Shown: positions 1 to 64,000 of the stretch, piece after piece
How positions within the stretch are numbered: the first letter of the stretch is position 1
Layout: each line of letters begins with the position of its first letter
NCBI GenBank assembly: GCA_013912105.1
Contig: JACERY010000001.1
Span: forward strand, 1-64,000
Direction of reading: 5' to 3'
Source of the DNA: Acidimicrobiales bacterium
GTDB lineage: Bacteria > Actinomycetota > Acidimicrobiia > Acidimicrobiales > UBA8592
DNA: 64,000 nucleotides
Position numbers and translations under genes: made by a program
The notes under the pieces: model-generated
Told to the model about the DNA's origin: nothing
What the model saw: the letters and a program-made list of their open reading frames with translations, nothing else
Databases searched by the model: none

Positions 1-86
1 ACATGCAAATGCAACTAGTCTAGAAAAGTGCCAAGATTTAAATCTACCGAGATGAGCTGACAATTAATACGGAGAATACAGAATCG

Positions 87-971
87 TTGCCCCCAAATAA
101 ACTCAAAGAGGGAATTATCTCATGTAGTTTCGGTTATGTACTGATAGCGATTGCGTCTGTTATCGTTTCAGACTCAGAAGTGCATGGGTTCACAATGGCT
201 TTTTGGCGTTCTTGGATAGCTGTCCCTGTTCTAGGTTTATATGTAATCCTTAAACAGAAACGAAGCTTCAATTGGCATAATTTCCTATTGTGCGCACCGG
301 CTGGCATCTGTTTCGGCTCTGCTATCGGGCTATTCTTCTGGTCAACGCAGTTGACGAGTTTAATCAACGCAAGTCTTATCAGCTCTCTACAACCACTAAT
401 TGTAATTTTTTTAAGCTACTACTTCTTCTCTGAATTAGTTACTAAAAGTGACATCGGCTTATCTATTATTGCTATTTGCGGTGCAATCATAATAGTGCTT
501 GCGGGGTCTAGCGATGGAAGTGGCAAGCTTAGCGGAGACCTTATTGCTCTGTTAGGTATAACATTAGGATCTGGTTACTTTGCATTCGCAAAAAAAGCTC
601 TTACGAAGCTAGGAGTCGCTGAATTCATGACCGGGTACTTTGTCTGGTCAGGCCTCACACTCACTCCGATGATGCTTTTTGCAGGGGCAGGGATAATGCC
701 GCAAACCCAAAAAGATCTTACACAAATTCTAGCTGTTGCCTTTATACCTGGAGTTGGGCATATTCTACTTAACTACTCTCAAGGCAAGGCAACACTTAGC
801 TTAATTGGAATTTTACAATTACTTATGCCAGTAACTGCAACCGTATGTGCGGTGCTATTCCTTGAAGCAACAATTTCAGCCTTAAAGGGTCTGGGCATGG
901 TTATTGTCCTTTTCGGACTTGGAACAAGTAGTTATCTTCGAAGTCAGAGAACCGAAAAGGGAACGGCATAA
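87..971 (+). CDS. EamA/DMT-family transporter
   Basis: 294-aa ORF with about 10 hydrophobic segments and DMT-like repeats; TTG start in the ORF track. Confidence 0.8.
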   Translation: MPPNKLKEGIISCSFGYVLIAIASVIVSDSEVHGFTMAFWRSWIAVPVLGLYVILKQKRSFNWHNFLLCAPAGICFGSAIGLFFWSTQLTSLINASLISSLQPLIVIFLSYYFFSELVTKSDIGLSIIAICGAIIIVLAGSSDGSGKLSGDLIALLGITLGSGYFAFAKKALTKLGVAEFMTGYFVWSGLTLTPMMLFAGAGIMPQTQKDLTQILAVAFIPGVGHILLNYSQGKATLSLIGILQLLMPVTATVCAVLFLEATISALKGLGMVIVLFGLGTSSYLRSQRTEKGTA

Positions 972-1099
972 ATTATCTTTTTTGCCCAGAAATTATGACA
1001 TATGACACGGGTGTTGGAAGTCACAACTGGGCTAAATCTTCAGCACTCGTTGATAAAAAGGATATGTAAGCCCTCCCGCTTACACCCTCCAAACCAATA

Positions 1100-1135
1100 A
1101 TGAACCTCCGGATATCTCCTTACCCGGAGGTTCAT
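1100..1135. terminator. Strong inverted repeat, probable intrinsic terminator downstream of the DMT transporter
   Basis: ATGAACCTCCGG (1100-1111) pairs perfectly with CCGGAGGTTCAT (1124-1135), followed by TTCGTTT. Confidence 0.7.
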
Positions 1136-1221
1136 TTCGTTTAGCTATCTGATCTAATATCGTCTCAAAGATTTCTGCAATAAGGTAATTAGCTGTTCAA
1201 GCTTATGTCTATAAAAACTAA

Positions 1222-1250
1222 AGCTGGCCAGTTCTATGAACTGGCCAGCT
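1222..1250 (-). terminator. Intrinsic terminator of the rhodopsin gene
   Basis: AGCTGGCCAGTTC-TAT-GAACTGGCCAGCT, 13-bp perfect stem with 3-nt loop; on the minus strand it is followed by a T-rich run (TTTAGTTTTTAT); lies just 3' of the rhodopsin stop. Confidence 0.75.
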
Positions 1251-1268
1251 AAATTAGAATCTAGAAAA

Positions 1269-1985
1269 TTAGCTGTTAGATTCAGCTGCTGTTCGAGATT
1301 TTGCAATCCATAGAATCATTAATCCGTAAAGGCCCTTTGCAGTAATATCTGCAAAAGTATACGCAACCTGACGGAGAGTTTCTAGCAATTCTGAATCGCT
1401 ATCAAAGATTGGGAATAAGTACGCGATTGGGTATACCAACCAAGTCGTTAGCAAAACATATGTGGCATTCTTGATCTGCCTTGCAACATCTCCAGTTTCT
1501 CTTTGCCCTGCTTTCTGCAATTCTGTGTACAAGGTTTTAAGAATGTATACAAACGGCAGCATTGCTAGAATCCAGAATGTCCACTTGGCGCCATTACTAT
1601 CAGCTACTTCGCCTGGATAACCCAAGCCGACCATCAGAATCGTCGCCGGCACTAACTTTAGCATCAGAGCGTTTCGATCTTTTTGTGCAACACCAAGAAC
1701 TATTAATAGTTCAATAATCAATAACGGCACAGTGATGAGCCAGTCAGCATACCTATAACCTTCGTTCATCACTTCGTTACCGAAGTCTGACCAAATCCTG
1801 TAGTAGTGATAACCAGCTATTCCGACAACAATTGCAGAGACAGCTATACCAGCTTGGTACTTCTTATTGACGGATTTCATTTGAGTTAAGAAGTAAACAA
1901 ATGCTCCGAACATCACTGCTGTTCCAAATGAGAGAACGTTGTACACAAGCGTGTAATCGTTGCCGCTCAACATTACATTGTCCAT
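1269..1985 (-). CDS. Type-1 microbial rhodopsin, predicted light-driven proton pump
   Basis: Helix C RYADWLITVPLLIIE gives D-T-E motif; AGYHYYRIW has the helix-B His; YTFADITAKGLYGLM has the Schiff-base Lys. Confidence 0.95.
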   Translation of the reverse strand: MDNVMLSGNDYTLVYNVLSFGTAVMFGAFVYFLTQMKSVNKKYQAGIAVSAIVVGIAGYHYYRIWSDFGNEVMNEGYRYADWLITVPLLIIELLIVLGVAQKDRNALMLKLVPATILMVGLGYPGEVADSNGAKWTFWILAMLPFVYILKTLYTELQKAGQRETGDVARQIKNATYVLLTTWLVYPIAYLFPIFDSDSELLETLRQVAYTFADITAKGLYGLMILWIAKSRTAAESNS

Positions 1986-2131
1986 AATTTCCTCCTAGAA
2001 ATTTGGGGGTACTTATAAAGTAATTGCCTTCTGGGCGAATAGCATTCTTCACGCATGTGACTTCTGTCCCTTTGCCATTTGTCACATCAATTTTGCATAA
2101 AAAGCAATTATAAAATTTGTAGATTGGGAAC

Positions 2132-2260
2132 ATGATAAGAAAAAATAATCAATCCAAGAAGAGCCGTAGCAACAAAATTGGAAACTGGACTTCAAGTACC
2201 AGGTCCGCACGTTGGAAAGGTTTTAACAGCTGCTACCCACCGTACCCTGTAGGTTCATAA
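2132..2260 (+). CDS. Candidate small basic protein (42 aa), not in the ORF track
   Basis: ATG-to-TAA reading frame MIRKNNQSKKSRSNKIGNWTSSTRSARWKGFNSCYPPYPVGS in the intergenic region divergent from the rhodopsin gene; no clear Shine-Dalgarno. Confidence 0.2.
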   Translation: MIRKNNQSKKSRSNKIGNWTSSTRSARWKGFNSCYPPYPVGS

Positions 2261-2380
2261 TAAAACACCCAAATAGTAACACCCCTTGATTATTGAACTA
2301 ATACCGTAGTCCAGGGCCTTTATTGGTAGTGAGTCAGGGTTTCCTATCGTCTCAAACAATCGCATCTATGATGTGAAGTA

Positions 2381-2572
2381 ATGAGATCCTCTAAAATAAG
2401 TAAAGTCCTTCTAATAGGACCAATTGCAGGTGGAGCGTTGTCTCTTACCGGAACAGTAAGTTTAGGTGTAATCGTTCGCGGGGTTATTATCGGAAGCCTC
2501 ATTGCATGTTTCATATATGGATTCTTCTCTTTTTTTGCTCTTGTGCTTGGAGAACGTAACCCTAAAGATTAA
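2381..2572 (+). CDS. Small hypothetical membrane protein
   Basis: 63-aa ORF with two hydrophobic segments, not overlapped by another gene. Confidence 0.4.
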   Translation: MRSSKISKVLLIGPIAGGALSLTGTVSLGVIVRGVIIGSLIACFIYGFFSFFALVLGERNPKD

Positions 2573-2642
2573 AGATTGTCTTTGCTAGATAAGAATGCAA
2601 TTCATGGGTTGAATCAGTGAATGAACTAATCTCATTCAAACA

Positions 2643-4100
2643 TTACCTATTCGTTGGTTGCAAGTGAGCTCGTCTAGCTTTCCGGTTTGGTCGGTTATTT
2701 GAAGTAGGGGAAACGTTCTTCTTAGTTTTACTTGATTTAGATTTCTGATTTGAATGCTTATTTGTTTGGTTTTTTTTCGAATTCTCCGCATTCCTATTCT
2801 TTTGATTTTTATTACGAGGTTTTTGTTGTGACCCTTTTCGATTTTTGGGACTCTGCTGTCGAGGTTTTTTAGGTTTAGTAGATTTTTCGTGCGTTACTTT
2901 TTTCTGGGATTTTGGCTGCTGTGAGTTCTCAGACTTTCTTTGAGTTCTTACCTTCTTTTCTCTATGCTGACCAGACGAAAATTCTGACAAGTCATTTGGA
3001 TCAACTCTTTCTATAACCTCAAACAGGCCTAAACGTTTTTGCATTTTTATTGCTGTCTTCTTTTGCTCTGGTTGAATTATAGAAAATACTATTCCTTCGT
3101 TACCTGCTCGCGCCGTACGACCAGATCTATGAATATAAGCTTTGTGATCTTCAGGTAGGTCATAATGAATCACGAGTTCAACGCCATCAACATGTATCCC
3201 ACGAGCAGCCACGTCTGTAGCGACAAGGGTCTGCGCTCTTCCGGTGCTAAAATTTTTAAGTGCCCTTCTCCGTTGGTGCTGACTTTTACCTCCGTGAATT
3301 GACTCGGCATCAACTTCTAGTTTTTTTAACTGTTTAGCTAAACGATCTGAACCATGACGCGTTTTGCAAAAGATGATCGCCGGCCAGGTTGCTTTTACTG
3401 CGTCAGCTGCAATTTCTGCCTTATCTGATTTTTTTGCAATCGTATACGTATGCTTGGCCCGTTTTATATCTGGATTTCGCTCCCCTACTTCATGCAGTAT
3501 CGGGTTCCGCTGGTATCGTTTTTTGAGTTGAGCAACTTCTTTGTCAAGCGTTGCCGAAAAGAGTATCGTTTGGCGATCTTTGGGTGTTTGGTCCAGAATC
3601 CTTGAAATTGCTGGCATGAATCCCATGTCGGCCATACGGTCTGCTTCGTCTATAACGACTTGTTTTATTGAACCTAAATTTACTTCACCTTGCTCGATTA
3701 GATCTTCAAGTCGGCCTGGGCAAGCAACCAAAATATCGACTCCCTTAGCTAAAGCTTTCTTTTGGGGTCCATAGCCAACACCGCCATATACAACAAACAC
3801 ATTTACACGACCACTAAAAGAACGGAGCTCGTTACATATTTGTTCGGCTAATTCTCTAGTAGGTGCAAGAATAAGGCTTTCAGGCTTTCGAGATTTTGAC
3901 GTATTTGTCTTTGCTACAAGAGGGATCCCGAAAGCAAGAGTTTTACCTGATCCAGTAGGTGCTCTTCCACAAATATCACTACCTTCTAAACCTTCCTGTA
4001 TAGTTTTTTCCTGAATTTCAAATGGTTGTTGGATTCCTTGTTCTTTAAGCGCTTTGCATATATTTTCTGGGACTCCAAGATCGGAGAAGTTTTTGGACAT
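2643..4100 (-). CDS. DEAD-box ATP-dependent RNA helicase with basic low-complexity C-terminal tail
   Basis: Motifs APTGSGKT, PTRELAEQ, DEAD (VIDEADRM), SAT, HRSGRTARAG. Confidence 0.93.
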   Translation of the reverse strand: MSKNFSDLGVPENICKALKEQGIQQPFEIQEKTIQEGLEGSDICGRAPTGSGKTLAFGIPLVAKTNTSKSRKPESLILAPTRELAEQICNELRSFSGRVNVFVVYGGVGYGPQKKALAKGVDILVACPGRLEDLIEQGEVNLGSIKQVVIDEADRMADMGFMPAISRILDQTPKDRQTILFSATLDKEVAQLKKRYQRNPILHEVGERNPDIKRAKHTYTIAKKSDKAEIAADAVKATWPAIIFCKTRHGSDRLAKQLKKLEVDAESIHGGKSQHQRRRALKNFSTGRAQTLVATDVAARGIHVDGVELVIHYDLPEDHKAYIHRSGRTARAGNEGIVFSIIQPEQKKTAIKMQKRLGLFEVIERVDPNDLSEFSSGQHREKKVRTQRKSENSQQPKSQKKVTHEKSTKPKKPRQQSPKNRKGSQQKPRNKNQKNRNAENSKKNQTNKHSNQKSKSSKTKKNVSPTSNNRPNRKARRAHLQPTNR

Positions 4101-4309
4101 AATGGTTTACCTATTTTCGTCTTTGACGTTGAACTTCTTGTTAGTTAGCACTTGAGAATCTCTCAAGAAAATGATTTTTTGTCTGACTTGATAACAAGAG
4201 TTAATACGCTATAGCTCATACATAGTAACTGCTTGCAGCCCAATTTCCTGCGATAGTCTTCCGGAACAAGAATCTTTACAATTATATCAGTCGCTTCTAG
4301 TCTAAGATC

Positions 4310-5956
4310 ATGCCTGATTTACGCTTTGATATTGTTGTCGTTGGGTCAGGGATTGGTGGCCTAGCTGCGGCGCTTCGAGCAGATGCACTTGGAGCCTCAG
4401 TTTGCATGATAGAGAAAGCCCCACACCTAGGCGGAGCAACCGCTTGGTCAGGTGGTCAGGTATGGATTGGGGCAAATCATGTGGCACAAAGACTTGGTAT
4501 TAAAGATAGTTTTGAAGAAACATTCCAATACGTACAAGCTATAGCAGGTAACCATCCAGAACTTTTTGACCCAGAATTAGCATCGGAGTGGATAAACGGA
4601 GCGCGAGAAGCAGCTCAATGGTTCGAAGATGAGGGAATTATAGAATGGCGTCTTATCCCTAGTTATGAGGATTACTACTTTCCAGAAGTTGCTGGATCTA
4701 AAGAAGAGGGCCGTTATCTAACAGGGGAACCCATAACGGGTCATTTAATGGGGGAAAGTCGAAAACTGCTACTTGATGCCCCTCACTGGCCTATAGGAAT
4801 TACATACGAAGAAATGTTTGCATGGGGCGGCGTTGCAGCACGAGACCGATGGGACCCTACAATCCTCGATCAGCGAAAAAGAGACGATATCTTAACCTTT
4901 GGCCAAGGGATAGCTGCCTGGTTTGCCAAAGCGCTCGTAGATCGAGATATTACTCTTTTCACTGAGCAACCGGTGTCTTCACTAATCAGCGAAAAAACCG
5001 GAGTAGTTGGAGTTCGTTCCGACTCTGATACGGGTGTTCTAGATATCTATGGAACAGTAATTCTTGCCACTGGTTCCCATGATTGGGCGCAAGCTTTCTC
5101 TGATCAGTTCATAGGAATACCAAAAGAAGATGGAGGAAGCTTAGCTCCAGTTTCAATCGAAGGTAATGGTATCGACCTAGGAGCCTCAGTCGGAGCTGCG
5201 ATAAGTGCTGTTCCAGGAGTTGCAGCGCCAATTACCCCTGGCTATCGATTACCCTATCCAACATTTGAAGGTGATTCTGGCTTTCGAGGATGCTACGAGC
5301 ACTGCATGCCTCATACAATTTTAGTCAACAAGAGTGGAGAAAGATTTTGTGACGATTCCTTTCACCCTTCGGTGATCGCTGGTGCTCTTAAAAACAAGAA
5401 TGGGGAAACCCCAAATATGCCGTTCTTTATGATTTGGGATGAATGGCATCATCAACGGTACGGCCTAGGCATCACGGGCCCTGGTGAACCATACATTGAT
5501 GAGCTTGTTTTCTCTTCCCAAACCATTAAAGGTCTTGCTTCGCAGCTTGGGATAGACGCAAAGCAACTTGAAAAGTCAGTTCAGGATTACAACCTTTATG
5601 CAAAAAATGGTTTAGATCCAAAATTTGGCCGGGGGACGAATGCATCTGTTAGAACATTCCGTGGTGATGGTGACCACCAACCGAATCCAAACGTAGGACC
5701 CATCATCGATCCACCATTCTTTGGCATGCGCATGCGTCTTCTTAACACTGGGATAGCTGCCGGAGGACTCGTCGCTGGCCCTTCCGGTCATGTCCTTCGC
5801 AAAGATGGGTCAGAAATTCCTGGTCTTTACGCTGTAGGCGAATGTGTTACAAGAACGACAGGAGGAGGCGCAGGCTATAACAGTGGTTATTCTCTCAGTC
5901 GAGCAATGACGTACGGCTACTTAGCCGCTACATCAATATGCGCAGAGGAAACGTGA
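4310..5956 (+). CDS. FAD-dependent oxidoreductase, KstD/fumarate-reductase flavoprotein-like
   Basis: N-terminal VVVGSGIGGLAAALRA dinucleotide-binding motif; C-terminal GLYAVGE...GGGAGYNSGYSLSRAMTYG. Confidence 0.85.
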   Translation: MPDLRFDIVVVGSGIGGLAAALRADALGASVCMIEKAPHLGGATAWSGGQVWIGANHVAQRLGIKDSFEETFQYVQAIAGNHPELFDPELASEWINGAREAAQWFEDEGIIEWRLIPSYEDYYFPEVAGSKEEGRYLTGEPITGHLMGESRKLLLDAPHWPIGITYEEMFAWGGVAARDRWDPTILDQRKRDDILTFGQGIAAWFAKALVDRDITLFTEQPVSSLISEKTGVVGVRSDSDTGVLDIYGTVILATGSHDWAQAFSDQFIGIPKEDGGSLAPVSIEGNGIDLGASVGAAISAVPGVAAPITPGYRLPYPTFEGDSGFRGCYEHCMPHTILVNKSGERFCDDSFHPSVIAGALKNKNGETPNMPFFMIWDEWHHQRYGLGITGPGEPYIDELVFSSQTIKGLASQLGIDAKQLEKSVQDYNLYAKNGLDPKFGRGTNASVRTFRGDGDHQPNPNVGPIIDPPFFGMRMRLLNTGIAAGGLVAGPSGHVLRKDGSEIPGLYAVGECVTRTTGGGAGYNSGYSLSRAMTYGYLAATSICAEET

Positions 5957-6038
5957 ATCTCAAGTGAAATACCGATGCAACCCCTAGATCGCAAAGCCAA
6001 GGAACCTCCGTGTCATAGCTAAGCTTTATTCTTTCTTT

Positions 6039-6653
6039 ATGCCTGAACCACAAAGCCTAGATAACAAAAATAGCTACCGGAACGTACTTCCACGCTGGCA
6101 TTTTCGTGAAATTTTACGGTCCAAAAGTAACAACGAAAAATCTGAAACTGATCTGATTCTTTCCTATTCTGAACTTTCTATTGGATCAGTATTAGCAATC
6201 GTTGTAAAACCAAACTTTCCCCAAGAATCTACTCTTTTCTACTCAGTCAAATTGGCACCATTGATAGCAACTTACATACAACACATACTCATATGGCAGT
6301 TAACTCTTCGAGGAAACAGGAACCTTGGAGAATCTGGCATGTACAACAACCTTACGGATGAAGAAAGAATCAATGACGTATGGTCCCCTCATTACTCATT
6401 CTTGGTCAATGGAGAGTCAACCGCTATAGAAACAAAAATACAGATACGAAAAATACTTATTAACGGATCAGATTCTTTACGTTCTCAGAGTCGTGAATTC
6501 TTACATCCTTTACCCAATGACCCAACTAGAAAACAATATATTCCTCATGAAAAGCGAGGTAAAAGAAGTAAATTTGACCCAGGCCCAGTATTTGGAACAT
6601 CTTTAGATTTCTTAGAGTCAGAAGCAAAATTACAAAAATTTTTCAATGAATAA
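6039..6653 (+). CDS. Hypothetical protein, family not recognised
   Basis: 204-aa ORF in a gap with no competing ORF. Confidence 0.55.
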   Translation: MPEPQSLDNKNSYRNVLPRWHFREILRSKSNNEKSETDLILSYSELSIGSVLAIVVKPNFPQESTLFYSVKLAPLIATYIQHILIWQLTLRGNRNLGESGMYNNLTDEERINDVWSPHYSFLVNGESTAIETKIQIRKILINGSDSLRSQSREFLHPLPNDPTRKQYIPHEKRGKRSKFDPGPVFGTSLDFLESEAKLQKFFNE

Positions 6654-6714
6654 CATTCCGTGTTGGGCAGGAGTCACTGATGTCGCTAGGCTGACCCCTC
6701 ATCTAATAAATTTT

Positions 6715-6786
6715 TCGGGGATGGTGTAATTGGTAACACAACTGGTTCTGATCCAGTCATTGGGGGTTCAAGTCCTCCTCCCCGAG
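6715..6786 (+). tRNA. tRNA-Gln (anticodon CTG)
   Basis: Acceptor TCGGGGA/TCCCCGA, anticodon arm CTGG-TTCTGAT-CCAG, T-loop GGTTCAAGTCC. Confidence 0.93.
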
Positions 6787-6812
6787 CAAGTAAATACATT
6801 TTGAAAGTCCCT

Positions 6813-6885
6813 GCCCCGTTCGTCTAGCGGCCTAGGACGCCACCCTCTCAAGGTGGTAGCACGGGTTCAAATCCCGTACGGGGTA
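6813..6885 (+). tRNA. tRNA-Glu (anticodon CTC)
   Basis: Acceptor GCCCCGT/ACGGGGT, anticodon arm CCACC-CTCTCAA-GGTGG, T-loop GGTTCAAATCC. Confidence 0.93.
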
Positions 6886-6886
6886 C

Positions 6887-7543
6887 TCATTCGCTTAGAG
6901 TACTTGCTCTGCGGAAACCGATTACTCGCCCGACGGAAGTACCTATCGTTTCTCGAACAAGTTGCGTAAAAGAACTATCAAGTTCTGTAGGTGAAAACAA
7001 AGGGTTAAGCCCGACTTCACGAGCTACTTCTTTTGCGCGCAAAGCATGATAAGGGTCTGAAACAAGAATGACCTTGCTTCCGATACCTTCTTTTCCAAGA
7101 ACGTTTGATGTAGCGCTCAATGATTGAAACGTATTCATACCATCGATTACAACAAGAATTGCGTTTTCTGGAACTGATCGTTCAAGAAGATATGTTAAGC
7201 CTGCGTAAGCTTCTGTAAAACGGTCCCCTACCTGCTTAGCTCCGGTCGTAACGATATATGGAGCTGCTCCCTGATCATATAAAAAAAGCGCATGTTGTAA
7301 CCGTGCTTCAAGAACAGGAGAAGGAACCCCATCCCATTGCGCTGCCCCTAAAACAACTATGGCATCTGCCTCGCTAACTTCGTCCTGAGTGCTTTGCAAC
7401 CAAACTTGAGTGAAAGTAACTAGTAGATATATGGCACCCAGAAGAATCAAAGCAAAGCATGAAGAAAGAAAGATATTGGCGTATTTACTTCTTCCTGGAG
7501 TGTTTGAGTTTGGATTAGTAGTCTCTAGTTCTGTGGAATCCAT
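6887..7543 (-). CDS. YdcF/SanA-like DUF218 family membrane protein
   Basis: N-terminal TM followed by EADAIVVLGAAQWDGVPSPVLEARLQHALFLY...VSDPYHALRA. Confidence 0.85.
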   Translation of the reverse strand: MDSTELETTNPNSNTPGRSKYANIFLSSCFALILLGAIYLLVTFTQVWLQSTQDEVSEADAIVVLGAAQWDGVPSPVLEARLQHALFLYDQGAAPYIVTTGAKQVGDRFTEAYAGLTYLLERSVPENAILVVIDGMNTFQSLSATSNVLGKEGIGSKVILVSDPYHALRAKEVAREVGLNPLFSPTELDSSFTQLVRETIGTSVGRVIGFRRASTLSE

Positions 7544-7551
7544 GAGGCTGC

Positions 7552-8961
7552 CTAAACTAATTTTGACCTTGCCTCAACCAATCGGGCTAAGACAACAGAC
7601 CGGTCTAGAGTCGCCATAGGTTTATATAAAGGCAATCCTACTCTTCGGCCAGTTACTGCTATTCGAACAGGAACTTGAGATCGTGCGTCAAGGGTTTTGC
7701 CAACTTGACTAATGACCTCCCCTATTGATTCCTCATTCCATTGGCAGTCCTGTAGATTTTCTATTACGAGGTTAAGCACCTCCGGTACATCAGAAGACTG
7801 CATTGCTTTCGCTATTTTCTTAATCTCTTTTTCATTAGTTTCTTCTGGGGTATTTACCTCAAAAATCCAATCTACAAGTGGGATAAGATCATCTAGCATC
7901 TCAGACCGCTCTTGTATGTCTTTAGAAAGAAGCATCAAGACGTCTTCGTTTAATTTTCTAGGGCTCCAGCCAATCTTCTCAAAATGATTTACGGCTAGTA
8001 ACACAAAATCTTGCTGAGAGAGTGCCCGAAGGTACTCACCATTTATATGATGCAGCTTTTTGATATCAAAGAATGCTGGCGCTTTATTTACACTTTCGAG
8101 GTTAAATAAAGAAACGATCTCTTCTATAGGTCTTATTTCTTTCTCATCGGGCGGTCCCCATCCTAAAAGACAGAGGTAATTTACCATTGCTTCTGGAAGT
8201 ATTCCTTGGTTTTGAAAATCTGATAAGGCTACTGATTGTCGACGCTTTGAAAGTTTTTTTCGATCATCCCCAACCAGTAGAGGAAGATGAGCATATTGAG
8301 GTGGCATTCCATAACCTAGTGCTTCCCAGAGCAGAATTACTTTCGGGGTTGTGTTCAAGAGATCTTCACCTCGAATAACATGAGAGATTCTCATATCAGC
8401 ATCATCTACGGCATTTGCTACTAGAAAAACTGGTGATCCATTACTGCGCCGAATTACGAAATCTTCTAGTTCGCTATTATGGAACTCAACTTTTCCGCGA
8501 ATTAAGTCAGTTACTACTATTGTCCCTGAGTCAGGTGTTCGAAACCTTACTGTAACACCGGGCCCGTCTTTGATTTGACGGTTTCGACAGTGGCCATCAT
8601 AACCTCCGCGGAATCCGGTTTCTTTGTTTCTTGAGTCAATGTCTTCTCTTGAACAAACGCAGCAATAAGCATGACCTGAATCTAAAAGACTATTGACAGC
8701 TTCTATGTATTTTTCTGTTCTTTGTGATTGATAGTAAGGGCCTTCATCCCACAACAAACCAAGCCACTCAAGAGGTCTTGTAATAGCCTCATAAAATTCT
8801 GGTTTTGCAAGATCTACATTTGTATCCTCTATTCGCAGGATAAATGTTCCATTTAGGTGTTTCGCAAATAGCCAATTAAAGAGCGCTGAACGTGCGGACC
8901 CAACATGAAGATACCCTGATGGAGCTGGAGCGAAACGAACACGAGGTGTATCTAAAACCAA
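7552..8961 (-). CDS. gltX: Glutamyl-tRNA synthetase
   Basis: RFAPAPSGYLHVGSARSALFNWLFA (HIGH-type motif) and KKLSKRR (KMSKS-type motif). Confidence 0.96.
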   Translation of the reverse strand: MVLDTPRVRFAPAPSGYLHVGSARSALFNWLFAKHLNGTFILRIEDTNVDLAKPEFYEAITRPLEWLGLLWDEGPYYQSQRTEKYIEAVNSLLDSGHAYCCVCSREDIDSRNKETGFRGGYDGHCRNRQIKDGPGVTVRFRTPDSGTIVVTDLIRGKVEFHNSELEDFVIRRSNGSPVFLVANAVDDADMRISHVIRGEDLLNTTPKVILLWEALGYGMPPQYAHLPLLVGDDRKKLSKRRQSVALSDFQNQGILPEAMVNYLCLLGWGPPDEKEIRPIEEIVSLFNLESVNKAPAFFDIKKLHHINGEYLRALSQQDFVLLAVNHFEKIGWSPRKLNEDVLMLLSKDIQERSEMLDDLIPLVDWIFEVNTPEETNEKEIKKIAKAMQSSDVPEVLNLVIENLQDCQWNEESIGEVISQVGKTLDARSQVPVRIAVTGRRVGLPLYKPMATLDRSVVLARLVEARSKLV

Positions 8962-8968
8962 AATTCTG

Positions 8969-9505
8969 CTAACTTTCTTGAATTTCTTTGGGGTCTATTA
9001 GGTTACGCCAATCCAATTCATAAGTCCGGCAGATTTCCTTATGTGATTGTCTGAGTGCGGAAGAAATTACGGCATCGGCTACTTTCCGACGTTTTAGGTA
9101 ATTATGACTAGATCCAATATGAGGAAAATAGGTTTCTCTAATTTCTAAAAGATCTTTACTAGGTTCTGGGTCCAGATATCCCCATGCGCAAAAGCCAGCT
9201 TCCAAATCATAATGACATGGTGCTCTTCCGAACAATGAAGCTCTTTTCAATGCAGTAATAACTGCTACTTCGGATGCGTCTGACCAATTTTCTGAAGCCG
9301 AAAGGTACACGGATTCTTTGAAACCTTTAACTAGCCGTAGCGCAAAACCTTGGTCAGGACCAGGGTTGCCTGTTCCAGATCGATGCGCTTGATTTACTGA
9401 TATTTCTGCAGGGCGAGAAATCCCAGAGTTGTGCTTTGTTTTTTTGGAAGATTGGTAGTGTTTGTCCTGCTGAACAGGAGTTGGAACATATTGCGGAGCA
9501 GCCAT
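8969..9505 (-). CDS. Hypothetical protein between gltX and cimA
   Basis: 178-aa ORF, same strand, short gaps to both neighbours. Confidence 0.6.
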   Translation of the reverse strand: MAAPQYVPTPVQQDKHYQSSKKTKHNSGISRPAEISVNQAHRSGTGNPGPDQGFALRLVKGFKESVYLSASENWSDASEVAVITALKRASLFGRAPCHYDLEAGFCAWGYLDPEPSKDLLEIRETYFPHIGSSHNYLKRRKVADAVISSALRQSHKEICRTYELDWRNLIDPKEIQES

Positions 9506-9514
9506 ATTCCCCCC

Positions 9515-11131
9515 CTAAATAACTCTGTCGTTATCTGAATGCAAAAGTCCATAGACGATTGCATCCACGAGCGCTTGCCAACTTGCTTCAATAATATTTT
9601 CTGAAACTCCTATGGTTGTCCATATTTCTTCACCATTAGTGCTGTCGATTAGAACACGAGTAATTGCTCCAGTTCCCTTTTCGGTATCAAGGACACGTAC
9701 TTTATAATCAACGAGCGATATTCCTTCTAGTTCTGGATAGTTTCTAAGAAGAACAGAACGTAATGCTGTATCAATTGCATTAACCGGGCCATTTCCGTCC
9801 CCTAACCCCACTAGCCTTTGGCCTTTAACGTTTAAATCCACTACTGCACGTGTATCTACGTCAACAGCTATCTCATTCCAAGCACGGCTTCCGGAACCTA
9901 CATGATTCATGTCAACATGAAATTTGTCTACTTTAAAGAAATCTTGCACCCATCCGCTTGCACCACGCATCAAAAGTTCTAAAGATGCATCGGCTACTTC
10001 AAAGTGGTATCCCTCGTATTCAAGTTTTTTTAGTGTTTCAACAACGTCACCGAGTATTTTTCCATCCAGATCGATACCTATTTCTTTGGCTTTAAGTTCA
10101 AGTGTTGAACGGCCCGCCATTTCTGAAACAAGAAAACGTGTACCGTTGCCTATCTCATCAGGAGGGATATGTTCGTATGCGTCTGGCCTTCTAGAAATTG
10201 CACTGACATGGAGGCCTGCTTTATGCGCAAAGGCTGAAGTACCTGTGTATGGCTGTTGTGGATTAAGTGTTATGTTAACTAACTCCGCTACGTGGTGGCT
10301 GACAGGGGTAAGTAAATTAAGTCGGTTCTCGGGTATTGTTTGTATTCCCATTTTTAGAGTGAGATTTGCAATAATCGCAATCAGGTCACAGTTCCCAGTG
10401 CGCTCCCCGTAACCATTAATAGTCCCCTGCACTTGTATAGCTCCCGCCGAAACGCCAGCGAGTGCATTTGCTACACCGCACCCAGTGTCATTGTGCAAGT
10501 GAACTCCAATGCCAGTATCTAGATGAGAAGTAACCGCTTCAACTGCGTTAGCTACGTCATGAGGCAATGAGCCTCCATTTGTATCGCAAAGAATTAACCG
10601 TTCAGCCCCTGCTATAGATGCAGCCTCAAGAACTCGAAGTGAGAATTCAGGATTATTTTTAAAACCGTCAAAAAAATGTTCAGCATCGAAAAAGACTCTT
10701 TTGCCATTCGCTACAAGATATTCGACGGAATCAGCAACCATTGCGACACCTTCATCAAGTGTGGTTTGTAACGCTTCAGTTACGTGATAGTCCCAACATT
10801 TGCCAACGATACAAACTACTCCTGTGTTGGCTGAAATTAGATTTGCTAACGTTTGGTCCTGATCAACTTTTCCTTTTGCTCGTCTTGTGGAACCGAAAGC
10901 AACAAATTGTGATGTTTTCAGATGAAGTTCTCTTTGCGCTCTTTCAAAAAATTCATCGTCTTTAGGGTTTGCTCCAGGCCAACCTCCCTCTATGTAATGA
11001 ACACCGAGGAGATCTAGTTGTTCTGCTATTCGTAACTTATCTTCAACAGTAAGTGAGATACCTTCAAGCTGACTTCCATCGCGGAGCGTTGTGTCATATA
11101 TCTCTACTGACTTTGGAGGCGTAGCCGGCAT
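9515..11131 (-). CDS. cimA: (R)-citramalate synthase
   Basis: EIYDTTLRDGSQLEGIS, GVHLHNDTGCGVANALAG, NGYGERTGNCDL; two-domain 538-aa length with regulatory C-terminus. Confidence 0.92.
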   Translation of the reverse strand: MPATPPKSVEIYDTTLRDGSQLEGISLTVEDKLRIAEQLDLLGVHYIEGGWPGANPKDDEFFERAQRELHLKTSQFVAFGSTRRAKGKVDQDQTLANLISANTGVVCIVGKCWDYHVTEALQTTLDEGVAMVADSVEYLVANGKRVFFDAEHFFDGFKNNPEFSLRVLEAASIAGAERLILCDTNGGSLPHDVANAVEAVTSHLDTGIGVHLHNDTGCGVANALAGVSAGAIQVQGTINGYGERTGNCDLIAIIANLTLKMGIQTIPENRLNLLTPVSHHVAELVNITLNPQQPYTGTSAFAHKAGLHVSAISRRPDAYEHIPPDEIGNGTRFLVSEMAGRSTLELKAKEIGIDLDGKILGDVVETLKKLEYEGYHFEVADASLELLMRGASGWVQDFFKVDKFHVDMNHVGSGSRAWNEIAVDVDTRAVVDLNVKGQRLVGLGDGNGPVNAIDTALRSVLLRNYPELEGISLVDYKVRVLDTEKGTGAITRVLIDSTNGEEIWTTIGVSENIIEASWQALVDAIVYGLLHSDNDRVI

Positions 11132-12045
11132 TAAACAACCTCACACCAGTGAGAATAATCTGAATTCTTACCTCGAACTGTTTCGGCATACAGTTCTGCG
11201 ACCTTTTGTGTTATTGGTCCAGGACATGGAACAGGACGGTCATCTACGCTATTAACAGCACTAACTTCGGCTGCAGTTCCAACAACAAAAATTTCGTCCG
11301 CTGTATAAAGATCTGAACGCGCTAAGGCCTCAAAAGTAACTTCATAGCCTAAATCTCTAACAAAGGACATAATTGTATGTTGGGTTATCCCTTCCAAGGC
11401 ACCTGAAACAAGTGGCGGGGTCATAATCTTCCCGTTCCGACATACGAAAAGATTCTCACCGGAGCATTCAGCGACTAATCCTTCTTTGTTAAGCATAATG
11501 GCTTCGTCATAACCGGCTTGTAAAGCTTCCATTTTTGCGAGAGTGGAGTTTGCATAGTTCCCAGTCGTTTTTGAGGCTGGGGGCATGATGTTGTGATCAT
11601 GGCGCACCCAAGAGGATATTTTCATTCGAACGCCTTTAGTTGCAGCGTCTTCTCCCAAGTAAGCCCCCCATGGCCAGCATGCAATCGCAACATCTACTTT
11701 ACAATCCGTAGTTGCAAGGCCCATTTCTCCATACCCATAATATGCGATTGGACGAATATAGCAGCTAGCCAATCCAGATTCTCTGACTACTTGTTTTGCA
11801 GCTTCTTGAAGCTCTTCGGAACTATATGGCATTGGAATAGCCAGAATTTTTGCCGAGTTCATAAGCCTATCCATGTGTTCTGTAAGCCGAAATATTGCTG
11901 GTCCCTCTGCTGTCTCATAGGCGCGGATACCCTCGAAGATCCCGGTTCCGTAGTGAAGAGTGTGCGTTAGAACATGTATTTTGGCTTCTTCCCAAGGGAT
12001 TAACTCTCCATTCATCCAGATACTTTTTGTTGGTTCTATTGGCAT
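11131..12045 (-). CDS. ilvE: Branched-chain amino acid aminotransferase
   Basis: HTLHYGTGIFEGIRAYET, NLFVCRNGKIMTPPL; start/stop overlap with cimA (TAATG). Confidence 0.93.
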   Translation of the reverse strand: MPIEPTKSIWMNGELIPWEEAKIHVLTHTLHYGTGIFEGIRAYETAEGPAIFRLTEHMDRLMNSAKILAIPMPYSSEELQEAAKQVVRESGLASCYIRPIAYYGYGEMGLATTDCKVDVAIACWPWGAYLGEDAATKGVRMKISSWVRHDHNIMPPASKTTGNYANSTLAKMEALQAGYDEAIMLNKEGLVAECSGENLFVCRNGKIMTPPLVSGALEGITQHTIMSFVRDLGYEVTFEALARSDLYTADEIFVVGTAAEVSAVNSVDDRPVPCPGPITQKVAELYAETVRGKNSDYSHWCEVV

Positions 12046-12058
12046 TTGCGCACCTTCT

Positions 12059-13057
12059 CTATTTCTCTACTAAATTGGCGATAGCTTCACCAATTTGGCT
12101 TGTTGTTCCATTTTGCGTTTCGGGGTTAGCACATGCTTGCTCTATCTTTTGTGCTGCTTCAGTTTCATTAAGAAAATTAAGCATTAAAGCTCCACTCAAT
12201 ATTGCGGCAGTCGGGTTTGCCTGCCCTGTTCCTACGATATCGGGTGCGGAACCATGAACCGGTTCAAACATTGAAGGAGAATTACGTTCCGGATTTAGAT
12301 TTGCGGAGCAGGCGAGGCCGATACCGCCTGAAACTGCTCCCCCCAAATCTGTAAGAATATCCCCAAATAAGTTATCTGTGACGATGACGTCATATCGTTG
12401 TGGATCTTGCACCATATAAATACAAGCTGCGTCAACGTGATTATATTCAGTTTGAACTTCTGGAAAATCGCGTGCCACTTCCTCAAATGTCCTTTCCCAA
12501 AGGTCACCAGAGAAAGTCAGTACGTTTGTTTTGTGAACGAGAGTCAAATGTCTTCGGTCACGACTTTGTGCGAGACTAAAAGCAAAACGAATGCATCTTT
12601 CAACTCCATGCCTAGTGTTGACTGACCCTTGCGTAGCTATCTCGTTAGGAGTATTTCTTCTGAGGAACCCTCCTTCGCCCGCATATGTTCCCTCTGTGTT
12701 CTCGCGTATAACGGTAAAGTCATGTCCTAAATTTTCATCAGTTGCTGCAACAATAAACGGCCGTAAGTTGATATATAAGTCAAGCTCAAAACGCATTTTG
12801 AGCAACAAACCACGCTCTATAACTCCTGGAGGTACTTCTGGGGTTCCTACAGCGCCCAAATAAAGTGCATCTAAGCCCTTCCATTCTTGGAGAATTGATT
12901 CTGGAAGAATTGTTTCGTCTTTAAGATATCGCGCCCCGCCTAGGTCATATTCGTAAAGGTCTAGTTTAACACCAGCGGCTTGGATGACTTTCAGGCCCTC
13001 TTTGATTACTTCGGGACCTATCCCGTCTCCTCCAATTACTCCTATTTTGTGGACCAC
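12059..13057 (-). CDS. leuB: 3-isopropylmalate dehydrogenase
   Basis: IGVIGGDGIGPEVIKEG, YDVIVTDNLFGDILTDLGG, EPVHGSAPDI. Confidence 0.93.
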   Translation of the reverse strand: MVHKIGVIGGDGIGPEVIKEGLKVIQAAGVKLDLYEYDLGGARYLKDETILPESILQEWKGLDALYLGAVGTPEVPPGVIERGLLLKMRFELDLYINLRPFIVAATDENLGHDFTVIRENTEGTYAGEGGFLRRNTPNEIATQGSVNTRHGVERCIRFAFSLAQSRDRRHLTLVHKTNVLTFSGDLWERTFEEVARDFPEVQTEYNHVDAACIYMVQDPQRYDVIVTDNLFGDILTDLGGAVSGGIGLACSANLNPERNSPSMFEPVHGSAPDIVGTGQANPTAAILSGALMLNFLNETEAAQKIEQACANPETQNGTTSQIGEAIANLVEK

Positions 13058-13212
13058 GTCATCTCCTCACTGGTTTATTTCTTCTTTTAGTATCTTCTAT
13101 TCTTCTTTGTTTTCCTAAACATGAAAGAAATATGTTAGTTACGTTTTTTGTTTCTTTAGTCTCGCAGCTAAATTCCGAATCGCAAACGCTAAAACAAAGG
13201 TAGCCTTTTGCT

Positions 13213-13680
13213 ATGGCACAAGTACAGAAACTTTCACAAGCAGCTTACGACCGATTACAGAACGAGCTATCTACTCTAACAACTACAGGAAGAATTGATA
13301 TCGCTCGTAAGATTGAAACAGCTCGAGAGTTAGGTGATCTTTCTGAGAACGGCGATTATCATGCTGCGAAAGAAGAACAAGGCAAGATGGAAGGTCGCAT
13401 CGCCCATCTGTCATCAATTCTTGAAAATGCCGAAATCGTTGAGGAATCTTCAGGCGGTGACACAGTCCGAGCAGGATCAATAGTTTCAATTCAGTATGTA
13501 GGTGATGACGAGGTAGAAAAATATCTTTTGGGTTCAATCGAAGAAAGAGTCGAAAATACTGAGGTTGTATCACCGACATCTCCGCTAGGTGAAGCTCTTA
13601 TAGATAGCAAAATCAATGATGTCGTTGAGTACGAGGCTCCAGGTGGTGTTCTGAAAGTTAAAGTAATAGGGATTGAATAA
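13213..13680 (+). CDS. greA: Transcription elongation factor GreA
   Basis: IETARELGDLSENGDYHAAKEEQGKMEGRI. Confidence 0.96.
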   Translation: MAQVQKLSQAAYDRLQNELSTLTTTGRIDIARKIETARELGDLSENGDYHAAKEEQGKMEGRIAHLSSILENAEIVEESSGGDTVRAGSIVSIQYVGDDEVEKYLLGSIEERVENTEVVSPTSPLGEALIDSKINDVVEYEAPGGVLKVKVIGIE

Positions 13681-13726
13681 CCACCTATACCTAACTAAAG
13701 ACCTTTTTTAGGGAAAACTCTATTCC

Positions 13727-14434
13727 ATGGAATCTAAAGACCAATTTGATAAATCAACGGACGAATCAACAGATGAATTATTTACAGTTTCTGAAACTGA
13801 ACTGAAATCCAATAATCCAGATAACGAACTCCTCTACCCCTCTGCTGCTGAGGAAGACACGTCGGGTAAACAGCTAGATCCCCTTACTAAAGGTAAGGCC
13901 CTATACCCAACTAAACCAGTCATGAAACCAGCCCCGATCAACAGACCTCAAGCGACTGATCAGGCAGCGCGCGATCAACGGAACCGTTCGAAACCTAGAA
14001 AGGGTCAGCCAACAAATTATTATCATCCAAATGACTATTATTTAGGCACTGATTGGCCCAGACTAATCATTGGAACACTTGCATCTTTGATTTTGCTTGT
14101 TGCTATTGGCTTTCTAGCTTTATTCTTATTTGACAGTTTTGATAATGAATCTGAAACAAACCAAATTGTTTCATCCCCTAATTCAGAAATAACTATTATT
14201 GATGCTTTTGCATGTGCTGGCGATAATCAAATTAAGAAACAAATCTCTTCTCTACCCTCTGCTCTATTGAGTGGGAAAAATGCAGCAGGAACATGGGTAG
14301 CATTCCGAGACCCAGATTCCCCTTCCACACAGCTATGGGCAAGAGCTAGTGATTTACCATACGATGATCTCACCAATCTAGAGATTGTTAGTTGTGAGAA
14401 TTCTTCGGAAACCGAAATCGTCACTGATAGCTAA
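13727..14434 (+). CDS. Single-pass membrane protein with extracytoplasmic domain, unknown function
   Basis: Polar N-terminus, one TM ([23 protein letters not shown]), about 80-aa C-terminal domain with two Cys. Confidence 0.65.
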
Positions 14435-14474
14435 ACGCTCTCTTCTAGGTAAACTAAAACGGCAAGGGAGCGTC

Positions 14475-15872
14475 GTGGGTAAAACTTTAAGTGAAAAAAT
14501 TTGGGACCATCATGTAGTTCGTTCAGGTGGCGGTTTACCTGACTTGCTTTATATTGACCTCCACTTAGTACATGAGGTTACTTCGCCACAAGCATTTGAT
14601 GGGCTGCGTCTAAATGGTAGGAAAGTTCGGAGACCTGACTTAACCATAGCTACAGAAGACCACAACGTTCCTACTGAAAACATTGATAAACCAATTGAAG
14701 ACGAAATTAGTTTGAAACAAATTCAGACTCTACGAAATAATACTAAAGAGTTCGGAATAACGAACTATCCCATGGGCGATGCAAACCAAGGTATTGTGCA
14801 TGTTATTGGCCCAGAGTTAGGACTAACACAGCCAGGCATGACAGTTGTTTGTGGAGATAGTCACACATCAACACATGGAGCTTTTGGGGCTCTAGCCTTT
14901 GGGATAGGAACGAGTGAGGTGGAGCATGTCTTAGCAACGCAAACGTTACCTCAGCCTCAGCAAGAAACTATGTCCATTACTATTAACGGCGAACTACCTT
15001 CGGGTTCGTCAGCTAAAGATGTAGTGTTAGCTGTTTTAGCTGAGGTAGGAACTGGTGGCGGCATCGGGGCGATAGCAGAATTCCGTGGATCAGTAGTTGA
15101 AAACCTTTCTATGGAAGGAAGAATGACTTTGTGCAATATGGCTATTGAGTTTGGAGCCAAAGCAGGGTTGATCGCTCCGGATCAAATTACATATGATTAT
15201 TTAAAAGGGCGAGAAAATTCTCCTACTGAAAATCAATGGAAAGAAGCTACCCAATTCTGGGATAGTCTCAAAACAGACGAAGATGCTATTTTCGACCGTG
15301 AAATAGTCCTCGATGGTAGTTTTATTACTCCTCAAATCACATGGGGAACAAATCCCGGCCAGGTAATTCCTGTTTCAGGTAGCATTCCTGAACCCCACGA
15401 TTTTGAAGACCCTGCTGAACGTGAAGCTGCAGAACGAGCTCTAGAATATATGGGGTTGACCGCAGGAACAAAGATTCGTGATATCGCTGTTGATACAGTC
15501 TTTATTGGCAGTTGCACAAATAGCAGGATTGAAGATTTACGATCAGCAGCCGAGGTTGTAAAAGGCAAAAAGGTGGCGAAAGGAGTTCGTACTCTTGTCG
15601 TCCCCGGATCTAGACGAGTAAAGGAAGCTGCTGAGAAAGAAGGACTCCATGAAATTTTCTTAGATAGCGGCTTTGACTGGAGAGAGCCTGGTTGTTCAAT
15701 GTGTTTAGCTATGAATCCAGACAAACTCTCTGTTGGTGAACGTTCTGCAAGTACTAGCAATCGAAATTTTGAAGGGCGTCAAGGCCGAGGTGGCAGAACA
15801 CATTTGGTTTCACCTCGTGTTGCTGCAGCGAGTGCAATAGCAGGCTATTTCGCTACCCCTGAGGAACTTTAA
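14475..15872 (+). CDS. leuC: 3-isopropylmalate dehydratase large subunit
   Basis: [63 protein letters not shown] at 14475 fits the family N-terminus better than the track start at 14385. Confidence 0.94.
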
Positions 15873-16468
15873 TGAAACCAGTAAGAATCATAGAAGGCAC
15901 AGCGGTCCCTTTGGACAGATCTGATGTAGACACTGACCAGATCATCCCAAGTGATTGGCTGAAGCGTGTAGAGAGAACAGGATTTGAGAAGGGATTATTC
16001 TCAGAATGGCGCGATGACCAAAGTTTTATTCTCAACGATGAATCTTACGCTAGTGCTCGAATTCTTATAGCTGGCCCAAATTTTGGAACAGGGTCTTCCA
16101 GAGAGCACGCTGTCTGGGCTATCCAACAAGCGGGGTTTGATGCCGTTATTTCACCTCGATTTGGTCCAATATTCCGGAATAATGCAACAAAAAATGGGCT
16201 TGTGCCTATAGAGATAGACTCTGAAATCAACAAACGTTTAATCCTTGAAGTAACTGCAAATGCAGACCTTTTCTTTGCTATCGACATTGAAGAACGATCT
16301 CTAGAAGTTCCACAAATTAACCTGGCCATAAACTTTGAGCTTGAGGATTCTGTAAAGGAAAGATTTTTAAAAGGTCTTGACGATATCGGCATAACCTTAG
16401 ACCACTCCGACGCAATCAAAAACTTTGAGAACACACGCGGAGAATGGCTTCCTAGCCAAAGTGAATAG
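15872..16468 (+). CDS. leuD: 3-isopropylmalate dehydratase small subunit
   Basis: GTAVPLDRSDVDTDQIIPSDWLKR, GPNFGTGSSREHAVWAIQ. Confidence 0.95.
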   Translation: MKPVRIIEGTAVPLDRSDVDTDQIIPSDWLKRVERTGFEKGLFSEWRDDQSFILNDESYASARILIAGPNFGTGSSREHAVWAIQQAGFDAVISPRFGPIFRNNATKNGLVPIEIDSEINKRLILEVTANADLFFAIDIEERSLEVPQINLAINFELEDSVKERFLKGLDDIGITLDHSDAIKNFENTRGEWLPSQSE

Positions 16469-16542
16469 AAATACTTGAATTACTGGAACTAAATGCTCCT
16501 TGGATACGTCTGATGTGCATAATATCTTAGAGGGGAAATAAA

Positions 16543-18813
16543 ATGAAAAAAATTGTTGTGATTGCCGTGTTAACGGGGCTTTCTATAATTGCTTGTTCTA
16601 CCTCGGAGAGCTCCTTACAGTCCACCGGCACCGTTGATCTTCGCTCTGATGATATTCAACTTCTAAGCAACCTCATTCCCTTTGATGACTGCGATAATTT
16701 GCTTACGCACATTAAGGAAGAAGCTAGTGAAAGGGTGGGGCCTTACGGCCTGGATAACACTGGGTACCCTATTTGGATTGAAGGTGAAGTTTTACGATCA
16801 GAAGTTGCGATAGCGGAATCTGGGCCTTCCATTGCTATGCAAGAATCAACCGCTTCTGATTCAAGTTTTTCAGACTCATCTCAATCAGGAACGGTTGACT
16901 TTACTGGAACAAATGTTCAAGAATTAGGGGTAGATGAACCTGATATAATCAAGACAGACGGTGAACGAATACTTACCTTAACTAATGGAGTTCTTTCACT
17001 AATTGCAGTTAACAATGGAAATGGTTCCTTAACAGACCAATTGATTATTGGTGATGAATTCTATGGCTACGAGCTTTTTATCCACGATGACAGCGCTTTT
17101 CTTTTCGCGAACGGTGGAGGTTATTCTGTAATTCCGTTTGATTCTGAAGTTAACGACACCCCCCAAGGTTTTTATCAAGCTCAGGCCCAAATCGTTGAAG
17201 TTGATATATCTGACCCATTTAATCTTCGAATAACGAGCCAGATGACGATAGCCGGAAACTATTTAAGCGCTCGGTTAGTGGGGTCAACGATCCGTATGGC
17301 TATAAACAGTGCCCCAAACCAACTTGAGTGGGTTTACCCAAGTAATCCAGGTTCAGAAGAAAGAGCAACACGTTTTAACAAAGAACTTATCGCGGAATCA
17401 ACACTTGATGATTGGGTTCCGTCTTTTCAATTAATTTCAGATGCCTCAACAGAAACAGGACAACTTATCCCCTGCGATAAACTCCATAAACCAAATATAT
17501 TTTCTGGGTTTGATGTAGTTTCTGTATTGAGTTTTGATATCAACAGCGGATTAACATCTGGGGATGGTGTAGCGGTTTTCGCTGGTGGTCAGACAGTGTA
17601 TTCTTCTTCAGACCGGTTCTATATAGCGACAACCAAATGGGCTGATGCGGGCATGTCAGACGATGATTTCGAAATTTGGTCAGACTCATACAGTACTGAC
17701 GTTCATGCTTTCTCTATAAGCGTTAATAATCCTGCAGAATACGTTGCTTCTGGGAGTATTGATGGGACGCTGTTAAATCAATTCTCCATGGATGAGCACG
17801 ATGGGTACCTTCGAATCGTAACCACGACTGGATCTCCATGGAGTGAACAAAACCGAAGCGAATCGCAACTAGTTGTGATGGAAGAGCAAGGAGATTCTTT
17901 AATTCAGGTGGGTCAGGTCGGTGGATTAGGGAAAGGTGAATCATTATATTCAGTTCGGCTTTTGGATGACATTGGGTTCGCTGTCACCTTTCGACAAATC
18001 GACCCCTTCTACGTAATAGACTTAAACGATCCCTTAAACCCTGAAGTCGTTGGCGAGTTGAAGATTCCCGGATTTTCAACTTACCTGCATCCTATTGATG
18101 ACAATATTGTGCTTGGCATCGGGCAAAACGCTACCGAACAGGGAAGAATTTTGGGGTTAAAAGTTAGTTCCTTTGATGTCTCTAACCCCACAAACCCTTT
18201 TGAAACTTCCACATGGGTGCTTGACGATACTAATTCCTTTGCCGAATATGATCATAGAGCTTTCCAGATAAAGGACCGTTTAGCGGTTTTGCCAATTCAG
18301 AGTTGGTCAAATGACAATGGCGCTGTGCTCTTACAAATAGACACCAACGGCGAATTAACACAAAAAGGGCTTATTACACACGCAGCAACCGATAATGAAA
18401 AAACTACAGATTGCAAAATCTTAGATAGTGAGATTTTTATTGGCACCCAATTGGAATACCTCGCAGAAGATTTTCTTGAAGAAAGTGCACCTCATGTTCA
18501 ACTTTGCGGACCTAATGATGCAGGAGGATATGGATCTGACTATTGTGACATACTCCCTATCAATGAATTGCATAATTATGTTGGCGATTTAGCAGCAGAA
18601 GAAGTTCTCGAGATTATTGAAGCTAACCCTTCTGACCGGATTGAACAGTGCTGGCCGTCAGGACCCAGGTGGGACTTACAAGTTCAGCGTAGTCTCTTCA
18701 TTAATGATTCTCTTTGGACTATGAGTTGGAACCGTCTTCAGTCCAATGGAATAAGTGACGACGATGATCTGGGACAAACTCCTGTTATCTCAATTATCCC
18801 ACTTGATAACTAA
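16543..18813 (+). CDS. Beta-propeller domain lipoprotein (COG4880/PF09826-like)
   Basis: Lipobox MKKIVVIAVLTGLSIIAC; signature GTNVQELGVDEPDIIKTDGERILTLTNG; long secreted protein. Confidence 0.8.
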   Translation: MKKIVVIAVLTGLSIIACSTSESSLQSTGTVDLRSDDIQLLSNLIPFDDCDNLLTHIKEEASERVGPYGLDNTGYPIWIEGEVLRSEVAIAESGPSIAMQESTASDSSFSDSSQSGTVDFTGTNVQELGVDEPDIIKTDGERILTLTNGVLSLIAVNNGNGSLTDQLIIGDEFYGYELFIHDDSAFLFANGGGYSVIPFDSEVNDTPQGFYQAQAQIVEVDISDPFNLRITSQMTIAGNYLSARLVGSTIRMAINSAPNQLEWVYPSNPGSEERATRFNKELIAESTLDDWVPSFQLISDASTETGQLIPCDKLHKPNIFSGFDVVSVLSFDINSGLTSGDGVAVFAGGQTVYSSSDRFYIATTKWADAGMSDDDFEIWSDSYSTDVHAFSISVNNPAEYVASGSIDGTLLNQFSMDEHDGYLRIVTTTGSPWSEQNRSESQLVVMEEQGDSLIQVGQVGGLGKGESLYSVRLLDDIGFAVTFRQIDPFYVIDLNDPLNPEVVGELKIPGFSTYLHPIDDNIVLGIGQNATEQGRILGLKVSSFDVSNPTNPFETSTWVLDDTNSFAEYDHRAFQIKDRLAVLPIQSWSNDNGAVLLQIDTNGELTQKGLITHAATDNEKTTDCKILDSEIFIGTQLEYLAEDFLEESAPHVQLCGPNDAGGYGSDYCDILPINELHNYVGDLAAEEVLEIIEANPSDRIEQCWPSGPRWDLQVQRSLFINDSLWTMSWNRLQSNGISDDDDLGQTPVISIIPLDN

Positions 18814-18826
18814 CTGAGTAAAACTA

Positions 18827-18855
18827 ATGAATGCGCCTCCAAGAGGCGCATTCAT
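18827..18855. terminator. Perfect inverted repeat, probable terminator
   Basis: ATGAATGCGCCTC-CAA-GAGGCGCATTCAT, 13-bp stem and 3-nt loop just after the stop at 18813; no strong T-tract. Confidence 0.6.
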
Positions 18856-18945
18856 ATATGTCTCTCTTTCGAGAGCAAGGGTTGGGAGTTACACTATATC
18901 CGAATTTTTATTGTCGTCTTTGTTTGAACCTTCTAAGATATTTAT

Positions 18946-19329
18946 ATGAGAATTATCAAACGCATCCTCAAACTTGCTGTCATCACTGCAGTTGTGGGAG
19001 CTTTAGTATCCTGGCTCCGTAGCCGCTCTTCGGAAGAGAATGAAGATTCTGAAGAAGAAGATCTACCTTGGCCGCCAATTCACACTACTGAGCCCGACAG
19101 CGCTTCTAAAGTGGTTGAACCCAATGATGGAAGTCCAGTAGAACCAAGAGAGTGGCTTTCTTGCGATGAGAGCGGCAACTGCCCTGAATCTCACCCTATA
19201 AAAGCTAAAGACAGCAGTGGCCTTTACCATATTCCTGGCGGAAATATCTACGAACGAACAATACCGGACCGGTGTTATGCAACTATAGAAGCCGCCGAGG
19301 CTGATGGTTATCGACAGTCTCAACGATAA
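18946..19329 (+). CDS. Small hypothetical protein with N-terminal hydrophobic segment, acidic
   Basis: 127-aa ORF MRIIKRILKLAVITAVVGALVSWLRSR...; C-terminal YHIPGGNIYERTIPDRCYATIEAAEADGYRQSQR. Confidence 0.65.
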   Translation: MRIIKRILKLAVITAVVGALVSWLRSRSSEENEDSEEEDLPWPPIHTTEPDSASKVVEPNDGSPVEPREWLSCDESGNCPESHPIKAKDSSGLYHIPGGNIYERTIPDRCYATIEAAEADGYRQSQR

Positions 19330-19341
19330 GTTTTCAATTCT

Positions 19342-20910
19342 CTAGTCAGGTAAATTAACGATGGAGCATTCTGTGACACCGTCAGTGTTGATGAGTTTCT
19401 CACCTATAGCTTGAGGTACGGGGTTCTGAGTGGAAATAACCATCAATGCACCCAAACCATCTTTACTTCGCCCTACATTCATATCAGCTATGTTTATGCC
19501 GTTTTCTCCGAGAATTGTTCCAACTTCACCAATTACTCCAGGACGGTCATCGTTTCTTAAAACAATCATATGCTCACTTGGCGGAACATCAACAGTATGA
19601 TCATCCACCATCACGATTCTATGATCACCTCTCAATCCGATGACTGTTCCAGCAATTGAGTGACCTCCACCTTCTATTTTTATTGTGTTTAAATAGTCAA
19701 AAGCTGTTGTAGTGTTTCTAGATTCGATAACTACTCCTTGTTCTTTTGCCACGTTAAGTGCATTTACAAACGAAACTGCCTGTTCTTGACTAGCTAAAAG
19801 ACCTTTTACTGCCGAAAGTTCAGTAATCTTATTGTCATAGCCGCCTATCTCTCCGGCGAATTCTATTTTAATAGCCCTGGGAAGTGTTTGACATAGGCCA
19901 GCGAATAATGCACCTAGCTTTTCGGCTAATGGAAGAAATGGTCGAACAGTTTCAGTAGCATCAGATGCAGAGACATTCACTGCGAACGGAACAAACCTCC
20001 CTTGTAAAGCTAAGTCAACCTGTTCGGCTATCGTAATGCCTGCTTTCTCTTGAGCTTCTTTAGTGCTAGCGCCTAGATGTGGGGTAACAACGACGTTGGG
20101 GTGTCCGAAAAGAGGTGACTTAGTTGTAGGTTCGGTTTCAAATACATCCAAAGCAGCACCGGCGACCTGCCCAGACCTAATGGCTGTATCAAGGTCTGAC
20201 TCATTTATGATCCCGCCTCTAGCAACATTTACTATCCGAAGGTTAGGTTTTGCGTACGCTAGTGTTTCCTTTGAAATAAGGTCTACAGTTTCAGGTGTCT
20301 TTGCAACATGTATAGTCACGAAGTCAGAAATTTCCATTAGTTCTTTTAAAGTTAGAAGATCAACGGAGAGTTGCTTTGCCCTTTCCGGTTCCACAAAAGG
20401 GTCATAAGCAACTAACTTCATTCCAAATGAAAGAGCACGTTGTGCTACAAGTTTCCCTATTCGTCCTAGTCCAATAATGCCAAGTGTTTTGTCTGCAAGT
20501 TCAACCCCAGTCCATTTGCTTCTTTCCCATCTACCATTTCGGAGTGCTTCATCAGCTGGTGGAATATTTCGTGCTTGGCTGAGGAGTAACGCCATAGTAT
20601 GTTCTGCAGCTGAGAGGATGTTTGACTTTGGAGCATTGACTACCATAACTCCTTGGTCGGTAGCTGCTTCTACGTCGACATTATCTAACCCGATTCCAGC
20701 TCTCCCTACGACTAGAAGATCTTTTCCTTTGGAAATTATTTCTTTCGTAATTGTTGTGGCTGACCGAACAATAACTGCGTGAGCTGTTTCAATTGCCTTT
20801 ATTAGTTCTGCTTCAGAAAGGTCGAGTTGAATATCTACTTCGTAACCTGAATTCTCCAAAAGCTCTATTCCAGATTGTGCTATTTTCTCGGTAACAAGAA
20901 CTCGAAACAT
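19342..20910 (-). CDS. serA: D-3-phosphoglycerate dehydrogenase, long ACT-domain form
   Basis: VVGRAGIGLDNVDVEAAT, LGIIGLGRIGKLVAQRA, VNVARGGIINE, TPHLGASTKEAQEKAG; C-terminal ACT domain. Confidence 0.95.
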   Translation of the reverse strand: MFRVLVTEKIAQSGIELLENSGYEVDIQLDLSEAELIKAIETAHAVIVRSATTITKEIISKGKDLLVVGRAGIGLDNVDVEAATDQGVMVVNAPKSNILSAAEHTMALLLSQARNIPPADEALRNGRWERSKWTGVELADKTLGIIGLGRIGKLVAQRALSFGMKLVAYDPFVEPERAKQLSVDLLTLKELMEISDFVTIHVAKTPETVDLISKETLAYAKPNLRIVNVARGGIINESDLDTAIRSGQVAGAALDVFETEPTTKSPLFGHPNVVVTPHLGASTKEAQEKAGITIAEQVDLALQGRFVPFAVNVSASDATETVRPFLPLAEKLGALFAGLCQTLPRAIKIEFAGEIGGYDNKITELSAVKGLLASQEQAVSFVNALNVAKEQGVVIESRNTTTAFDYLNTIKIEGGGHSIAGTVIGLRGDHRIVMVDDHTVDVPPSEHMIVLRNDDRPGVIGEVGTILGENGINIADMNVGRSKDGLGALMVISTQNPVPQAIGEKLINTDGVTECSIVNLPD

Positions 20911-21031
20911 GTATCTAATCTAGATCTTCTTTGCGCAGAAACGAACGCATAACTAAAAGTATAGATCTATTTAACAGGTAGCGAATCTAACTCGGGGCGC
21001 TAATATCAAACTATTAGAAGAAGGGATAACT

Positions 21032-22213
21032 GTGACTGATTTAGATTTCAAAGGCTTTGATTGTGATCATCATTATTATGAAGCCGAAGATGCCTTCACT
21101 CGCCATTTGGATCCCCTCATGGCCACAAGGGCAATGCAATGGGTTTCGGTGAATGAGAAAAAACGGCTTATGGTAGGAGGTCAGATCAACCGATTTATTC
21201 CAAATCCAACTTTTGACCCGGTAGCAAAACCCGGTTGTCTAGACGATTATTTTCGAGGGAAAATTTCAGTAACCGATATTCGAGATGCTTTTGGTGAGTT
21301 AGAACCGATTTCGGCAAGGCCTGAATATCGAAATAAAGATTCGAGAATTGCATTACTTGATGAGCAAAGATTGGAAGGTTGCTTCCTTTTCCCAACTTTA
21401 GGTGTGGGGATGGAGTCAGCGTTAGAACAAGATTTACCAGCTTTGCAGGCTGCGTTTACTGCCTTTAATAGATGGCTGGCCGAAGACTGGGGATTCAGCT
21501 ACCAAGAACGTTTATTTGGGGCAGCTTATATAACTCTTTCGAATGTGAATCACGCAATTAGCGAACTTGAATTTGCGCTTGATAACGATGCCCGCTTGAT
21601 TAATCTTCGAGCATCGGCCGTGACCACAGCAGAAGGCCAAAAAAATCCGGGAGATCCTTGTTTTGATGATTTCTGGGAACGAGTCAACAACTCTGGCATA
21701 ACTGTAGCTTTTCATGCTGGTGATGCTGCATACAATTTTCTCTTCGGCCACTGGGGTTTATCAACAGAATTTGAGGCTTTCCGGTATGACCCGCTGAAGC
21801 GGTTGCTTAACTACTCAAATATTGCTGACACAGTAGCGGCACTTATCAGTAGCGGACTTTTTAGTCGGTTCCCGAACATCCGAGTGTGCACAATTGAAAA
21901 CGGGTCTGATTGGGTTAGTGGACTCATAAAAAGATTTTCTAAAGCGTATAAGCAAGCTAGCTATGCATTTGCGGAAAACCCTATTGAGACATTCCAGAAA
22001 CATATCTGGGTTGCGCCGTACTATGAAGATGACCTAGCTGAACTTAGGGAGTTAATTGGAGTTGAACATATTCTGTTCGGATCTGACTACCCCCATGCAG
22101 AAGGTCTAGCTGTTCCTATGGACTTCGCAAATGATTTGCATGGGTTTTCAGACGAGGAAATCAAGAAAATTATGAGCAGTAACGGCAAACAGCTCATTAC
22201 TCCTAGCCGGTAA
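21032..22213 (+). CDS. Amidohydrolase-family metal-dependent hydrolase
   Basis: GFDCDHHYYE, FHAGD, ILFGSDYPHAEG. Confidence 0.85.
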   Translation: MTDLDFKGFDCDHHYYEAEDAFTRHLDPLMATRAMQWVSVNEKKRLMVGGQINRFIPNPTFDPVAKPGCLDDYFRGKISVTDIRDAFGELEPISARPEYRNKDSRIALLDEQRLEGCFLFPTLGVGMESALEQDLPALQAAFTAFNRWLAEDWGFSYQERLFGAAYITLSNVNHAISELEFALDNDARLINLRASAVTTAEGQKNPGDPCFDDFWERVNNSGITVAFHAGDAAYNFLFGHWGLSTEFEAFRYDPLKRLLNYSNIADTVAALISSGLFSRFPNIRVCTIENGSDWVSGLIKRFSKAYKQASYAFAENPIETFQKHIWVAPYYEDDLAELRELIGVEHILFGSDYPHAEGLAVPMDFANDLHGFSDEEIKKIMSSNGKQLITPSR

Positions 22214-22219
22214 GTCTAA

Positions 22220-23029
22220 ATGGCGTTGCACGACGATGTGGCTTTAAAGAGCCTTGGTGATGGGTTCTTCTCAGTTAATATAGTTGACAATTATTGGATT
22301 ATCGCAGGCCCTAATGGAGGGTATTTAGGTGCGATACTCGCAGCTGCTGGCGATATTCATCTATCTGGAAATGGGCGTCAGCTACGTAGCATCACTTTGC
22401 ATTTTTTAAAGCCACCAACAATTGGAGAGGTGAAAGTACATGTTCAAACTCTACGAAGTGGAAAATCAGTAGATTTTCTACGATTAGAGATGGAACAAAA
22501 CGAAGTTCCTGTTCTAATCGCAACGGGAGTTTGGGCTTTAGGAAGCGAAATACTTAACCAACCAAGATTACTAATGCCAAATGTTCCCGACCCTTATTCA
22601 TGTCCTCCAGCAATACGTTTAACTGAGACGCCTACTCGACTTCATGAACAGTGGGACATACGCTCTGTGCAGACAGATATCAGCGGAGGGGGCAAGCATG
22701 CTGATGAGACTGTAGGCCCAGAGTTGACTTGGTGGATTCGACCTATTGAAACGACTCCCATGTCCTCACCATTAGTTGTTGCAATGTCTGATGCTCTTCC
22801 CCCACCTATTTTCGTTTCCTCCCCTGAACTTAGACTTGTACCCACGATTGATCTAACAGTCCATATTCGCACTGATTTAAATTCCCTTGTCTGGGATTCT
22901 GATTCTTGGGTTCTTGCTAAATTCTCAACAAAGCACGCCTCGGAAGGTTTCTTAGAAGAAGACGGATTCTTATGGGATCAAAATGGTTATTTGTTGGGAA
23001 TGAGTCGCCAGTTAGCAATAGCGCGTTAA
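22220..23029 (+). CDS. Acyl-CoA thioesterase-like (double hotdog) protein
   Basis: GPNGGYLGAILAAA, LRSITLHFLKPPTIGEVKVHVQTLRSGKSVDF. Confidence 0.75.
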   Translation: MALHDDVALKSLGDGFFSVNIVDNYWIIAGPNGGYLGAILAAAGDIHLSGNGRQLRSITLHFLKPPTIGEVKVHVQTLRSGKSVDFLRLEMEQNEVPVLIATGVWALGSEILNQPRLLMPNVPDPYSCPPAIRLTETPTRLHEQWDIRSVQTDISGGGKHADETVGPELTWWIRPIETTPMSSPLVVAMSDALPPPIFVSSPELRLVPTIDLTVHIRTDLNSLVWDSDSWVLAKFSTKHASEGFLEEDGFLWDQNGYLLGMSRQLAIAR

Positions 23030-23035
23030 CAAAAG

Positions 23036-24958
23036 TTACTGGATAGATACTTTTACGATGGTATCTGGTGATTGAAAATCAAAGATCTGCGAAAAGAACG
23101 AGTATTCAGCTTCTAATGCAGCAATGATATTCTCTGCTTTTCTGAACCCATGCCCCTCTCCTTCAAATAATAGATACGAGTGCCTGATACCATTTTCTTT
23201 TAACGAATCCACTACTAGTTCAGCTTGATTTGGTGGGACTACCGCATCTTCAGAGCCTTGCAAAATAATCATAGGGCTCGTGAATTTTTCTGTGTGGTTT
23301 ATAGGTGACCTATTAAAGTATTTTTCTTTTTGCTGGGGATATTCGCCTATAAGTCGGTCGAGATATCTCGATTCAAATTTATGAGTGTCCCTAGCTAAGA
23401 TTTCTAAATCTGCTACTCCATATCTACTAGCTCCAGCTGAGAAATCTTGATAGAAAGCTAAAGCAGCAAGAACTGTGAACCCTCCAGCGCTTCCACCTTT
23501 TATAGCTATCTTTTCTGGATTTACTATCCCTTCGCTAATAAGGTAACGGGCTGCTGCCACACAATCTGCCACATCTACTTCCCCCCATTGCCCATTGAGG
23601 TCTTCCATAAACTTACGGCCATAGCCGGTGCTACCCCGGTAATCAACATCGGCTACTGCCCAACCCCGGCTGGTCCAATAGCGTAAAGCCATAGACAATT
23701 CATTCCGTGATGAACCAGTTGGCCCACCATGGGCTAGTACCAATAACGGCGGTTTATCTTTAGGTGGACCCTTTACCAAAGGATGAGCTGGGCTGTAGAA
23801 CCGAACATACGCATAATTATCGTCAAGCGTAGGAAAACGAAGCAACCTAGGTGGCGTAAAGTATCCATCATCAAGAAGGTGAGGTTTTGGGCTTTGGATG
23901 ATCTCCTCAAGCTCTGAAAATTTAACTATCGAAGGACCTGTTTTATGATTTGCTGCAAGAACAATTGTTTCATCATCAGCGTTCAGTCTTAATTGATGGA
24001 TAACTGACCATTGAATCTTTTTTGTTCCCAAGCTTGTTGCTATCGAAGTCGATCCATTCGGTTCGGTGATTGCAGCAACAGCGGTTCCATCTGACCTGAT
24101 AGCGTACCTTGATTGATCTAGAACCCATAAAGGCCTGGAGATATCGAACTCTCCTCCGATAACTAAATCATTTTTTTGATCATTAAATCTGTAAAGATTA
24201 GACCAACCTGAGCGATCACTGAGGTAGAAGAGTTCAGTTGATGGCGACCATTCAGGTTGAGAAATTGACTCGGTTTCACCACCGGCGATTTTTTTTCCTT
24301 TTATAACTTTCCCGTCATTTAATTGACCAACCCAAAGCTCAGTTCCCCACCAAGGCATCGAAGGGTGATTCCATTGAACCCAGGCGAGGAATTCTCCGTC
24401 TGGAGATGGGCGTGGGAATGCATAAAAGTCCGCGCCGGCGACAAGTTCAAAAATATTCATACTTCCATCTGTTGCTATTGCTACTAATTGATTATCTGGC
24501 TCTATTGGGAAATCCTCACGTAGATAGTGGATCTCTCGTACGCAAATACACCATAAGCCATCCGGAGTAATGCGACCATCAGCAAACCGCCATTCTTCCC
24601 CATCTGGGGGTTCCGGAGTGAGAATAACAGGAGGGCTGCCTTCACTTTTTTTTCTGACTCTTTGATCGTCAAATTCTACATAGAATAAAGATGAACGATG
24701 AGTCCACCATGCTCCACCACCGTATTCGTGAACTCGTGATCGAACATTGGAACCTTCTGGCGTTATTTCTTTTGGAGTTTCACCATTCTTTTGAGAAATT
24801 ATAGCAACGCGACCGCCTTCGTCAGGTCTAGATTCAGACCACCAAATATTTGAATTATCAGTTTTAATCTCGGTGATGCTTGCGACACCTTCAACTAATG
24901 AAGAAGCAGTAATTGGAGAATCCCAACTTCCATAAGGCTTCATATATTTAGCCTCCAT
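23036..24958 (-). CDS. S9-family prolyl oligopeptidase-like peptidase
   Basis: GGSAGGFTVLAAL nucleophile elbow, VLAHGGPT, LLFEGEGHGFR; N-terminal propeller. Confidence 0.9.
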   Translation of the reverse strand: MEAKYMKPYGSWDSPITASSLVEGVASITEIKTDNSNIWWSESRPDEGGRVAIISQKNGETPKEITPEGSNVRSRVHEYGGGAWWTHRSSLFYVEFDDQRVRKKSEGSPPVILTPEPPDGEEWRFADGRITPDGLWCICVREIHYLREDFPIEPDNQLVAIATDGSMNIFELVAGADFYAFPRPSPDGEFLAWVQWNHPSMPWWGTELWVGQLNDGKVIKGKKIAGGETESISQPEWSPSTELFYLSDRSGWSNLYRFNDQKNDLVIGGEFDISRPLWVLDQSRYAIRSDGTAVAAITEPNGSTSIATSLGTKKIQWSVIHQLRLNADDETIVLAANHKTGPSIVKFSELEEIIQSPKPHLLDDGYFTPPRLLRFPTLDDNYAYVRFYSPAHPLVKGPPKDKPPLLVLAHGGPTGSSRNELSMALRYWTSRGWAVADVDYRGSTGYGRKFMEDLNGQWGEVDVADCVAAARYLISEGIVNPEKIAIKGGSAGGFTVLAALAFYQDFSAGASRYGVADLEILARDTHKFESRYLDRLIGEYPQQKEKYFNRSPINHTEKFTSPMIILQGSEDAVVPPNQAELVVDSLKENGIRHSYLLFEGEGHGFRKAENIIAALEAEYSFFSQIFDFQSPDTIVKVSIQ

Positions 24959-24962
24959 AATG

Positions 24963-26162
24963 TTAAGAAAGTAGGTTTGCTATACGTTCAATTCCTTCAG
25001 TCAAATCTTCATCACTTAAAGCAAAGGAAAGCCTTGCGTAACCTGGAGACCCAAAGGCTTCACCGGGGACAACTGCGACATGTATCTCATCTAAAAAAAT
25101 CTGCGCGAGGTCAACAGTGCTTTCAACTATCTTTCCAGCTACTTTTGCGCCCAAAATATCTTTAAAATTTGGAAACGCGTAGAATGCCCCTTGTGGCTCG
25201 ATCAATGAAACGCCATCTATTCCTTTGAGCATCGTAAACATTAGTTCTCTTCTTCTGTCGAATGCCACTCTCATCTCTTCAACTGCTTCTAAAGAGCCAG
25301 ATATAGCAGCGATAGCAGCTTTTTGACTGATATTTGCAACATTAGATGTTTGGTGCGATTGAAGAGTTGAAGAGGCTTTCGCTATGTCCTTTGGCGCTAT
25401 TATCCAACCAACTCTCCATCCGGTCATAGCAAAAGTTTTAGCTACCCCATTTAATATCACTGTTTTATCTGCACATTCTGGAACGAGTTGAGGTAATGAG
25501 TAGTGAGTATTTGAGCCATAGACTAAGTGCTCATAGATCTCATCAGTAATTATCCAAATATTATTCGCTGATGCCCATTCCCCAATAGCTTCTATCTCCT
25601 CTTTCGGGTAGACAGCGCCAGTTGGGTTGGATGGCGAAACAAAAATAAGAGCTTTGGTTCTTTCCGTAAGCGAAGCATTTAATTGGTCTACTGAAACACG
25701 AAACCCTGTTTCTTCTGATGTTGGGAGGACAGTGGTCGTAGCGCCTGCAAGGGCTATTGGCTCTGGGTATGTCGTCCAATACGGTGAAGGAAGAAGAACT
25801 TCATCTCCTGCATTGAGAAGAACTTGCATGCAATTATAAACAGCGTGCTTTCCACCGTTTGTAATGACTACTTGGTCGGGTGAAATTTGCACTCCAGAGT
25901 CACGGAGAGTCTTTTCTGCTATAGCTTCTTTCAGTTCTGGCAAACCTCCTGCTGGACTATAACGGTGACTTGATACTTCTGAGCAAGCTTTAATCGCTGC
26001 TTCAACAATATGTGGCGGAGTTGGAAAATCTGGTTCTCCAGCCCCGAACCCAATTACGGGAGCGCCCGCAGCTTTAAGTTCCTTTGCTTTCGAAGTGACA
26101 GCCAAGGTTGCTGATGGAGCTATAGCTCCAACTCTTTTCGAAATCCGAGACTTTTCTGACAC
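24963..26162 (-). CDS. Aspartate/PLP-dependent class I aminotransferase
   Basis: [37 protein letters not shown]. Confidence 0.92.
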
Positions 26163-26277
26163 TAATTCCTCCTACTAGGACTAACTTCAATGATGGCTCA
26201 ATTACATAAAGATTACAGATTATTTAATTTCTATCTGCCTTCGCCACTTAACGTCTTGAAAAGAGTAGTTTTTTTAT

Positions 26278-27402
26278 GTGGCTTTAGTTGAAAACTTTAC
26301 AATACCTAAGAATTTACTTCCCTCTGATGGGCGCTTTGGAAGTGGCCCTTCTCTGGTCCGACCTGATGCAGTTGATGCATTGGCTGAGCTATCTAAAACA
26401 TATTTAGGAACCAGCCATCGACAAGACCCAGTGAAAAATATGGTTGGGCGACTTCGGAACGGGCTAAGTCAACTTTTTTCTCTCCCTGAAGATTGGGAAA
26501 TTATTCTCGGAAATGGTGGGAGTACTCTTTTCTGGGATGCAGCAACTTTTGGTTTAATTGAAGATTTAAGTCAACACTTAGTCTTCGGTGAATTCTCATC
26601 TAAGTTCGCGCAAGCAGTAACTCAAGCTCCTCATCTGGGGAATCCAGAAATTATAGAATCAAAAACTGGCAGCGCACCCTCTATGGAGCTATCAAATGCT
26701 GATACCTATGCTCTAACCCATAATGAAACCTCCACAGGAGTATCAATTCCGATTACTCGCCTAACATCAGAAACAGATGCTCTAGTACTTGTTGATGCTA
26801 CTTCTGCAGCTGGGGGTATTAAGTGGGAACCTTCAGAGACTGATTGCTACTATTTCGCTCCACAAAAATGCTTTGGGAGTGATGGGGGTTTATGGATAGC
26901 TGCATGCTCCCCAGCTGCTGTGAACAGAATACAAAAAATCTCTTCATCGAACCGTTGGGTACCGGCAGGTTTGGATCTAAATATTGCACTGGAAAATAGT
27001 CGAAAAAACCAGACATACAATACGCCAGCTTTGGCAACTATTTTTCTTACAGTTCATCAAATTGAATGGATGAATGAGAATGGCGGCTTGGAATGGTCTA
27101 CTGAACGTTCTAAACGTTCTTCATCACATATTTATAACTGGGCTGAACAGCACGAGCATGCACAACCGTTCGTAAATCAAATTGAACTTCGAAGCCCAGT
27201 TGTCACAACCATTGACCTCTCACACGAGATTAACGCCGACACGGTAATTGATATTTGTCAACAAAATGGAATTCTTGATATTGCTGGCTACAGGAAACTC
27301 GGTCGTAACCAACTTCGTATTGCTACATTCCCGGCAATTGAACTTGATGACATCCATGCGTTAACTAAAAGCCTTGACTACGTGATAGGGCATCTACTCT
27401 GA
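26278..27402 (+). CDS. serC: Phosphoserine aminotransferase (mycobacterial type)
   Basis: LLPSDGRFGSGPSLVRPD, GTSHRQDPVKNMVG, YYFAPQKCFGSDGGLW. Confidence 0.92.
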   Translation: MALVENFTIPKNLLPSDGRFGSGPSLVRPDAVDALAELSKTYLGTSHRQDPVKNMVGRLRNGLSQLFSLPEDWEIILGNGGSTLFWDAATFGLIEDLSQHLVFGEFSSKFAQAVTQAPHLGNPEIIESKTGSAPSMELSNADTYALTHNETSTGVSIPITRLTSETDALVLVDATSAAGGIKWEPSETDCYYFAPQKCFGSDGGLWIAACSPAAVNRIQKISSSNRWVPAGLDLNIALENSRKNQTYNTPALATIFLTVHQIEWMNENGGLEWSTERSKRSSSHIYNWAEQHEHAQPFVNQIELRSPVVTTIDLSHEINADTVIDICQQNGILDIAGYRKLGRNQLRIATFPAIELDDIHALTKSLDYVIGHLL

Positions 27403-27944
27403 ATACCACTGGAAAATTACTCGTTGCTAGCCCACTAATGGGGGACGGAAATTTCGAGCGTGCTGTTGTATTTATGATAAAGCACAGCAACGAAGGATCC
27501 GTCGGACTGGTTTTAAATCAACCCACCCATCATCATCTCAGTTCACTTATCCCAGAATGGGAAGGTCAAATTTTTGAGGACTCCACAGTATTTCGTGGGG
27601 GGCCAGTTGAACTAGACTCGTCCTTAGGTTTAGGACGTTTTGTTGGCGACCTTAATGATAATCAAACATTTATCATTGCTAATGTCGGGGTCATTGATCT
27701 AGCCCTACCTCCCCAAGAGATTCCAGAAAACCTTGTTAATTTTCGACCTTATATAGGCTTTTCTGGTTGGAGCCCTATGCAACTAGAAGCAGAGTTAGCT
27801 GCAAATGCATGGTTTGTTGTGGATGCAGACCCTCAAGATATCTTTAGAGAAGAAACTGAAGATCTCTGGTCTTTGGTTCTCCGAAGACAAAAGGGACCTA
27901 TGAGTTGGCTCTCAAATTACCCGCCTGACCCACGGGTTAATTAA
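27399..27944 (+). CDS. YqgE/AlgH family (DUF179) protein
   Basis: GKLLVASPLMGDGNFERAVVFMIKHSNEGSVGLVLNQPT; start extended to CTG 27399 overlapping the serC TGA, since GKLLVASP is the conserved N-terminus. Confidence 0.85.
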   Translation: MNTTGKLLVASPLMGDGNFERAVVFMIKHSNEGSVGLVLNQPTHHHLSSLIPEWEGQIFEDSTVFRGGPVELDSSLGLGRFVGDLNDNQTFIIANVGVIDLALPPQEIPENLVNFRPYIGFSGWSPMQLEAELAANAWFVVDADPQDIFREETEDLWSLVLRRQKGPMSWLSNYPPDPRVN

Positions 27945-27964
27945 CACATATTTCCAGACAATAC

Positions 27965-29176
27965 TTACTTTCGTATTCCTTTAGGGAATTTACCTAATGT
28001 ATGTGCATGTACAGACCCTGCAAGTGAAACATCAATCAAACCCGAGGTTCCTGTCGCCCATAAACCCATCGTAAAAATAGCGGCAGTGGTGCCAGTAATA
28101 GGATCAGCGATTGCATCCCCAATAAACCAAAGCGAGTCATCTACTGACGCTAGAAGACTTCCCGCAGCTGCAGCATCATCACCAAATCCAATTCGTATGG
28201 GATTTTTCTTACGCCCATATCCAGTAATTGAGCACCAGATAGCTCCTCGTTGAACTTCTTCCTCAGCAAATAAGCCTAGACTTTCAAGCGCTCTCGGTCT
28301 TGAACTTTCTAAAATTATGTCTGCTTCACGCACAATTTTTTTTAATTGACGAATACCCTCTGGAGACTGGAAATCAACTTCTACTAATTCTTTTCCATTA
28401 TTTAATCGATTATAGAATGGGGCTTTCGTCTTTTGGCCCCTATCGGGTCGACGCAATGACTCAACTTTATATACTTTAGCTCCAGTACGTGAAAGGTACC
28501 ATCCGCAAAGTGGCCCAGCCCACATGCTTGTTAAATCAACAACAACTGGCCTTTCAAGTAAACGACCTTGCTGCTTTAAATCGCTCAGTAAATTATTCTG
28601 GTGATCTACTTCTCCAACTATTGAGACGGCCATACCAAGAAGTTCTGCTCGCTCTATTAAGTCTTGAGCGATTTTACTTGAAACTTTCTTATCGATAGTT
28701 TCCCAACTTACTTCTTCAGGTGCTACTTCAAGCCAAGCAGGGATCGTTAAAAAATCTTCTTCTCTGGGGAGATTAATTGCGATAGTTCTATCTTTTGCCT
28801 TGACTAAACGACATGAGCCTCCAGCAGAGGTAGCCCCCCATCCTTGATGCCCAAGTAGTGGCGCTCGTTCAACGATTAAGGAAAGTCCACTGGGACCCCC
28901 TATAGGTCCGCCCAGCATCCCAGATAGTTTATTTAACAACAAAACACTTGCTTCGAAACGGTGAAGCCAGCGCAAATCAAGATTTGCGAGAATTACATTT
29001 GGCGGCCCGACAAGGTTTGATAATGATTGCGTTGGCCACACCGGCCAAGTCTTATTGACTTCACTTAAACTGAGCAGACTTTCCTCATCAGTAAAACCAG
29101 TTGGGAAGTGGCATAATAACTCACTAATATGCTTATAAGCGACAGATATTGGGCTGTCTAAGTCATCCTTGAACAT
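27965..29176 (-). CDS. CoA-transferase family III (CaiB/BaiF-like)
   Basis: VVVDLTSMWAGPLCGWYLSRTGAKVYKVES, ILESSRPRALESLGL. Confidence 0.85.
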   Translation of the reverse strand: MFKDDLDSPISVAYKHISELLCHFPTGFTDEESLLSLSEVNKTWPVWPTQSLSNLVGPPNVILANLDLRWLHRFEASVLLLNKLSGMLGGPIGGPSGLSLIVERAPLLGHQGWGATSAGGSCRLVKAKDRTIAINLPREEDFLTIPAWLEVAPEEVSWETIDKKVSSKIAQDLIERAELLGMAVSIVGEVDHQNNLLSDLKQQGRLLERPVVVDLTSMWAGPLCGWYLSRTGAKVYKVESLRRPDRGQKTKAPFYNRLNNGKELVEVDFQSPEGIRQLKKIVREADIILESSRPRALESLGLFAEEEVQRGAIWCSITGYGRKKNPIRIGFGDDAAAAGSLLASVDDSLWFIGDAIADPITGTTAAIFTMGLWATGTSGLIDVSLAGSVHAHTLGKFPKGIRK

Positions 29177-29258
29177 TCCAATAGCCTAGATGAAGCGTTA
29201 ACATTGGCGGTAACCCCTCTTGTACGAAATGATAGAGGAAACATAATGGAGGTATCTC

Positions 29259-29567
29259 GTGGAAATTAAAGCAGGAAGTCGACTAAAAAGCGCTGTCTGT
29301 AATACAGAAGTGATTGCTGTGAAAGCGCCGGGAACAGATATGGATATTAGATGTGGAGGGGTACCTATGATTGACCCTTCCGAAACTGCTGTTGCTGGGC
29401 AAACACCTGATGCTGCAGCAGCAGATGGCACTCAAATGGGAAAGCGGTATGTTGATGAAGATGAAACCGTTGAGTTGTTATGCACCAAACCTGGCGATGG
29501 CTCATTAGGAATTGGGAATGCACTGTTAGCCATCAAAGAAAGCAAACCATTACCTGCGTCTGATTGA
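29259..29567 (+). CDS. Small conserved-looking protein of unknown function
   Basis: 102-aa ORF starting GTG, three Cys (AVCNTEV, IRCGGVPM, LLCTKPGDGSL); immediately upstream of acyl-CoA ligase. Confidence 0.7.
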   Translation: MEIKAGSRLKSAVCNTEVIAVKAPGTDMDIRCGGVPMIDPSETAVAGQTPDAAAADGTQMGKRYVDEDETVELLCTKPGDGSLGIGNALLAIKESKPLPASD

Positions 29568-29579
29568 GGACTTAGATCT

Positions 29580-31106
29580 ATGAACTTAATGATGTTGCTT
29601 GAAATGGCGTCAAGTGCCTTCGGAGATCGCGTTGCTATTGGCAGCCATGATGGGTCTGGGATTACCTATCAGGATCTCTATAACAGATCTGGCAGGGCAA
29701 GTGAATTACTAAGCCAGCACGGTAGCGAACACGTTTCTCTTCTAGATGAATCCAGTCTTGCTCTACCCATCGCATTATTCGGATCTTCATGGGCAGGCCT
29801 ACCATTTGTGCCTTTAAACTACCGTTTGGCATCAGAGGACGTCGTATCTCTTGTAGAGCGAATCAGCCCTACCTTTACAATAGGTGATGGGGAAGGTGCT
29901 GACCTTGTAATTGGAAGTGCCAATATCAACGGCGTTCACTTGACAAACCGTAGTCAATTCCTTAAAGAAACCTCGGAAGGCAACGTCCCGGACCCTGCAT
30001 GGGATATGGACCCAGATGATATCGCCGTACTCTTATTTACTTCGGGTACAACAGGAGCCCCCAAAGCTGCCGTACTAAGACAATCTCATCTTGTTTCTTA
30101 CATCCTCGGATCTGTTGAGTTCATGGGAGCTGCAGAAAACGAGGCGACCCTTGTATCAGTTCCTCCGTATCATGTAGCAGGTATCGCAGCTATGTGTAGT
30201 TCAATCTATGCTGGAAGACGTATTGTTCAATTACCTTCCTTTGATGCCAATGAGTGGGTAACTACTGTCATAAAAGAAGAAATCACCCATGCAATGGTCG
30301 TGCCAACAATGCTGGTCCGAGTCGTAGAAGAATTAGAGAGAAACCCGTCGCTAGAGCTTCCTACTTTAAAGGCCCTCTCCTATGGTGGCGGCAAAATGCC
30401 AAAACCAGTCATAGAGAAAGCCCTTGAACTGTTGCCAAATACAAACTTTGTCAATGCATATGGCCTCACCGAAACTAGTTCAACTATCTCTGTTCTAGGA
30501 CCCGATGATCACCGAGCCGCCTTCGAAAGTTCAGACCCTAAAGTAAAAGCAAGGCTTGCCTCTGCCGGGAAACCCTTACCCACCCTTGAAGTCTCAATTC
30601 GAGATGATAATGGGAACGAAGTAGCTTCAGGAATCAGTGGAGAAATTTGGGTAAGAGGTGAGCAAGTTTCTGGAGAATATCTTGGACACGGCAATAGGTT
30701 AACTGACGAAGGGTGGTTCCCGACCAATGATGGTGGTTCACTTGATTCTGACGGCTACTTATTTGTTGAAGGAAGGATTGACGACATAATTATCAGAGGT
30801 GGTGAAAATATTTCACCTGGAGAAATTGAAGATGTCCTCCTACAACATCATAATATCCGCGATGCTGCAGCAATCGGAATGCCGGATACTGAATGGGGAG
30901 AGATTATCGTTGCCCTGATTGTCCTTTCAGATAATCACTCTTTTGAAGAAACGGAGATATTAAACTTCACTAAAGAGCACCTTCGCTCATCTCGAACACC
31001 TGATAAAATATTTGTGTTGGATGAACTCCCATACAATGAAACCGGCAAGTTGCTCAGACGAGTTTTGAAAGAACAACTCTCTAAACAAATAAGTCCAAAG
31101 GATTAA
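29580..31106 (+). CDS. Acyl-CoA synthetase / AMP-dependent ligase
   Basis: LLFTSGTTGAPKAAVLRQSHL, NAYGLTETSS, GWFPTNDGGSLDSDGYLFVEGRIDDIIIRGGENISPGEIE. Confidence 0.94.
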   Translation: MNLMMLLEMASSAFGDRVAIGSHDGSGITYQDLYNRSGRASELLSQHGSEHVSLLDESSLALPIALFGSSWAGLPFVPLNYRLASEDVVSLVERISPTFTIGDGEGADLVIGSANINGVHLTNRSQFLKETSEGNVPDPAWDMDPDDIAVLLFTSGTTGAPKAAVLRQSHLVSYILGSVEFMGAAENEATLVSVPPYHVAGIAAMCSSIYAGRRIVQLPSFDANEWVTTVIKEEITHAMVVPTMLVRVVEELERNPSLELPTLKALSYGGGKMPKPVIEKALELLPNTNFVNAYGLTETSSTISVLGPDDHRAAFESSDPKVKARLASAGKPLPTLEVSIRDDNGNEVASGISGEIWVRGEQVSGEYLGHGNRLTDEGWFPTNDGGSLDSDGYLFVEGRIDDIIIRGGENISPGEIEDVLLQHHNIRDAAAIGMPDTEWGEIIVALIVLSDNHSFEETEILNFTKEHLRSSRTPDKIFVLDELPYNETGKLLRRVLKEQLSKQISPKD

Positions 31107-32174
31107 ATGGTGAGTGACGTCCTTGTCCTCACATTCTTAAAAGCTTTTGATTACGTATCTAACCGATTTGTTTCCGACGATATTTTCGAACGAAATCAAA
31201 AAGCATTATTTATTGATCTTGAATCAGTTAATTTTAATGACCACTTAGATGAATTAAGAGAATTCTCTAGGTTGGTATCTCGACTAAATCTTGTCATCGT
31301 CGGCCTTCTTGAAAGACCTTCTCCTCCAACGGTATCTAGTAGCTTATTCTCTGGCTTTGATTTAGTGATAACCTGCTCTCAAGATCATCGCATAGCCGTC
31401 ACCGTTAATGACCTTGATAACGCCATACGAGACCTTTCTTCTGAGGTTGAGAAAAACCCGTATGCTGCAATTATTTTGGCCCAATTGCTTAGACAAGAAG
31501 CTTTTAATGACGTGAGTAAGGGGCTTATCCTTGAATCGCTAACTTACGCTATGTTGCAAAGCGGCGATGAATTCAAATCTTGGTTAAGTGAAAGAGGTGA
31601 ATTATCGCAACCTCCTGATGAGGTTCCTGTCGTTGAGTCACACCGTATTGGGAATACATTAAGTATTTTTTTGAATCGGCCCAATAGGGCTAACGCCTTT
31701 TCCTCGACCATGAGAGATGCTCTATATGAAACTTTGCAAACAGCAATTTCTGATAAGACTATCGAATCTATTTCTTTACGCGGAAACGGGTCATCCTTTT
31801 GTTCTGGCGGCGAACTAGCTGAATTTGGATCAGTTTCATCTCCACCCGACGGGCATTTAGTTCGTCTTGCACGAAGTCCGAGTATGTCTGTTCATCAACT
31901 ATGTACGAGAATGACTGCCTACCTTCATGGAACGTGCGCAGGTGCCGGAATTGAGATTCCGGCATTCGCATCCAAAGTCATAGTTGATGAAACTGTAAGT
32001 ATTTTTCTACCTGAAGTTTCAATGGGTTTGATACCTGGAGCAGGAGGAACAGTAAGTATCCCGAGGAGAATCGGTCGACACAAAACTTTGTACCTTGCGC
32101 TTTCCGGGAAAAGCATTGGCCCTGAAATTGCATTTCAATGGGGACTAGTTGACGATGTTATTAGCCCTGAATAG
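31107..32174 (+). CDS. Enoyl-CoA hydratase/isomerase family protein with about 180-aa N-terminal extension
   Basis: C-terminal crotonase fold: FLNRPNRANAFS, GNGSSFCSGGELAEFG, LPEVSMGLIPGAGGTVSIPRRIGRHKTLYLALSG. Confidence 0.85.
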   Translation: MVSDVLVLTFLKAFDYVSNRFVSDDIFERNQKALFIDLESVNFNDHLDELREFSRLVSRLNLVIVGLLERPSPPTVSSSLFSGFDLVITCSQDHRIAVTVNDLDNAIRDLSSEVEKNPYAAIILAQLLRQEAFNDVSKGLILESLTYAMLQSGDEFKSWLSERGELSQPPDEVPVVESHRIGNTLSIFLNRPNRANAFSSTMRDALYETLQTAISDKTIESISLRGNGSSFCSGGELAEFGSVSSPPDGHLVRLARSPSMSVHQLCTRMTAYLHGTCAGAGIEIPAFASKVIVDETVSIFLPEVSMGLIPGAGGTVSIPRRIGRHKTLYLALSGKSIGPEIAFQWGLVDDVISPE

Positions 32175-32185
32175 TTGAACCTAAG

Positions 32186-33355
32186 CTAATTAAGCATTTC
32201 GATGATTGTGACATTAGCTTGCCCGCCACCTTCACACATCGTTTGTAGACCAAAACGCCCGCCTGAACGCTCTAACTCGTTAAGCAAAGTAGTCATCAAT
32301 CTACCTCCAGTGCAACCAAGTGGATGCCCAAGGGCTATTGCCCCCCCATTAACGTTTACCTTTTCATGAGGTATGCCGTGTTCTCTCATCCACACAAGAG
32401 GAACAGGTGCAAATGCTTCGTTACATTCAAACAAATCTATATCATCAACGGACATTCCAGTTTTTGAAAAGGCATATTCTGTCGCAGGTATCGGACCTGT
32501 CAACATATAAATTGGGTCGTCACCGCGCACACTCATGTGGTGGATTCTAGCTCTTGGTTTTAGCCCATGTTCTTTGACTGCTTCTTCACCTGCAATTAAC
32601 AGGGCGACGGCACCATCTGAAATTTGACTCGCAACTGCAGCAGTAATTACGCCACCTTCTTCTAGAGTTGACAACTGAGCCATTTTCTCAAGCGTCGTCC
32701 CTCTTCGGACTCCTTCATCTTGAGTTATCTCCCCATAAGGAAGTATTTCTTTATCAAAACGACCTTCATCTTGAGCCTTAGCTGCGCGTTCATGAGACTC
32801 TAAGGCAAATTCCTCCAACTGTTGCCTACTTAAATTCCATTTCTTTGCGATCAATTCAGCGCCACGAAATTGTGACACTTCCTGCGTACCATAACGCTCG
32901 ATCCAACCCTTTGAGGTCGTGTATGGATCTTCTATTTCAGGGTGTCCTATAGCTTCATGGCCCATAACATCCATTGCTGAACCTATTGGTATAAGACTCA
33001 TATTCTGGATTCCGCCGGCTACAACCATGTCTTGAACTCCAGACATTACCCCCATCGCAGCGAAACTTACTGCCTGTTGACCTGACCCACATTGACGGTC
33101 AACTGTAACTCCAGGAATAGACTCTGGCATTCCCGCAGCAAGCCACGCAGTTCTAGCAATATCCCCAGCTTGGGGACCCATATTATCCAAGCATCCCATA
33201 ATCACATCGTCAACAGCTGATGGGTCTATCCCAGTTCTTTCAACAAGGCCTTGTATAACGTGAGCGCCTAAATCTGCTGGATGCTCTTCAGAAAGACCTC
33301 CACCTCTTCGCCCTACTGGTGTTCTCACAGCATCAACAATGTATGCCTCGCCCAT
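32186..33355 (-). CDS. Acetyl-CoA acetyltransferase / thiolase
   Basis: [48 protein letters not shown]. Confidence 0.94.
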
Positions 33356-33447
33356 TTGATTTCCTTTCAGTTCTTCAATCCTTCTTGGGCATTTACTTTA
33401 GCGTCACAGGTGGATCTATTCACACTAGGGAATATTTTCTTGCAGAA

Positions 33448-34659
33448 TCAATCAGTAGATTTTGGTTCTTTTGCTAACCCGAGAACTCGCTCTCCAATGA
33501 TATTTCGCTGGATCTCATTGCTGCCTCCATAAATTGTATGGGCACGACTATATAGAAACGTTCTTTGTTCCTTATCAAGGGAATAGTCCACTCCACCGTC
33601 GCCGACGTAACCATTCATTGCAATCATGGATGATGTGCCTTTCACTAGCATCCACAACTCTCCAAGTTCTCTATGCCAAGTTGCCCAGTAAAGCTTTCCG
33701 ATACTTTGCTCAGCTCCTGGAACGCCATCGGCAGCTAGTGCAGTAAGCATACGCAGTTGGTTATATCTAAGGACCTCCAAGCCTATGTATGACTCTGTTA
33801 TCTTCTGCCGCACTATCGGGTCGTCCCATTTACCATTAGCTTTAGCGGCATCAATTAATTCATCTAATTCCTGGCGAAAGCTAATCTGCTGGCCAAGAGT
33901 TGATGCGCCCCGCTCAAAAGAAAGTGTTCCCATAGCTACTTTCCACCCATTACCTTCTCCGCCAACTACAAGGTCACTACTAGTTTTTGCGTCATCAAAA
34001 AATGTTTCGTTAAATTCAGCGCCGCCAGTTATCTGGATAATCGGTCGGATACTAACACCATCTTGTTTCATTGGAACCAACAAGTACGATAAGCCCCGAT
34101 GTTTTTCTGATCCCTTTTCGGTTCTCGCTACAACAAAAATCCAGTCCGAGTATTGAGCTAATGATGTCCAGACCTTTTGCCCATTAATCACCCAATTATT
34201 ATCAATTAATTCAGCTCGTGTATTGACATTTGAGAGGTCCGAACCAGCATCTGGCTCACTGTACCCTTGGCACCAGAGTTCCTTACCCTCAAGAATATTT
34301 GGTATGAAACGGTCTTGCTGTTTCTCGGATCCGAAAGCCATTAGCGTAGGCCCTAAAAGAGTTACTCCCATATTCGGAATTCGGCCTGGAGCTCTTGCCT
34401 CAACGTAGGTTTTGTGAAATAAGACCTGTTCCACAAGCGAGCATTCCCGCCCACCTATCGATTTCGGGAAATCAATACCTAGCCACCCTCCTGATGCGAG
34501 TTCCTTTTCCCACGCTATTTGCAATCTGGGGTCAACGTCTTCGTGTCCGGTTAGGCCTTTCCCTCTGAGTGAGACGAATTCTCCTTTTATATGCTCCTCA
34601 AGCCAAGTCCTCACCTCATCGATGAACTCAGTTTCAGATGTTGTATAAGTGAAATCCAT
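33448..34659 (-). CDS. Acyl-CoA dehydrogenase
   Basis: CQGYSEPDAGSDLSNVNTRAE, WVINGQKVWTSLAQYSDW, IYGGSNEIQRNIIGERVLGL. Confidence 0.94.
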   Translation of the reverse strand: MDFTYTTSETEFIDEVRTWLEEHIKGEFVSLRGKGLTGHEDVDPRLQIAWEKELASGGWLGIDFPKSIGGRECSLVEQVLFHKTYVEARAPGRIPNMGVTLLGPTLMAFGSEKQQDRFIPNILEGKELWCQGYSEPDAGSDLSNVNTRAELIDNNWVINGQKVWTSLAQYSDWIFVVARTEKGSEKHRGLSYLLVPMKQDGVSIRPIIQITGGAEFNETFFDDAKTSSDLVVGGEGNGWKVAMGTLSFERGASTLGQQISFRQELDELIDAAKANGKWDDPIVRQKITESYIGLEVLRYNQLRMLTALAADGVPGAEQSIGKLYWATWHRELGELWMLVKGTSSMIAMNGYVGDGGVDYSLDKEQRTFLYSRAHTIYGGSNEIQRNIIGERVLGLAKEPKSTD

Positions 34660-34696
34660 TGTGATAAAAATACCTGACTTTAACCCGTTTAGGGCG

Positions 34697-35683
34697 TTAC
34701 CGAGATTTTCTCCTTTGACGGTTTCGCTTTTCTGCCTGATCTAAAAGTTCATCTTTTAGATGCAGGTATCTTGAAAGTTTCATGCGGTCAACCTGACCCA
34801 CAGCTACCGCACTAAGAACCGCACACTCTGGTTCAGCTGTATGAGTACAGTTTTTGAATCTACATAGTTGAGCTTTGGCTGAAATTTCAATAAAAACTTG
34901 GTCCAGTGCCTCTTCTGCATCCCATAATCCGACACCACGTATTCCTGGCGTATCAATTAAAGTTCCACCTGTCGGAATAATCAATAACTCACGTGCAACA
35001 GTCGTATGCCTTCCTTTTCTATCCCTGACTCTGACTTCAGAAGTTTCCTGTATTTCTTTTCCTATTAGAAGATTGACCAGCGAAGACTTGCCCGTTCCGG
35101 ACTCTCCTAGAAGAACAAGCGTATGGTCTGGTGAAATCAATTCTTGTATTGCATTTACTCCGCGCCCATCAACAGCACTTGTTTCAATTATGCCTATCTT
35201 TGGGAAACCCTCAGCGATACTCTTCCAGTCCTCGGGAATCCCCAAATCTGTTTTCGTTAAGATAAGCACAGCTTCAGCTTGACTGTGTTGAGCAAGTACT
35301 AAAAATCTTTCTATTCTGGCTACATTTATTGGGCGATCAGCAGAGGAGACAATCCCAACAAAATCAATATTGCTTACCATTACCTGCGCCCGTTCTAACT
35401 CGGCTGGGTCACGCCGCACAATGGATGAATAGCGGGGAAGCACTTTCTCTACGAGAAAACCCATATCTGGATCTTCAATGATTTCTACCCAATCACCTGT
35501 CGCTGGAGCTATACCTGCAGAAGTTCGTTGGCTATCAGAAAAAGCGCGTATCTCTCCTTTTTCACTAGTTATATCGACTTCTCCACGGTCTACACGTCGA
35601 ACCCTCCCGAGGAAACCAGAGCTTAAATCAACCTTTTGCTTGTCCAAATAGTTGTTCCATCCGAGATGATGAAGGTCTGTCAT
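34697..35683 (-). CDS. rsgA: Ribosome small subunit-dependent GTPase A
   Basis: Circularly permuted GTPase: TKTDLG, LLGESGTGKSSLVNLLIG, DTPGIRGVGLWD, C-terminal Cys/His Zn site CRFKNCTHTAEPEC. Confidence 0.94.
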   Translation of the reverse strand: MTDLHHLGWNNYLDKQKVDLSSGFLGRVRRVDRGEVDITSEKGEIRAFSDSQRTSAGIAPATGDWVEIIEDPDMGFLVEKVLPRYSSIVRRDPAELERAQVMVSNIDFVGIVSSADRPINVARIERFLVLAQHSQAEAVLILTKTDLGIPEDWKSIAEGFPKIGIIETSAVDGRGVNAIQELISPDHTLVLLGESGTGKSSLVNLLIGKEIQETSEVRVRDRKGRHTTVARELLIIPTGGTLIDTPGIRGVGLWDAEEALDQVFIEISAKAQLCRFKNCTHTAEPECAVLSAVAVGQVDRMKLSRYLHLKDELLDQAEKRNRQRRKSR

Positions 35684-35698
35684 GGTTTCATAATGTCA

Positions 35699-36838
35699 TT
35701 AGTTATCGTGAAGTTCTTCGTTTAAACCTTGCCAACTAGAATTTTCTCCGCGCATAAGAGTCTCAACTGCCCCACTAACTGAGTTGCGGCGAAATAGAAG
35801 ATTGTCGATGCCGGAAAGTAATTTAGCTTTAATTGTCTGTCCATCTGGTGTTTCGACCAGTGTCCCAGCAGTGACATACAAACCAGCTTCTACTACACAG
35901 TTATTTCCTAAAGAAATCCCAATTCCTGCTTCAGCTCCAATTAAACAATTCTCGCCAACAGATATCACCTCTGAGCCACCCCCAGAAAGGGTTCCCATTA
36001 TTGAAGCACCGCCTCCGATATCAGAACCGTTGCCTACAAGAACACCTGCAGAAATTCTTCCTTCTACCATTGACGAACCAAGTGTTCCAGCATTGAAGTT
36101 GCAGAAGCCCTCATGCATAACTGTGGTCCCATCAGCTAAATGAGCGCCCAATCGAACTCTGTTAGCATCTGCAATCCTTACACCCGTAGGCACAACATAA
36201 TCGGTCATACGAGGGAACTTATCTACCCCGTGAATAAAAATATTCATCCCATCTGCTAGTAACTGAATTCGTTTCATTTCAAAATCTTCTGCTTTAAATG
36301 GGCCAAGATTAGTCCAAACACAATTCGTTAATTTCCCGAAAATTCCAGTTAAATCAATTCCATGAGGTTTTACTAGCCGAGTAGATAAGAGATGCAAACG
36401 AAGATAAGTGTCAATTGCATCTACTGGAGCGTCATTGCGATCAGCGATAAAACTGACCACAGCAATTTTTTTACCTCCAGGTGCATTTGGATTAGAAATA
36501 GCTCTTGCTATTGCACTAACTAGATCAGCCGACGTTTCTGGGAAATCCTGATTTTTTTCTACTTCCCGAAGAGTCTCTGCAATTTCTTCTAAATTATTGA
36601 GTTCCATTTCATAAGTTCCTGTCTGCCCATCCCAACCAATATTGGAGGCGAGAAGAGCACAAATAAAAGGTTCTGTTTGGCTCTGAGGGGAAGGAAAAAA
36701 TACATCAAGGATCTCGCCGCTATCACTCTTTGTCGCTAAACCAATTCCAAATGCAAATGGTTGTCTGTAGTTCTTAATGCTTGCTTCAAGCAATTCTTGT
36801 TTCTTTTGAATTTGTTCAAGAGTTTGGATTTCTGTCAT
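35699..36838 (-). CDS. dapD: 2,3,4,5-tetrahydropyridine-2,6-dicarboxylate N-succinyltransferase
   Basis: VVPTGVRIADANRVRLGAHLADGTTVMHEGFCNFNAGTLGSSMVEGRISAGVLVGNGSDIGGGASIMGTLSGG; ATG at 36838 (MTEIQTLE) preferred over the track start at 36931. Confidence 0.9.
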   Translation of the reverse strand: MTEIQTLEQIQKKQELLEASIKNYRQPFAFGIGLATKSDSGEILDVFFPSPQSQTEPFICALLASNIGWDGQTGTYEMELNNLEEIAETLREVEKNQDFPETSADLVSAIARAISNPNAPGGKKIAVVSFIADRNDAPVDAIDTYLRLHLLSTRLVKPHGIDLTGIFGKLTNCVWTNLGPFKAEDFEMKRIQLLADGMNIFIHGVDKFPRMTDYVVPTGVRIADANRVRLGAHLADGTTVMHEGFCNFNAGTLGSSMVEGRISAGVLVGNGSDIGGGASIMGTLSGGGSEVISVGENCLIGAEAGIGISLGNNCVVEAGLYVTAGTLVETPDGQTIKAKLLSGIDNLLFRRNSVSGAVETLMRGENSSWQGLNEELHDN

Positions 36839-36958
36839 AGCACAGACGTTAGCCGCTAAATTCAACATCTTGACCCTTTGGGCTACCGTTATCTGGTGCG
36901 CTCGAAAAGATACAGGCTTAGACAAGGACAATTCGTTAACTCTGCACCACCAGAATTA

Positions 36959-37762
36959 ATGTTTGTTTTGGGAGCTATCTCACAATATTTAGGTGCTGCG
37001 CTTGCCTTTAGCCTTTTTACTGAGTTGGGTGTGAGTATGGTTGCTTTCCTTCGTGTTACCGGAGCAGCGATCATCATAATTACTTTAAAGCGCTCTTGGA
37101 AACGGTCTTTCGTTGAAATAGACATTTATTGGACTGCCGCATTTGGAATCGTCTTGGCAGCTATGAATCTGTGTTTCTATCTTGCTATTGATACGCTGCC
37201 ACTCGGAAATGCTGTTGCGATAGAGTTTCTTGGCCCAATTGCTGTAGCCGCTGCGGGTCAACGTTCTTTGAGAAATATCTTGTCTTTAGCAATAGCTGCT
37301 TTTGGTGTTCTGCTGCTAACAGAAGTCACACCTGATGGGACATTAACTGGTGTTTTATTTGCTTTATTAGCTGGCGCTTTGTGGGCGTTCTATATCATTC
37401 TCGGAAGCAAGGTAGCTGTAAGCGGAGCACATTTAGATGGGCTTGGTATCGGAATGCTAATTGGGGGGCTAGCAATATCTCCGACTGCAGTCGGGTCATT
37501 AGACAACCTTCTGGATTATCCAACTTTGGCATTGCTTGCCCTTCTAACCGGATTTCTAGCTAATGTGATTCCATATGGGATAGACCAGTTAGTTTTTCTA
37601 AGAATCTCCCAATCTAGATTTGCTTTCTTACAATCCTTACTTCCCGCAACAGCTATGTGTATCGGTATGGCTGCTTTGCAACAGCGGCCTTCCTTAGAAG
37701 AATTATTCGGAATTACTTTAATAATTTTTGCTATCGCGTTAAGAACTCGTGAAGAAATTTAA
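36959..37762 (+). CDS. EamA family transporter (RhtA-like)
   Basis: Polytopic ORF with DMT repeats; ATG at 36959 (MFVLGAISQYLGAALAFSLF) avoids overlap with dapD; upstream alternative starts remain possible. Confidence 0.8.
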   Translation: MFVLGAISQYLGAALAFSLFTELGVSMVAFLRVTGAAIIIITLKRSWKRSFVEIDIYWTAAFGIVLAAMNLCFYLAIDTLPLGNAVAIEFLGPIAVAAAGQRSLRNILSLAIAAFGVLLLTEVTPDGTLTGVLFALLAGALWAFYIILGSKVAVSGAHLDGLGIGMLIGGLAISPTAVGSLDNLLDYPTLALLALLTGFLANVIPYGIDQLVFLRISQSRFAFLQSLLPATAMCIGMAALQQRPSLEELFGITLIIFAIALRTREEI

Positions 37763-38592
37763 TTTTCAAGACTGAGAACCCAGCGCGCTTGTTTTGCTAA
37801 CGCTTCATCAATCATTTTCCCATCAAAAACGACAGACGCTGACCCATGTAAGACAGCTTCCTCATAGGTAGCAAGTAATTCTTTCGCTTTTTTAATTTCT
37901 TCACCGGATGGCGAAAAGGAAGTGTTCGCAAGAGCTACCTGCGAGGGATGTATGCATAACTTCCCAGCAAAACCCAATGACCTAGCTTTTCCAGCTTCAT
38001 TTACAAACCTTTCAGTATCAGTAAAATCTGACACTATTTGATCATAAACTGGAACTTCGTTCAATCTTGCGGCTATTCCCATTTGTGTTCTGGCAAAAAG
38101 AACTTCTTCGTTACTAACTGTTCTTATCCCTCCAAGGTCGGCCACGTAGTCTTCCGCACCAAAGTAAGCCCCCATGACTGAACTTGCAGCTAAAATTTCT
38201 GAGGCAGATACCAAACCTTTTACGGTTTCAATACCAACTATTATTTTGTTAGAAAGCGGCGAAGTGGCAAGTAGCGCTTCAGCTTTCTGCAATTCTGGAA
38301 TCTGGCTGATTTTAGGGATTATGACCCCATCTATCTCGAAGTCAGTTACAGATAGGTCAGACTCAAAATATTTTGATGAAACTGGATTAACTCGCGCAAA
38401 AACTAAAAATTGCTCGTTCTTAAATTCAGCTGAGAATTTCTTGAGATTTTCCCGCGCTATATCCTTCTGAGAGTCTGGAACTGCATCTTCTAGATCAATA
38501 ATTGCTGCATCAGGTTGTATTTTGGGAAATTTCTGAAGAAGCTCTCCTTTATTTCCAGGCGCAAATAGCAAACTCCGTATTTGTTGCATCAT
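37759..38592 (-). CDS. HpcH/HpaI-CitE-like CoA ester lyase
   Basis: RSLLFAPGNKGELLQKFPKIQPDAAIIDLEDAVPDSQK, YFGAEDYVADLGG, GFAGKLCIHPSQVALAN. Confidence 0.88.
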   Translation of the reverse strand: MMQQIRSLLFAPGNKGELLQKFPKIQPDAAIIDLEDAVPDSQKDIARENLKKFSAEFKNEQFLVFARVNPVSSKYFESDLSVTDFEIDGVIIPKISQIPELQKAEALLATSPLSNKIIVGIETVKGLVSASEILAASSVMGAYFGAEDYVADLGGIRTVSNEEVLFARTQMGIAARLNEVPVYDQIVSDFTDTERFVNEAGKARSLGFAGKLCIHPSQVALANTSFSPSGEEIKKAKELLATYEEAVLHGSASVVFDGKMIDEALAKQARWVLSLEN

Positions 38593-40532
38593 TGAAGCTC
38601 CTTCAGTTCTACAAAATAGTCTAACGCTTCAGGGTTTGCTAACGCCTCTGTATTGCTTACTGAGCTACCTTCTGCGACAGCCTTAACTGCAAGTTCAGAT
38701 AATTTTCCACTTCTAGTTCTTGGCAAGTCGGGAACCGAAATAATAAGGGAAGGGACGTGTCTCGGAGAAGCCTGTTCTCGAAGAGAGCTTTTAATTTTTC
38801 TTTTTAATTCTTCGTCTAAAGTAGCCGATTCTGAAACAATTACGAAAAGAACAATTCTGTTATCACCTTCCCATTCTTGTGAGATGACTACGCTTTCGCT
38901 AATTTCCGAAAAGGAATCAACAATATTATAAATTTCTGCCGTACCTATTCTGACTCCCCCCGGATTTAACGTAGTATCAGATCTTCCGTGGATAACCACA
39001 CCATTTGTCGCAGTCCACTCTGCAAAATCACCTTGGTGCCATTTCCCTAGATACTTTTCAAAATACGCTTTGTTATACTTTTCCCCAGCCTCATCGTTTA
39101 GAAAGGATAAGGGCATTGATGGGAAAGGTGTGTTACTAACTAATTCTCCTTGTTGCCCCTTCCCCAAGGGATCCCCGTTCTCATTGAGTATCTCTATCCC
39201 CACTCCTAAAGCTGACTTTTGAATTTCTCCTCGATGGACTGGACCTGTTGGGTCCCCTCCCACTAGGCACCCACATAGATCTGTTCCTCCAGACATAGAT
39301 TGCAAATGAATGTTTGTTTTAATGCTGCTATAGACATAATCAAATGCTTCGGCTGAAAGAGTGGACCCCGTAGAACAGATTGTTCTTAAACTTGATAAAT
39401 CATGACTATCTACAGGTGAAATCCTAGCTTTAGAGCATGAATCTAAATATTTCGCAGAAATACCGAAAAGGGTTGTGGATGTCTGATCAACTAAATCAAA
39501 AAGGGAATACGGGGTTGGATAGAACGGGGAGCCATCATAGAGCACAACTGTTGCTTTACTTGCTAGGGCACTGGCTAACCAATTCCACATCATCCATCCT
39601 GCAGTTGTGTAGTAAAAGACTCTATCTCCGGGTTTGATATCACATTGAAGTCCGTGCTCAACTAGATGTTTGATTAAGACACCTCCGGAACGATGAACGA
39701 TACATTTTGGTTTACCTGTTGTTCCGGATGAATAAAGAATGTACCAAGGATGGTTAAATTCTTGTCGGACAAACTTCACGTCCCTAGCGGTATATTGCTC
39801 GACGAAATTTCTCCAAGATAAATTATTTTCACCAATTTCTATAGGGTCTTTATCAAGATACGGGATAACAATCGTGCCCTGCAACGTCGGCAGCCCAGAG
39901 ACAACGTCATGCAACCGTTCCGTGCACGAAAACCATTTTCCTCCATAGGGATATTGATCTGTTGCAAAAAGAACTTTAGGTTCAACCTGACTAAATCGAT
40001 CAAGAAGTCCCTTAGACCCAAAGTCAGGTGAAGCAGAGGTAAAGATCGCTCCGATACTTACAGTTGCGATCATTATAGCTATCGTCTCAGGCCTATTTGG
40101 AAGCCAGGCAGCCACAGAGTCACCTTCTTTGACTCCCATTTCAATTAAACCCTGTTGTATTACTGACACATATCCATGAAGCTCCGCCCATGTTAATTTA
40201 AGTGTTTCGCCTGTTTCGCTGTGCCAGATAATTGCTAATGTTTCATCATTTCTTTGTAAGAGATTTTCTGCAATATTAATTTCAGAATCTGAGAAAAAAA
40301 CTGTGTCCTGAAATAACTTCCCCTTGGTGATGACTTTAGATCCTTTGGTCCCGATCATGCCGAGATAGTCCCATGCGTGTGACCAAAATTCTTCTGGGTA
40401 GTCTGTACTCCAATTATGAATCGCGTCATAGTTTGGCAGCTCGTGATTAAACCTGTTTTCAGCTGTTCGAGCAAAGTCCATTAATCGCGATTCTTGCCTA
40501 GCTTTTTTAGTTGGTTCCCAAATCTGACTCAC
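38589..40532 (-). CDS. Acetoacetyl-CoA synthetase
   Basis: [44 protein letters not shown]-type motif, 647 aa typical of AACS. Confidence 0.92.
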   Translation of the reverse strand: [647 protein letters not shown]

Positions 40533-40592
40533 ATATATATCATAGTGTTAGGCAGATCTTCAGATGCATGAAATCCAGCAAGGTAATTTAAA

Positions 40593-40667
<75 letters not shown>

Positions 40668-40714
40668 TATTGGTTTTATAGGCTACCTAGAGAAGTACTG
40701 ATCAGGGAGAATCT

Positions 40715-41221
40715 TTACAGGCTTTCTGTGCCAGTAGCAGCATAACCCAAGCTAGGAGCCTCAAAGGTTTCGTAATAGCTATGCTTAGCTTGATCAACCA
40801 AACGCTGGTAGTGGACGAGTGCTAGAACATACCCGAATAAAGCTGCGTCGGAGAATAGATGAAGTGCTATGAAACTTCCACCTGCGACTATCGCTAGGAG
40901 AAGCGTAAAGGTCACTAGTCCTATAAGCGAGAACAGGACTTTTCTTCGCCTAATACGTGCTTGTTCACTTGTTATTTCCATGGGATTTATCCCCTTTTGT
41001 CTCATATCGAGCGGAGGCTCGACTAACGAATGTCCTGGTTGATGCGAATATCCCCATATATTTTGATTACCTCGAAGGGGAACCACTTCTGCTCTTGCGA
41101 TTCTTCTAAATCGCAATCGGCCGGAGAATTGATTACCTAGCATTGATGGAGAAGCTATACGGTTACGAAGCCAATAGACCCCTGCCCCTAACCATAGAAT
41201 AGCTAACGCAATTAACAGCAC
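40715..41221 (-). CDS. Three-TM membrane protein, possible GlpR-like gephyrin receptor
   Basis: TM near residues 2-20, soluble loop of about 75 aa, RRRKVLFSLIGL then two TMs; last gene after moeA-moaA-moaC. Confidence 0.5.
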   Translation of the reverse strand: MLLIALAILWLGAGVYWLRNRIASPSMLGNQFSGRLRFRRIARAEVVPLRGNQNIWGYSHQPGHSLVEPPLDMRQKGINPMEITSEQARIRRRKVLFSLIGLVTFTLLLAIVAGGSFIALHLFSDAALFGYVLALVHYQRLVDQAKHSYYETFEAPSLGYAATGTESL

Positions 41222-41358
41222 CGCTCCACCAAATCCTCTCGGCTGTACTATTAAAATTTTTGCATTATTTCGTTGCTTATTGGTGGATAGTCAAAGGAAT
41301 TTTTTAGAGCTTGATCTTTCTACGAAAATAGTGGCTATTGCCGATGAAAAGAAACTTT

Positions 41359-41835
41359 TTAACGTCGTTTATAAGGCCCAGATTTTCCACCCGTCTTCTC
41401 AATCAAGGTTATTTCAGAAATCACCATTTCTTTATCAACGCTTTTGCACATGTCGTAAATAGTTAAAGCAGCTACAGAACATGCGGTTAGCGCTTCCATT
41501 TCTACACCTGTTTGACTGATGGTAGTGACCTGCGCCTCAATAGAGATATTACTTTCATGATTACTAAAATTAATTTCGACTGTGTTGAGCATGAGCGGAT
41601 GGCAAAGAGGTATCAGTTCTGAGGTTTTTTTTGCGGCTTGTATCCCTGCGACTCTAGCGATAGCAAAAACATCTCCTTTAGTTATTGTCCCCTGAGTTAG
41701 AGAATCCAGAGTTTCTTGAGACATATTGACTTGTGCTCTGGCGATAGCCTTTCGTGAAGTCGGTTCCTTTGAACCAACATCCACCATCCTGGCTTCACCC
41801 TTATCATTAAGGTGCGTAAAATCTTGGCCACCCAT
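41359..41835 (-). CDS. moaC: Cyclic pyranopterin monophosphate synthase
   Basis: [58 protein letters not shown]. Confidence 0.96.
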
Positions 41836-41837
41836 TC

Positions 41838-42821
41838 CTACCCGCCTATCTGCGACATAGATTTACTTGGCCTTATAAATACAGTTTGTCCAATTTGGTG
41901 ACCGGCCCACTTTTCTTTCACGCCCCGAAGTAGGAGTTCAGCGATATCATCATCGTTCGCTTCGCCTCGCAGGAGTTCTTTGAGGTCGTAATCTTTTAAA
42001 CCAAAAAGGCAGTTACGAAACTTGCCATCAGCTGTTAGCCGAATACGGTCGCATGACTCACAAAATGCATCTGAAACAGTTCCAATTACGCCTACTTCAC
42101 CTTCGCCATCTTCGTACTTCCATCTGGCAGCAGGTGAATTACCCCTCTCAATAGGGATAAGTCCATGTGCTCTGGAAATCGTTTTGAGAATCTCGTCTAA
42201 CGGAACTACTTTTCTTTCGTCCCAAGCTTCATCGGCATCGAGAGGCATGAACTCAATAAATCTGACGACCACTCCTTTTGAACGACCAAATTCAACAAAA
42301 TCTAAGATCTCATCATCATTGATTCCTCTCATGACTACCATATTTATTTTTACAGGGTCGAATCCGGCTTCTATTGCAGTGGATATCCCATCAAGAACTT
42401 CTTTAAGATTGTCTCTTCGTGTTAACGCAGTAAATCTTTCAGAGCGCAAAGAGTCCAGTGAAATATTAATTCTTTCAAGACCTGCTTCTCGTAACCGGTT
42501 TGCTGATAGCGAAAGCGTTGCCCCATTCGTAGTCATTGACAAGTCAACTTTTAATCTCGATAGACGGTTTATTAGGTCATCTAAGTTTGCTCTAACTGTT
42601 GGCTCACCTCCAGTGAGTCGAATGCTTTCAATACCGAACCTTTTAACCAACAAACTTGCAATTCGTTCTATTTCTTCAAAAGTGAGGATTTCTTCTCTCG
42701 GAGTCCAATCCAATCCGTCTTCCGGCATGCAATACGTGCAACGGAAGTTACAGCGATCTGTAATCGAAATCCGAAGGTCCTTATGGATTCTTCCGAAGGT
42801 ATCTATAAGTTGTTGCCTCAT
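41838..42821 (-). CDS. moaA: GTP 3',8-cyclase
   Basis: Radical [13 protein letters not shown], second cluster [21 protein letters not shown]-terminal GG. Confidence 0.96.
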
Positions 42822-42846
42822 ATGAACTTCATGCTAGCGCCAACTG

Positions 42847-44058
42847 TTAATCAAGGACGAAAAATTCCAAGGAAGAACCCTCTTCTACGCTATCTCCATC
42901 TGGAAGAATAGCTAGAGCATTCGCTTCCGCCATTCCTGTTAATTGATGCGAGCCTTGCCGTTTCGCTGAATAGATTTTAGGGGGGTTCTGATCAATAGCA
43001 GCTACAGCTCGAACGAAATGCGTTTTTCCATCTTTCTTTCGACTAAATGTTCCCTTTGCTTCTCCAGTTAAATAATTTGGAAATAACTTCGCCCGACCCA
43101 TCATTTTCTTTAAAGCTGGCTTAGCTAAAAGTTCATATGAAACCATAGAAGATACTGGATTTCCTGGAAGTCCAAAAACTGGTTTCGTATCAACAACTCC
43201 AAACGCAAATGGTTTAGCCGGTTTAATAGCTATCTGCATCCAGCGCATATCCCCAATTCGACTTAGGACGAGTTTGACATAATCGTAGTCCCCCATACTG
43301 ACGCCCCCGGTTGTAATAATTGCATCACAAGTTTCAGTAGCAGTTTTTATTGTTTCTTCTATAGCGGATTCATCGTCAGAAACTAGACCAAGATCAATGG
43401 CTTCAAAACCATCTCTTTCAAGAAGCGAAATAAGTGAAAATCGGTTGGAGTCTCGTATCTGACCTGGCTTTAGAGCTGCAGGACCTTCAATAAGTTCATC
43501 ACCTGTTGAGAAGACAGCGATCTTTGGTTTCCTAAAAGTCTGGATTTCGTAAATCCCTAAACTAGCGAGTAAACCTAGATGCGCTGGGTTGAGAAAGGTT
43601 CCTTCTGGGATTACAAGATCATTTGGTAGAAGATCTTCACCGGAGTGACGTATGTGGTCTCCAAGTGCAACAGCTTTTAAGATTTTTACCTTGCCTTCTT
43701 CTACTAGCGGTTCTGACCATTCAACCATTACAACGGCATCAGCCCCTTTAGGAATTGGGGCTCCTGTCATAATTTTTGAACACTCACCTCGTCTAATTGT
43801 TTGTGACGTTGAGCTACCTGCAGCAATTGATTCTAGAACTGTCAAAGCAATCGGGGATTCATCACTCGCCTCATGCGTATCAGATGCGATCACTGCGTAC
43901 CCATCAACTGCAGTGTTATCGAAGGGTGGCACGCTTTCATTTGAAATTATTGACTCAGCTGTGACCCGCCCTCTGGATTTCAATAAATCTACTCGTTCAG
44001 AGTCTAATCTTTGAACGGTTTCGAGAACATAACTACTGGCTTCTTGTAAAGGGATCAT
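42847..44058 (-). CDS. moeA: Molybdopterin molybdotransferase (gephyrin-like)
   Basis: PPFDNTAVDGYAV, GECSKIMTGAPIPKGADAVVMVE, TGDELIEGP, FGLPGNPVSSMVSYE. Confidence 0.95.
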   Translation of the reverse strand: MIPLQEASSYVLETVQRLDSERVDLLKSRGRVTAESIISNESVPPFDNTAVDGYAVIASDTHEASDESPIALTVLESIAAGSSTSQTIRRGECSKIMTGAPIPKGADAVVMVEWSEPLVEEGKVKILKAVALGDHIRHSGEDLLPNDLVIPEGTFLNPAHLGLLASLGIYEIQTFRKPKIAVFSTGDELIEGPAALKPGQIRDSNRFSLISLLERDGFEAIDLGLVSDDESAIEETIKTATETCDAIITTGGVSMGDYDYVKLVLSRIGDMRWMQIAIKPAKPFAFGVVDTKPVFGLPGNPVSSMVSYELLAKPALKKMMGRAKLFPNYLTGEAKGTFSRKKDGKTHFVRAVAAIDQNPPKIYSAKRQGSHQLTGMAEANALAILPDGDSVEEGSSLEFFVLD

Positions 44059-44113
44059 ATTGACAATATTAACAAATGCTCAATCCTGTTAGGCACTTGA
44101 CGACCTTTAAGGG

Positions 44114-44710
44114 TTGTATCATGAGTATGTGACATGGTGGTGGTTTCTCGTTCCTATAAGTTATTTTATTGGGATTTTTCCGACAGCGCATATTGTTGCT
44201 GGGTTTGTGGGTCACGACCCCACTATGGAAGGATCTGGCAATCCAGGGGCTTCTAACGTTTACCGAGTTGCTGGGAAGAAAGCGGGAGTAGTTGTACTGC
44301 TTGGAGACTTACTAAAAGGCCTAGTTCCTGCTCTTGCTTGTTTTTTCATTGAGGGACGTTTTCTAGGCTTAGTCGCTGGCTGTGCAGCAATGTTAGGTCA
44401 TATTTTTCCAATCACGCGAAAAATGAATGGCGGAAAAGGCGTAGCAACTTTAGGCGGGGTAGGTATTGCCTTATATCCATTGGTTGGGATAGTGGCTGTC
44501 TGTATTTGGATACCTATTATGAAACTATTTAGGAGAGCATCAATTGGTTCATTGACCATGATCGCTATCTTCCCATTTGGGGCACTAATATCCTCTGGAG
44601 GGTCGTGGAGAGAGTTCGGAATTGCGAGCGGAGCATCACTTCTTGTTTTGTCAAGGCATTCGGAGAATATCAGTCGATTGCGTCGTGGTGAAGAAGAAGT
44701 TATTGATTAA
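44114..44710 (+). CDS. plsY: Glycerol-3-phosphate acyltransferase PlsY
   Basis: GSGNPGASNVYRVAGKKAGVVVLLGDLLKG, AMLGHIFP, NGGKGVAT. Confidence 0.92.
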   Translation: MYHEYVTWWWFLVPISYFIGIFPTAHIVAGFVGHDPTMEGSGNPGASNVYRVAGKKAGVVVLLGDLLKGLVPALACFFIEGRFLGLVAGCAAMLGHIFPITRKMNGGKGVATLGGVGIALYPLVGIVAVCIWIPIMKLFRRASIGSLTMIAIFPFGALISSGGSWREFGIASGASLLVLSRHSENISRLRRGEEEVID

Positions 44711-44783
44711 AGAAATCTCACGGTAGAGTTCCTCTTTGTAAATATTTACAGAATAAACATCAAACTTACTATGGAGATATGAC

Positions 44784-45113
44784 GTGCCAACCTACGATTA
44801 TCGGTGCGAAACTTGCGAAAATATTTTCGAAGTCTTCCAATCTTTTTCCGAAGACCCGTTAACGACATGCCCACCTGAGAAATGTGAAGGTTCAGGTCAA
44901 GGTTCAGTAAAGAAGATTTTCTCAGCACCTGGAATAGCTTTTAAAGGATCAGGTTTCTATAAAAACGATAGTAGGTCTAAGGGGTCTTCATCCAAAACAG
45001 GAGCCAGCCAAAAGTCAACTTCTACGGAAACCTCAGCAGATAAAAACCCAGTTTCTGATAAGCCGAAAAAAGCTGAAAGCGCAACTCCATCTTCTTCAAG
45101 CAAAAAAGATTAA
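44784..45113 (+). CDS. FmdB-family zinc ribbon protein
   Basis: MPTYDYRCETCENIFEVFQSF...CPPEKCEG; Ser/Lys-rich tail. Confidence 0.85.
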   Translation: MPTYDYRCETCENIFEVFQSFSEDPLTTCPPEKCEGSGQGSVKKIFSAPGIAFKGSGFYKNDSRSKGSSSKTGASQKSTSTETSADKNPVSDKPKKAESATPSSSSKKD

Positions 45114-45115
45114 AC

Positions 45116-46063
45116 CTAGAAAAATCCAATTGAAATCAACAGAAAAGCTACTAAGCCAGCGAGTATTCTGTAGTAACCGAAGACTGCGAAACTTCGTTTC
45201 TCAAGCCATCCCACCATCCAACGTACTGAAAGAATCGCAGAAGAAAAAGCTACCACTAGCCCAATTGTTGGAGAGAGGTAACCAAAGTTATTGATAATTT
45301 CTTGACCATCATTACCGATTTCGTAAATAGTTGCTGCTGTTAGGGTCACAAACCCTAGAAGGAAACTAAATTCGACTGCTGCTTTAAGCGACATGCCAAT
45401 CAGTACACCAGCGACAATAGTGACAAGGCTTCTGCTGACCCCCGGCCACAGCGCTAAGGATTGCACGAAACCAATTATTAGAGCTTGATTTAGACTTAGA
45501 TTTTCTAAGACAATCCCTTCTTCTTGAAATAGTCGTTTTCTCTGAACAAATAAGATGCTTGCTCCCCCGACTATCCAAGCTGCAGCGACAGGTGTCAGTC
45601 CATAAAGTTCATCCTTGACAAAATCAGCAGCAATATAACCAATCAAAGCAGTTGGAATGAACGCAACGATAAGAGCGTTGAGTATTCTTCGCCCATCGCT
45701 ATTATTACCTCGAAGGCCTTGGAACATTTGTTTAAGGCGGTTTCGATACAGAACTGCGACTGCGAAAATAGCTCCAATTTGAATACTAATGATATAGCTG
45801 TCAATTGCTTTTTCTGTAGTTTGAGTTTGTCCCAAATCCAGAATTTCCTTCGTTGCTAGCAGGTGTCCGGTTGAACTAATCGGAAGGAACTCGGTTAAGC
45901 CCTCAACAATACCTAAAATAATTGCTTGCCAAAGAGCCAAGTTATCACTTGATGCAGCGTTGTTAGCCCCGAAAGCAGGATCTACAAACAAGAATAAAAA
46001 TAGAGCCATTACAACAACAGTTGTTAAAGCCCTTTTGGTTTTCTCGGTTTCTTTAAATGTCAT
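45116..46063 (-). CDS. uppP: Undecaprenyl-diphosphatase
   Basis: ILGIVEGLTEFLPISSTGHLLATKEILDLGQ, SLALWPGVSRSLVTI. Confidence 0.95.
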   Translation of the reverse strand: MTFKETEKTKRALTTVVVMALFLFLFVDPAFGANNAASSDNLALWQAIILGIVEGLTEFLPISSTGHLLATKEILDLGQTQTTEKAIDSYIISIQIGAIFAVAVLYRNRLKQMFQGLRGNNSDGRRILNALIVAFIPTALIGYIAADFVKDELYGLTPVAAAWIVGGASILFVQRKRLFQEEGIVLENLSLNQALIIGFVQSLALWPGVSRSLVTIVAGVLIGMSLKAAVEFSFLLGFVTLTAATIYEIGNDGQEIINNFGYLSPTIGLVVAFSSAILSVRWMVGWLEKRSFAVFGYYRILAGLVAFLLISIGFF

Positions 46064-46119
46064 TTCGTTTCAATTTCCCAGTCTGGTAAATACTAGGTTG
46101 ATGAAGTACCTTCGTGTCC

Positions 46120-47463
46120 TCAGACCCCAGAAACTGTTACATCACCCACAACTAGAGACACTCCAGATGCTCGCATTGGAAGTCTTTCAAGATCGCTACC
46201 TATATCTTGAACTTCAAGAAGCATCCGCTGAAGCGTCGAAGCTATTGTAATCTCCCTTACCGGCTCGGAAAGTTGTCCATTTCTAATTTGGATACCTTCT
46301 GCCCCTACAGAAAAGTCTCCGCTAATTGGGTTTACCCCAGAGTGAAGACCCGCTACTCCTTGGATCAAGATCCCTTCTTGGATACTTTCAATTAGCTTTT
46401 CCTGTGTCATAGATCCTGGGATTAGTGAGAGCGCTAGAGACCCGACACCCGGTGAAGAATTATAACTTCGAACTGCTGATCCAGTTGAGACCGTGTTTAG
46501 CGCACGGGCGGTATAGCTATTGTGGAGAAAACTTTCTAACTTTCCGTTATCAATAAGTATGTTTTTTCTGCTGGCTAGGCCTTCTCCATCTACTTCAGTA
46601 GCAGTAAACGCATTAGGATCTGTTGGATCATCAACCAGAGTAAGTAAATTCGAAGCGATTAACTCTCCTTCTCTATCAGCAAATAGCGACCTTCCTTTTA
46701 GAAGTGATTCTCCACTGAATGTTGATCCGATAATTCCTAAGAATTGAGCTGTCACGTAAGGATCGAGAATAACTGTTTGCCTGCCAGATTGCGCTTTTTT
46801 TGCTCCTAGCATTCGTGTTGCTCTATTAGAAGCTTGTGACCCAGCTTTCTCGATATCCAAGAGTTCCGGATCGCGGCCTACTGAATAACCAAATCCTGTT
46901 TGCATATCATTTCCGTCTGAGGCAAGAGATGAGGCAGCTATGTAACACCCACCTTCAAAACTAGAGCGCCGAATTCCGCTTGAGGTGACAATTGCACTTG
47001 CAGAGATAGAGTCAACATATTCCGTGGATTCAACACCCACGATTCTTTGGTCAGAATCTCGTATGTAGGTTTCAAGTTCTTTGGCAAGGGCGATTTTATC
47101 CTCCGTAGGAAAATCGCTGAGTTTAGGGTTATAGAGATCCAATGAGATAGGTTCCACTCCATCTGGTTCGGCTACGGCTACAAATTCGTCATATGTTCCG
47201 AAAGTAGAGTTGTCACGAGCTTCTAAAAGAGTTTCTTTTAAAATTTGATCGTCTAAGGTTCCAGCGTATGCCATCCCTTGGCGACCGTCCTGAATCACCC
47301 TGATTCCTACTCCTTGCGATTCTGATGCAGTGAATGATTCTAATTCAGATTCGTAGACTCTTATTTCCGTTTCTTGTTCGTGGACTGCTACTACTTCTAT
47401 TTGTTCGCCTGCTTTTCCCCAAGAAATTACCTTGTCAGCAGTTGTTAATAATTTCTCTTCCAT
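46120..47463 (-). CDS. TldE/PmbA-family protein
   Basis: Paralogous partner of the adjacent TldD, no HExxxH metal site; C-terminal SPGVGSLALSLIPGSMTQEKLIESIQEGILIQGVAGLHSGVNPISGDFSVGAEGIQIRNG; ATG at 47463 preferred (MEEKLLTTADK). Confidence 0.88.
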   Translation of the reverse strand: MEEKLLTTADKVISWGKAGEQIEVVAVHEQETEIRVYESELESFTASESQGVGIRVIQDGRQGMAYAGTLDDQILKETLLEARDNSTFGTYDEFVAVAEPDGVEPISLDLYNPKLSDFPTEDKIALAKELETYIRDSDQRIVGVESTEYVDSISASAIVTSSGIRRSSFEGGCYIAASSLASDGNDMQTGFGYSVGRDPELLDIEKAGSQASNRATRMLGAKKAQSGRQTVILDPYVTAQFLGIIGSTFSGESLLKGRSLFADREGELIASNLLTLVDDPTDPNAFTATEVDGEGLASRKNILIDNGKLESFLHNSYTARALNTVSTGSAVRSYNSSPGVGSLALSLIPGSMTQEKLIESIQEGILIQGVAGLHSGVNPISGDFSVGAEGIQIRNGQLSEPVREITIASTLQRMLLEVQDIGSDLERLPMRASGVSLVVGDVTVSGV

Positions 47464-47470
47464 TATGACC

Positions 47471-48874
47471 TTAAGCAGCAGTTCCACCGATAGTCATGCT
47501 TTGCACGCGAAGGGTTGGTGTTCCATCTCCAACGGGCACTCCCTGTCCATCTTTTCCGCACGTTCCAGGTGATCCCATTTCAAAATCATTCCCTAAAGCA
47601 TCGATTTGTCTGAGGACTTCAGGTCCATTTCCTATGAGGTTTCCTTCTCTTATGGGCGATGTGATTCTCCCATCTTCGATTAAGTAGGCTTCAGTCATAC
47701 CGAAAACGAAGTCTCCTGTAGCTGTGTTAACTTGACCTCCGCCAAGATGTGCAACGTAAACTCCGTTTGAGGTATCCGCAATGATATCTGCGGGGTCCGT
47801 TTCTCCATTAGCAATATAGGTATTAGTCATCCGAACCATTGGGAGTACTTGGTAGCTTTGCCTTCTACCATTTCCTGTACTTTGCCTCCCTTGACCTCTA
47901 GATCGCAAACCATCCCACATGTAATCCACTAATTGTCCATCTTTAATTAGAGTATTTTTTTGCGCTGGTCTGCCTTCATCATCTATAGCGAAGGCACCCC
48001 ATTCTTTAGACATTGTTCCGTCATCAATAAGAGTAACCAGTTCGCTAGCAACTGTTTCTCCTACTCTGCCTGCGAAAACTGATGCTTGTTTTTTGACTAA
48101 ATCTGCTTCGAGACCATGTCCGCAAGCTTCGTGAAATAGAACGCCCCCGCCTCCACTACCGATAACTACGGGCATGGCTCCACTAGGAGCAGGTCTTGCA
48201 TTTAATTTAGTTAATGCCCGATTAGCAGCTCGTTCGGCTAATTCTTCGATATCGAATTCATCAAAAAGCTCGAAACCGATAGGTCTGCCAGTCGACTCAC
48301 GTCCTGTTTGCATACCCGCATCTCCTGTTGCTACACAAGCGACGGAGAAGAGAGTTCGTACTTGGTCGTCCGAAGCAAAAGTTCCGTCACTGTTTGCGAC
48401 TACGATTCTGCGCCTGGAGTCACCGTATCTAGCTGAAACCTGGGTTATCGCATTGCTTTGACTTCTGGCTACTTCATCTGCTCTTTTTAACAATTCGACT
48501 TTTTTAACTTTTTCCACGCTCTCTGGAAGAGTAAGAACAGGATTTGGTGAAGGGGCCTCTACATCTACAAGCTTTTGGGCTTTTGTCTGCTTTCCTTGAC
48601 TTCGAGCTGCAGCAGCAGCTGACCTTGCAGCCGAAAGTAAACCCAATTCACTTAGATCTGCCGTGTGGGCAAAGCCAGTTGTTTCACCCACTACAACTCT
48701 TATACCAGCGCCTCTATCACGTCCTGAATTCAATTCTTCAACTTTCCCATCGTCGAAATATGCGGATGAGGATTGTTTGTCTTCAACAAATACTTCAGCG
48801 AACTCTCCCCCTGTCTTGAGGGCTTCAGCCAAAGTTTGCTCTAATAATTCTTCGTTTATCATTTCATTTCCCAT
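47471..48874 (-). CDS. tldD: TldD-family metallopeptidase
   Basis: HEACGHGLEADLV metal site, GPEVLRQIDALGNDFEMGSPGTCGKDGQGVPVGDGTPTLRV. Confidence 0.92.
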   Translation of the reverse strand: MGNEMINEELLEQTLAEALKTGGEFAEVFVEDKQSSSAYFDDGKVEELNSGRDRGAGIRVVVGETTGFAHTADLSELGLLSAARSAAAAARSQGKQTKAQKLVDVEAPSPNPVLTLPESVEKVKKVELLKRADEVARSQSNAITQVSARYGDSRRRIVVANSDGTFASDDQVRTLFSVACVATGDAGMQTGRESTGRPIGFELFDEFDIEELAERAANRALTKLNARPAPSGAMPVVIGSGGGGVLFHEACGHGLEADLVKKQASVFAGRVGETVASELVTLIDDGTMSKEWGAFAIDDEGRPAQKNTLIKDGQLVDYMWDGLRSRGQGRQSTGNGRRQSYQVLPMVRMTNTYIANGETDPADIIADTSNGVYVAHLGGGQVNTATGDFVFGMTEAYLIEDGRITSPIREGNLIGNGPEVLRQIDALGNDFEMGSPGTCGKDGQGVPVGDGTPTLRVQSMTIGGTAA

Positions 48875-48948
48875 GCTACAACAGTACTTGGTTTACAACT
48901 ATTTCACCTATCCGACACCAGACTCAACTATGTGCCTATCGTAGCTGT

Positions 48949-49338
48949 ATGACTATGGAACCGCCTATACCAGCTTCTGCAGATTATGTTGTTACGGAAT
49001 TGGATTTAGCTACGGCGTTAACTTCTGGTGATGTTCCGGTATTAGCTACTCCAAGAGTCATCGCATGGTGTGAAGCACAGACTATGAGTGCCGTAAAGGA
49101 CTACATCTCTGAAGAAGAAACAACCGTCGGGATGCGTGTGCGTGTAGATCATGTAAATCCCACCGGGCTTGGAGCAAAGGTTAGGGTCAGTGCGTTATTA
49201 ACTCGTGTCGATGGGCGCAGACTTACTTTCCAAGTAAGTGCTTTTGAGATTCGCGACTCCGATGAACCTCTACAGATTGCTATGGGTCAGGTAACAAGAG
49301 TGATTGTATTCAGAAAACGTTTCTTGGAAAGAGTCTAA
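48949..49338 (+). CDS. FlK-like hotdog thioesterase
   Basis: VLATPRVIAWCEAQTMSAVKDYISEEETTVGMRVRVDHVNPTGLGAKVRVSALL. Confidence 0.82.
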   Translation: MTMEPPIPASADYVVTELDLATALTSGDVPVLATPRVIAWCEAQTMSAVKDYISEEETTVGMRVRVDHVNPTGLGAKVRVSALLTRVDGRRLTFQVSAFEIRDSDEPLQIAMGQVTRVIVFRKRFLERV

Positions 49339-49395
49339 TTTCTCAAGAAACTCTCAAAAAAATCCCTTATTTATAAGGAATTTCTCTAAATTTGT

Positions 49396-49489
49396 CTTAT
49401 TTAAGTACTTGCATCCGGTGAATCAGGCTTTAGTGCCAATAACCTAGCAAGGTTGCTTATTTAACTACCTGCGAGCCGATGCGAATAGG
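49396..49489. repeat. Imperfect direct repeat, 60-bp period
   Basis: CTTATTTAAGTACTTGCATCCGGTGAATCAGG (49396-49427) and CTTATTTAACTACCTGCGAGCCGATGCGAATAGG (49456-49489). Confidence 0.5.
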
Positions 49490-49501
49490 TTTGACCTAAA
49501 G

Positions 49502-50530
49502 ATGAACTCTGAACCGAATCCCTTAAAAGAGAGTGAGAAATCTCACTGGTGGAAGAGTAAATATGTAACCGTGACGTTACGGGTTGGCCTAAGCGTTGCT
49601 TTATTGCTGGTGGTAATCATATCTATGGATGATATTGATTGGAATGAATTACCTGATTGGAATAACCAAACTGCTTTCTGGACTATTGGCGCTTTCGTCT
49701 TTACTTTGACTGGATTTGTTCTAGGGGCTGTTCGCTGGCAAAGAGTTTTGATAGCCCTTGGGATTCACCAACCGCTTCCTAGTTTATTTAGCCACTATAT
49801 GGCTGGGCAATTCGTTTCAAATTTTCTTCCAACCACTGTTGGTGGCGATGTCGTAAGAGTTGGACGCCTAACTCGCGATATTGATGACGGTCCAATTAGT
49901 TTCACTTCTGTTGTTTTTGAACGGTTAAGCGGGTGGCTTGTACTTCCACTAATTACATTTATTGGATTCGCCATTAACCCAGGGCTGACTGGATTAGGGA
50001 ACTCTACACGAATCCCACTAGTGGTAGGATTTATTACGCTTATAGGTCTTGGTTTAGTGCTTCTTTTATTGGGTAATGACCGAATAGGAAAAGGTCTTCG
50101 CAACCGTAAAGGAGTTCTCCGGTTTGCTAACGCAATCCATCTAGGCATTGATCGGCTTCGACAAAATCCTAAAGCTGCAAGAGAAGTAATCATTTCCGCT
50201 TTCGCATATCAATTTGTTCTTCTTCTAGCAGCAGGCTGTGCTGTTGAGGCTTTAGGCATAGACCAAGTCGGATTAACAGCTTTAATGGCGTTTATCCCGG
50301 CAGTGCTAATCATTCAGGTGCTTCCATTAGGAATTGGCGGACTCGGTGTCCGAGAGGGAACTCTTGTTGTCTTCTTATCAGGGATTGATGTTCCAAGTGA
50401 ACAAGCACTTGCTTTGGGTTTAGCGATTTATGCTATGACCTTAGTTGGCAGCATGATTGGATTCCCTCTCCTTATATTCGGAGGAAGAAAAGGCTCTACT
50501 GAGGATGACTCAAACGAAACTGAGATGTAG
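49502..50530 (+). CDS. Lysylphosphatidylglycerol synthase TM region/UPF0104 flippase-like protein
   Basis: 342-aa polytopic ORF; QFVSNFLPTTVGGDVVRVGRL, LPLGIGGLGVREG motifs. Confidence 0.85.
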   Translation: MNSEPNPLKESEKSHWWKSKYVTVTLRVGLSVALLLVVIISMDDIDWNELPDWNNQTAFWTIGAFVFTLTGFVLGAVRWQRVLIALGIHQPLPSLFSHYMAGQFVSNFLPTTVGGDVVRVGRLTRDIDDGPISFTSVVFERLSGWLVLPLITFIGFAINPGLTGLGNSTRIPLVVGFITLIGLGLVLLLLGNDRIGKGLRNRKGVLRFANAIHLGIDRLRQNPKAAREVIISAFAYQFVLLLAAGCAVEALGIDQVGLTALMAFIPAVLIIQVLPLGIGGLGVREGTLVVFLSGIDVPSEQALALGLAIYAMTLVGSMIGFPLLIFGGRKGSTEDDSNETEM

Positions 50531-50543
50531 TTGAGAGGAACCG

Positions 50544-51344
50544 ATGGGGAACCAAGACCTTTCAAAAAATCACTATCCAAATAATGTATCGTGGATTCGC
50601 GAGTTGCTTCTGATAGGAATCTGTTATGCATTCTATTCTTGGGTCCGTAATCAATTTGGTTCGGCTTCAGTAACTGCACAGACGGCTTATAGGAATGCAG
50701 AATACATGATTGATCTTGAGAAATCTTTTGGTTTATATTTCGAGCCAACCCTTCAAAGTTGGTTTCTTGATTGGGAATGGTTTCTAAGGTTTTGGAACAT
50801 CTTCTATGGGACTTTTCATTTTATTGTTACGTTAGGCGTTCTGCTGTTTCTATACTTTCGCAAACCAGATGACTATCCGAAATGGAGAACAATTGGGTTG
50901 TTAGCTACAGGTTCTGCTCTGATCGGATTTGCTGCCTTTCCGCTTATGCCACCTCGACTTTTAGGAAACTGCCGTCCAGTAGGTGCATGTATAGAGAGTC
51001 CTTACCTTGACACTATGGCAGAGTACGGGGGTTTGTGGAGCTTTGATTCAGGACTTATGGAAAGTCTTTCGAACCAATATGCTGCAATGCCTAGTCTTCA
51101 TTTCGCATGGGCTCTATGGAGCTATCTAGCCGTTAGAAAGCATTTAAGGACGAGGATTGCCAGGTTCACGATAGCGACCTATCCCTTACTCACCCTTTTC
51201 GCCATCATTGTCACAGCAAATCATTATTGGATTGATGCCGCTGGAGGAGTTCTAGTTCTCTTTTTTGGTTACTTTTTTGGTATTCGCTTGCAGTCTTGGT
51301 CTAACCGCAAATCCAGTCTCTTTCAAACCTTAAAGTTGACGTGA
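50544..51344 (+). CDS. PAP2/Aur1-like membrane phosphatase or inositolphosphotransferase
   Basis: AAMPSLHFAWALW and TANHYWIDAAGGV, IFYGTFHFIVTL. Confidence 0.85.
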   Translation: MGNQDLSKNHYPNNVSWIRELLLIGICYAFYSWVRNQFGSASVTAQTAYRNAEYMIDLEKSFGLYFEPTLQSWFLDWEWFLRFWNIFYGTFHFIVTLGVLLFLYFRKPDDYPKWRTIGLLATGSALIGFAAFPLMPPRLLGNCRPVGACIESPYLDTMAEYGGLWSFDSGLMESLSNQYAAMPSLHFAWALWSYLAVRKHLRTRIARFTIATYPLLTLFAIIVTANHYWIDAAGGVLVLFFGYFFGIRLQSWSNRKSSLFQTLKLT

Positions 51345-51429
51345 TTTACTGTGGTGTCATATTTCATAGTGATCTCATTAGATTCTTCCGGTAGCCTATG
51401 CATAAGAGAGGTTCAATAGCGGAGAGCCA

Positions 51430-53277
51430 ATGCTTGAACAAATAACTTGCCCAGCAGACTTGCGAAGACTATCCCATGATGACTTGGGATTGCTCAGCCA
51501 TGAGATCAGAAATTTTATCGTTGAAACCGTGCAAGAAAATGGTGGGCATCTTGGCTCAAACTTGGGCGTGGTCGAATTAACTATCGCTCTACATCGCGTT
51601 TTTGATTCACCACGAGACATTATGCTTTGGGATACTGGGCATCAAGCCTATGTGCACAAAATGCTGACTGGAAGATTGGAAAACTTTAAATCTCTCCGAA
51701 AGGCTGGGGGGCTATCCGGGTATCCAAGCAGAGCTGAATCAGAGCATGATTGGATTGAAAACAGCCATGCATCTACAGCACTAAGTTACGCTTTCGGGAT
51801 AGCAACAGCTCAAGCTAGTGACGAAGGAGAAGGGCGGAGAGTTCTTGCGGTAATTGGCGATGGAGCCCTTACGGGAGGCATGGCATTTGAAGGACTTAAC
51901 AATCTGGGACATGCAGGAAGCAACGCAATAATTATTCTGAATGACAATGGCAGGTCCTATGCCCCCACCGTTTCACTTCTTTCGGATAGTTTAAAGAAAT
52001 TACGCAATAACCCTAAGTACCTTGAACAACAAGAGAAGCTTGAGAATAAAGTAAAAAGCTTGCTTCCATCAAAAGAAGTAATGGGATTATCTGTTGAACG
52101 GGCAATAGATGCCGCAAAGGCAGCTGTCAGAGAAATTTGGGACCCAACATCATTTTTTGAGGACCTAGGGCTCAGATATAACGGCCCCTTTGACGGCCAT
52201 AATATTGAAGCGCTAGAAAAAGCATTTCGGAATGCCGCTGGCTTTGAAGGACCAACGGTAATACACGTGCTTACTGAAAAAGGACGGGGTTATGGACCTG
52301 CTGAAAATGATCCGATAAAAAGACTTCATGACATTGGGAAACCAAAACCTGAAAGCTACACCGCCGCTTTCACTGAAATCCTGATAAAAGAAGCAGAAAA
52401 TAGGTCCGATTTAGTAGCGATCACGGCAGCTATGCCTGATAGCACTGGCCTGCTTCCATTTTCGGAGCGTTTTCCGGAACGTTTCTTTGATGTTGGGATC
52501 GCGGAGCAGCATGCCACTACTGCTGCAGCCGGAATGGCTATGGGTGGCTTAAGGCCAGTCATTGCTGTGTATGCGACGTTTCTTAATAGAGCATTTGATC
52601 AAATAAATTTTGATGTAGCTCTTCATAATCAACCGGTTATCTTTTGCATTGACCGTGCAGGAATTACAGGACCAGATGGAGCTTCTCATCATGGGCTGCT
52701 CGACATGATGCTCCTTTCAAAAGTTCCAGGTATGACAATGTTTGCTCCATCCTCTTATCAAGAACTGCAGCAAATGTTTTCAGATGCTTTAGAAATAACG
52801 GATGGCCCAATAGCTATCCGATATCCAAGGACGCCTGCTCCTTCAGTGGAGGAAGCTGAAGTTGGTAAAGGAATCCGAGCGAGACATGTTTCTGAAGGTA
52901 AGGATGTTTGTATTCTTTCCGTAGGGAAGATGCTTCCCGAAGCCAAAGAAGCAGCCGAACTGCTTTCTGCTCACGGTCTTACTTGTAGCATTTGGGATGT
53001 TCGTTGCATTACCCCACTTGATAATGAAATGATCGTTGACGCTCATGGACACAAAGTTGTTGTGACCATCGAAGATGGAGTCTCTGAAGGAGGGGTTGGT
53101 TCTGCGATTTCAGACATGTTGCAGAATCTTCCTGCAGCCACACCTCAAATTCATGTTATGGGTGTGCCCATATCGTTCATTGATCAAGGGAATCCGCAGG
53201 ATCTTTTGACCTCGCTCGGGTTAGATGCTGAAGGAATAGTTGAAAGAGTTCTTTCTAGATTCAATAAGAATCCGTAA
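51430..53277 (+). CDS. dxs: 1-deoxy-D-xylulose-5-phosphate synthase
   Basis: GGHLGSNLGVVELTIALHRVFDSPRD, VIGDGALTGGMAFEGLNN, DRAGITGPDGASHHGLLDM. Confidence 0.96.
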   Translation: MLEQITCPADLRRLSHDDLGLLSHEIRNFIVETVQENGGHLGSNLGVVELTIALHRVFDSPRDIMLWDTGHQAYVHKMLTGRLENFKSLRKAGGLSGYPSRAESEHDWIENSHASTALSYAFGIATAQASDEGEGRRVLAVIGDGALTGGMAFEGLNNLGHAGSNAIIILNDNGRSYAPTVSLLSDSLKKLRNNPKYLEQQEKLENKVKSLLPSKEVMGLSVERAIDAAKAAVREIWDPTSFFEDLGLRYNGPFDGHNIEALEKAFRNAAGFEGPTVIHVLTEKGRGYGPAENDPIKRLHDIGKPKPESYTAAFTEILIKEAENRSDLVAITAAMPDSTGLLPFSERFPERFFDVGIAEQHATTAAAGMAMGGLRPVIAVYATFLNRAFDQINFDVALHNQPVIFCIDRAGITGPDGASHHGLLDMMLLSKVPGMTMFAPSSYQELQQMFSDALEITDGPIAIRYPRTPAPSVEEAEVGKGIRARHVSEGKDVCILSVGKMLPEAKEAAELLSAHGLTCSIWDVRCITPLDNEMIVDAHGHKVVVTIEDGVSEGGVGSAISDMLQNLPAATPQIHVMGVPISFIDQGNPQDLLTSLGLDAEGIVERVLSRFNKNP

Positions 53278-53286
53278 CTAGCCTTT

Positions 53287-53925
53287 TTAAGACTCAAAAA
53301 ACGGATTTTCACCAGCTTCATGATCTGTTACATCGACAATCTCTGTTATCTCAGGAATTGCTTCAGCAATCATCACTTCTATACCTTGTCTTAGCGTTGC
53401 TGCGGACATTGCGCATCCTTGACAGCCTCCGCCCATTAGAATGTGGGCTGCTGTTCCCTGCATTTTTACTAGCTCCGCATACCCTCCATGAGCAGCGAGT
53501 GATGGGTTTATATGTTGATCGAGTAATTGTTGAAGCTTTTCGGCAGGCGAACCGGAAAGTTCAATGTCTTCGCCTTCTAACATGCTTGGCCTATTAGGGT
53601 TTCGTATAACTAAACCGCCCTGCATTGGATTACTTGGAAGGTCTAATGTTGCTCCAGTCAGGTCTTCAAGGTTCTCTTTAGGAATTATTACGGCTAGATC
53701 ATCCACGTGATAGATATGGTCATCTTCTGAAGCATCACTGATGTCCTCAAATGATAGATCATAAGAAAATTCTGGGCCGTTTGAACCAGTAATACTGACC
53801 CGTAGGCCAGTTGTTTCAGGACTGTCTTCTTCTGACCGAACTTCACGAACTTTTTCTAATGCAGCATCTGTTACTTCTAATGCTGTTACCGATGGTTCTT
53901 CTAGTTTTGTTTCGTTACCACTCAT
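53287..53925 (-). CDS. NfuA-like Fe-S cluster carrier (degenerate A-type domain plus NifU C-terminal domain)
   Basis: HINPSLAAHGGYAELVKMQGTAAHILMGGGCQGCAMSAATLRQGIEVMI. Confidence 0.9.
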   Translation of the reverse strand: MSGNETKLEEPSVTALEVTDAALEKVREVRSEEDSPETTGLRVSITGSNGPEFSYDLSFEDISDASEDDHIYHVDDLAVIIPKENLEDLTGATLDLPSNPMQGGLVIRNPNRPSMLEGEDIELSGSPAEKLQQLLDQHINPSLAAHGGYAELVKMQGTAAHILMGGGCQGCAMSAATLRQGIEVMIAEAIPEITEIVDVTDHEAGENPFFES

Positions 53926-54071
53926 ACTCAGATAATACCTGCTCGGAAGAAGTAAACAGCCATGTGTCTACAGTGTTTCACTTGGGATTCTACCTGTTAG
54001 CGCTCAGAAGCGGTCAAGAAGTAACTCTGGCAAAGTACGGTGGCAGTTGAATTGACGTTCTAGTCTTTAGC

Positions 54072-57000
54072 ATGGCCGGCATGATGAGATACTTCAGAAG
54101 ACACGAGGCGTTCTTCCGTCGTGCGGGGATTGCTGTTTTGCTTTTAATATCTTTTACGTTGCGTGTTTGGAATCTCAATTGGGACCAGGGAACACACCAG
54201 CACCCTGATGAAAGGTATTGGAGCATAGTCACTGCAGACCTTATTTGGGAAGATCCTACCGGTTACTTTGATTCACAAAATTCCACTATGAACCCTTATC
54301 AGTCCCAAGATACGTGGGTGTATGGAACGCTGCCGTTGTTCTCAGTTAAAGCAGCAGCTGAGTTTCTTGAAATGGATTGGTTTGTGTCGGCGAATATAGT
54401 CAAGTTTGCAGACGCACTAGGCATCAACCTTCTTGAGTCATCAACCGACATGGAAGGAAATACTTTTCAAGAGAAATTATTTAACAGTCGTTACGAAGTG
54501 CAACTCGTTGGCAGATTACTTTCAGCGCTTCTGGACAGCGGAACAGTTCTTCTTGTCTATTTCCTCGGCAAAGCAATCTTTAATCGGTCAGTTGGTTTTC
54601 TCAGTAGCATTTTACTGACTTTTACGCCGCTACACCTTCAGTACAGCCATTTCCATGGTTCAGAAATTTGGACAACATTTTTTGCTACGACTGTAGTTCT
54701 GTTATCCATATATCTCTTTAATCTTATTTCATCAAAATCTTCCAATGCTCCACCATTCGATGCAGGGATTTTTCTTAGGGCATCTACTATTGGCGCGTTC
54801 ATTGGCATGGCGACCGCATCTAAATTCAATGCATTTCTTATTTTCGCCGCCCCTTTAACTGTCTATGCGCTCGTGTGCTTTCGGAATACTTCAATACGCT
54901 CGAATACGAGAAGGCAAGGAACTTATCGCATAGCAGATTTTTTATCTTTACTTTCGGCGACTGGCCTTTCAGCAATCACATCTTTCCGGATTTTTCAACC
55001 ATACGCTTTTGATGGCTTCTGGAAACTCAGTAAAGATTTCATTGCTGATATAAACTATTTAGAAGCTGTGAACAGTGGGGGAAACTACCCATGGGTTGTC
55101 CAATGGGTTGGACGCAACACACTTCTTTACCCGCTTGAGTCAATCTTTTGGTCGGGCATGGGCCCAGCTATAAGTATCACGGTTTGTCTCGGCTTGGCTT
55201 TGGGCATTAGAGAAATAATTCGTAATCAAAACTTTATTTTGCTTGCACCCTTATCAGCCATTTGTGTAATGGTTTGTCTGGTAGCCCAGCAATTTAATCC
55301 TCTAATACGTTATTTATTGCCCATATATCCAACTGCAATAGTTTTCGGTGGTTATGGCATTTATAAGTTGTGGATATTTGGGAAAGTAAAAGTTGAAGAA
55401 AAGTACTCATGGTCCGTTCTTTCTAAAGCAGGAACAATCTCTGCAGCACTTTTATTATCTGTTTCTATTTTTTGGGGAGCCGCATTTATCAACGGTGTTT
55501 ACAACTCGACTCATCCCAAAATAGAAGCAAGCACTTGGATTAATAAAAACATTGATGCTGGATCAACGTTGACATCGCAACTATGGGATGATTCTCTTCC
55601 TATTCGAGATAAGAATTTCTCAGACAAGAAGTACGGACAAGTGCAGTTAGATCTTTTTCGTCCAGATAGCTGGGTAGATCCCGAAACAGGCGTTTCAAAG
55701 ACTAGCAATCTTTTAAACCAACTAGATCAAAGTGATTACATTGTTGAAGCGAGCAACAGAATCTACGATTCGGTACCGCGGATTCCAGCAAAATATCCAG
55801 CAACTTCAGCATATTTTCGTTCTTTATTTTCTGGAGAACTAGGTTTTAGACAAGTCGCTGAGTTCAAAAATACGCCTTCATTATTTGGATTGGATCTACC
55901 TTCACGCATAACTGAAGAAACTTTCTCTGTTTACGACCACCCGACAGTAACTATTTGGGAGAAAACATCTGATTGGAGTATTGAAAGAGCCGAAGCAATC
56001 TTGAATCCATTCGCCGCTGCAAGAGCTCCCAATCTAGAACCTTCTTCTGGTGCTTGGAATGCCTTGATGCTTGAACCCGAGGTTGCGAAAGAACTTGAAA
56101 GCGGTTCAACATTTAACGAAATGTTCTCTCCAAGCGGAACTTCTGGCTCTTTGAATTGGCTATGGTGGTTTCTCTGGCTTCAATTAGCAGCTTTCCTTGT
56201 TTTACCGTGGTCTTTGCCGCTATTTAGTTCACTCAAGGACAACGGCTACGGCCTGAGTAAGATTCTAGGATTTCTCACTAGTGGACTACTTACATGGATA
56301 CTTGTTTCGTGGGATTTGTTTAAGTTCAATAGCACTACATGCATATTATCTCTAATTATCATTGGAGTCTTCGGGATAGCAAATAGCTATAGGAAGCGCA
56401 AATACCTAATAGACCTAGCTAGAAGTAGCAGAAACATTTGGCTTGTTACTGAAATAGTTTTTACCCTGGCTTTCTTGTCTGTTCTGCTACTTCGCTATAT
56501 GAATCCTGACTTATGGGATTCATATCGGGGTGGGGAGAAACCAATGGAATTGGGTTACCTCACATCAATAGGAAGATCTAGTGAATTGCCTCCATATGAT
56601 CCTTGGTTTGCTGGAGGAGTTATCAATTATTATTACTTTGGTTGGTTTCTTCTAGCAGTTCCAATGCGTACTTTGGGAATACTTCCTGAAATAACTTTTC
56701 AACTTGGAATAGCTACTTTTGTATCGCTTGCTGTAATTGGAGTATGGACCTTAGCAGTGAATTTAATAAGGTCAACTGCAGATTCGAGAATTTCAAACCG
56801 AAAAAATCTCTCATCTTCGCTTATTTTCGGCACACTAGCAGTGTTATTTTTTAGCGTCTTCGGAACTTTTGACGCAATAAGAAGACACCACCAACGGTTT
56901 AGCGAAATTAGTTCCTGGAATTTTTTGTCAGACTGGCCGTTTATTGGTTCACTAGTCGAAACCTTTGGGGGACTTTGGGCATGGGTGCGAGGTACACGTG

Positions 57001-58742
57001 TAGACACTTTTGATTGGTGGGGTCCTAGCCGAGTTAACAGTGGGAATTTTGATATCACCGAATTCCCGTTCTTTACATTCTTATTTGGGGATCTCCATCC
57101 ACATTTAATGGGTATGTGCCTGTTCGCCCTCGTGCTTTGCTTATGTTTCTCGTACGCAATACATTGCCGAAATGGCGAACAGAAGTCTTCGGCTTTAATA
57201 GCAATAGCAACAGGGATAGGGCTTGCTGTTGTTCGAATGACTAACACATGGGATTTTCCAACGCTAGTTTTGATTTCAATTGCAAGTCTGCTTTACGGCA
57301 TTTCCGTTTTCAAGGTCCGCTCTCTAGAAGATAATTACCCCACCTACTTTGGTGAATCTGGATTGTGGATAGTGACTGGATTAAGTCTTTTCGTTAGTTC
57401 CCTCATTTCAGGTGGAGGATTCTTATCTTTTTTTGCACTTTTCGTTGTTTCAGTAGCATGCATAGGGACTTTAGTTAGCTCGACTAGAAGATATCGTCTT
57501 CTTATTCTGCTTCGCCATGTATCTCTGGCATTAAGCATTCACGTAATCGTGATAAACCCTTTTAGAACGCGCAATCAAACATTTGACTTAGGATTACATC
57601 GATCTGAGTGGGTTTCACCTTTCAGTGATTTTCTTTCTCATTGGGGACTATTTATAAGCATCGCAACTGTTTATTTCATAACTATCTTTCTTGAAACCAG
57701 AAAGGGGAATACCGAAAAACTTCCCAGAAAAAAAACTCAGCCGAATTTGATGATAACCAAACGTGTTATGCAACCTATTCTTCTAGCTTTGACTCTACTA
57801 CTTGGCATAACAGTTGGTTGGGCCTTTGCGATCTCAGTCCTAGGGGCAGGAATGGCCTTCCTCTTCCTTATTGAAACGACTCAAGTCAATCCTTCTAAAG
57901 TGGCGAGAATTTTTTCTCTCCTACTATTGACCCTAGGGTTCTTGCTTTTAGCAGGCCCAGAAATTTTAACAGTTAACAATGATGTGGCGAGAATGAATAC
58001 TGTATTTAAATTCTGGTTGCAGAGTTGGATAGTTTTCTCTGTGGCTTCCGCTTTCGCTATCTGGGAGATTTGGATATTTATCAGAGACCGTGACAATCGG
58101 GATCCAAGAGTATTCTCTCTTTCCCGGATTTCCGGTATAGGTTTTACATGCTTGCTTTTAGTAGGACTTACCTATCCCGCCTCATCTTTCGTCCCGAGAA
58201 TTAGCGATCGGTTCTCCACCGCCTATAAAGGGCTTAATGGGATTGCTTACCTCCAAGAGAAACCCCTAATTGTTCGTTATGACAACGGAACTGATGAGCC
58301 TCCATCACAAGTGTCAATCGGCGATGACCTCCCTATCATCCAATGGCTTAGAGAGTCAGTAAAAGGGAGCCCAACAATCGTTGAATGGACAGGTGATAGT
58401 TATGATTGGAATAGCAGAATATCAATTCATACTGGGTTACCTACGGTTCTTGGCTGGTCGTCCCACCAGCGTCAGCAACGACTTAACTACCAGAGCTTGA
58501 TTGCCCAACGAAAACAGGATGTGCAAAGGCTGTATCAAATACCCGATCAAAAATTCGCTACGCAATTTCTATTAACGTATAACGTTCGATACATAATCGT
58601 GGGGACGCAAGAGAGACGATTTGGGGATAACCAGGCTCTACTAGCATTAGATACCCATCCAGCTCTTGACATAGTTTTTGAAGACACATTAAATAAGATC
58701 TATTTCGTAGATACCGAAAAGCTTTGGGAATTGACTCAGTAA
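54072..58742 (+). CDS. Giant polytopic membrane protein: N-terminal GT39-like domain fused to DUF2298/Chlor_Arch_YYY domain
   Basis: 1556 aa; N-terminal QGTHQHPDERYWS and LVGRLLSALLDSGTVLLVYFLGKAIF; second half DPWFAGGVINYYYFGWFLL, FPFFTFLFGDLHPHLM, NTWDFPT. Confidence 0.9.
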   Translation: MAGMMRYFRRHEAFFRRAGIAVLLLISFTLRVWNLNWDQGTHQHPDERYWSIVTADLIWEDPTGYFDSQNSTMNPYQSQDTWVYGTLPLFSVKAAAEFLEMDWFVSANIVKFADALGINLLESSTDMEGNTFQEKLFNSRYEVQLVGRLLSALLDSGTVLLVYFLGKAIFNRSVGFLSSILLTFTPLHLQYSHFHGSEIWTTFFATTVVLLSIYLFNLISSKSSNAPPFDAGIFLRASTIGAFIGMATASKFNAFLIFAAPLTVYALVCFRNTSIRSNTRRQGTYRIADFLSLLSATGLSAITSFRIFQPYAFDGFWKLSKDFIADINYLEAVNSGGNYPWVVQWVGRNTLLYPLESIFWSGMGPAISITVCLGLALGIREIIRNQNFILLAPLSAICVMVCLVAQQFNPLIRYLLPIYPTAIVFGGYGIYKLWIFGKVKVEEKYSWSVLSKAGTISAALLLSVSIFWGAAFINGVYNSTHPKIEASTWINKNIDAGSTLTSQLWDDSLPIRDKNFSDKKYGQVQLDLFRPDSWVDPETGVSKTSNLLNQLDQSDYIVEASNRIYDSVPRIPAKYPATSAYFRSLFSGELGFRQVAEFKNTPSLFGLDLPSRITEETFSVYDHPTVTIWEKTSDWSIERAEAILNPFAAARAPNLEPSSGAWNALMLEPEVAKELESGSTFNEMFSPSGTSGSLNWLWWFLWLQLAAFLVLPWSLPLFSSLKDNGYGLSKILGFLTSGLLTWILVSWDLFKFNSTTCILSLIIIGVFGIANSYRKRKYLIDLARSSRNIWLVTEIVFTLAFLSVLLLRYMNPDLWDSYRGGEKPMELGYLTSIGRSSELPPYDPWFAGGVINYYYFGWFLLAVPMRTLGILPEITFQLGIATFVSLAVIGVWTLAVNLIRSTADSRISNRKNLSSSLIFGTLAVLFFSVFGTFDAIRRHHQRFSEISSWNFLSDWPFIGSLVETFGGLWAWVRGTRVDTFDWWGPSRVNSGNFDITEFPFFTFLFGDLHPHLMGMCLFALVLCLCFSYAIHCRNGEQKSSALIAIATGIGLAVVRMTNTWDFPTLVLISIASLLYGISVFKVRSLEDNYPTYFGESGLWIVTGLSLFVSSLISGGGFLSFFALFVVSVACIGTLVSSTRRYRLLILLRHVSLALSIHVIVINPFRTRNQTFDLGLHRSEWVSPFSDFLSHWGLFISIATVYFITIFLETRKGNTEKLPRKKTQPNLMITKRVMQPILLALTLLLGITVGWAFAISVLGAGMAFLFLIETTQVNPSKVARIFSLLLLTLGFLLLAGPEILTVNNDVARMNTVFKFWLQSWIVFSVASAFAIWEIWIFIRDRDNRDPRVFSLSRISGIGFTCLLLVGLTYPASSFVPRISDRFSTAYKGLNGIAYLQEKPLIVRYDNGTDEPPSQVSIGDDLPIIQWLRESVKGSPTIVEWTGDSYDWNSRISIHTGLPTVLGWSSHQRQQRLNYQSLIAQRKQDVQRLYQIPDQKFATQFLLTYNVRYIIVGTQERRFGDNQALLALDTHPALDIVFEDTLNKIYFVDTEKLWELTQ

Positions 58743-58770
58743 GGGCGTTAATCTCTGGGAATTATTCTAA

Positions 58771-60786
58771 CTACCGGGAAAAAGAAACGTTTTTGCACTC
58801 ACCTTCATAAATTGGAATCTTTGTATCTTGCGGGTTATTCCAAACACCATAGTTTTGAGCTTCTTGGATTACGGATTTTTTAACAAATACATTTCCGCTT
58901 AATGAAGCAGGGCACTGCGAAAGTGAAGAGTCGATGTCCGCCCATGGTTCACGACTCCAAAACCATTTACCCCAACGAGACACAATACCTGGGAATTGAC
59001 TGATCTCTGAAGCCCCAGTATCAAAGTCTGGAACCCACCACCATCGATGGTTGTATGAAAAAATCTCGTAACCAGCTATCTGGAGCTCAATTTTTCCTAC
59101 ATCCCAATAAGGGAGAATCAACAAATCAGGACTTTCCTGAAGTTCTGGAAACAAATCACCTTCTATGACTGCATACGTTGATGTAGGAAAGTCACGCAGA
59201 TACCAGCCATATGGCCAATAAACATCGCTATCTATCACAACGTTTAAATGCTCGCCTGTTTCAGCGAAGTGAGCACGGTCTAAATCAAAGAGTTGCTTAC
59301 TCCAGGATTCTACTTCCGGTGTTGCTTGCCCAGCTTGAACGAATAGTTCTTGAGGTTCACTACCCCGCGTATAAGCCGTAAGTAAACTTTGCGTTGCAGA
59401 GAAAATAAGGAAAATTCCAAAAATCATTGAAAGCGTCCGTCTAAACTTTGATTCCTTACTTTTTTGATAAACAATTTGGAATCCAAGCCCAGCAAGAATT
59501 GCGAACGGGAAAAGTGGGTGAATAACTAGCCACGGCATTCGTTCCGATGCCCAAGAATACATAATTAAGGTTCCCCCAGCCCACCAAATTATTAGCTGGC
59601 CGAACAAGTTTGGCCTCCTAAAAACTCTCCAAATACCCAATACAGCAAGAAAAAGTATCAGCCATTCATAGGCTGATAGAAGCGTTAGGTAGTACTGCCA
59701 ACGAGAATCTCCCCTAAAGCCATCTTTTTGCTGCCCTACCCAATAGTTAAAACCAGCTGTCAACCCATTACGAAGTGCGCTGTTAGGCGCAGCAGCAGTT
59801 TCTGGACCTGAAAATCGCGTAAAGAATTGCGAGAACAAGGCTATGAATAACGTAGCCGATATGAGAACAGATAATATCCATTGACTGAGCGTTGGGGTTC
59901 TAAAAGATCTCACAATTGGAAGTTGAATAATATCTTGATTGCTTTTGAGCATTCTGTAAGAGGTTGCTAGAACAATTATGAGAAATAGGCATATGTACAG
60001 CCCTAATTTACCTATTGTCCTCCCTCCTCCGCTGTTCCCTACCCAAAGGAAAACACCGAGGAAACTTATTAACCCTAAGAGAAGAGTCCACCGGCGTATG
60101 AAAAATATGTGATCGCGATGTTCTGCATTCGAATAATTATTCTTGACAGACGCTACTAAGTTCTCTTGGATCACAAATAGAAGCAAGAACACTCCAAAGA
60201 GGAAAATCATCAATAATACTGATTCTTTTATAGCCATTCCGGTAACAAGTGAAGAAAGTAGAGCAGTTGGATGCCACCACTTGGGTTCATTAAGAAACCC
60301 AAAAAGCGCTGCGACAAAAACTGTTGTTGCTAGAAGGAAAAACATATCTTCCCTACCAAACCTTGAGAAATACAACATGCTGGGGCTAATGAGAAGAAGA
60401 CTGCTGGCCGAAATCGTTCCGACTGGCCCTAAATGCTTTCGCCAGTGCCAAGGGAAGCCTAAAAGCAAAATTCCAGATAAGGCAGCTAATAGTCGTGCGG
60501 TAAAATCTGACTCGCCAAACAGCCAGAAAAAGCCAGCAGTGATATAGAAACGGAGTGGGCCATGATAGATCGGGTTATATCCAGCGTAATTACCATCTAA
60601 GAAACGCAGAGAAAACCAGGCATCTAAACTTTCATCGTGGTGGAAAGGGTAATTTCCTAAAGCAATTAATCTTGTTACTACTCCAGCGAGCAAAATAACA
60701 AAAAATAACCGCCGGAGAATGCCCGGAGCGAGAGTAAAGCCACCCCGCAGTTGCATATTTTTCAAATTATTCTCAAATCTATTCAT
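58771..60786 (-). CDS. TIGR03663-like (Agl23-type) GT-C membrane protein
   Basis: FPFHHDESLDAWFSLRFLDGNYAGYNPIYHGPLRFYITAGFFWLFGESDFTARLLAALSG: DE, HGP and Arg residues in the family-defining positions. Confidence 0.85.
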   Translation of the reverse strand: MNRFENNLKNMQLRGGFTLAPGILRRLFFVILLAGVVTRLIALGNYPFHHDESLDAWFSLRFLDGNYAGYNPIYHGPLRFYITAGFFWLFGESDFTARLLAALSGILLLGFPWHWRKHLGPVGTISASSLLLISPSMLYFSRFGREDMFFLLATTVFVAALFGFLNEPKWWHPTALLSSLVTGMAIKESVLLMIFLFGVFLLLFVIQENLVASVKNNYSNAEHRDHIFFIRRWTLLLGLISFLGVFLWVGNSGGGRTIGKLGLYICLFLIIVLATSYRMLKSNQDIIQLPIVRSFRTPTLSQWILSVLISATLFIALFSQFFTRFSGPETAAAPNSALRNGLTAGFNYWVGQQKDGFRGDSRWQYYLTLLSAYEWLILFLAVLGIWRVFRRPNLFGQLIIWWAGGTLIMYSWASERMPWLVIHPLFPFAILAGLGFQIVYQKSKESKFRRTLSMIFGIFLIFSATQSLLTAYTRGSEPQELFVQAGQATPEVESWSKQLFDLDRAHFAETGEHLNVVIDSDVYWPYGWYLRDFPTSTYAVIEGDLFPELQESPDLLILPYWDVGKIELQIAGYEIFSYNHRWWWVPDFDTGASEISQFPGIVSRWGKWFWSREPWADIDSSLSQCPASLSGNVFVKKSVIQEAQNYGVWNNPQDTKIPIYEGECKNVSFSR

Positions 60787-62716
60787 TTATCTCGCTTACA
60801 TCATAGATTTGGTAACCACCACGGTCATAAACAATCCTGATTCCATCTGGAAGAGCCTGATTTTCTATCCATCGACTCTTTGATCCAGCAAAACCGTAGT
60901 TTTGTCTTTCTAGCGGGCCAAAGACAACATAATCAGTACCATACTTTGCAAGGCTTACTTTAAAATCATTTTCCTTTCCATAGATTTTTCGCAGGTCCTG
61001 ATCCCGGCTATACCAATCTTTACCAAGGTCATTAAGCCTGCCCGGGAAACCTGAGATAACAGATCTCCCAGTGAGAACTCTGATTGGGTGAGTATTCGTA
61101 TTTGCACTTGCGAAAACGCTACTCGATTTAGTATTTTCTCTTACCCACTCTCCCACCATGAGGTCACTCCCAGATAAATATTCGACTGGATACGGTGAAG
61201 TTGTTTGATCAACTGCTCGCCAAATATCTAGGAAACCAGTGAAAGTTAATGAAAAAATTAGCCCAACTGCAACGAAACATTTCACTCCACCTTTTGATAA
61301 AAGTTTCTCTATTACCTCCCCTACGAAAGGAGCTGCGAGAAGAAGAAATATGATTACGTACTTTGCGTTATTACCGGGCCAAAAGTGCCATATCGCTATA
61401 TTGGGGATAATAAGAAAAGCCAGAATAGGTAGCGCGTGTTTTCTGATTTCCGTTGTAGACCTCAGGATACCCAAAATAGCTATCGGAATAAATACTCCAG
61501 TATTAAGCAGCCAGAACCATAGAAAATTCCACATGTTGGTATTCCAAGAAGACTTGCCGAGCATCCAGAGAAAATGCCATTCTGTCCCATCACGATCTGG
61601 CCATTGCCACAACACGATAGGTAATCCAATAGCGAGCGCCGGTACAAGATATAGTCCCCATTGCTTTCTGCGATGCATAGCTGCCCATATAACTGATAAT
61701 AGGATGAGCGTTCCGAATGCGAAAACATGAAAAATTGGTAATAAACCTGTGAAAAGACCAGCATAAAGATACGCCGGGGAACTTCTCTCTTTACGATTCT
61801 CCCATAAGAGAATTATGACGAAAATTACGGCAGAGAATCCTATCAAAGTCGGTCTCTGAGGATAGAGAAAGCCCGTAACCGCATTGTCTACCCAGTTTCT
61901 ATCGAAGCCATCAAATGCGTAACTTCGAGGAAGATCCCCGAACACGCTGAAACCTTCTTCTGGTAGATCAGTAAATAGAAATCGATATACTGCAGCTGTC
62001 CCTCCGGAAAGCAGAAAAACGAGAACCGCTAACATAGCTGACCGGTGGTTAGAGGTGAATCGCTGAAAACCGAAATATAACATTGGCGGGAGAAAAATAG
62101 ATAGAAAAAAAGTTGATACTTGAAGAGATACGAAAATATCTAGGCCGAGTGGAACAAACATTGCTGCAAACCAATCAACGCCGAAATGGTATGAAAAACT
62201 TTCTCCAGCAGCTGTTGGGAGCTCGGGTGGGAAATTGTCGCTGAAAGCAAACGATGAGGCATAAGCAAGGTGAGCAGACCAATCACCAAATACCGAAAGG
62301 TGAGCAGCAGTTACACCACCACTTGGAGATTTTCCAAATGAAATATGAAGTATCCTCGCTGAAAGAATAGAGCTTATCGCTATTAACAAAAGCACTGGTT
62401 TAGGACATCTATTGTCTCTCCAGCCGAGTTTGAAACGTGTAAGAAAACTTGCTGCATCAGCTTTGATAACAAGCTGGTTTTTAATCAGAAGCGGTGTTGA
62501 ACAGATAAACAAAAACCCGGTTGTGATGAGAATCATTTTCCCATTAACTGAAGTTGCCCAAGCTACGAAAAAGCCGAGCACCGAAACTATCACAGTGCCT
62601 AATAAAGCTCCGAAAACAATGCGTTCCTCAAGCAGAAACGAAGTTGGTATGGCATAGGTGCAGGTAAACCCTATTGCAATAATTGCTAGAAGAAAGAGAA
62701 CTGTAGTTATAGTCAT
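60779..62716 (-). CDS. Polytopic membrane protein, divergent DUF2298/GT-C-like
   Basis: 645 aa, about 13-15 hydrophobic segments; FGDWSAHLAYASSFAFSDNFPPELPTAAGESFSYHFGVDWFAAMF; 8-bp overlap with downstream 58771-60786 gene. Confidence 0.75.
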   Translation of the reverse strand: MTITTVLFLLAIIAIGFTCTYAIPTSFLLEERIVFGALLGTVIVSVLGFFVAWATSVNGKMILITTGFLFICSTPLLIKNQLVIKADAASFLTRFKLGWRDNRCPKPVLLLIAISSILSARILHISFGKSPSGGVTAAHLSVFGDWSAHLAYASSFAFSDNFPPELPTAAGESFSYHFGVDWFAAMFVPLGLDIFVSLQVSTFFLSIFLPPMLYFGFQRFTSNHRSAMLAVLVFLLSGGTAAVYRFLFTDLPEEGFSVFGDLPRSYAFDGFDRNWVDNAVTGFLYPQRPTLIGFSAVIFVIILLWENRKERSSPAYLYAGLFTGLLPIFHVFAFGTLILLSVIWAAMHRRKQWGLYLVPALAIGLPIVLWQWPDRDGTEWHFLWMLGKSSWNTNMWNFLWFWLLNTGVFIPIAILGILRSTTEIRKHALPILAFLIIPNIAIWHFWPGNNAKYVIIFLLLAAPFVGEVIEKLLSKGGVKCFVAVGLIFSLTFTGFLDIWRAVDQTTSPYPVEYLSGSDLMVGEWVRENTKSSSVFASANTNTHPIRVLTGRSVISGFPGRLNDLGKDWYSRDQDLRKIYGKENDFKVSLAKYGTDYVVFGPLERQNYGFAGSKSRWIENQALPDGIRIVYDRGGYQIYDVSEINE

Positions 62717-62898
62717 TTACTCTCCTCTTCTGATCAGAAACCGTCAAGCCAAAGCTAATCCACCAGACGATGTGTTAACGCAACGGAAGAGAAATATTTA
62801 GCTCTTGCCATGCCAAGCACTACCGAATAGCACTAGTCAGCAGTATTGGTTTTGAACTTCTGTAGCAAGTATTGGATATCGACGCTAGCGTTCGGACT

Positions 62899-63705
62899 GT
62901 GCCAGAAGGACACACAATTCATCGTTTAGCTGCTGATCTTAGAAAAGATTTTGTTGGACAGCCTGTTACTGCTAATTCACCACAAGGCAGATTTTCAGAA
63001 AGTGCTGCAATTTTTGATGGAGAGCTAATGCTTAAGTCTGAGGCTTGGGGTAAACATCTCTTTTGCCACTGGGAAAGCGGAAATATTCTTCATATCCACT
63101 TAGGCCTGATTGGTAAATTCCGAAAGGTTGACGAAGAAACTCCCCCACGGGATACGATTCGTTTAAGACTTGTGAACAAAAGCGCCATGTGGGACCTCAC
63201 CGGACCGCAAACCTGTGCTTTGATCGTCCAAGAAGATCTCGAAACAGTTATTTCAAATCTTGGACCCGATCCCTTGAGAATTGGGCTACGAGGTCTTGGG
63301 AAATTTAAGCGTGGTCTTGCTAGTTCGAAAAAACCAATAGGTGCAGCTTTACTTGACCAAAGTCTTCTTGCCGGGATTGGAAACGTTTACCGAGCTGAAC
63401 TTTTATTTCTCTGCGGAATCCATCCGGAAACACCATGTAATAGAATTAACGAAGATGACGCTGAAGCACTATGGGACTGGACAGTCAAACTGTTAAGAAG
63501 AGGCAAAAGGCTTAATCGGATTGTCACCATACAAGAAGAAGATAAAGAAAACATTTCTTCAAAAAGTAAAAAACGCAACAACTCTCTATACGCATACAAA
63601 AGAGCCGGTTTAGATTGCCGACGATGCCCTAGCGAAATAGTCATTTCAAAGCTTGCAGGGAGATCTATATGGCACTGCCCAAATTGCCAAGGAAAAAATG
63701 ACTGA
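62899..63705 (+). CDS. nei: Fpg/Nei-family DNA glycosylase (endonuclease VIII)
   Basis: (M)[14 protein letters not shown]-terminus with catalytic Pro-Glu, C-terminal zinc finger [27 protein letters not shown] start at 62899. Confidence 0.93.
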
Positions 63706-64000
63706 ATTTGATGCAGTTCTTTTGACTTCCTTTGGAGGCCCTGAAGGCCCGGAAGATGTTGAACCATTTCTGAGAAATGTAGCAAAAGGAAGAGATATTC
63801 CTGAAAAACGTATTCGAGAAGTAGAAGCCCAATATGGCCTTTTCGGAGGGGTTAGTCCTATAAATAAACAGAACAGGGACTTAATAAAAGCTCTTAAAAG
63901 TGACCTTCATGCAAATGGGCTAAAGATACCCATATATTTCGGAAACAGGAATTGGGAACCTTATCTAGCTGATACTCTCCAACATCTGTATGAGGATGGT
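63698..64000 (+). CDS. hemH: Ferrochelatase, 5' part only (truncated by window end)
   Basis: Frame from ATG 63698 open to the window end: [66 protein letters not shown]...; not in ORF track. Confidence 0.9.

Follow-up and report, generated by a model that had tools for sequence, protein, structure and literature searches.

The closest described relatives of the proteins analysed here belong to two families of membrane proteins, TIGR03662 (DUF2298) and TIGR03663, which are widespread in marine SAR202 Chloroflexota, are also found in archaea, both of them in Haloferax volcanii, and whose biochemistry is almost nil. TIGR03663, a family described by an invariant DE, an HGP and two Arg, carries the NCBIfam name 'flippase activity-associated protein Agl23'. 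Two GT-C units are known to work together in the EmbA-EmbB and Pmt1-Pmt2 heterodimers. For the TIGR03662 family no published enzyme activity was found, nor any literature on the family accessions. The Agl23 protein of Haloarcula hispanica suppresses a yeast rft1 deletion and, when purified, translocates Man5GlcNAc2-PP-dolichol in liposomes (PMC11182771). An earlier note on this DNA had described both families as lacking a firm biochemical function in bacteria; TIGR03663 does have some biochemistry, given the translocation by Agl23.

The window (the whole stretch of DNA analysed, 64,000 nucleotides from a marine actinobacterium) contains three adjacent polytopic genes with the sizes previously noted, designated A, B and C. 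The features of the locus are as follows (position, strand, description):

49502..50530, + strand: UPF0104/TIGR00374-type flippase-like protein (PF03706, 1.7e-36), conserved flank
50544..51344, + strand: PAP2-type phosphatase (PF14378, 9.8e-45), conserved flank
53287..53925, - strand: NfuA-like Fe-S protein (PF01106, 3e-19; synteny), conserved flank
54072-58742, + strand: A, ORF of 1556 aa
54072..56156, + strand: N-terminal half of A (A-N, aa 1-695), PMT-like GT-C module by PMT_2 score and profile relation to B
54201-54212, + strand: HPDE motif (aa 44), first outer loop of A
56157..58742, + strand: C-terminal half of A (A-C, aa 696-1556), TIGR03662/DUF2298 module (TIGR03662, PF10060)
56529-56552, + strand: GGEKPMEL, A-C
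56589-56648, + strand: PPYDPWFAGGVINYYYFGWF, A-C
57051-57104, + strand: DITEFPFFTFLFGDLHPH, A-C
57990-58016, + strand: RMNTVFKFW, A-C
58771-60786, - strand: B, ORF of 671 aa, TIGR03663/Agl23-like protein
59530-59547, - strand: SERMPW, B
60556-60564, - strand: HGP (aa 75), B
60631-60642, - strand: HHDE (aa 49), B
60779-62716, - strand: C, ORF of 645 aa, new family, predicted diverged DUF2298-like GT-C module
61358-61372, - strand: NNAKY, C
62180-62230, - strand: PPELPTAAGESFSYHFG, C
62267-62287, - strand: GDWSAHL, C

A and B are convergent and separated by 28 nt, and C and B run in the same direction with an 8-nt overlap (ATGAATAG). The motifs reported earlier were all present: HPDE and GGVINYYYFGWF (near aa 848) in A, HHDE and HGP in B. 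A, B and C are real, conserved genes: most genomes of the genus have the block, and it was found again elsewhere in the family and across several further families within the order. The related records were Acidimicrobiales MAGs, in line with the actinobacterial look that had been ascribed to the genome. Within the genus, A, B and C were 51-57% identical, versus approximately 80% for the flanking dxs and nfuA, and such divergence would be the pattern expected for surface-glycan genes. Fewer promoter-like sites were counted than in shuffled sequence, and the number of terminator-like sites did not exceed the chance level. The absence of C from one genome (G070), an impression given by BLAST, was ruled out by a profile search that placed C at C179:55416-57365.

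The proposed family membership of A and B was confirmed by HMM searches. A matched TIGR03662 (3.3e-138, 462 bits, cut-off 300.25) over model positions 5-726 of 727 and PF10060 (5.9e-92), and it carries the YYYxG motif as NYYYFG, in a domain where Y158 and Y159 were invariant in 64 sequences. A-N, which ends in a soluble segment, scored 24.0 bits against PMT_2 in one search and 28.7 in another (cut-off 26.1), and H44, P45, D46 and E47 were invariant in nine relatives. The possibility that A is a fusion new or peculiar to this Acidimicrobiales genome was rejected: the fused form is usual among the relatives found, including those from Chloroflexota. B exceeded the cut-offs of TIGR03663 (2.6e-80, 270.6 bits, cut-off 126.25) and PMT_2 (5.6e-09); D51, E52, P77 and R98 were invariant in 16 relatives, and H75, R142 and R145 nearly so.

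C had been left open by the earlier reading of the three proteins. No Pfam or NCBIfam family was matched over cut-off by C in HMM searches, and its similarity to the TIGR03662 model (22.8 bits) was confined to the last 70 positions. An hhalign comparison with DUF2298 gave 98.7% (E 2.9e-16, 580 columns), with SYHFG occupying the YYYxG place, and led us to reject the view that C is unrelated to A and B. From these profiles and the model described below, C is a strongly diverged DUF2298 relative with a predicted GT-C fold, and represents one new family.

Structure prediction and Foldseek searches bore out the GT-C fold claimed for the module. With the AF2 model of A-C (pLDDT 92.9), all PDB matches at E<=0.001 were GT-C enzymes (STT3/OST, DPY19 and AftA); with that of C (pLDDT 79.5), the 20 PDB matches at E<=0.001 were likewise all GT-C, with PglB and ArnT in addition to these three and with Emb proteins as weaker matches. 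Whole-chain TM-scores were low for both models (0.2-0.5), as is expected across GT-C enzymes, yet they are no proof of shared chemistry. The fold is thus assigned to A-C and C by AF2/Foldseek, to B by PMT_2, and to A-N by its near-cut-off PMT_2 score together with its relation to B. PDB sequence searches with DUF2298, C and B gave nothing useful; with A-N, weak similarity to STT3A chains was obtained. In a simple hydropathy scan, the motif-bearing loops were predicted to lie outside (positive-inside pattern), and A-C and C had the same topology: three helices at the start followed by a basic loop, then one more helix and a large loop with the motifs. Acidic residues are conserved in the first outer loop of all four modules: D46 and E47 in A-N, E127 (domain numbering) in A-C, D51 and E52 in B, and D145 in C.

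Profile comparison indicates that the module is built as two plus two: A fuses a PMT-like to a DUF2298-like unit, and the C-B gene pair encodes the two as separate proteins. In this build C is homologous to DUF2298, and A-N is related to B (96.5%, E 9e-10); cross-comparisons between unmatched units reached 0.7-7% only, versus 98.7% and 96.5% for the matched ones. The co-occurrence of these sporadic families, as previously described, was evident at two levels. Within the order, B and C were found together in 17 of 99 genomes, from five families (Fisher 3e-18, a value that treats genomes as independent and leaves shared ancestry in); B stood without C once, at a contig end, and C was never found without B. 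In a sample of 49 other genomes, mostly Chloroflexota, that were selected by the presence of the A fusion, TIGR03663/Agl23 was present in 48. A separate DUF2298 protein accompanied the fusion in 43/43 non-actinobacterial genomes, upstream of Agl23 in 29, and C took its place in 5/5 actinobacterial ones, occupying the stand-alone DUF2298 slot (including at loci L105 and L115). By profile and gene position, C is the diverged equivalent of the separate DUF2298 protein found with Agl23 in other genomes. The two-plus-two set is seen again in a second bacterial phylum, so that one uncharacterised surface-sugar pathway is very likely. A and the GT2 described below are not strictly required, since some genomes (G053, G075) carry B and C without A and some B + C genomes lack the GT2.

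A GT2 gene lies 2 kb beyond C (G000:C1:64.7-65.4 kb; PF00535, 3.8e-17). Its best NCBIfam match was an undecaprenyl-phosphate transferase, its close orthologues (12/12) were confined to B-carrying genomes among the 99 sampled, and at L115 the beginning of A is overlapped by a gene for a GT2; the GT2 beyond C is a candidate donor synthase. The full module suggested earlier gains this candidate, but 'full' is too strong: the GT2 lies outside the range then given, and no acceptor came to light. The UPF0104-type protein (42.2 bits against TIGR00374, just below the 43.2 cut-off) is a possible accessory, as is the PAP2-type phosphatase, in lipid carrier recycling. Other TIGR00374 proteins come after Agl23 in Chloroflexota; orthology to them is not claimed, because the window protein had no BLAST match to them at E<=1e-4. 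The NfuA-like protein is not thought to be part of the system. The gene after the GT2 encodes a FAD enzyme, which was rejected as a core part (it is missing from several genomes with the module); the Chloroflexota FAD gene belongs to a different subfamily. In relatives, a gene for an Rpf-like wall-active protein was observed upstream of C.

Taken together, A, B and C are best read as outer-face GT-C glycosyltransferases of one surface-glycan pathway, arranged as two matched pairs and probably using a polyprenyl-phosphate donor (probability roughly 0.68). A cytoplasmic GT2, such as the one beyond C, would load sugar onto polyprenyl phosphate, and the lipid-linked sugar would then be flipped to the outer face. 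There, the acidic residues of the first outer loops may activate the acceptor, possibly bound by the soluble C-terminal segments, and remove the sugar from its lipid carrier; this transfer would build or cap a surface glycan. We propose more tentatively, and with the odds somewhat against it, that the fused double glycosyltransferase A and a separate B-C heterodimer of the same two subfamilies form a single machine, that this pathway is common to Chloroflexota, some Acidimicrobiia and haloarchaea/methanogens, and that C is a new GT-C family replacing the stand-alone DUF2298 partner in Actinomycetota.

The acceptor might instead be a wall polymer or lipoglycan, with the proteins acting as arabinosyl- or galactofuranosyl-type transferases like Emb/Aft and not modifying protein. 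This narrower form of the best explanation, with which it is compatible, is possible but doubtful: AftA and, more weakly for C, Emb proteins are among the Foldseek matches, the FAD enzyme after the GT2 has weak similarity to UDP-galactopyranose mutase (2.7e-7), and a wall-active Rpf-like protein is encoded nearby in relatives, but that mutase similarity amounts to 30 of 304 bits, far under the cut-off, and genomes lacking the module can have the FAD enzyme too.

A flippase role is possible for B, since TIGR03663 is named after Agl23 and the H. hispanica protein moves a lipid-linked oligosaccharide; B, perhaps with C, would then translocate the lipid-linked sugar, leaving A as sole transferase, and the near-constant company of Agl23 and the A fusion would suit a donor flippase. 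We consider this unlikely: the PMT-type DE motif, for which a flippase has no obvious need, is invariant in the B relatives, B shows kinship with A-N, the PMT-like module, and the TIGR00374-type gene in the conserved flank is a separate flippase candidate. Less probable still is an oligosaccharyltransferase-like module by which proteins would receive complete glycans from polyprenyl diphosphate. The DUF2298 and C models have STT3 and PglB among their top matches, and A-N weakly resembles archaeal STT3 (TIGR04154, 1.8e-5) as well as STT3A, but the TIGR04154 score (23.4 bits) is far below the cut-off of 450, the translations contain neither WWDYG nor WWD (TFDWWGP, with WWG, in A; WWWVP in B), and the polyprenyl-phosphate monosaccharide users DPY19, AftA and ArnT match too.

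The families of A and B were already known; what is new is the rule by which they partner, together with the family of C. What were 'often co-occurring unknowns' become a testable rule, a fused double GT-C protein plus a separate DUF2298-like/Agl23 pair, in which C would be the missing partner in Actinomycetota and the GT2 the candidate donor synthase. The DUF2298 domain gains a predicted GT-C fold and named candidate catalytic residues, and whether Agl23 is flippase or transferase matters for understanding the passage of lipid-linked sugars through membranes.

Compared with TIGR03662/PF10060 (DUF2298, Chlor_Arch_YYY), A contains the entire domain, at a score well above the cut-off, and has YYYxG, in the fused form of about 1500 aa common to nearly all relatives found; C differs in being homologous yet matching no model, in having SYHFG, and in replacing the stand-alone DUF2298 protein in Actinomycetota. 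B resembles TIGR03663/Agl23 of Haloarcula hispanica in its over-cut-off score, its DE, HGP and conserved arginines, and as an obligate-looking partner of TIGR03662, but is bacterial, is paired with C and not with a DUF2298 protein, and has a putative flippase role. PMT/GT39 protein O-mannosyltransferases share the first-outer-loop DE motif and the PMT_2 matches of A-N and B, but similarity is low and A-N shares its chain with another GT-C module. Significant fold matches for the DUF2298 and C models were confined to the structures of STT3/PglB, DPY19, AftA and ArnT, but at 10-14% identity, with TM-scores of 0.2-0.5 and without WWDYG. Unlike EmbA-EmbB and Pmt1-Pmt2, the present module has one pair fused in a single chain and draws its units from different subfamilies, in a putative heterodimer-like pairing.

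The three adjacent genes for polytopic membrane proteins proposed in the earlier note (A, B and C) were recovered by ORF calling at exactly its positions, and all the motifs that it named were found in the translated proteins. These genes and the nearest GT2 candidate are arranged as follows:

54072-58742, + strand: A (1556 aa), with a PMT-like half (A-N, HPDE) and a TIGR03662/DUF2298 half (A-C, GGEKPME)
58771-60786, - strand: B (671 aa), TIGR03663/Agl23-like (HHDE)
60779-62716, - strand: C (645 aa), diverged DUF2298-like protein (GDWSAH)
G000:C1:64.7-65.4 kb (own genome): GT2 candidate, roughly 2 kb past C and following mutM and hemH

A and B are convergent (intergenic gap 28 nt), and an 8-nt overlap joins the stop of C to the start of B, which suggests translational coupling of the two, C coming first. 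The HMM matches anticipated in the note were obtained for the second half of A (TIGR03662, 462 bits, cut-off 300) and for B (TIGR03663, 271 bits, cut-off 126); this did not extend to C, which had no match over cut-off in NCBIfam and Pfam profile searches. The own genome assembly (55 contigs, 1.9 Mb, completeness about 90%) has Acidimicrobiales MAGs as related records. It encodes a bacteriorhodopsin-like protein (1269-1985, - strand; PF01036, 7.5e-34), as would suit a marine actinobacterium of sunlit water.

The profile of C was matched to a profile of 64 DUF2298 domains with 98.7% probability (E 2.9e-16, 580 columns) and A-N to B with 96.5% (E 9e-10), whereas control cross-comparisons gave 0.7-7% only. 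By profile comparison, the four modules are assigned to two subfamilies of two copies each: PMT-like (A-N, B) and DUF2298-like (A-C, C). A-C and C share an identical layout by hydropathy and charge, which also place the motif loops, by prediction, outside. AlphaFold models were computed from alignments of the relatives gathered here, for the DUF2298 domain of A (pLDDT 92.9, pTM 0.94) and for C (pLDDT 79.5, pTM 0.84), and were searched against the PDB with Foldseek. All matches with E<=0.001 were GT-C enzymes, both for the DUF2298 domain (9/9: STT3/OST chains, DPY19, AftA) and for C (20/20: DPY19, STT3, PglB, AftA, ArnT); in these models the class is clear, and the TM-scores (0.2-0.5) are too low to name a substrate. 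The first outer loop of all four modules holds conserved acidic residues (HPDE, GGEKPME, HHDE, GDWSAH), which may be catalytic by analogy with other GT-C enzymes.

Searching 84,980 named genomes gave 78 loci. Nearly all intact relatives of A (SAR202/Dehalococcoidia, Thermomicrobia, Ktedonobacteria, others) were fusions of ~1500 aa, and fusion is therefore the rule. In a sample of 49 genomes chosen by carrying A, a TIGR03663 protein was over cut-off in 48, the exception being a 0.8-Mb assembly. Besides the fusion, 43/43 non-actinobacterial genomes (48 genomes searched with PF10060) encoded a stand-alone DUF2298 protein, mostly of some 800 aa; from coordinates, it preceded Agl23 in the same orientation in 29 of them. 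No second PF10060 protein was found in the five actinobacterial fusion genomes; C was directly upstream of B in four (L145, L146, L147, L105) and in the same locus, not adjoining B, in the fifth (L115). Thus, in actinobacterial genomes C takes the place of the stand-alone DUF2298 protein. In quick trees, fused and stand-alone DUF2298 domains formed two groups with one exception, and the actinobacterial fusions grouped with those of Chloroflexota, which suggests transfer between phyla. The control genomes over cut-off for TIGR03662 were those over cut-off for TIGR03663 (Haloferax volcanii, Methanosarcina acetivorans).

Variants were also seen: a Chloroflexaceae relative of A of 2782 aa with more than one DUF2298 copy (L123:1037-9385); an Agl23-like protein with C-terminal NHL repeats (L110:14913-17954; PF01436, 5.8e-45), possibly a glycan- or protein-binding add-on; and a hydrophobic protein (545 aa) that falls in no NCBIfam family, between the stand-alone DUF2298 protein and Agl23 (L149:5888-7525), resembled by one downstream of DUF2298 at L153:1449-3101.

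Within the order, A and C were each present in 17/99 genomes and B over cut-off in 18/99, with two further pieces at contig ends. B and C occurred together in 17 genomes, B without C in one (contig end) and C without B in none; these are raw counts from draft genomes, with ancestry ignored. Carriers fall in five of about 60 families sampled, and two nearly complete genomes (G053, G075) kept B and C with A missing. When 397 genomes were sampled evenly across the phylum, TIGR03662 was found in the own genome only, and the trait is therefore rare. The nfuA-A-B-C block is syntenic in the genus, flanked on one side by dxs, a PAP2 phosphatase, a UPF0104 protein and TldD/TldE. Mean identities to the window proteins within the genus (A, B and C 51-57%, versus about 80% for dxs, nfuA and UPF0104) mark the module as fast-evolving, a frequent trait of surface-glycan genes. 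Two divergent versions of the entire region were present in one bin, G016 (L040 on C4, L041 on C49; dxs matching that of the window at 78% and 86%), which probably mixes two strains.

PMT_2 domains were confined to A and B in the own genome, and GT2 domains occurred in five places. The GT2 near C best matched, under cut-off, an undecaprenyl-phosphate aminoarabinose-type transferase (NCBIfam, 8e-16); its orthologues (at least 40% identity) were found in 12/99 genomes, 12/12 with B. In L115, a GT2 gene shares 4 nt with the start of A and is preceded by a FAD enzyme of the family adjoining GT2 in the own genome, where GT2 and the FAD oxidoreductase (PRK07208-like) sit between hemH and gyrA, immediately beyond the window (L052:2655-4807; G000:C1:64654-66806). 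In Chloroflexota, the DUF2298-Agl23 pair is followed by a flippase-like protein (TIGR00374) and by a FAD protein; these belong to other subfamilies, and the association is therefore argued for GT2 only.

Upstream of the module, the conserved block includes BacA (45116-46063, - strand), UPF0104 and PAP2 (49502-51344, + strand) and dxs (51430-53277, + strand), each of which could affect the supply of polyprenyl phosphate. In many relatives, the gene directly upstream of C encodes a secreted coiled-coil protein that carries an Rpf-like transglycosylase domain (PF06737); in the window genome this gene is missing at this place, which mutM occupies. It was located in relatives as follows:

L034:349-1257; L039:3666-4571; L047:5136-6044; L048:11392-12267; L058; L105; L145-L147: Rpf-like protein upstream of C

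Most likely, GT2 would synthesise a polyprenyl-phosphate sugar inside, a flippase would then bring it to the outer face, and there the four GT-C modules (one fused pair, one separate pair) would draw on it in building or completing a surface glycan; we infer the catalytic roles, dimer pairing and substrates. A wall polymer would be a rival product. B could itself be the flippase, as reported for its relative, Haloarcula hispanica Agl23, which when purified translocated Man5GlcNAc2-PP-dolichol and which rescued a yeast rft1 deletion (PMC11182771). En-bloc oligosaccharide transfer would be a further alternative, against which the module has no WWDYG and scores far under the STT3 cut-off.

A literature search on the TIGR03662 and TIGR03663 accessions found no paper, with DUF2298 mentioned in passing only. 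Both families and their frequent co-occurrence were already known to the curators who wrote the family descriptions. Relative to these, the two-plus-two composition with near-obligate co-occurrence of its parts and the GT2 association are new, as are the C family with the position it takes and the predicted GT-C fold of DUF2298.
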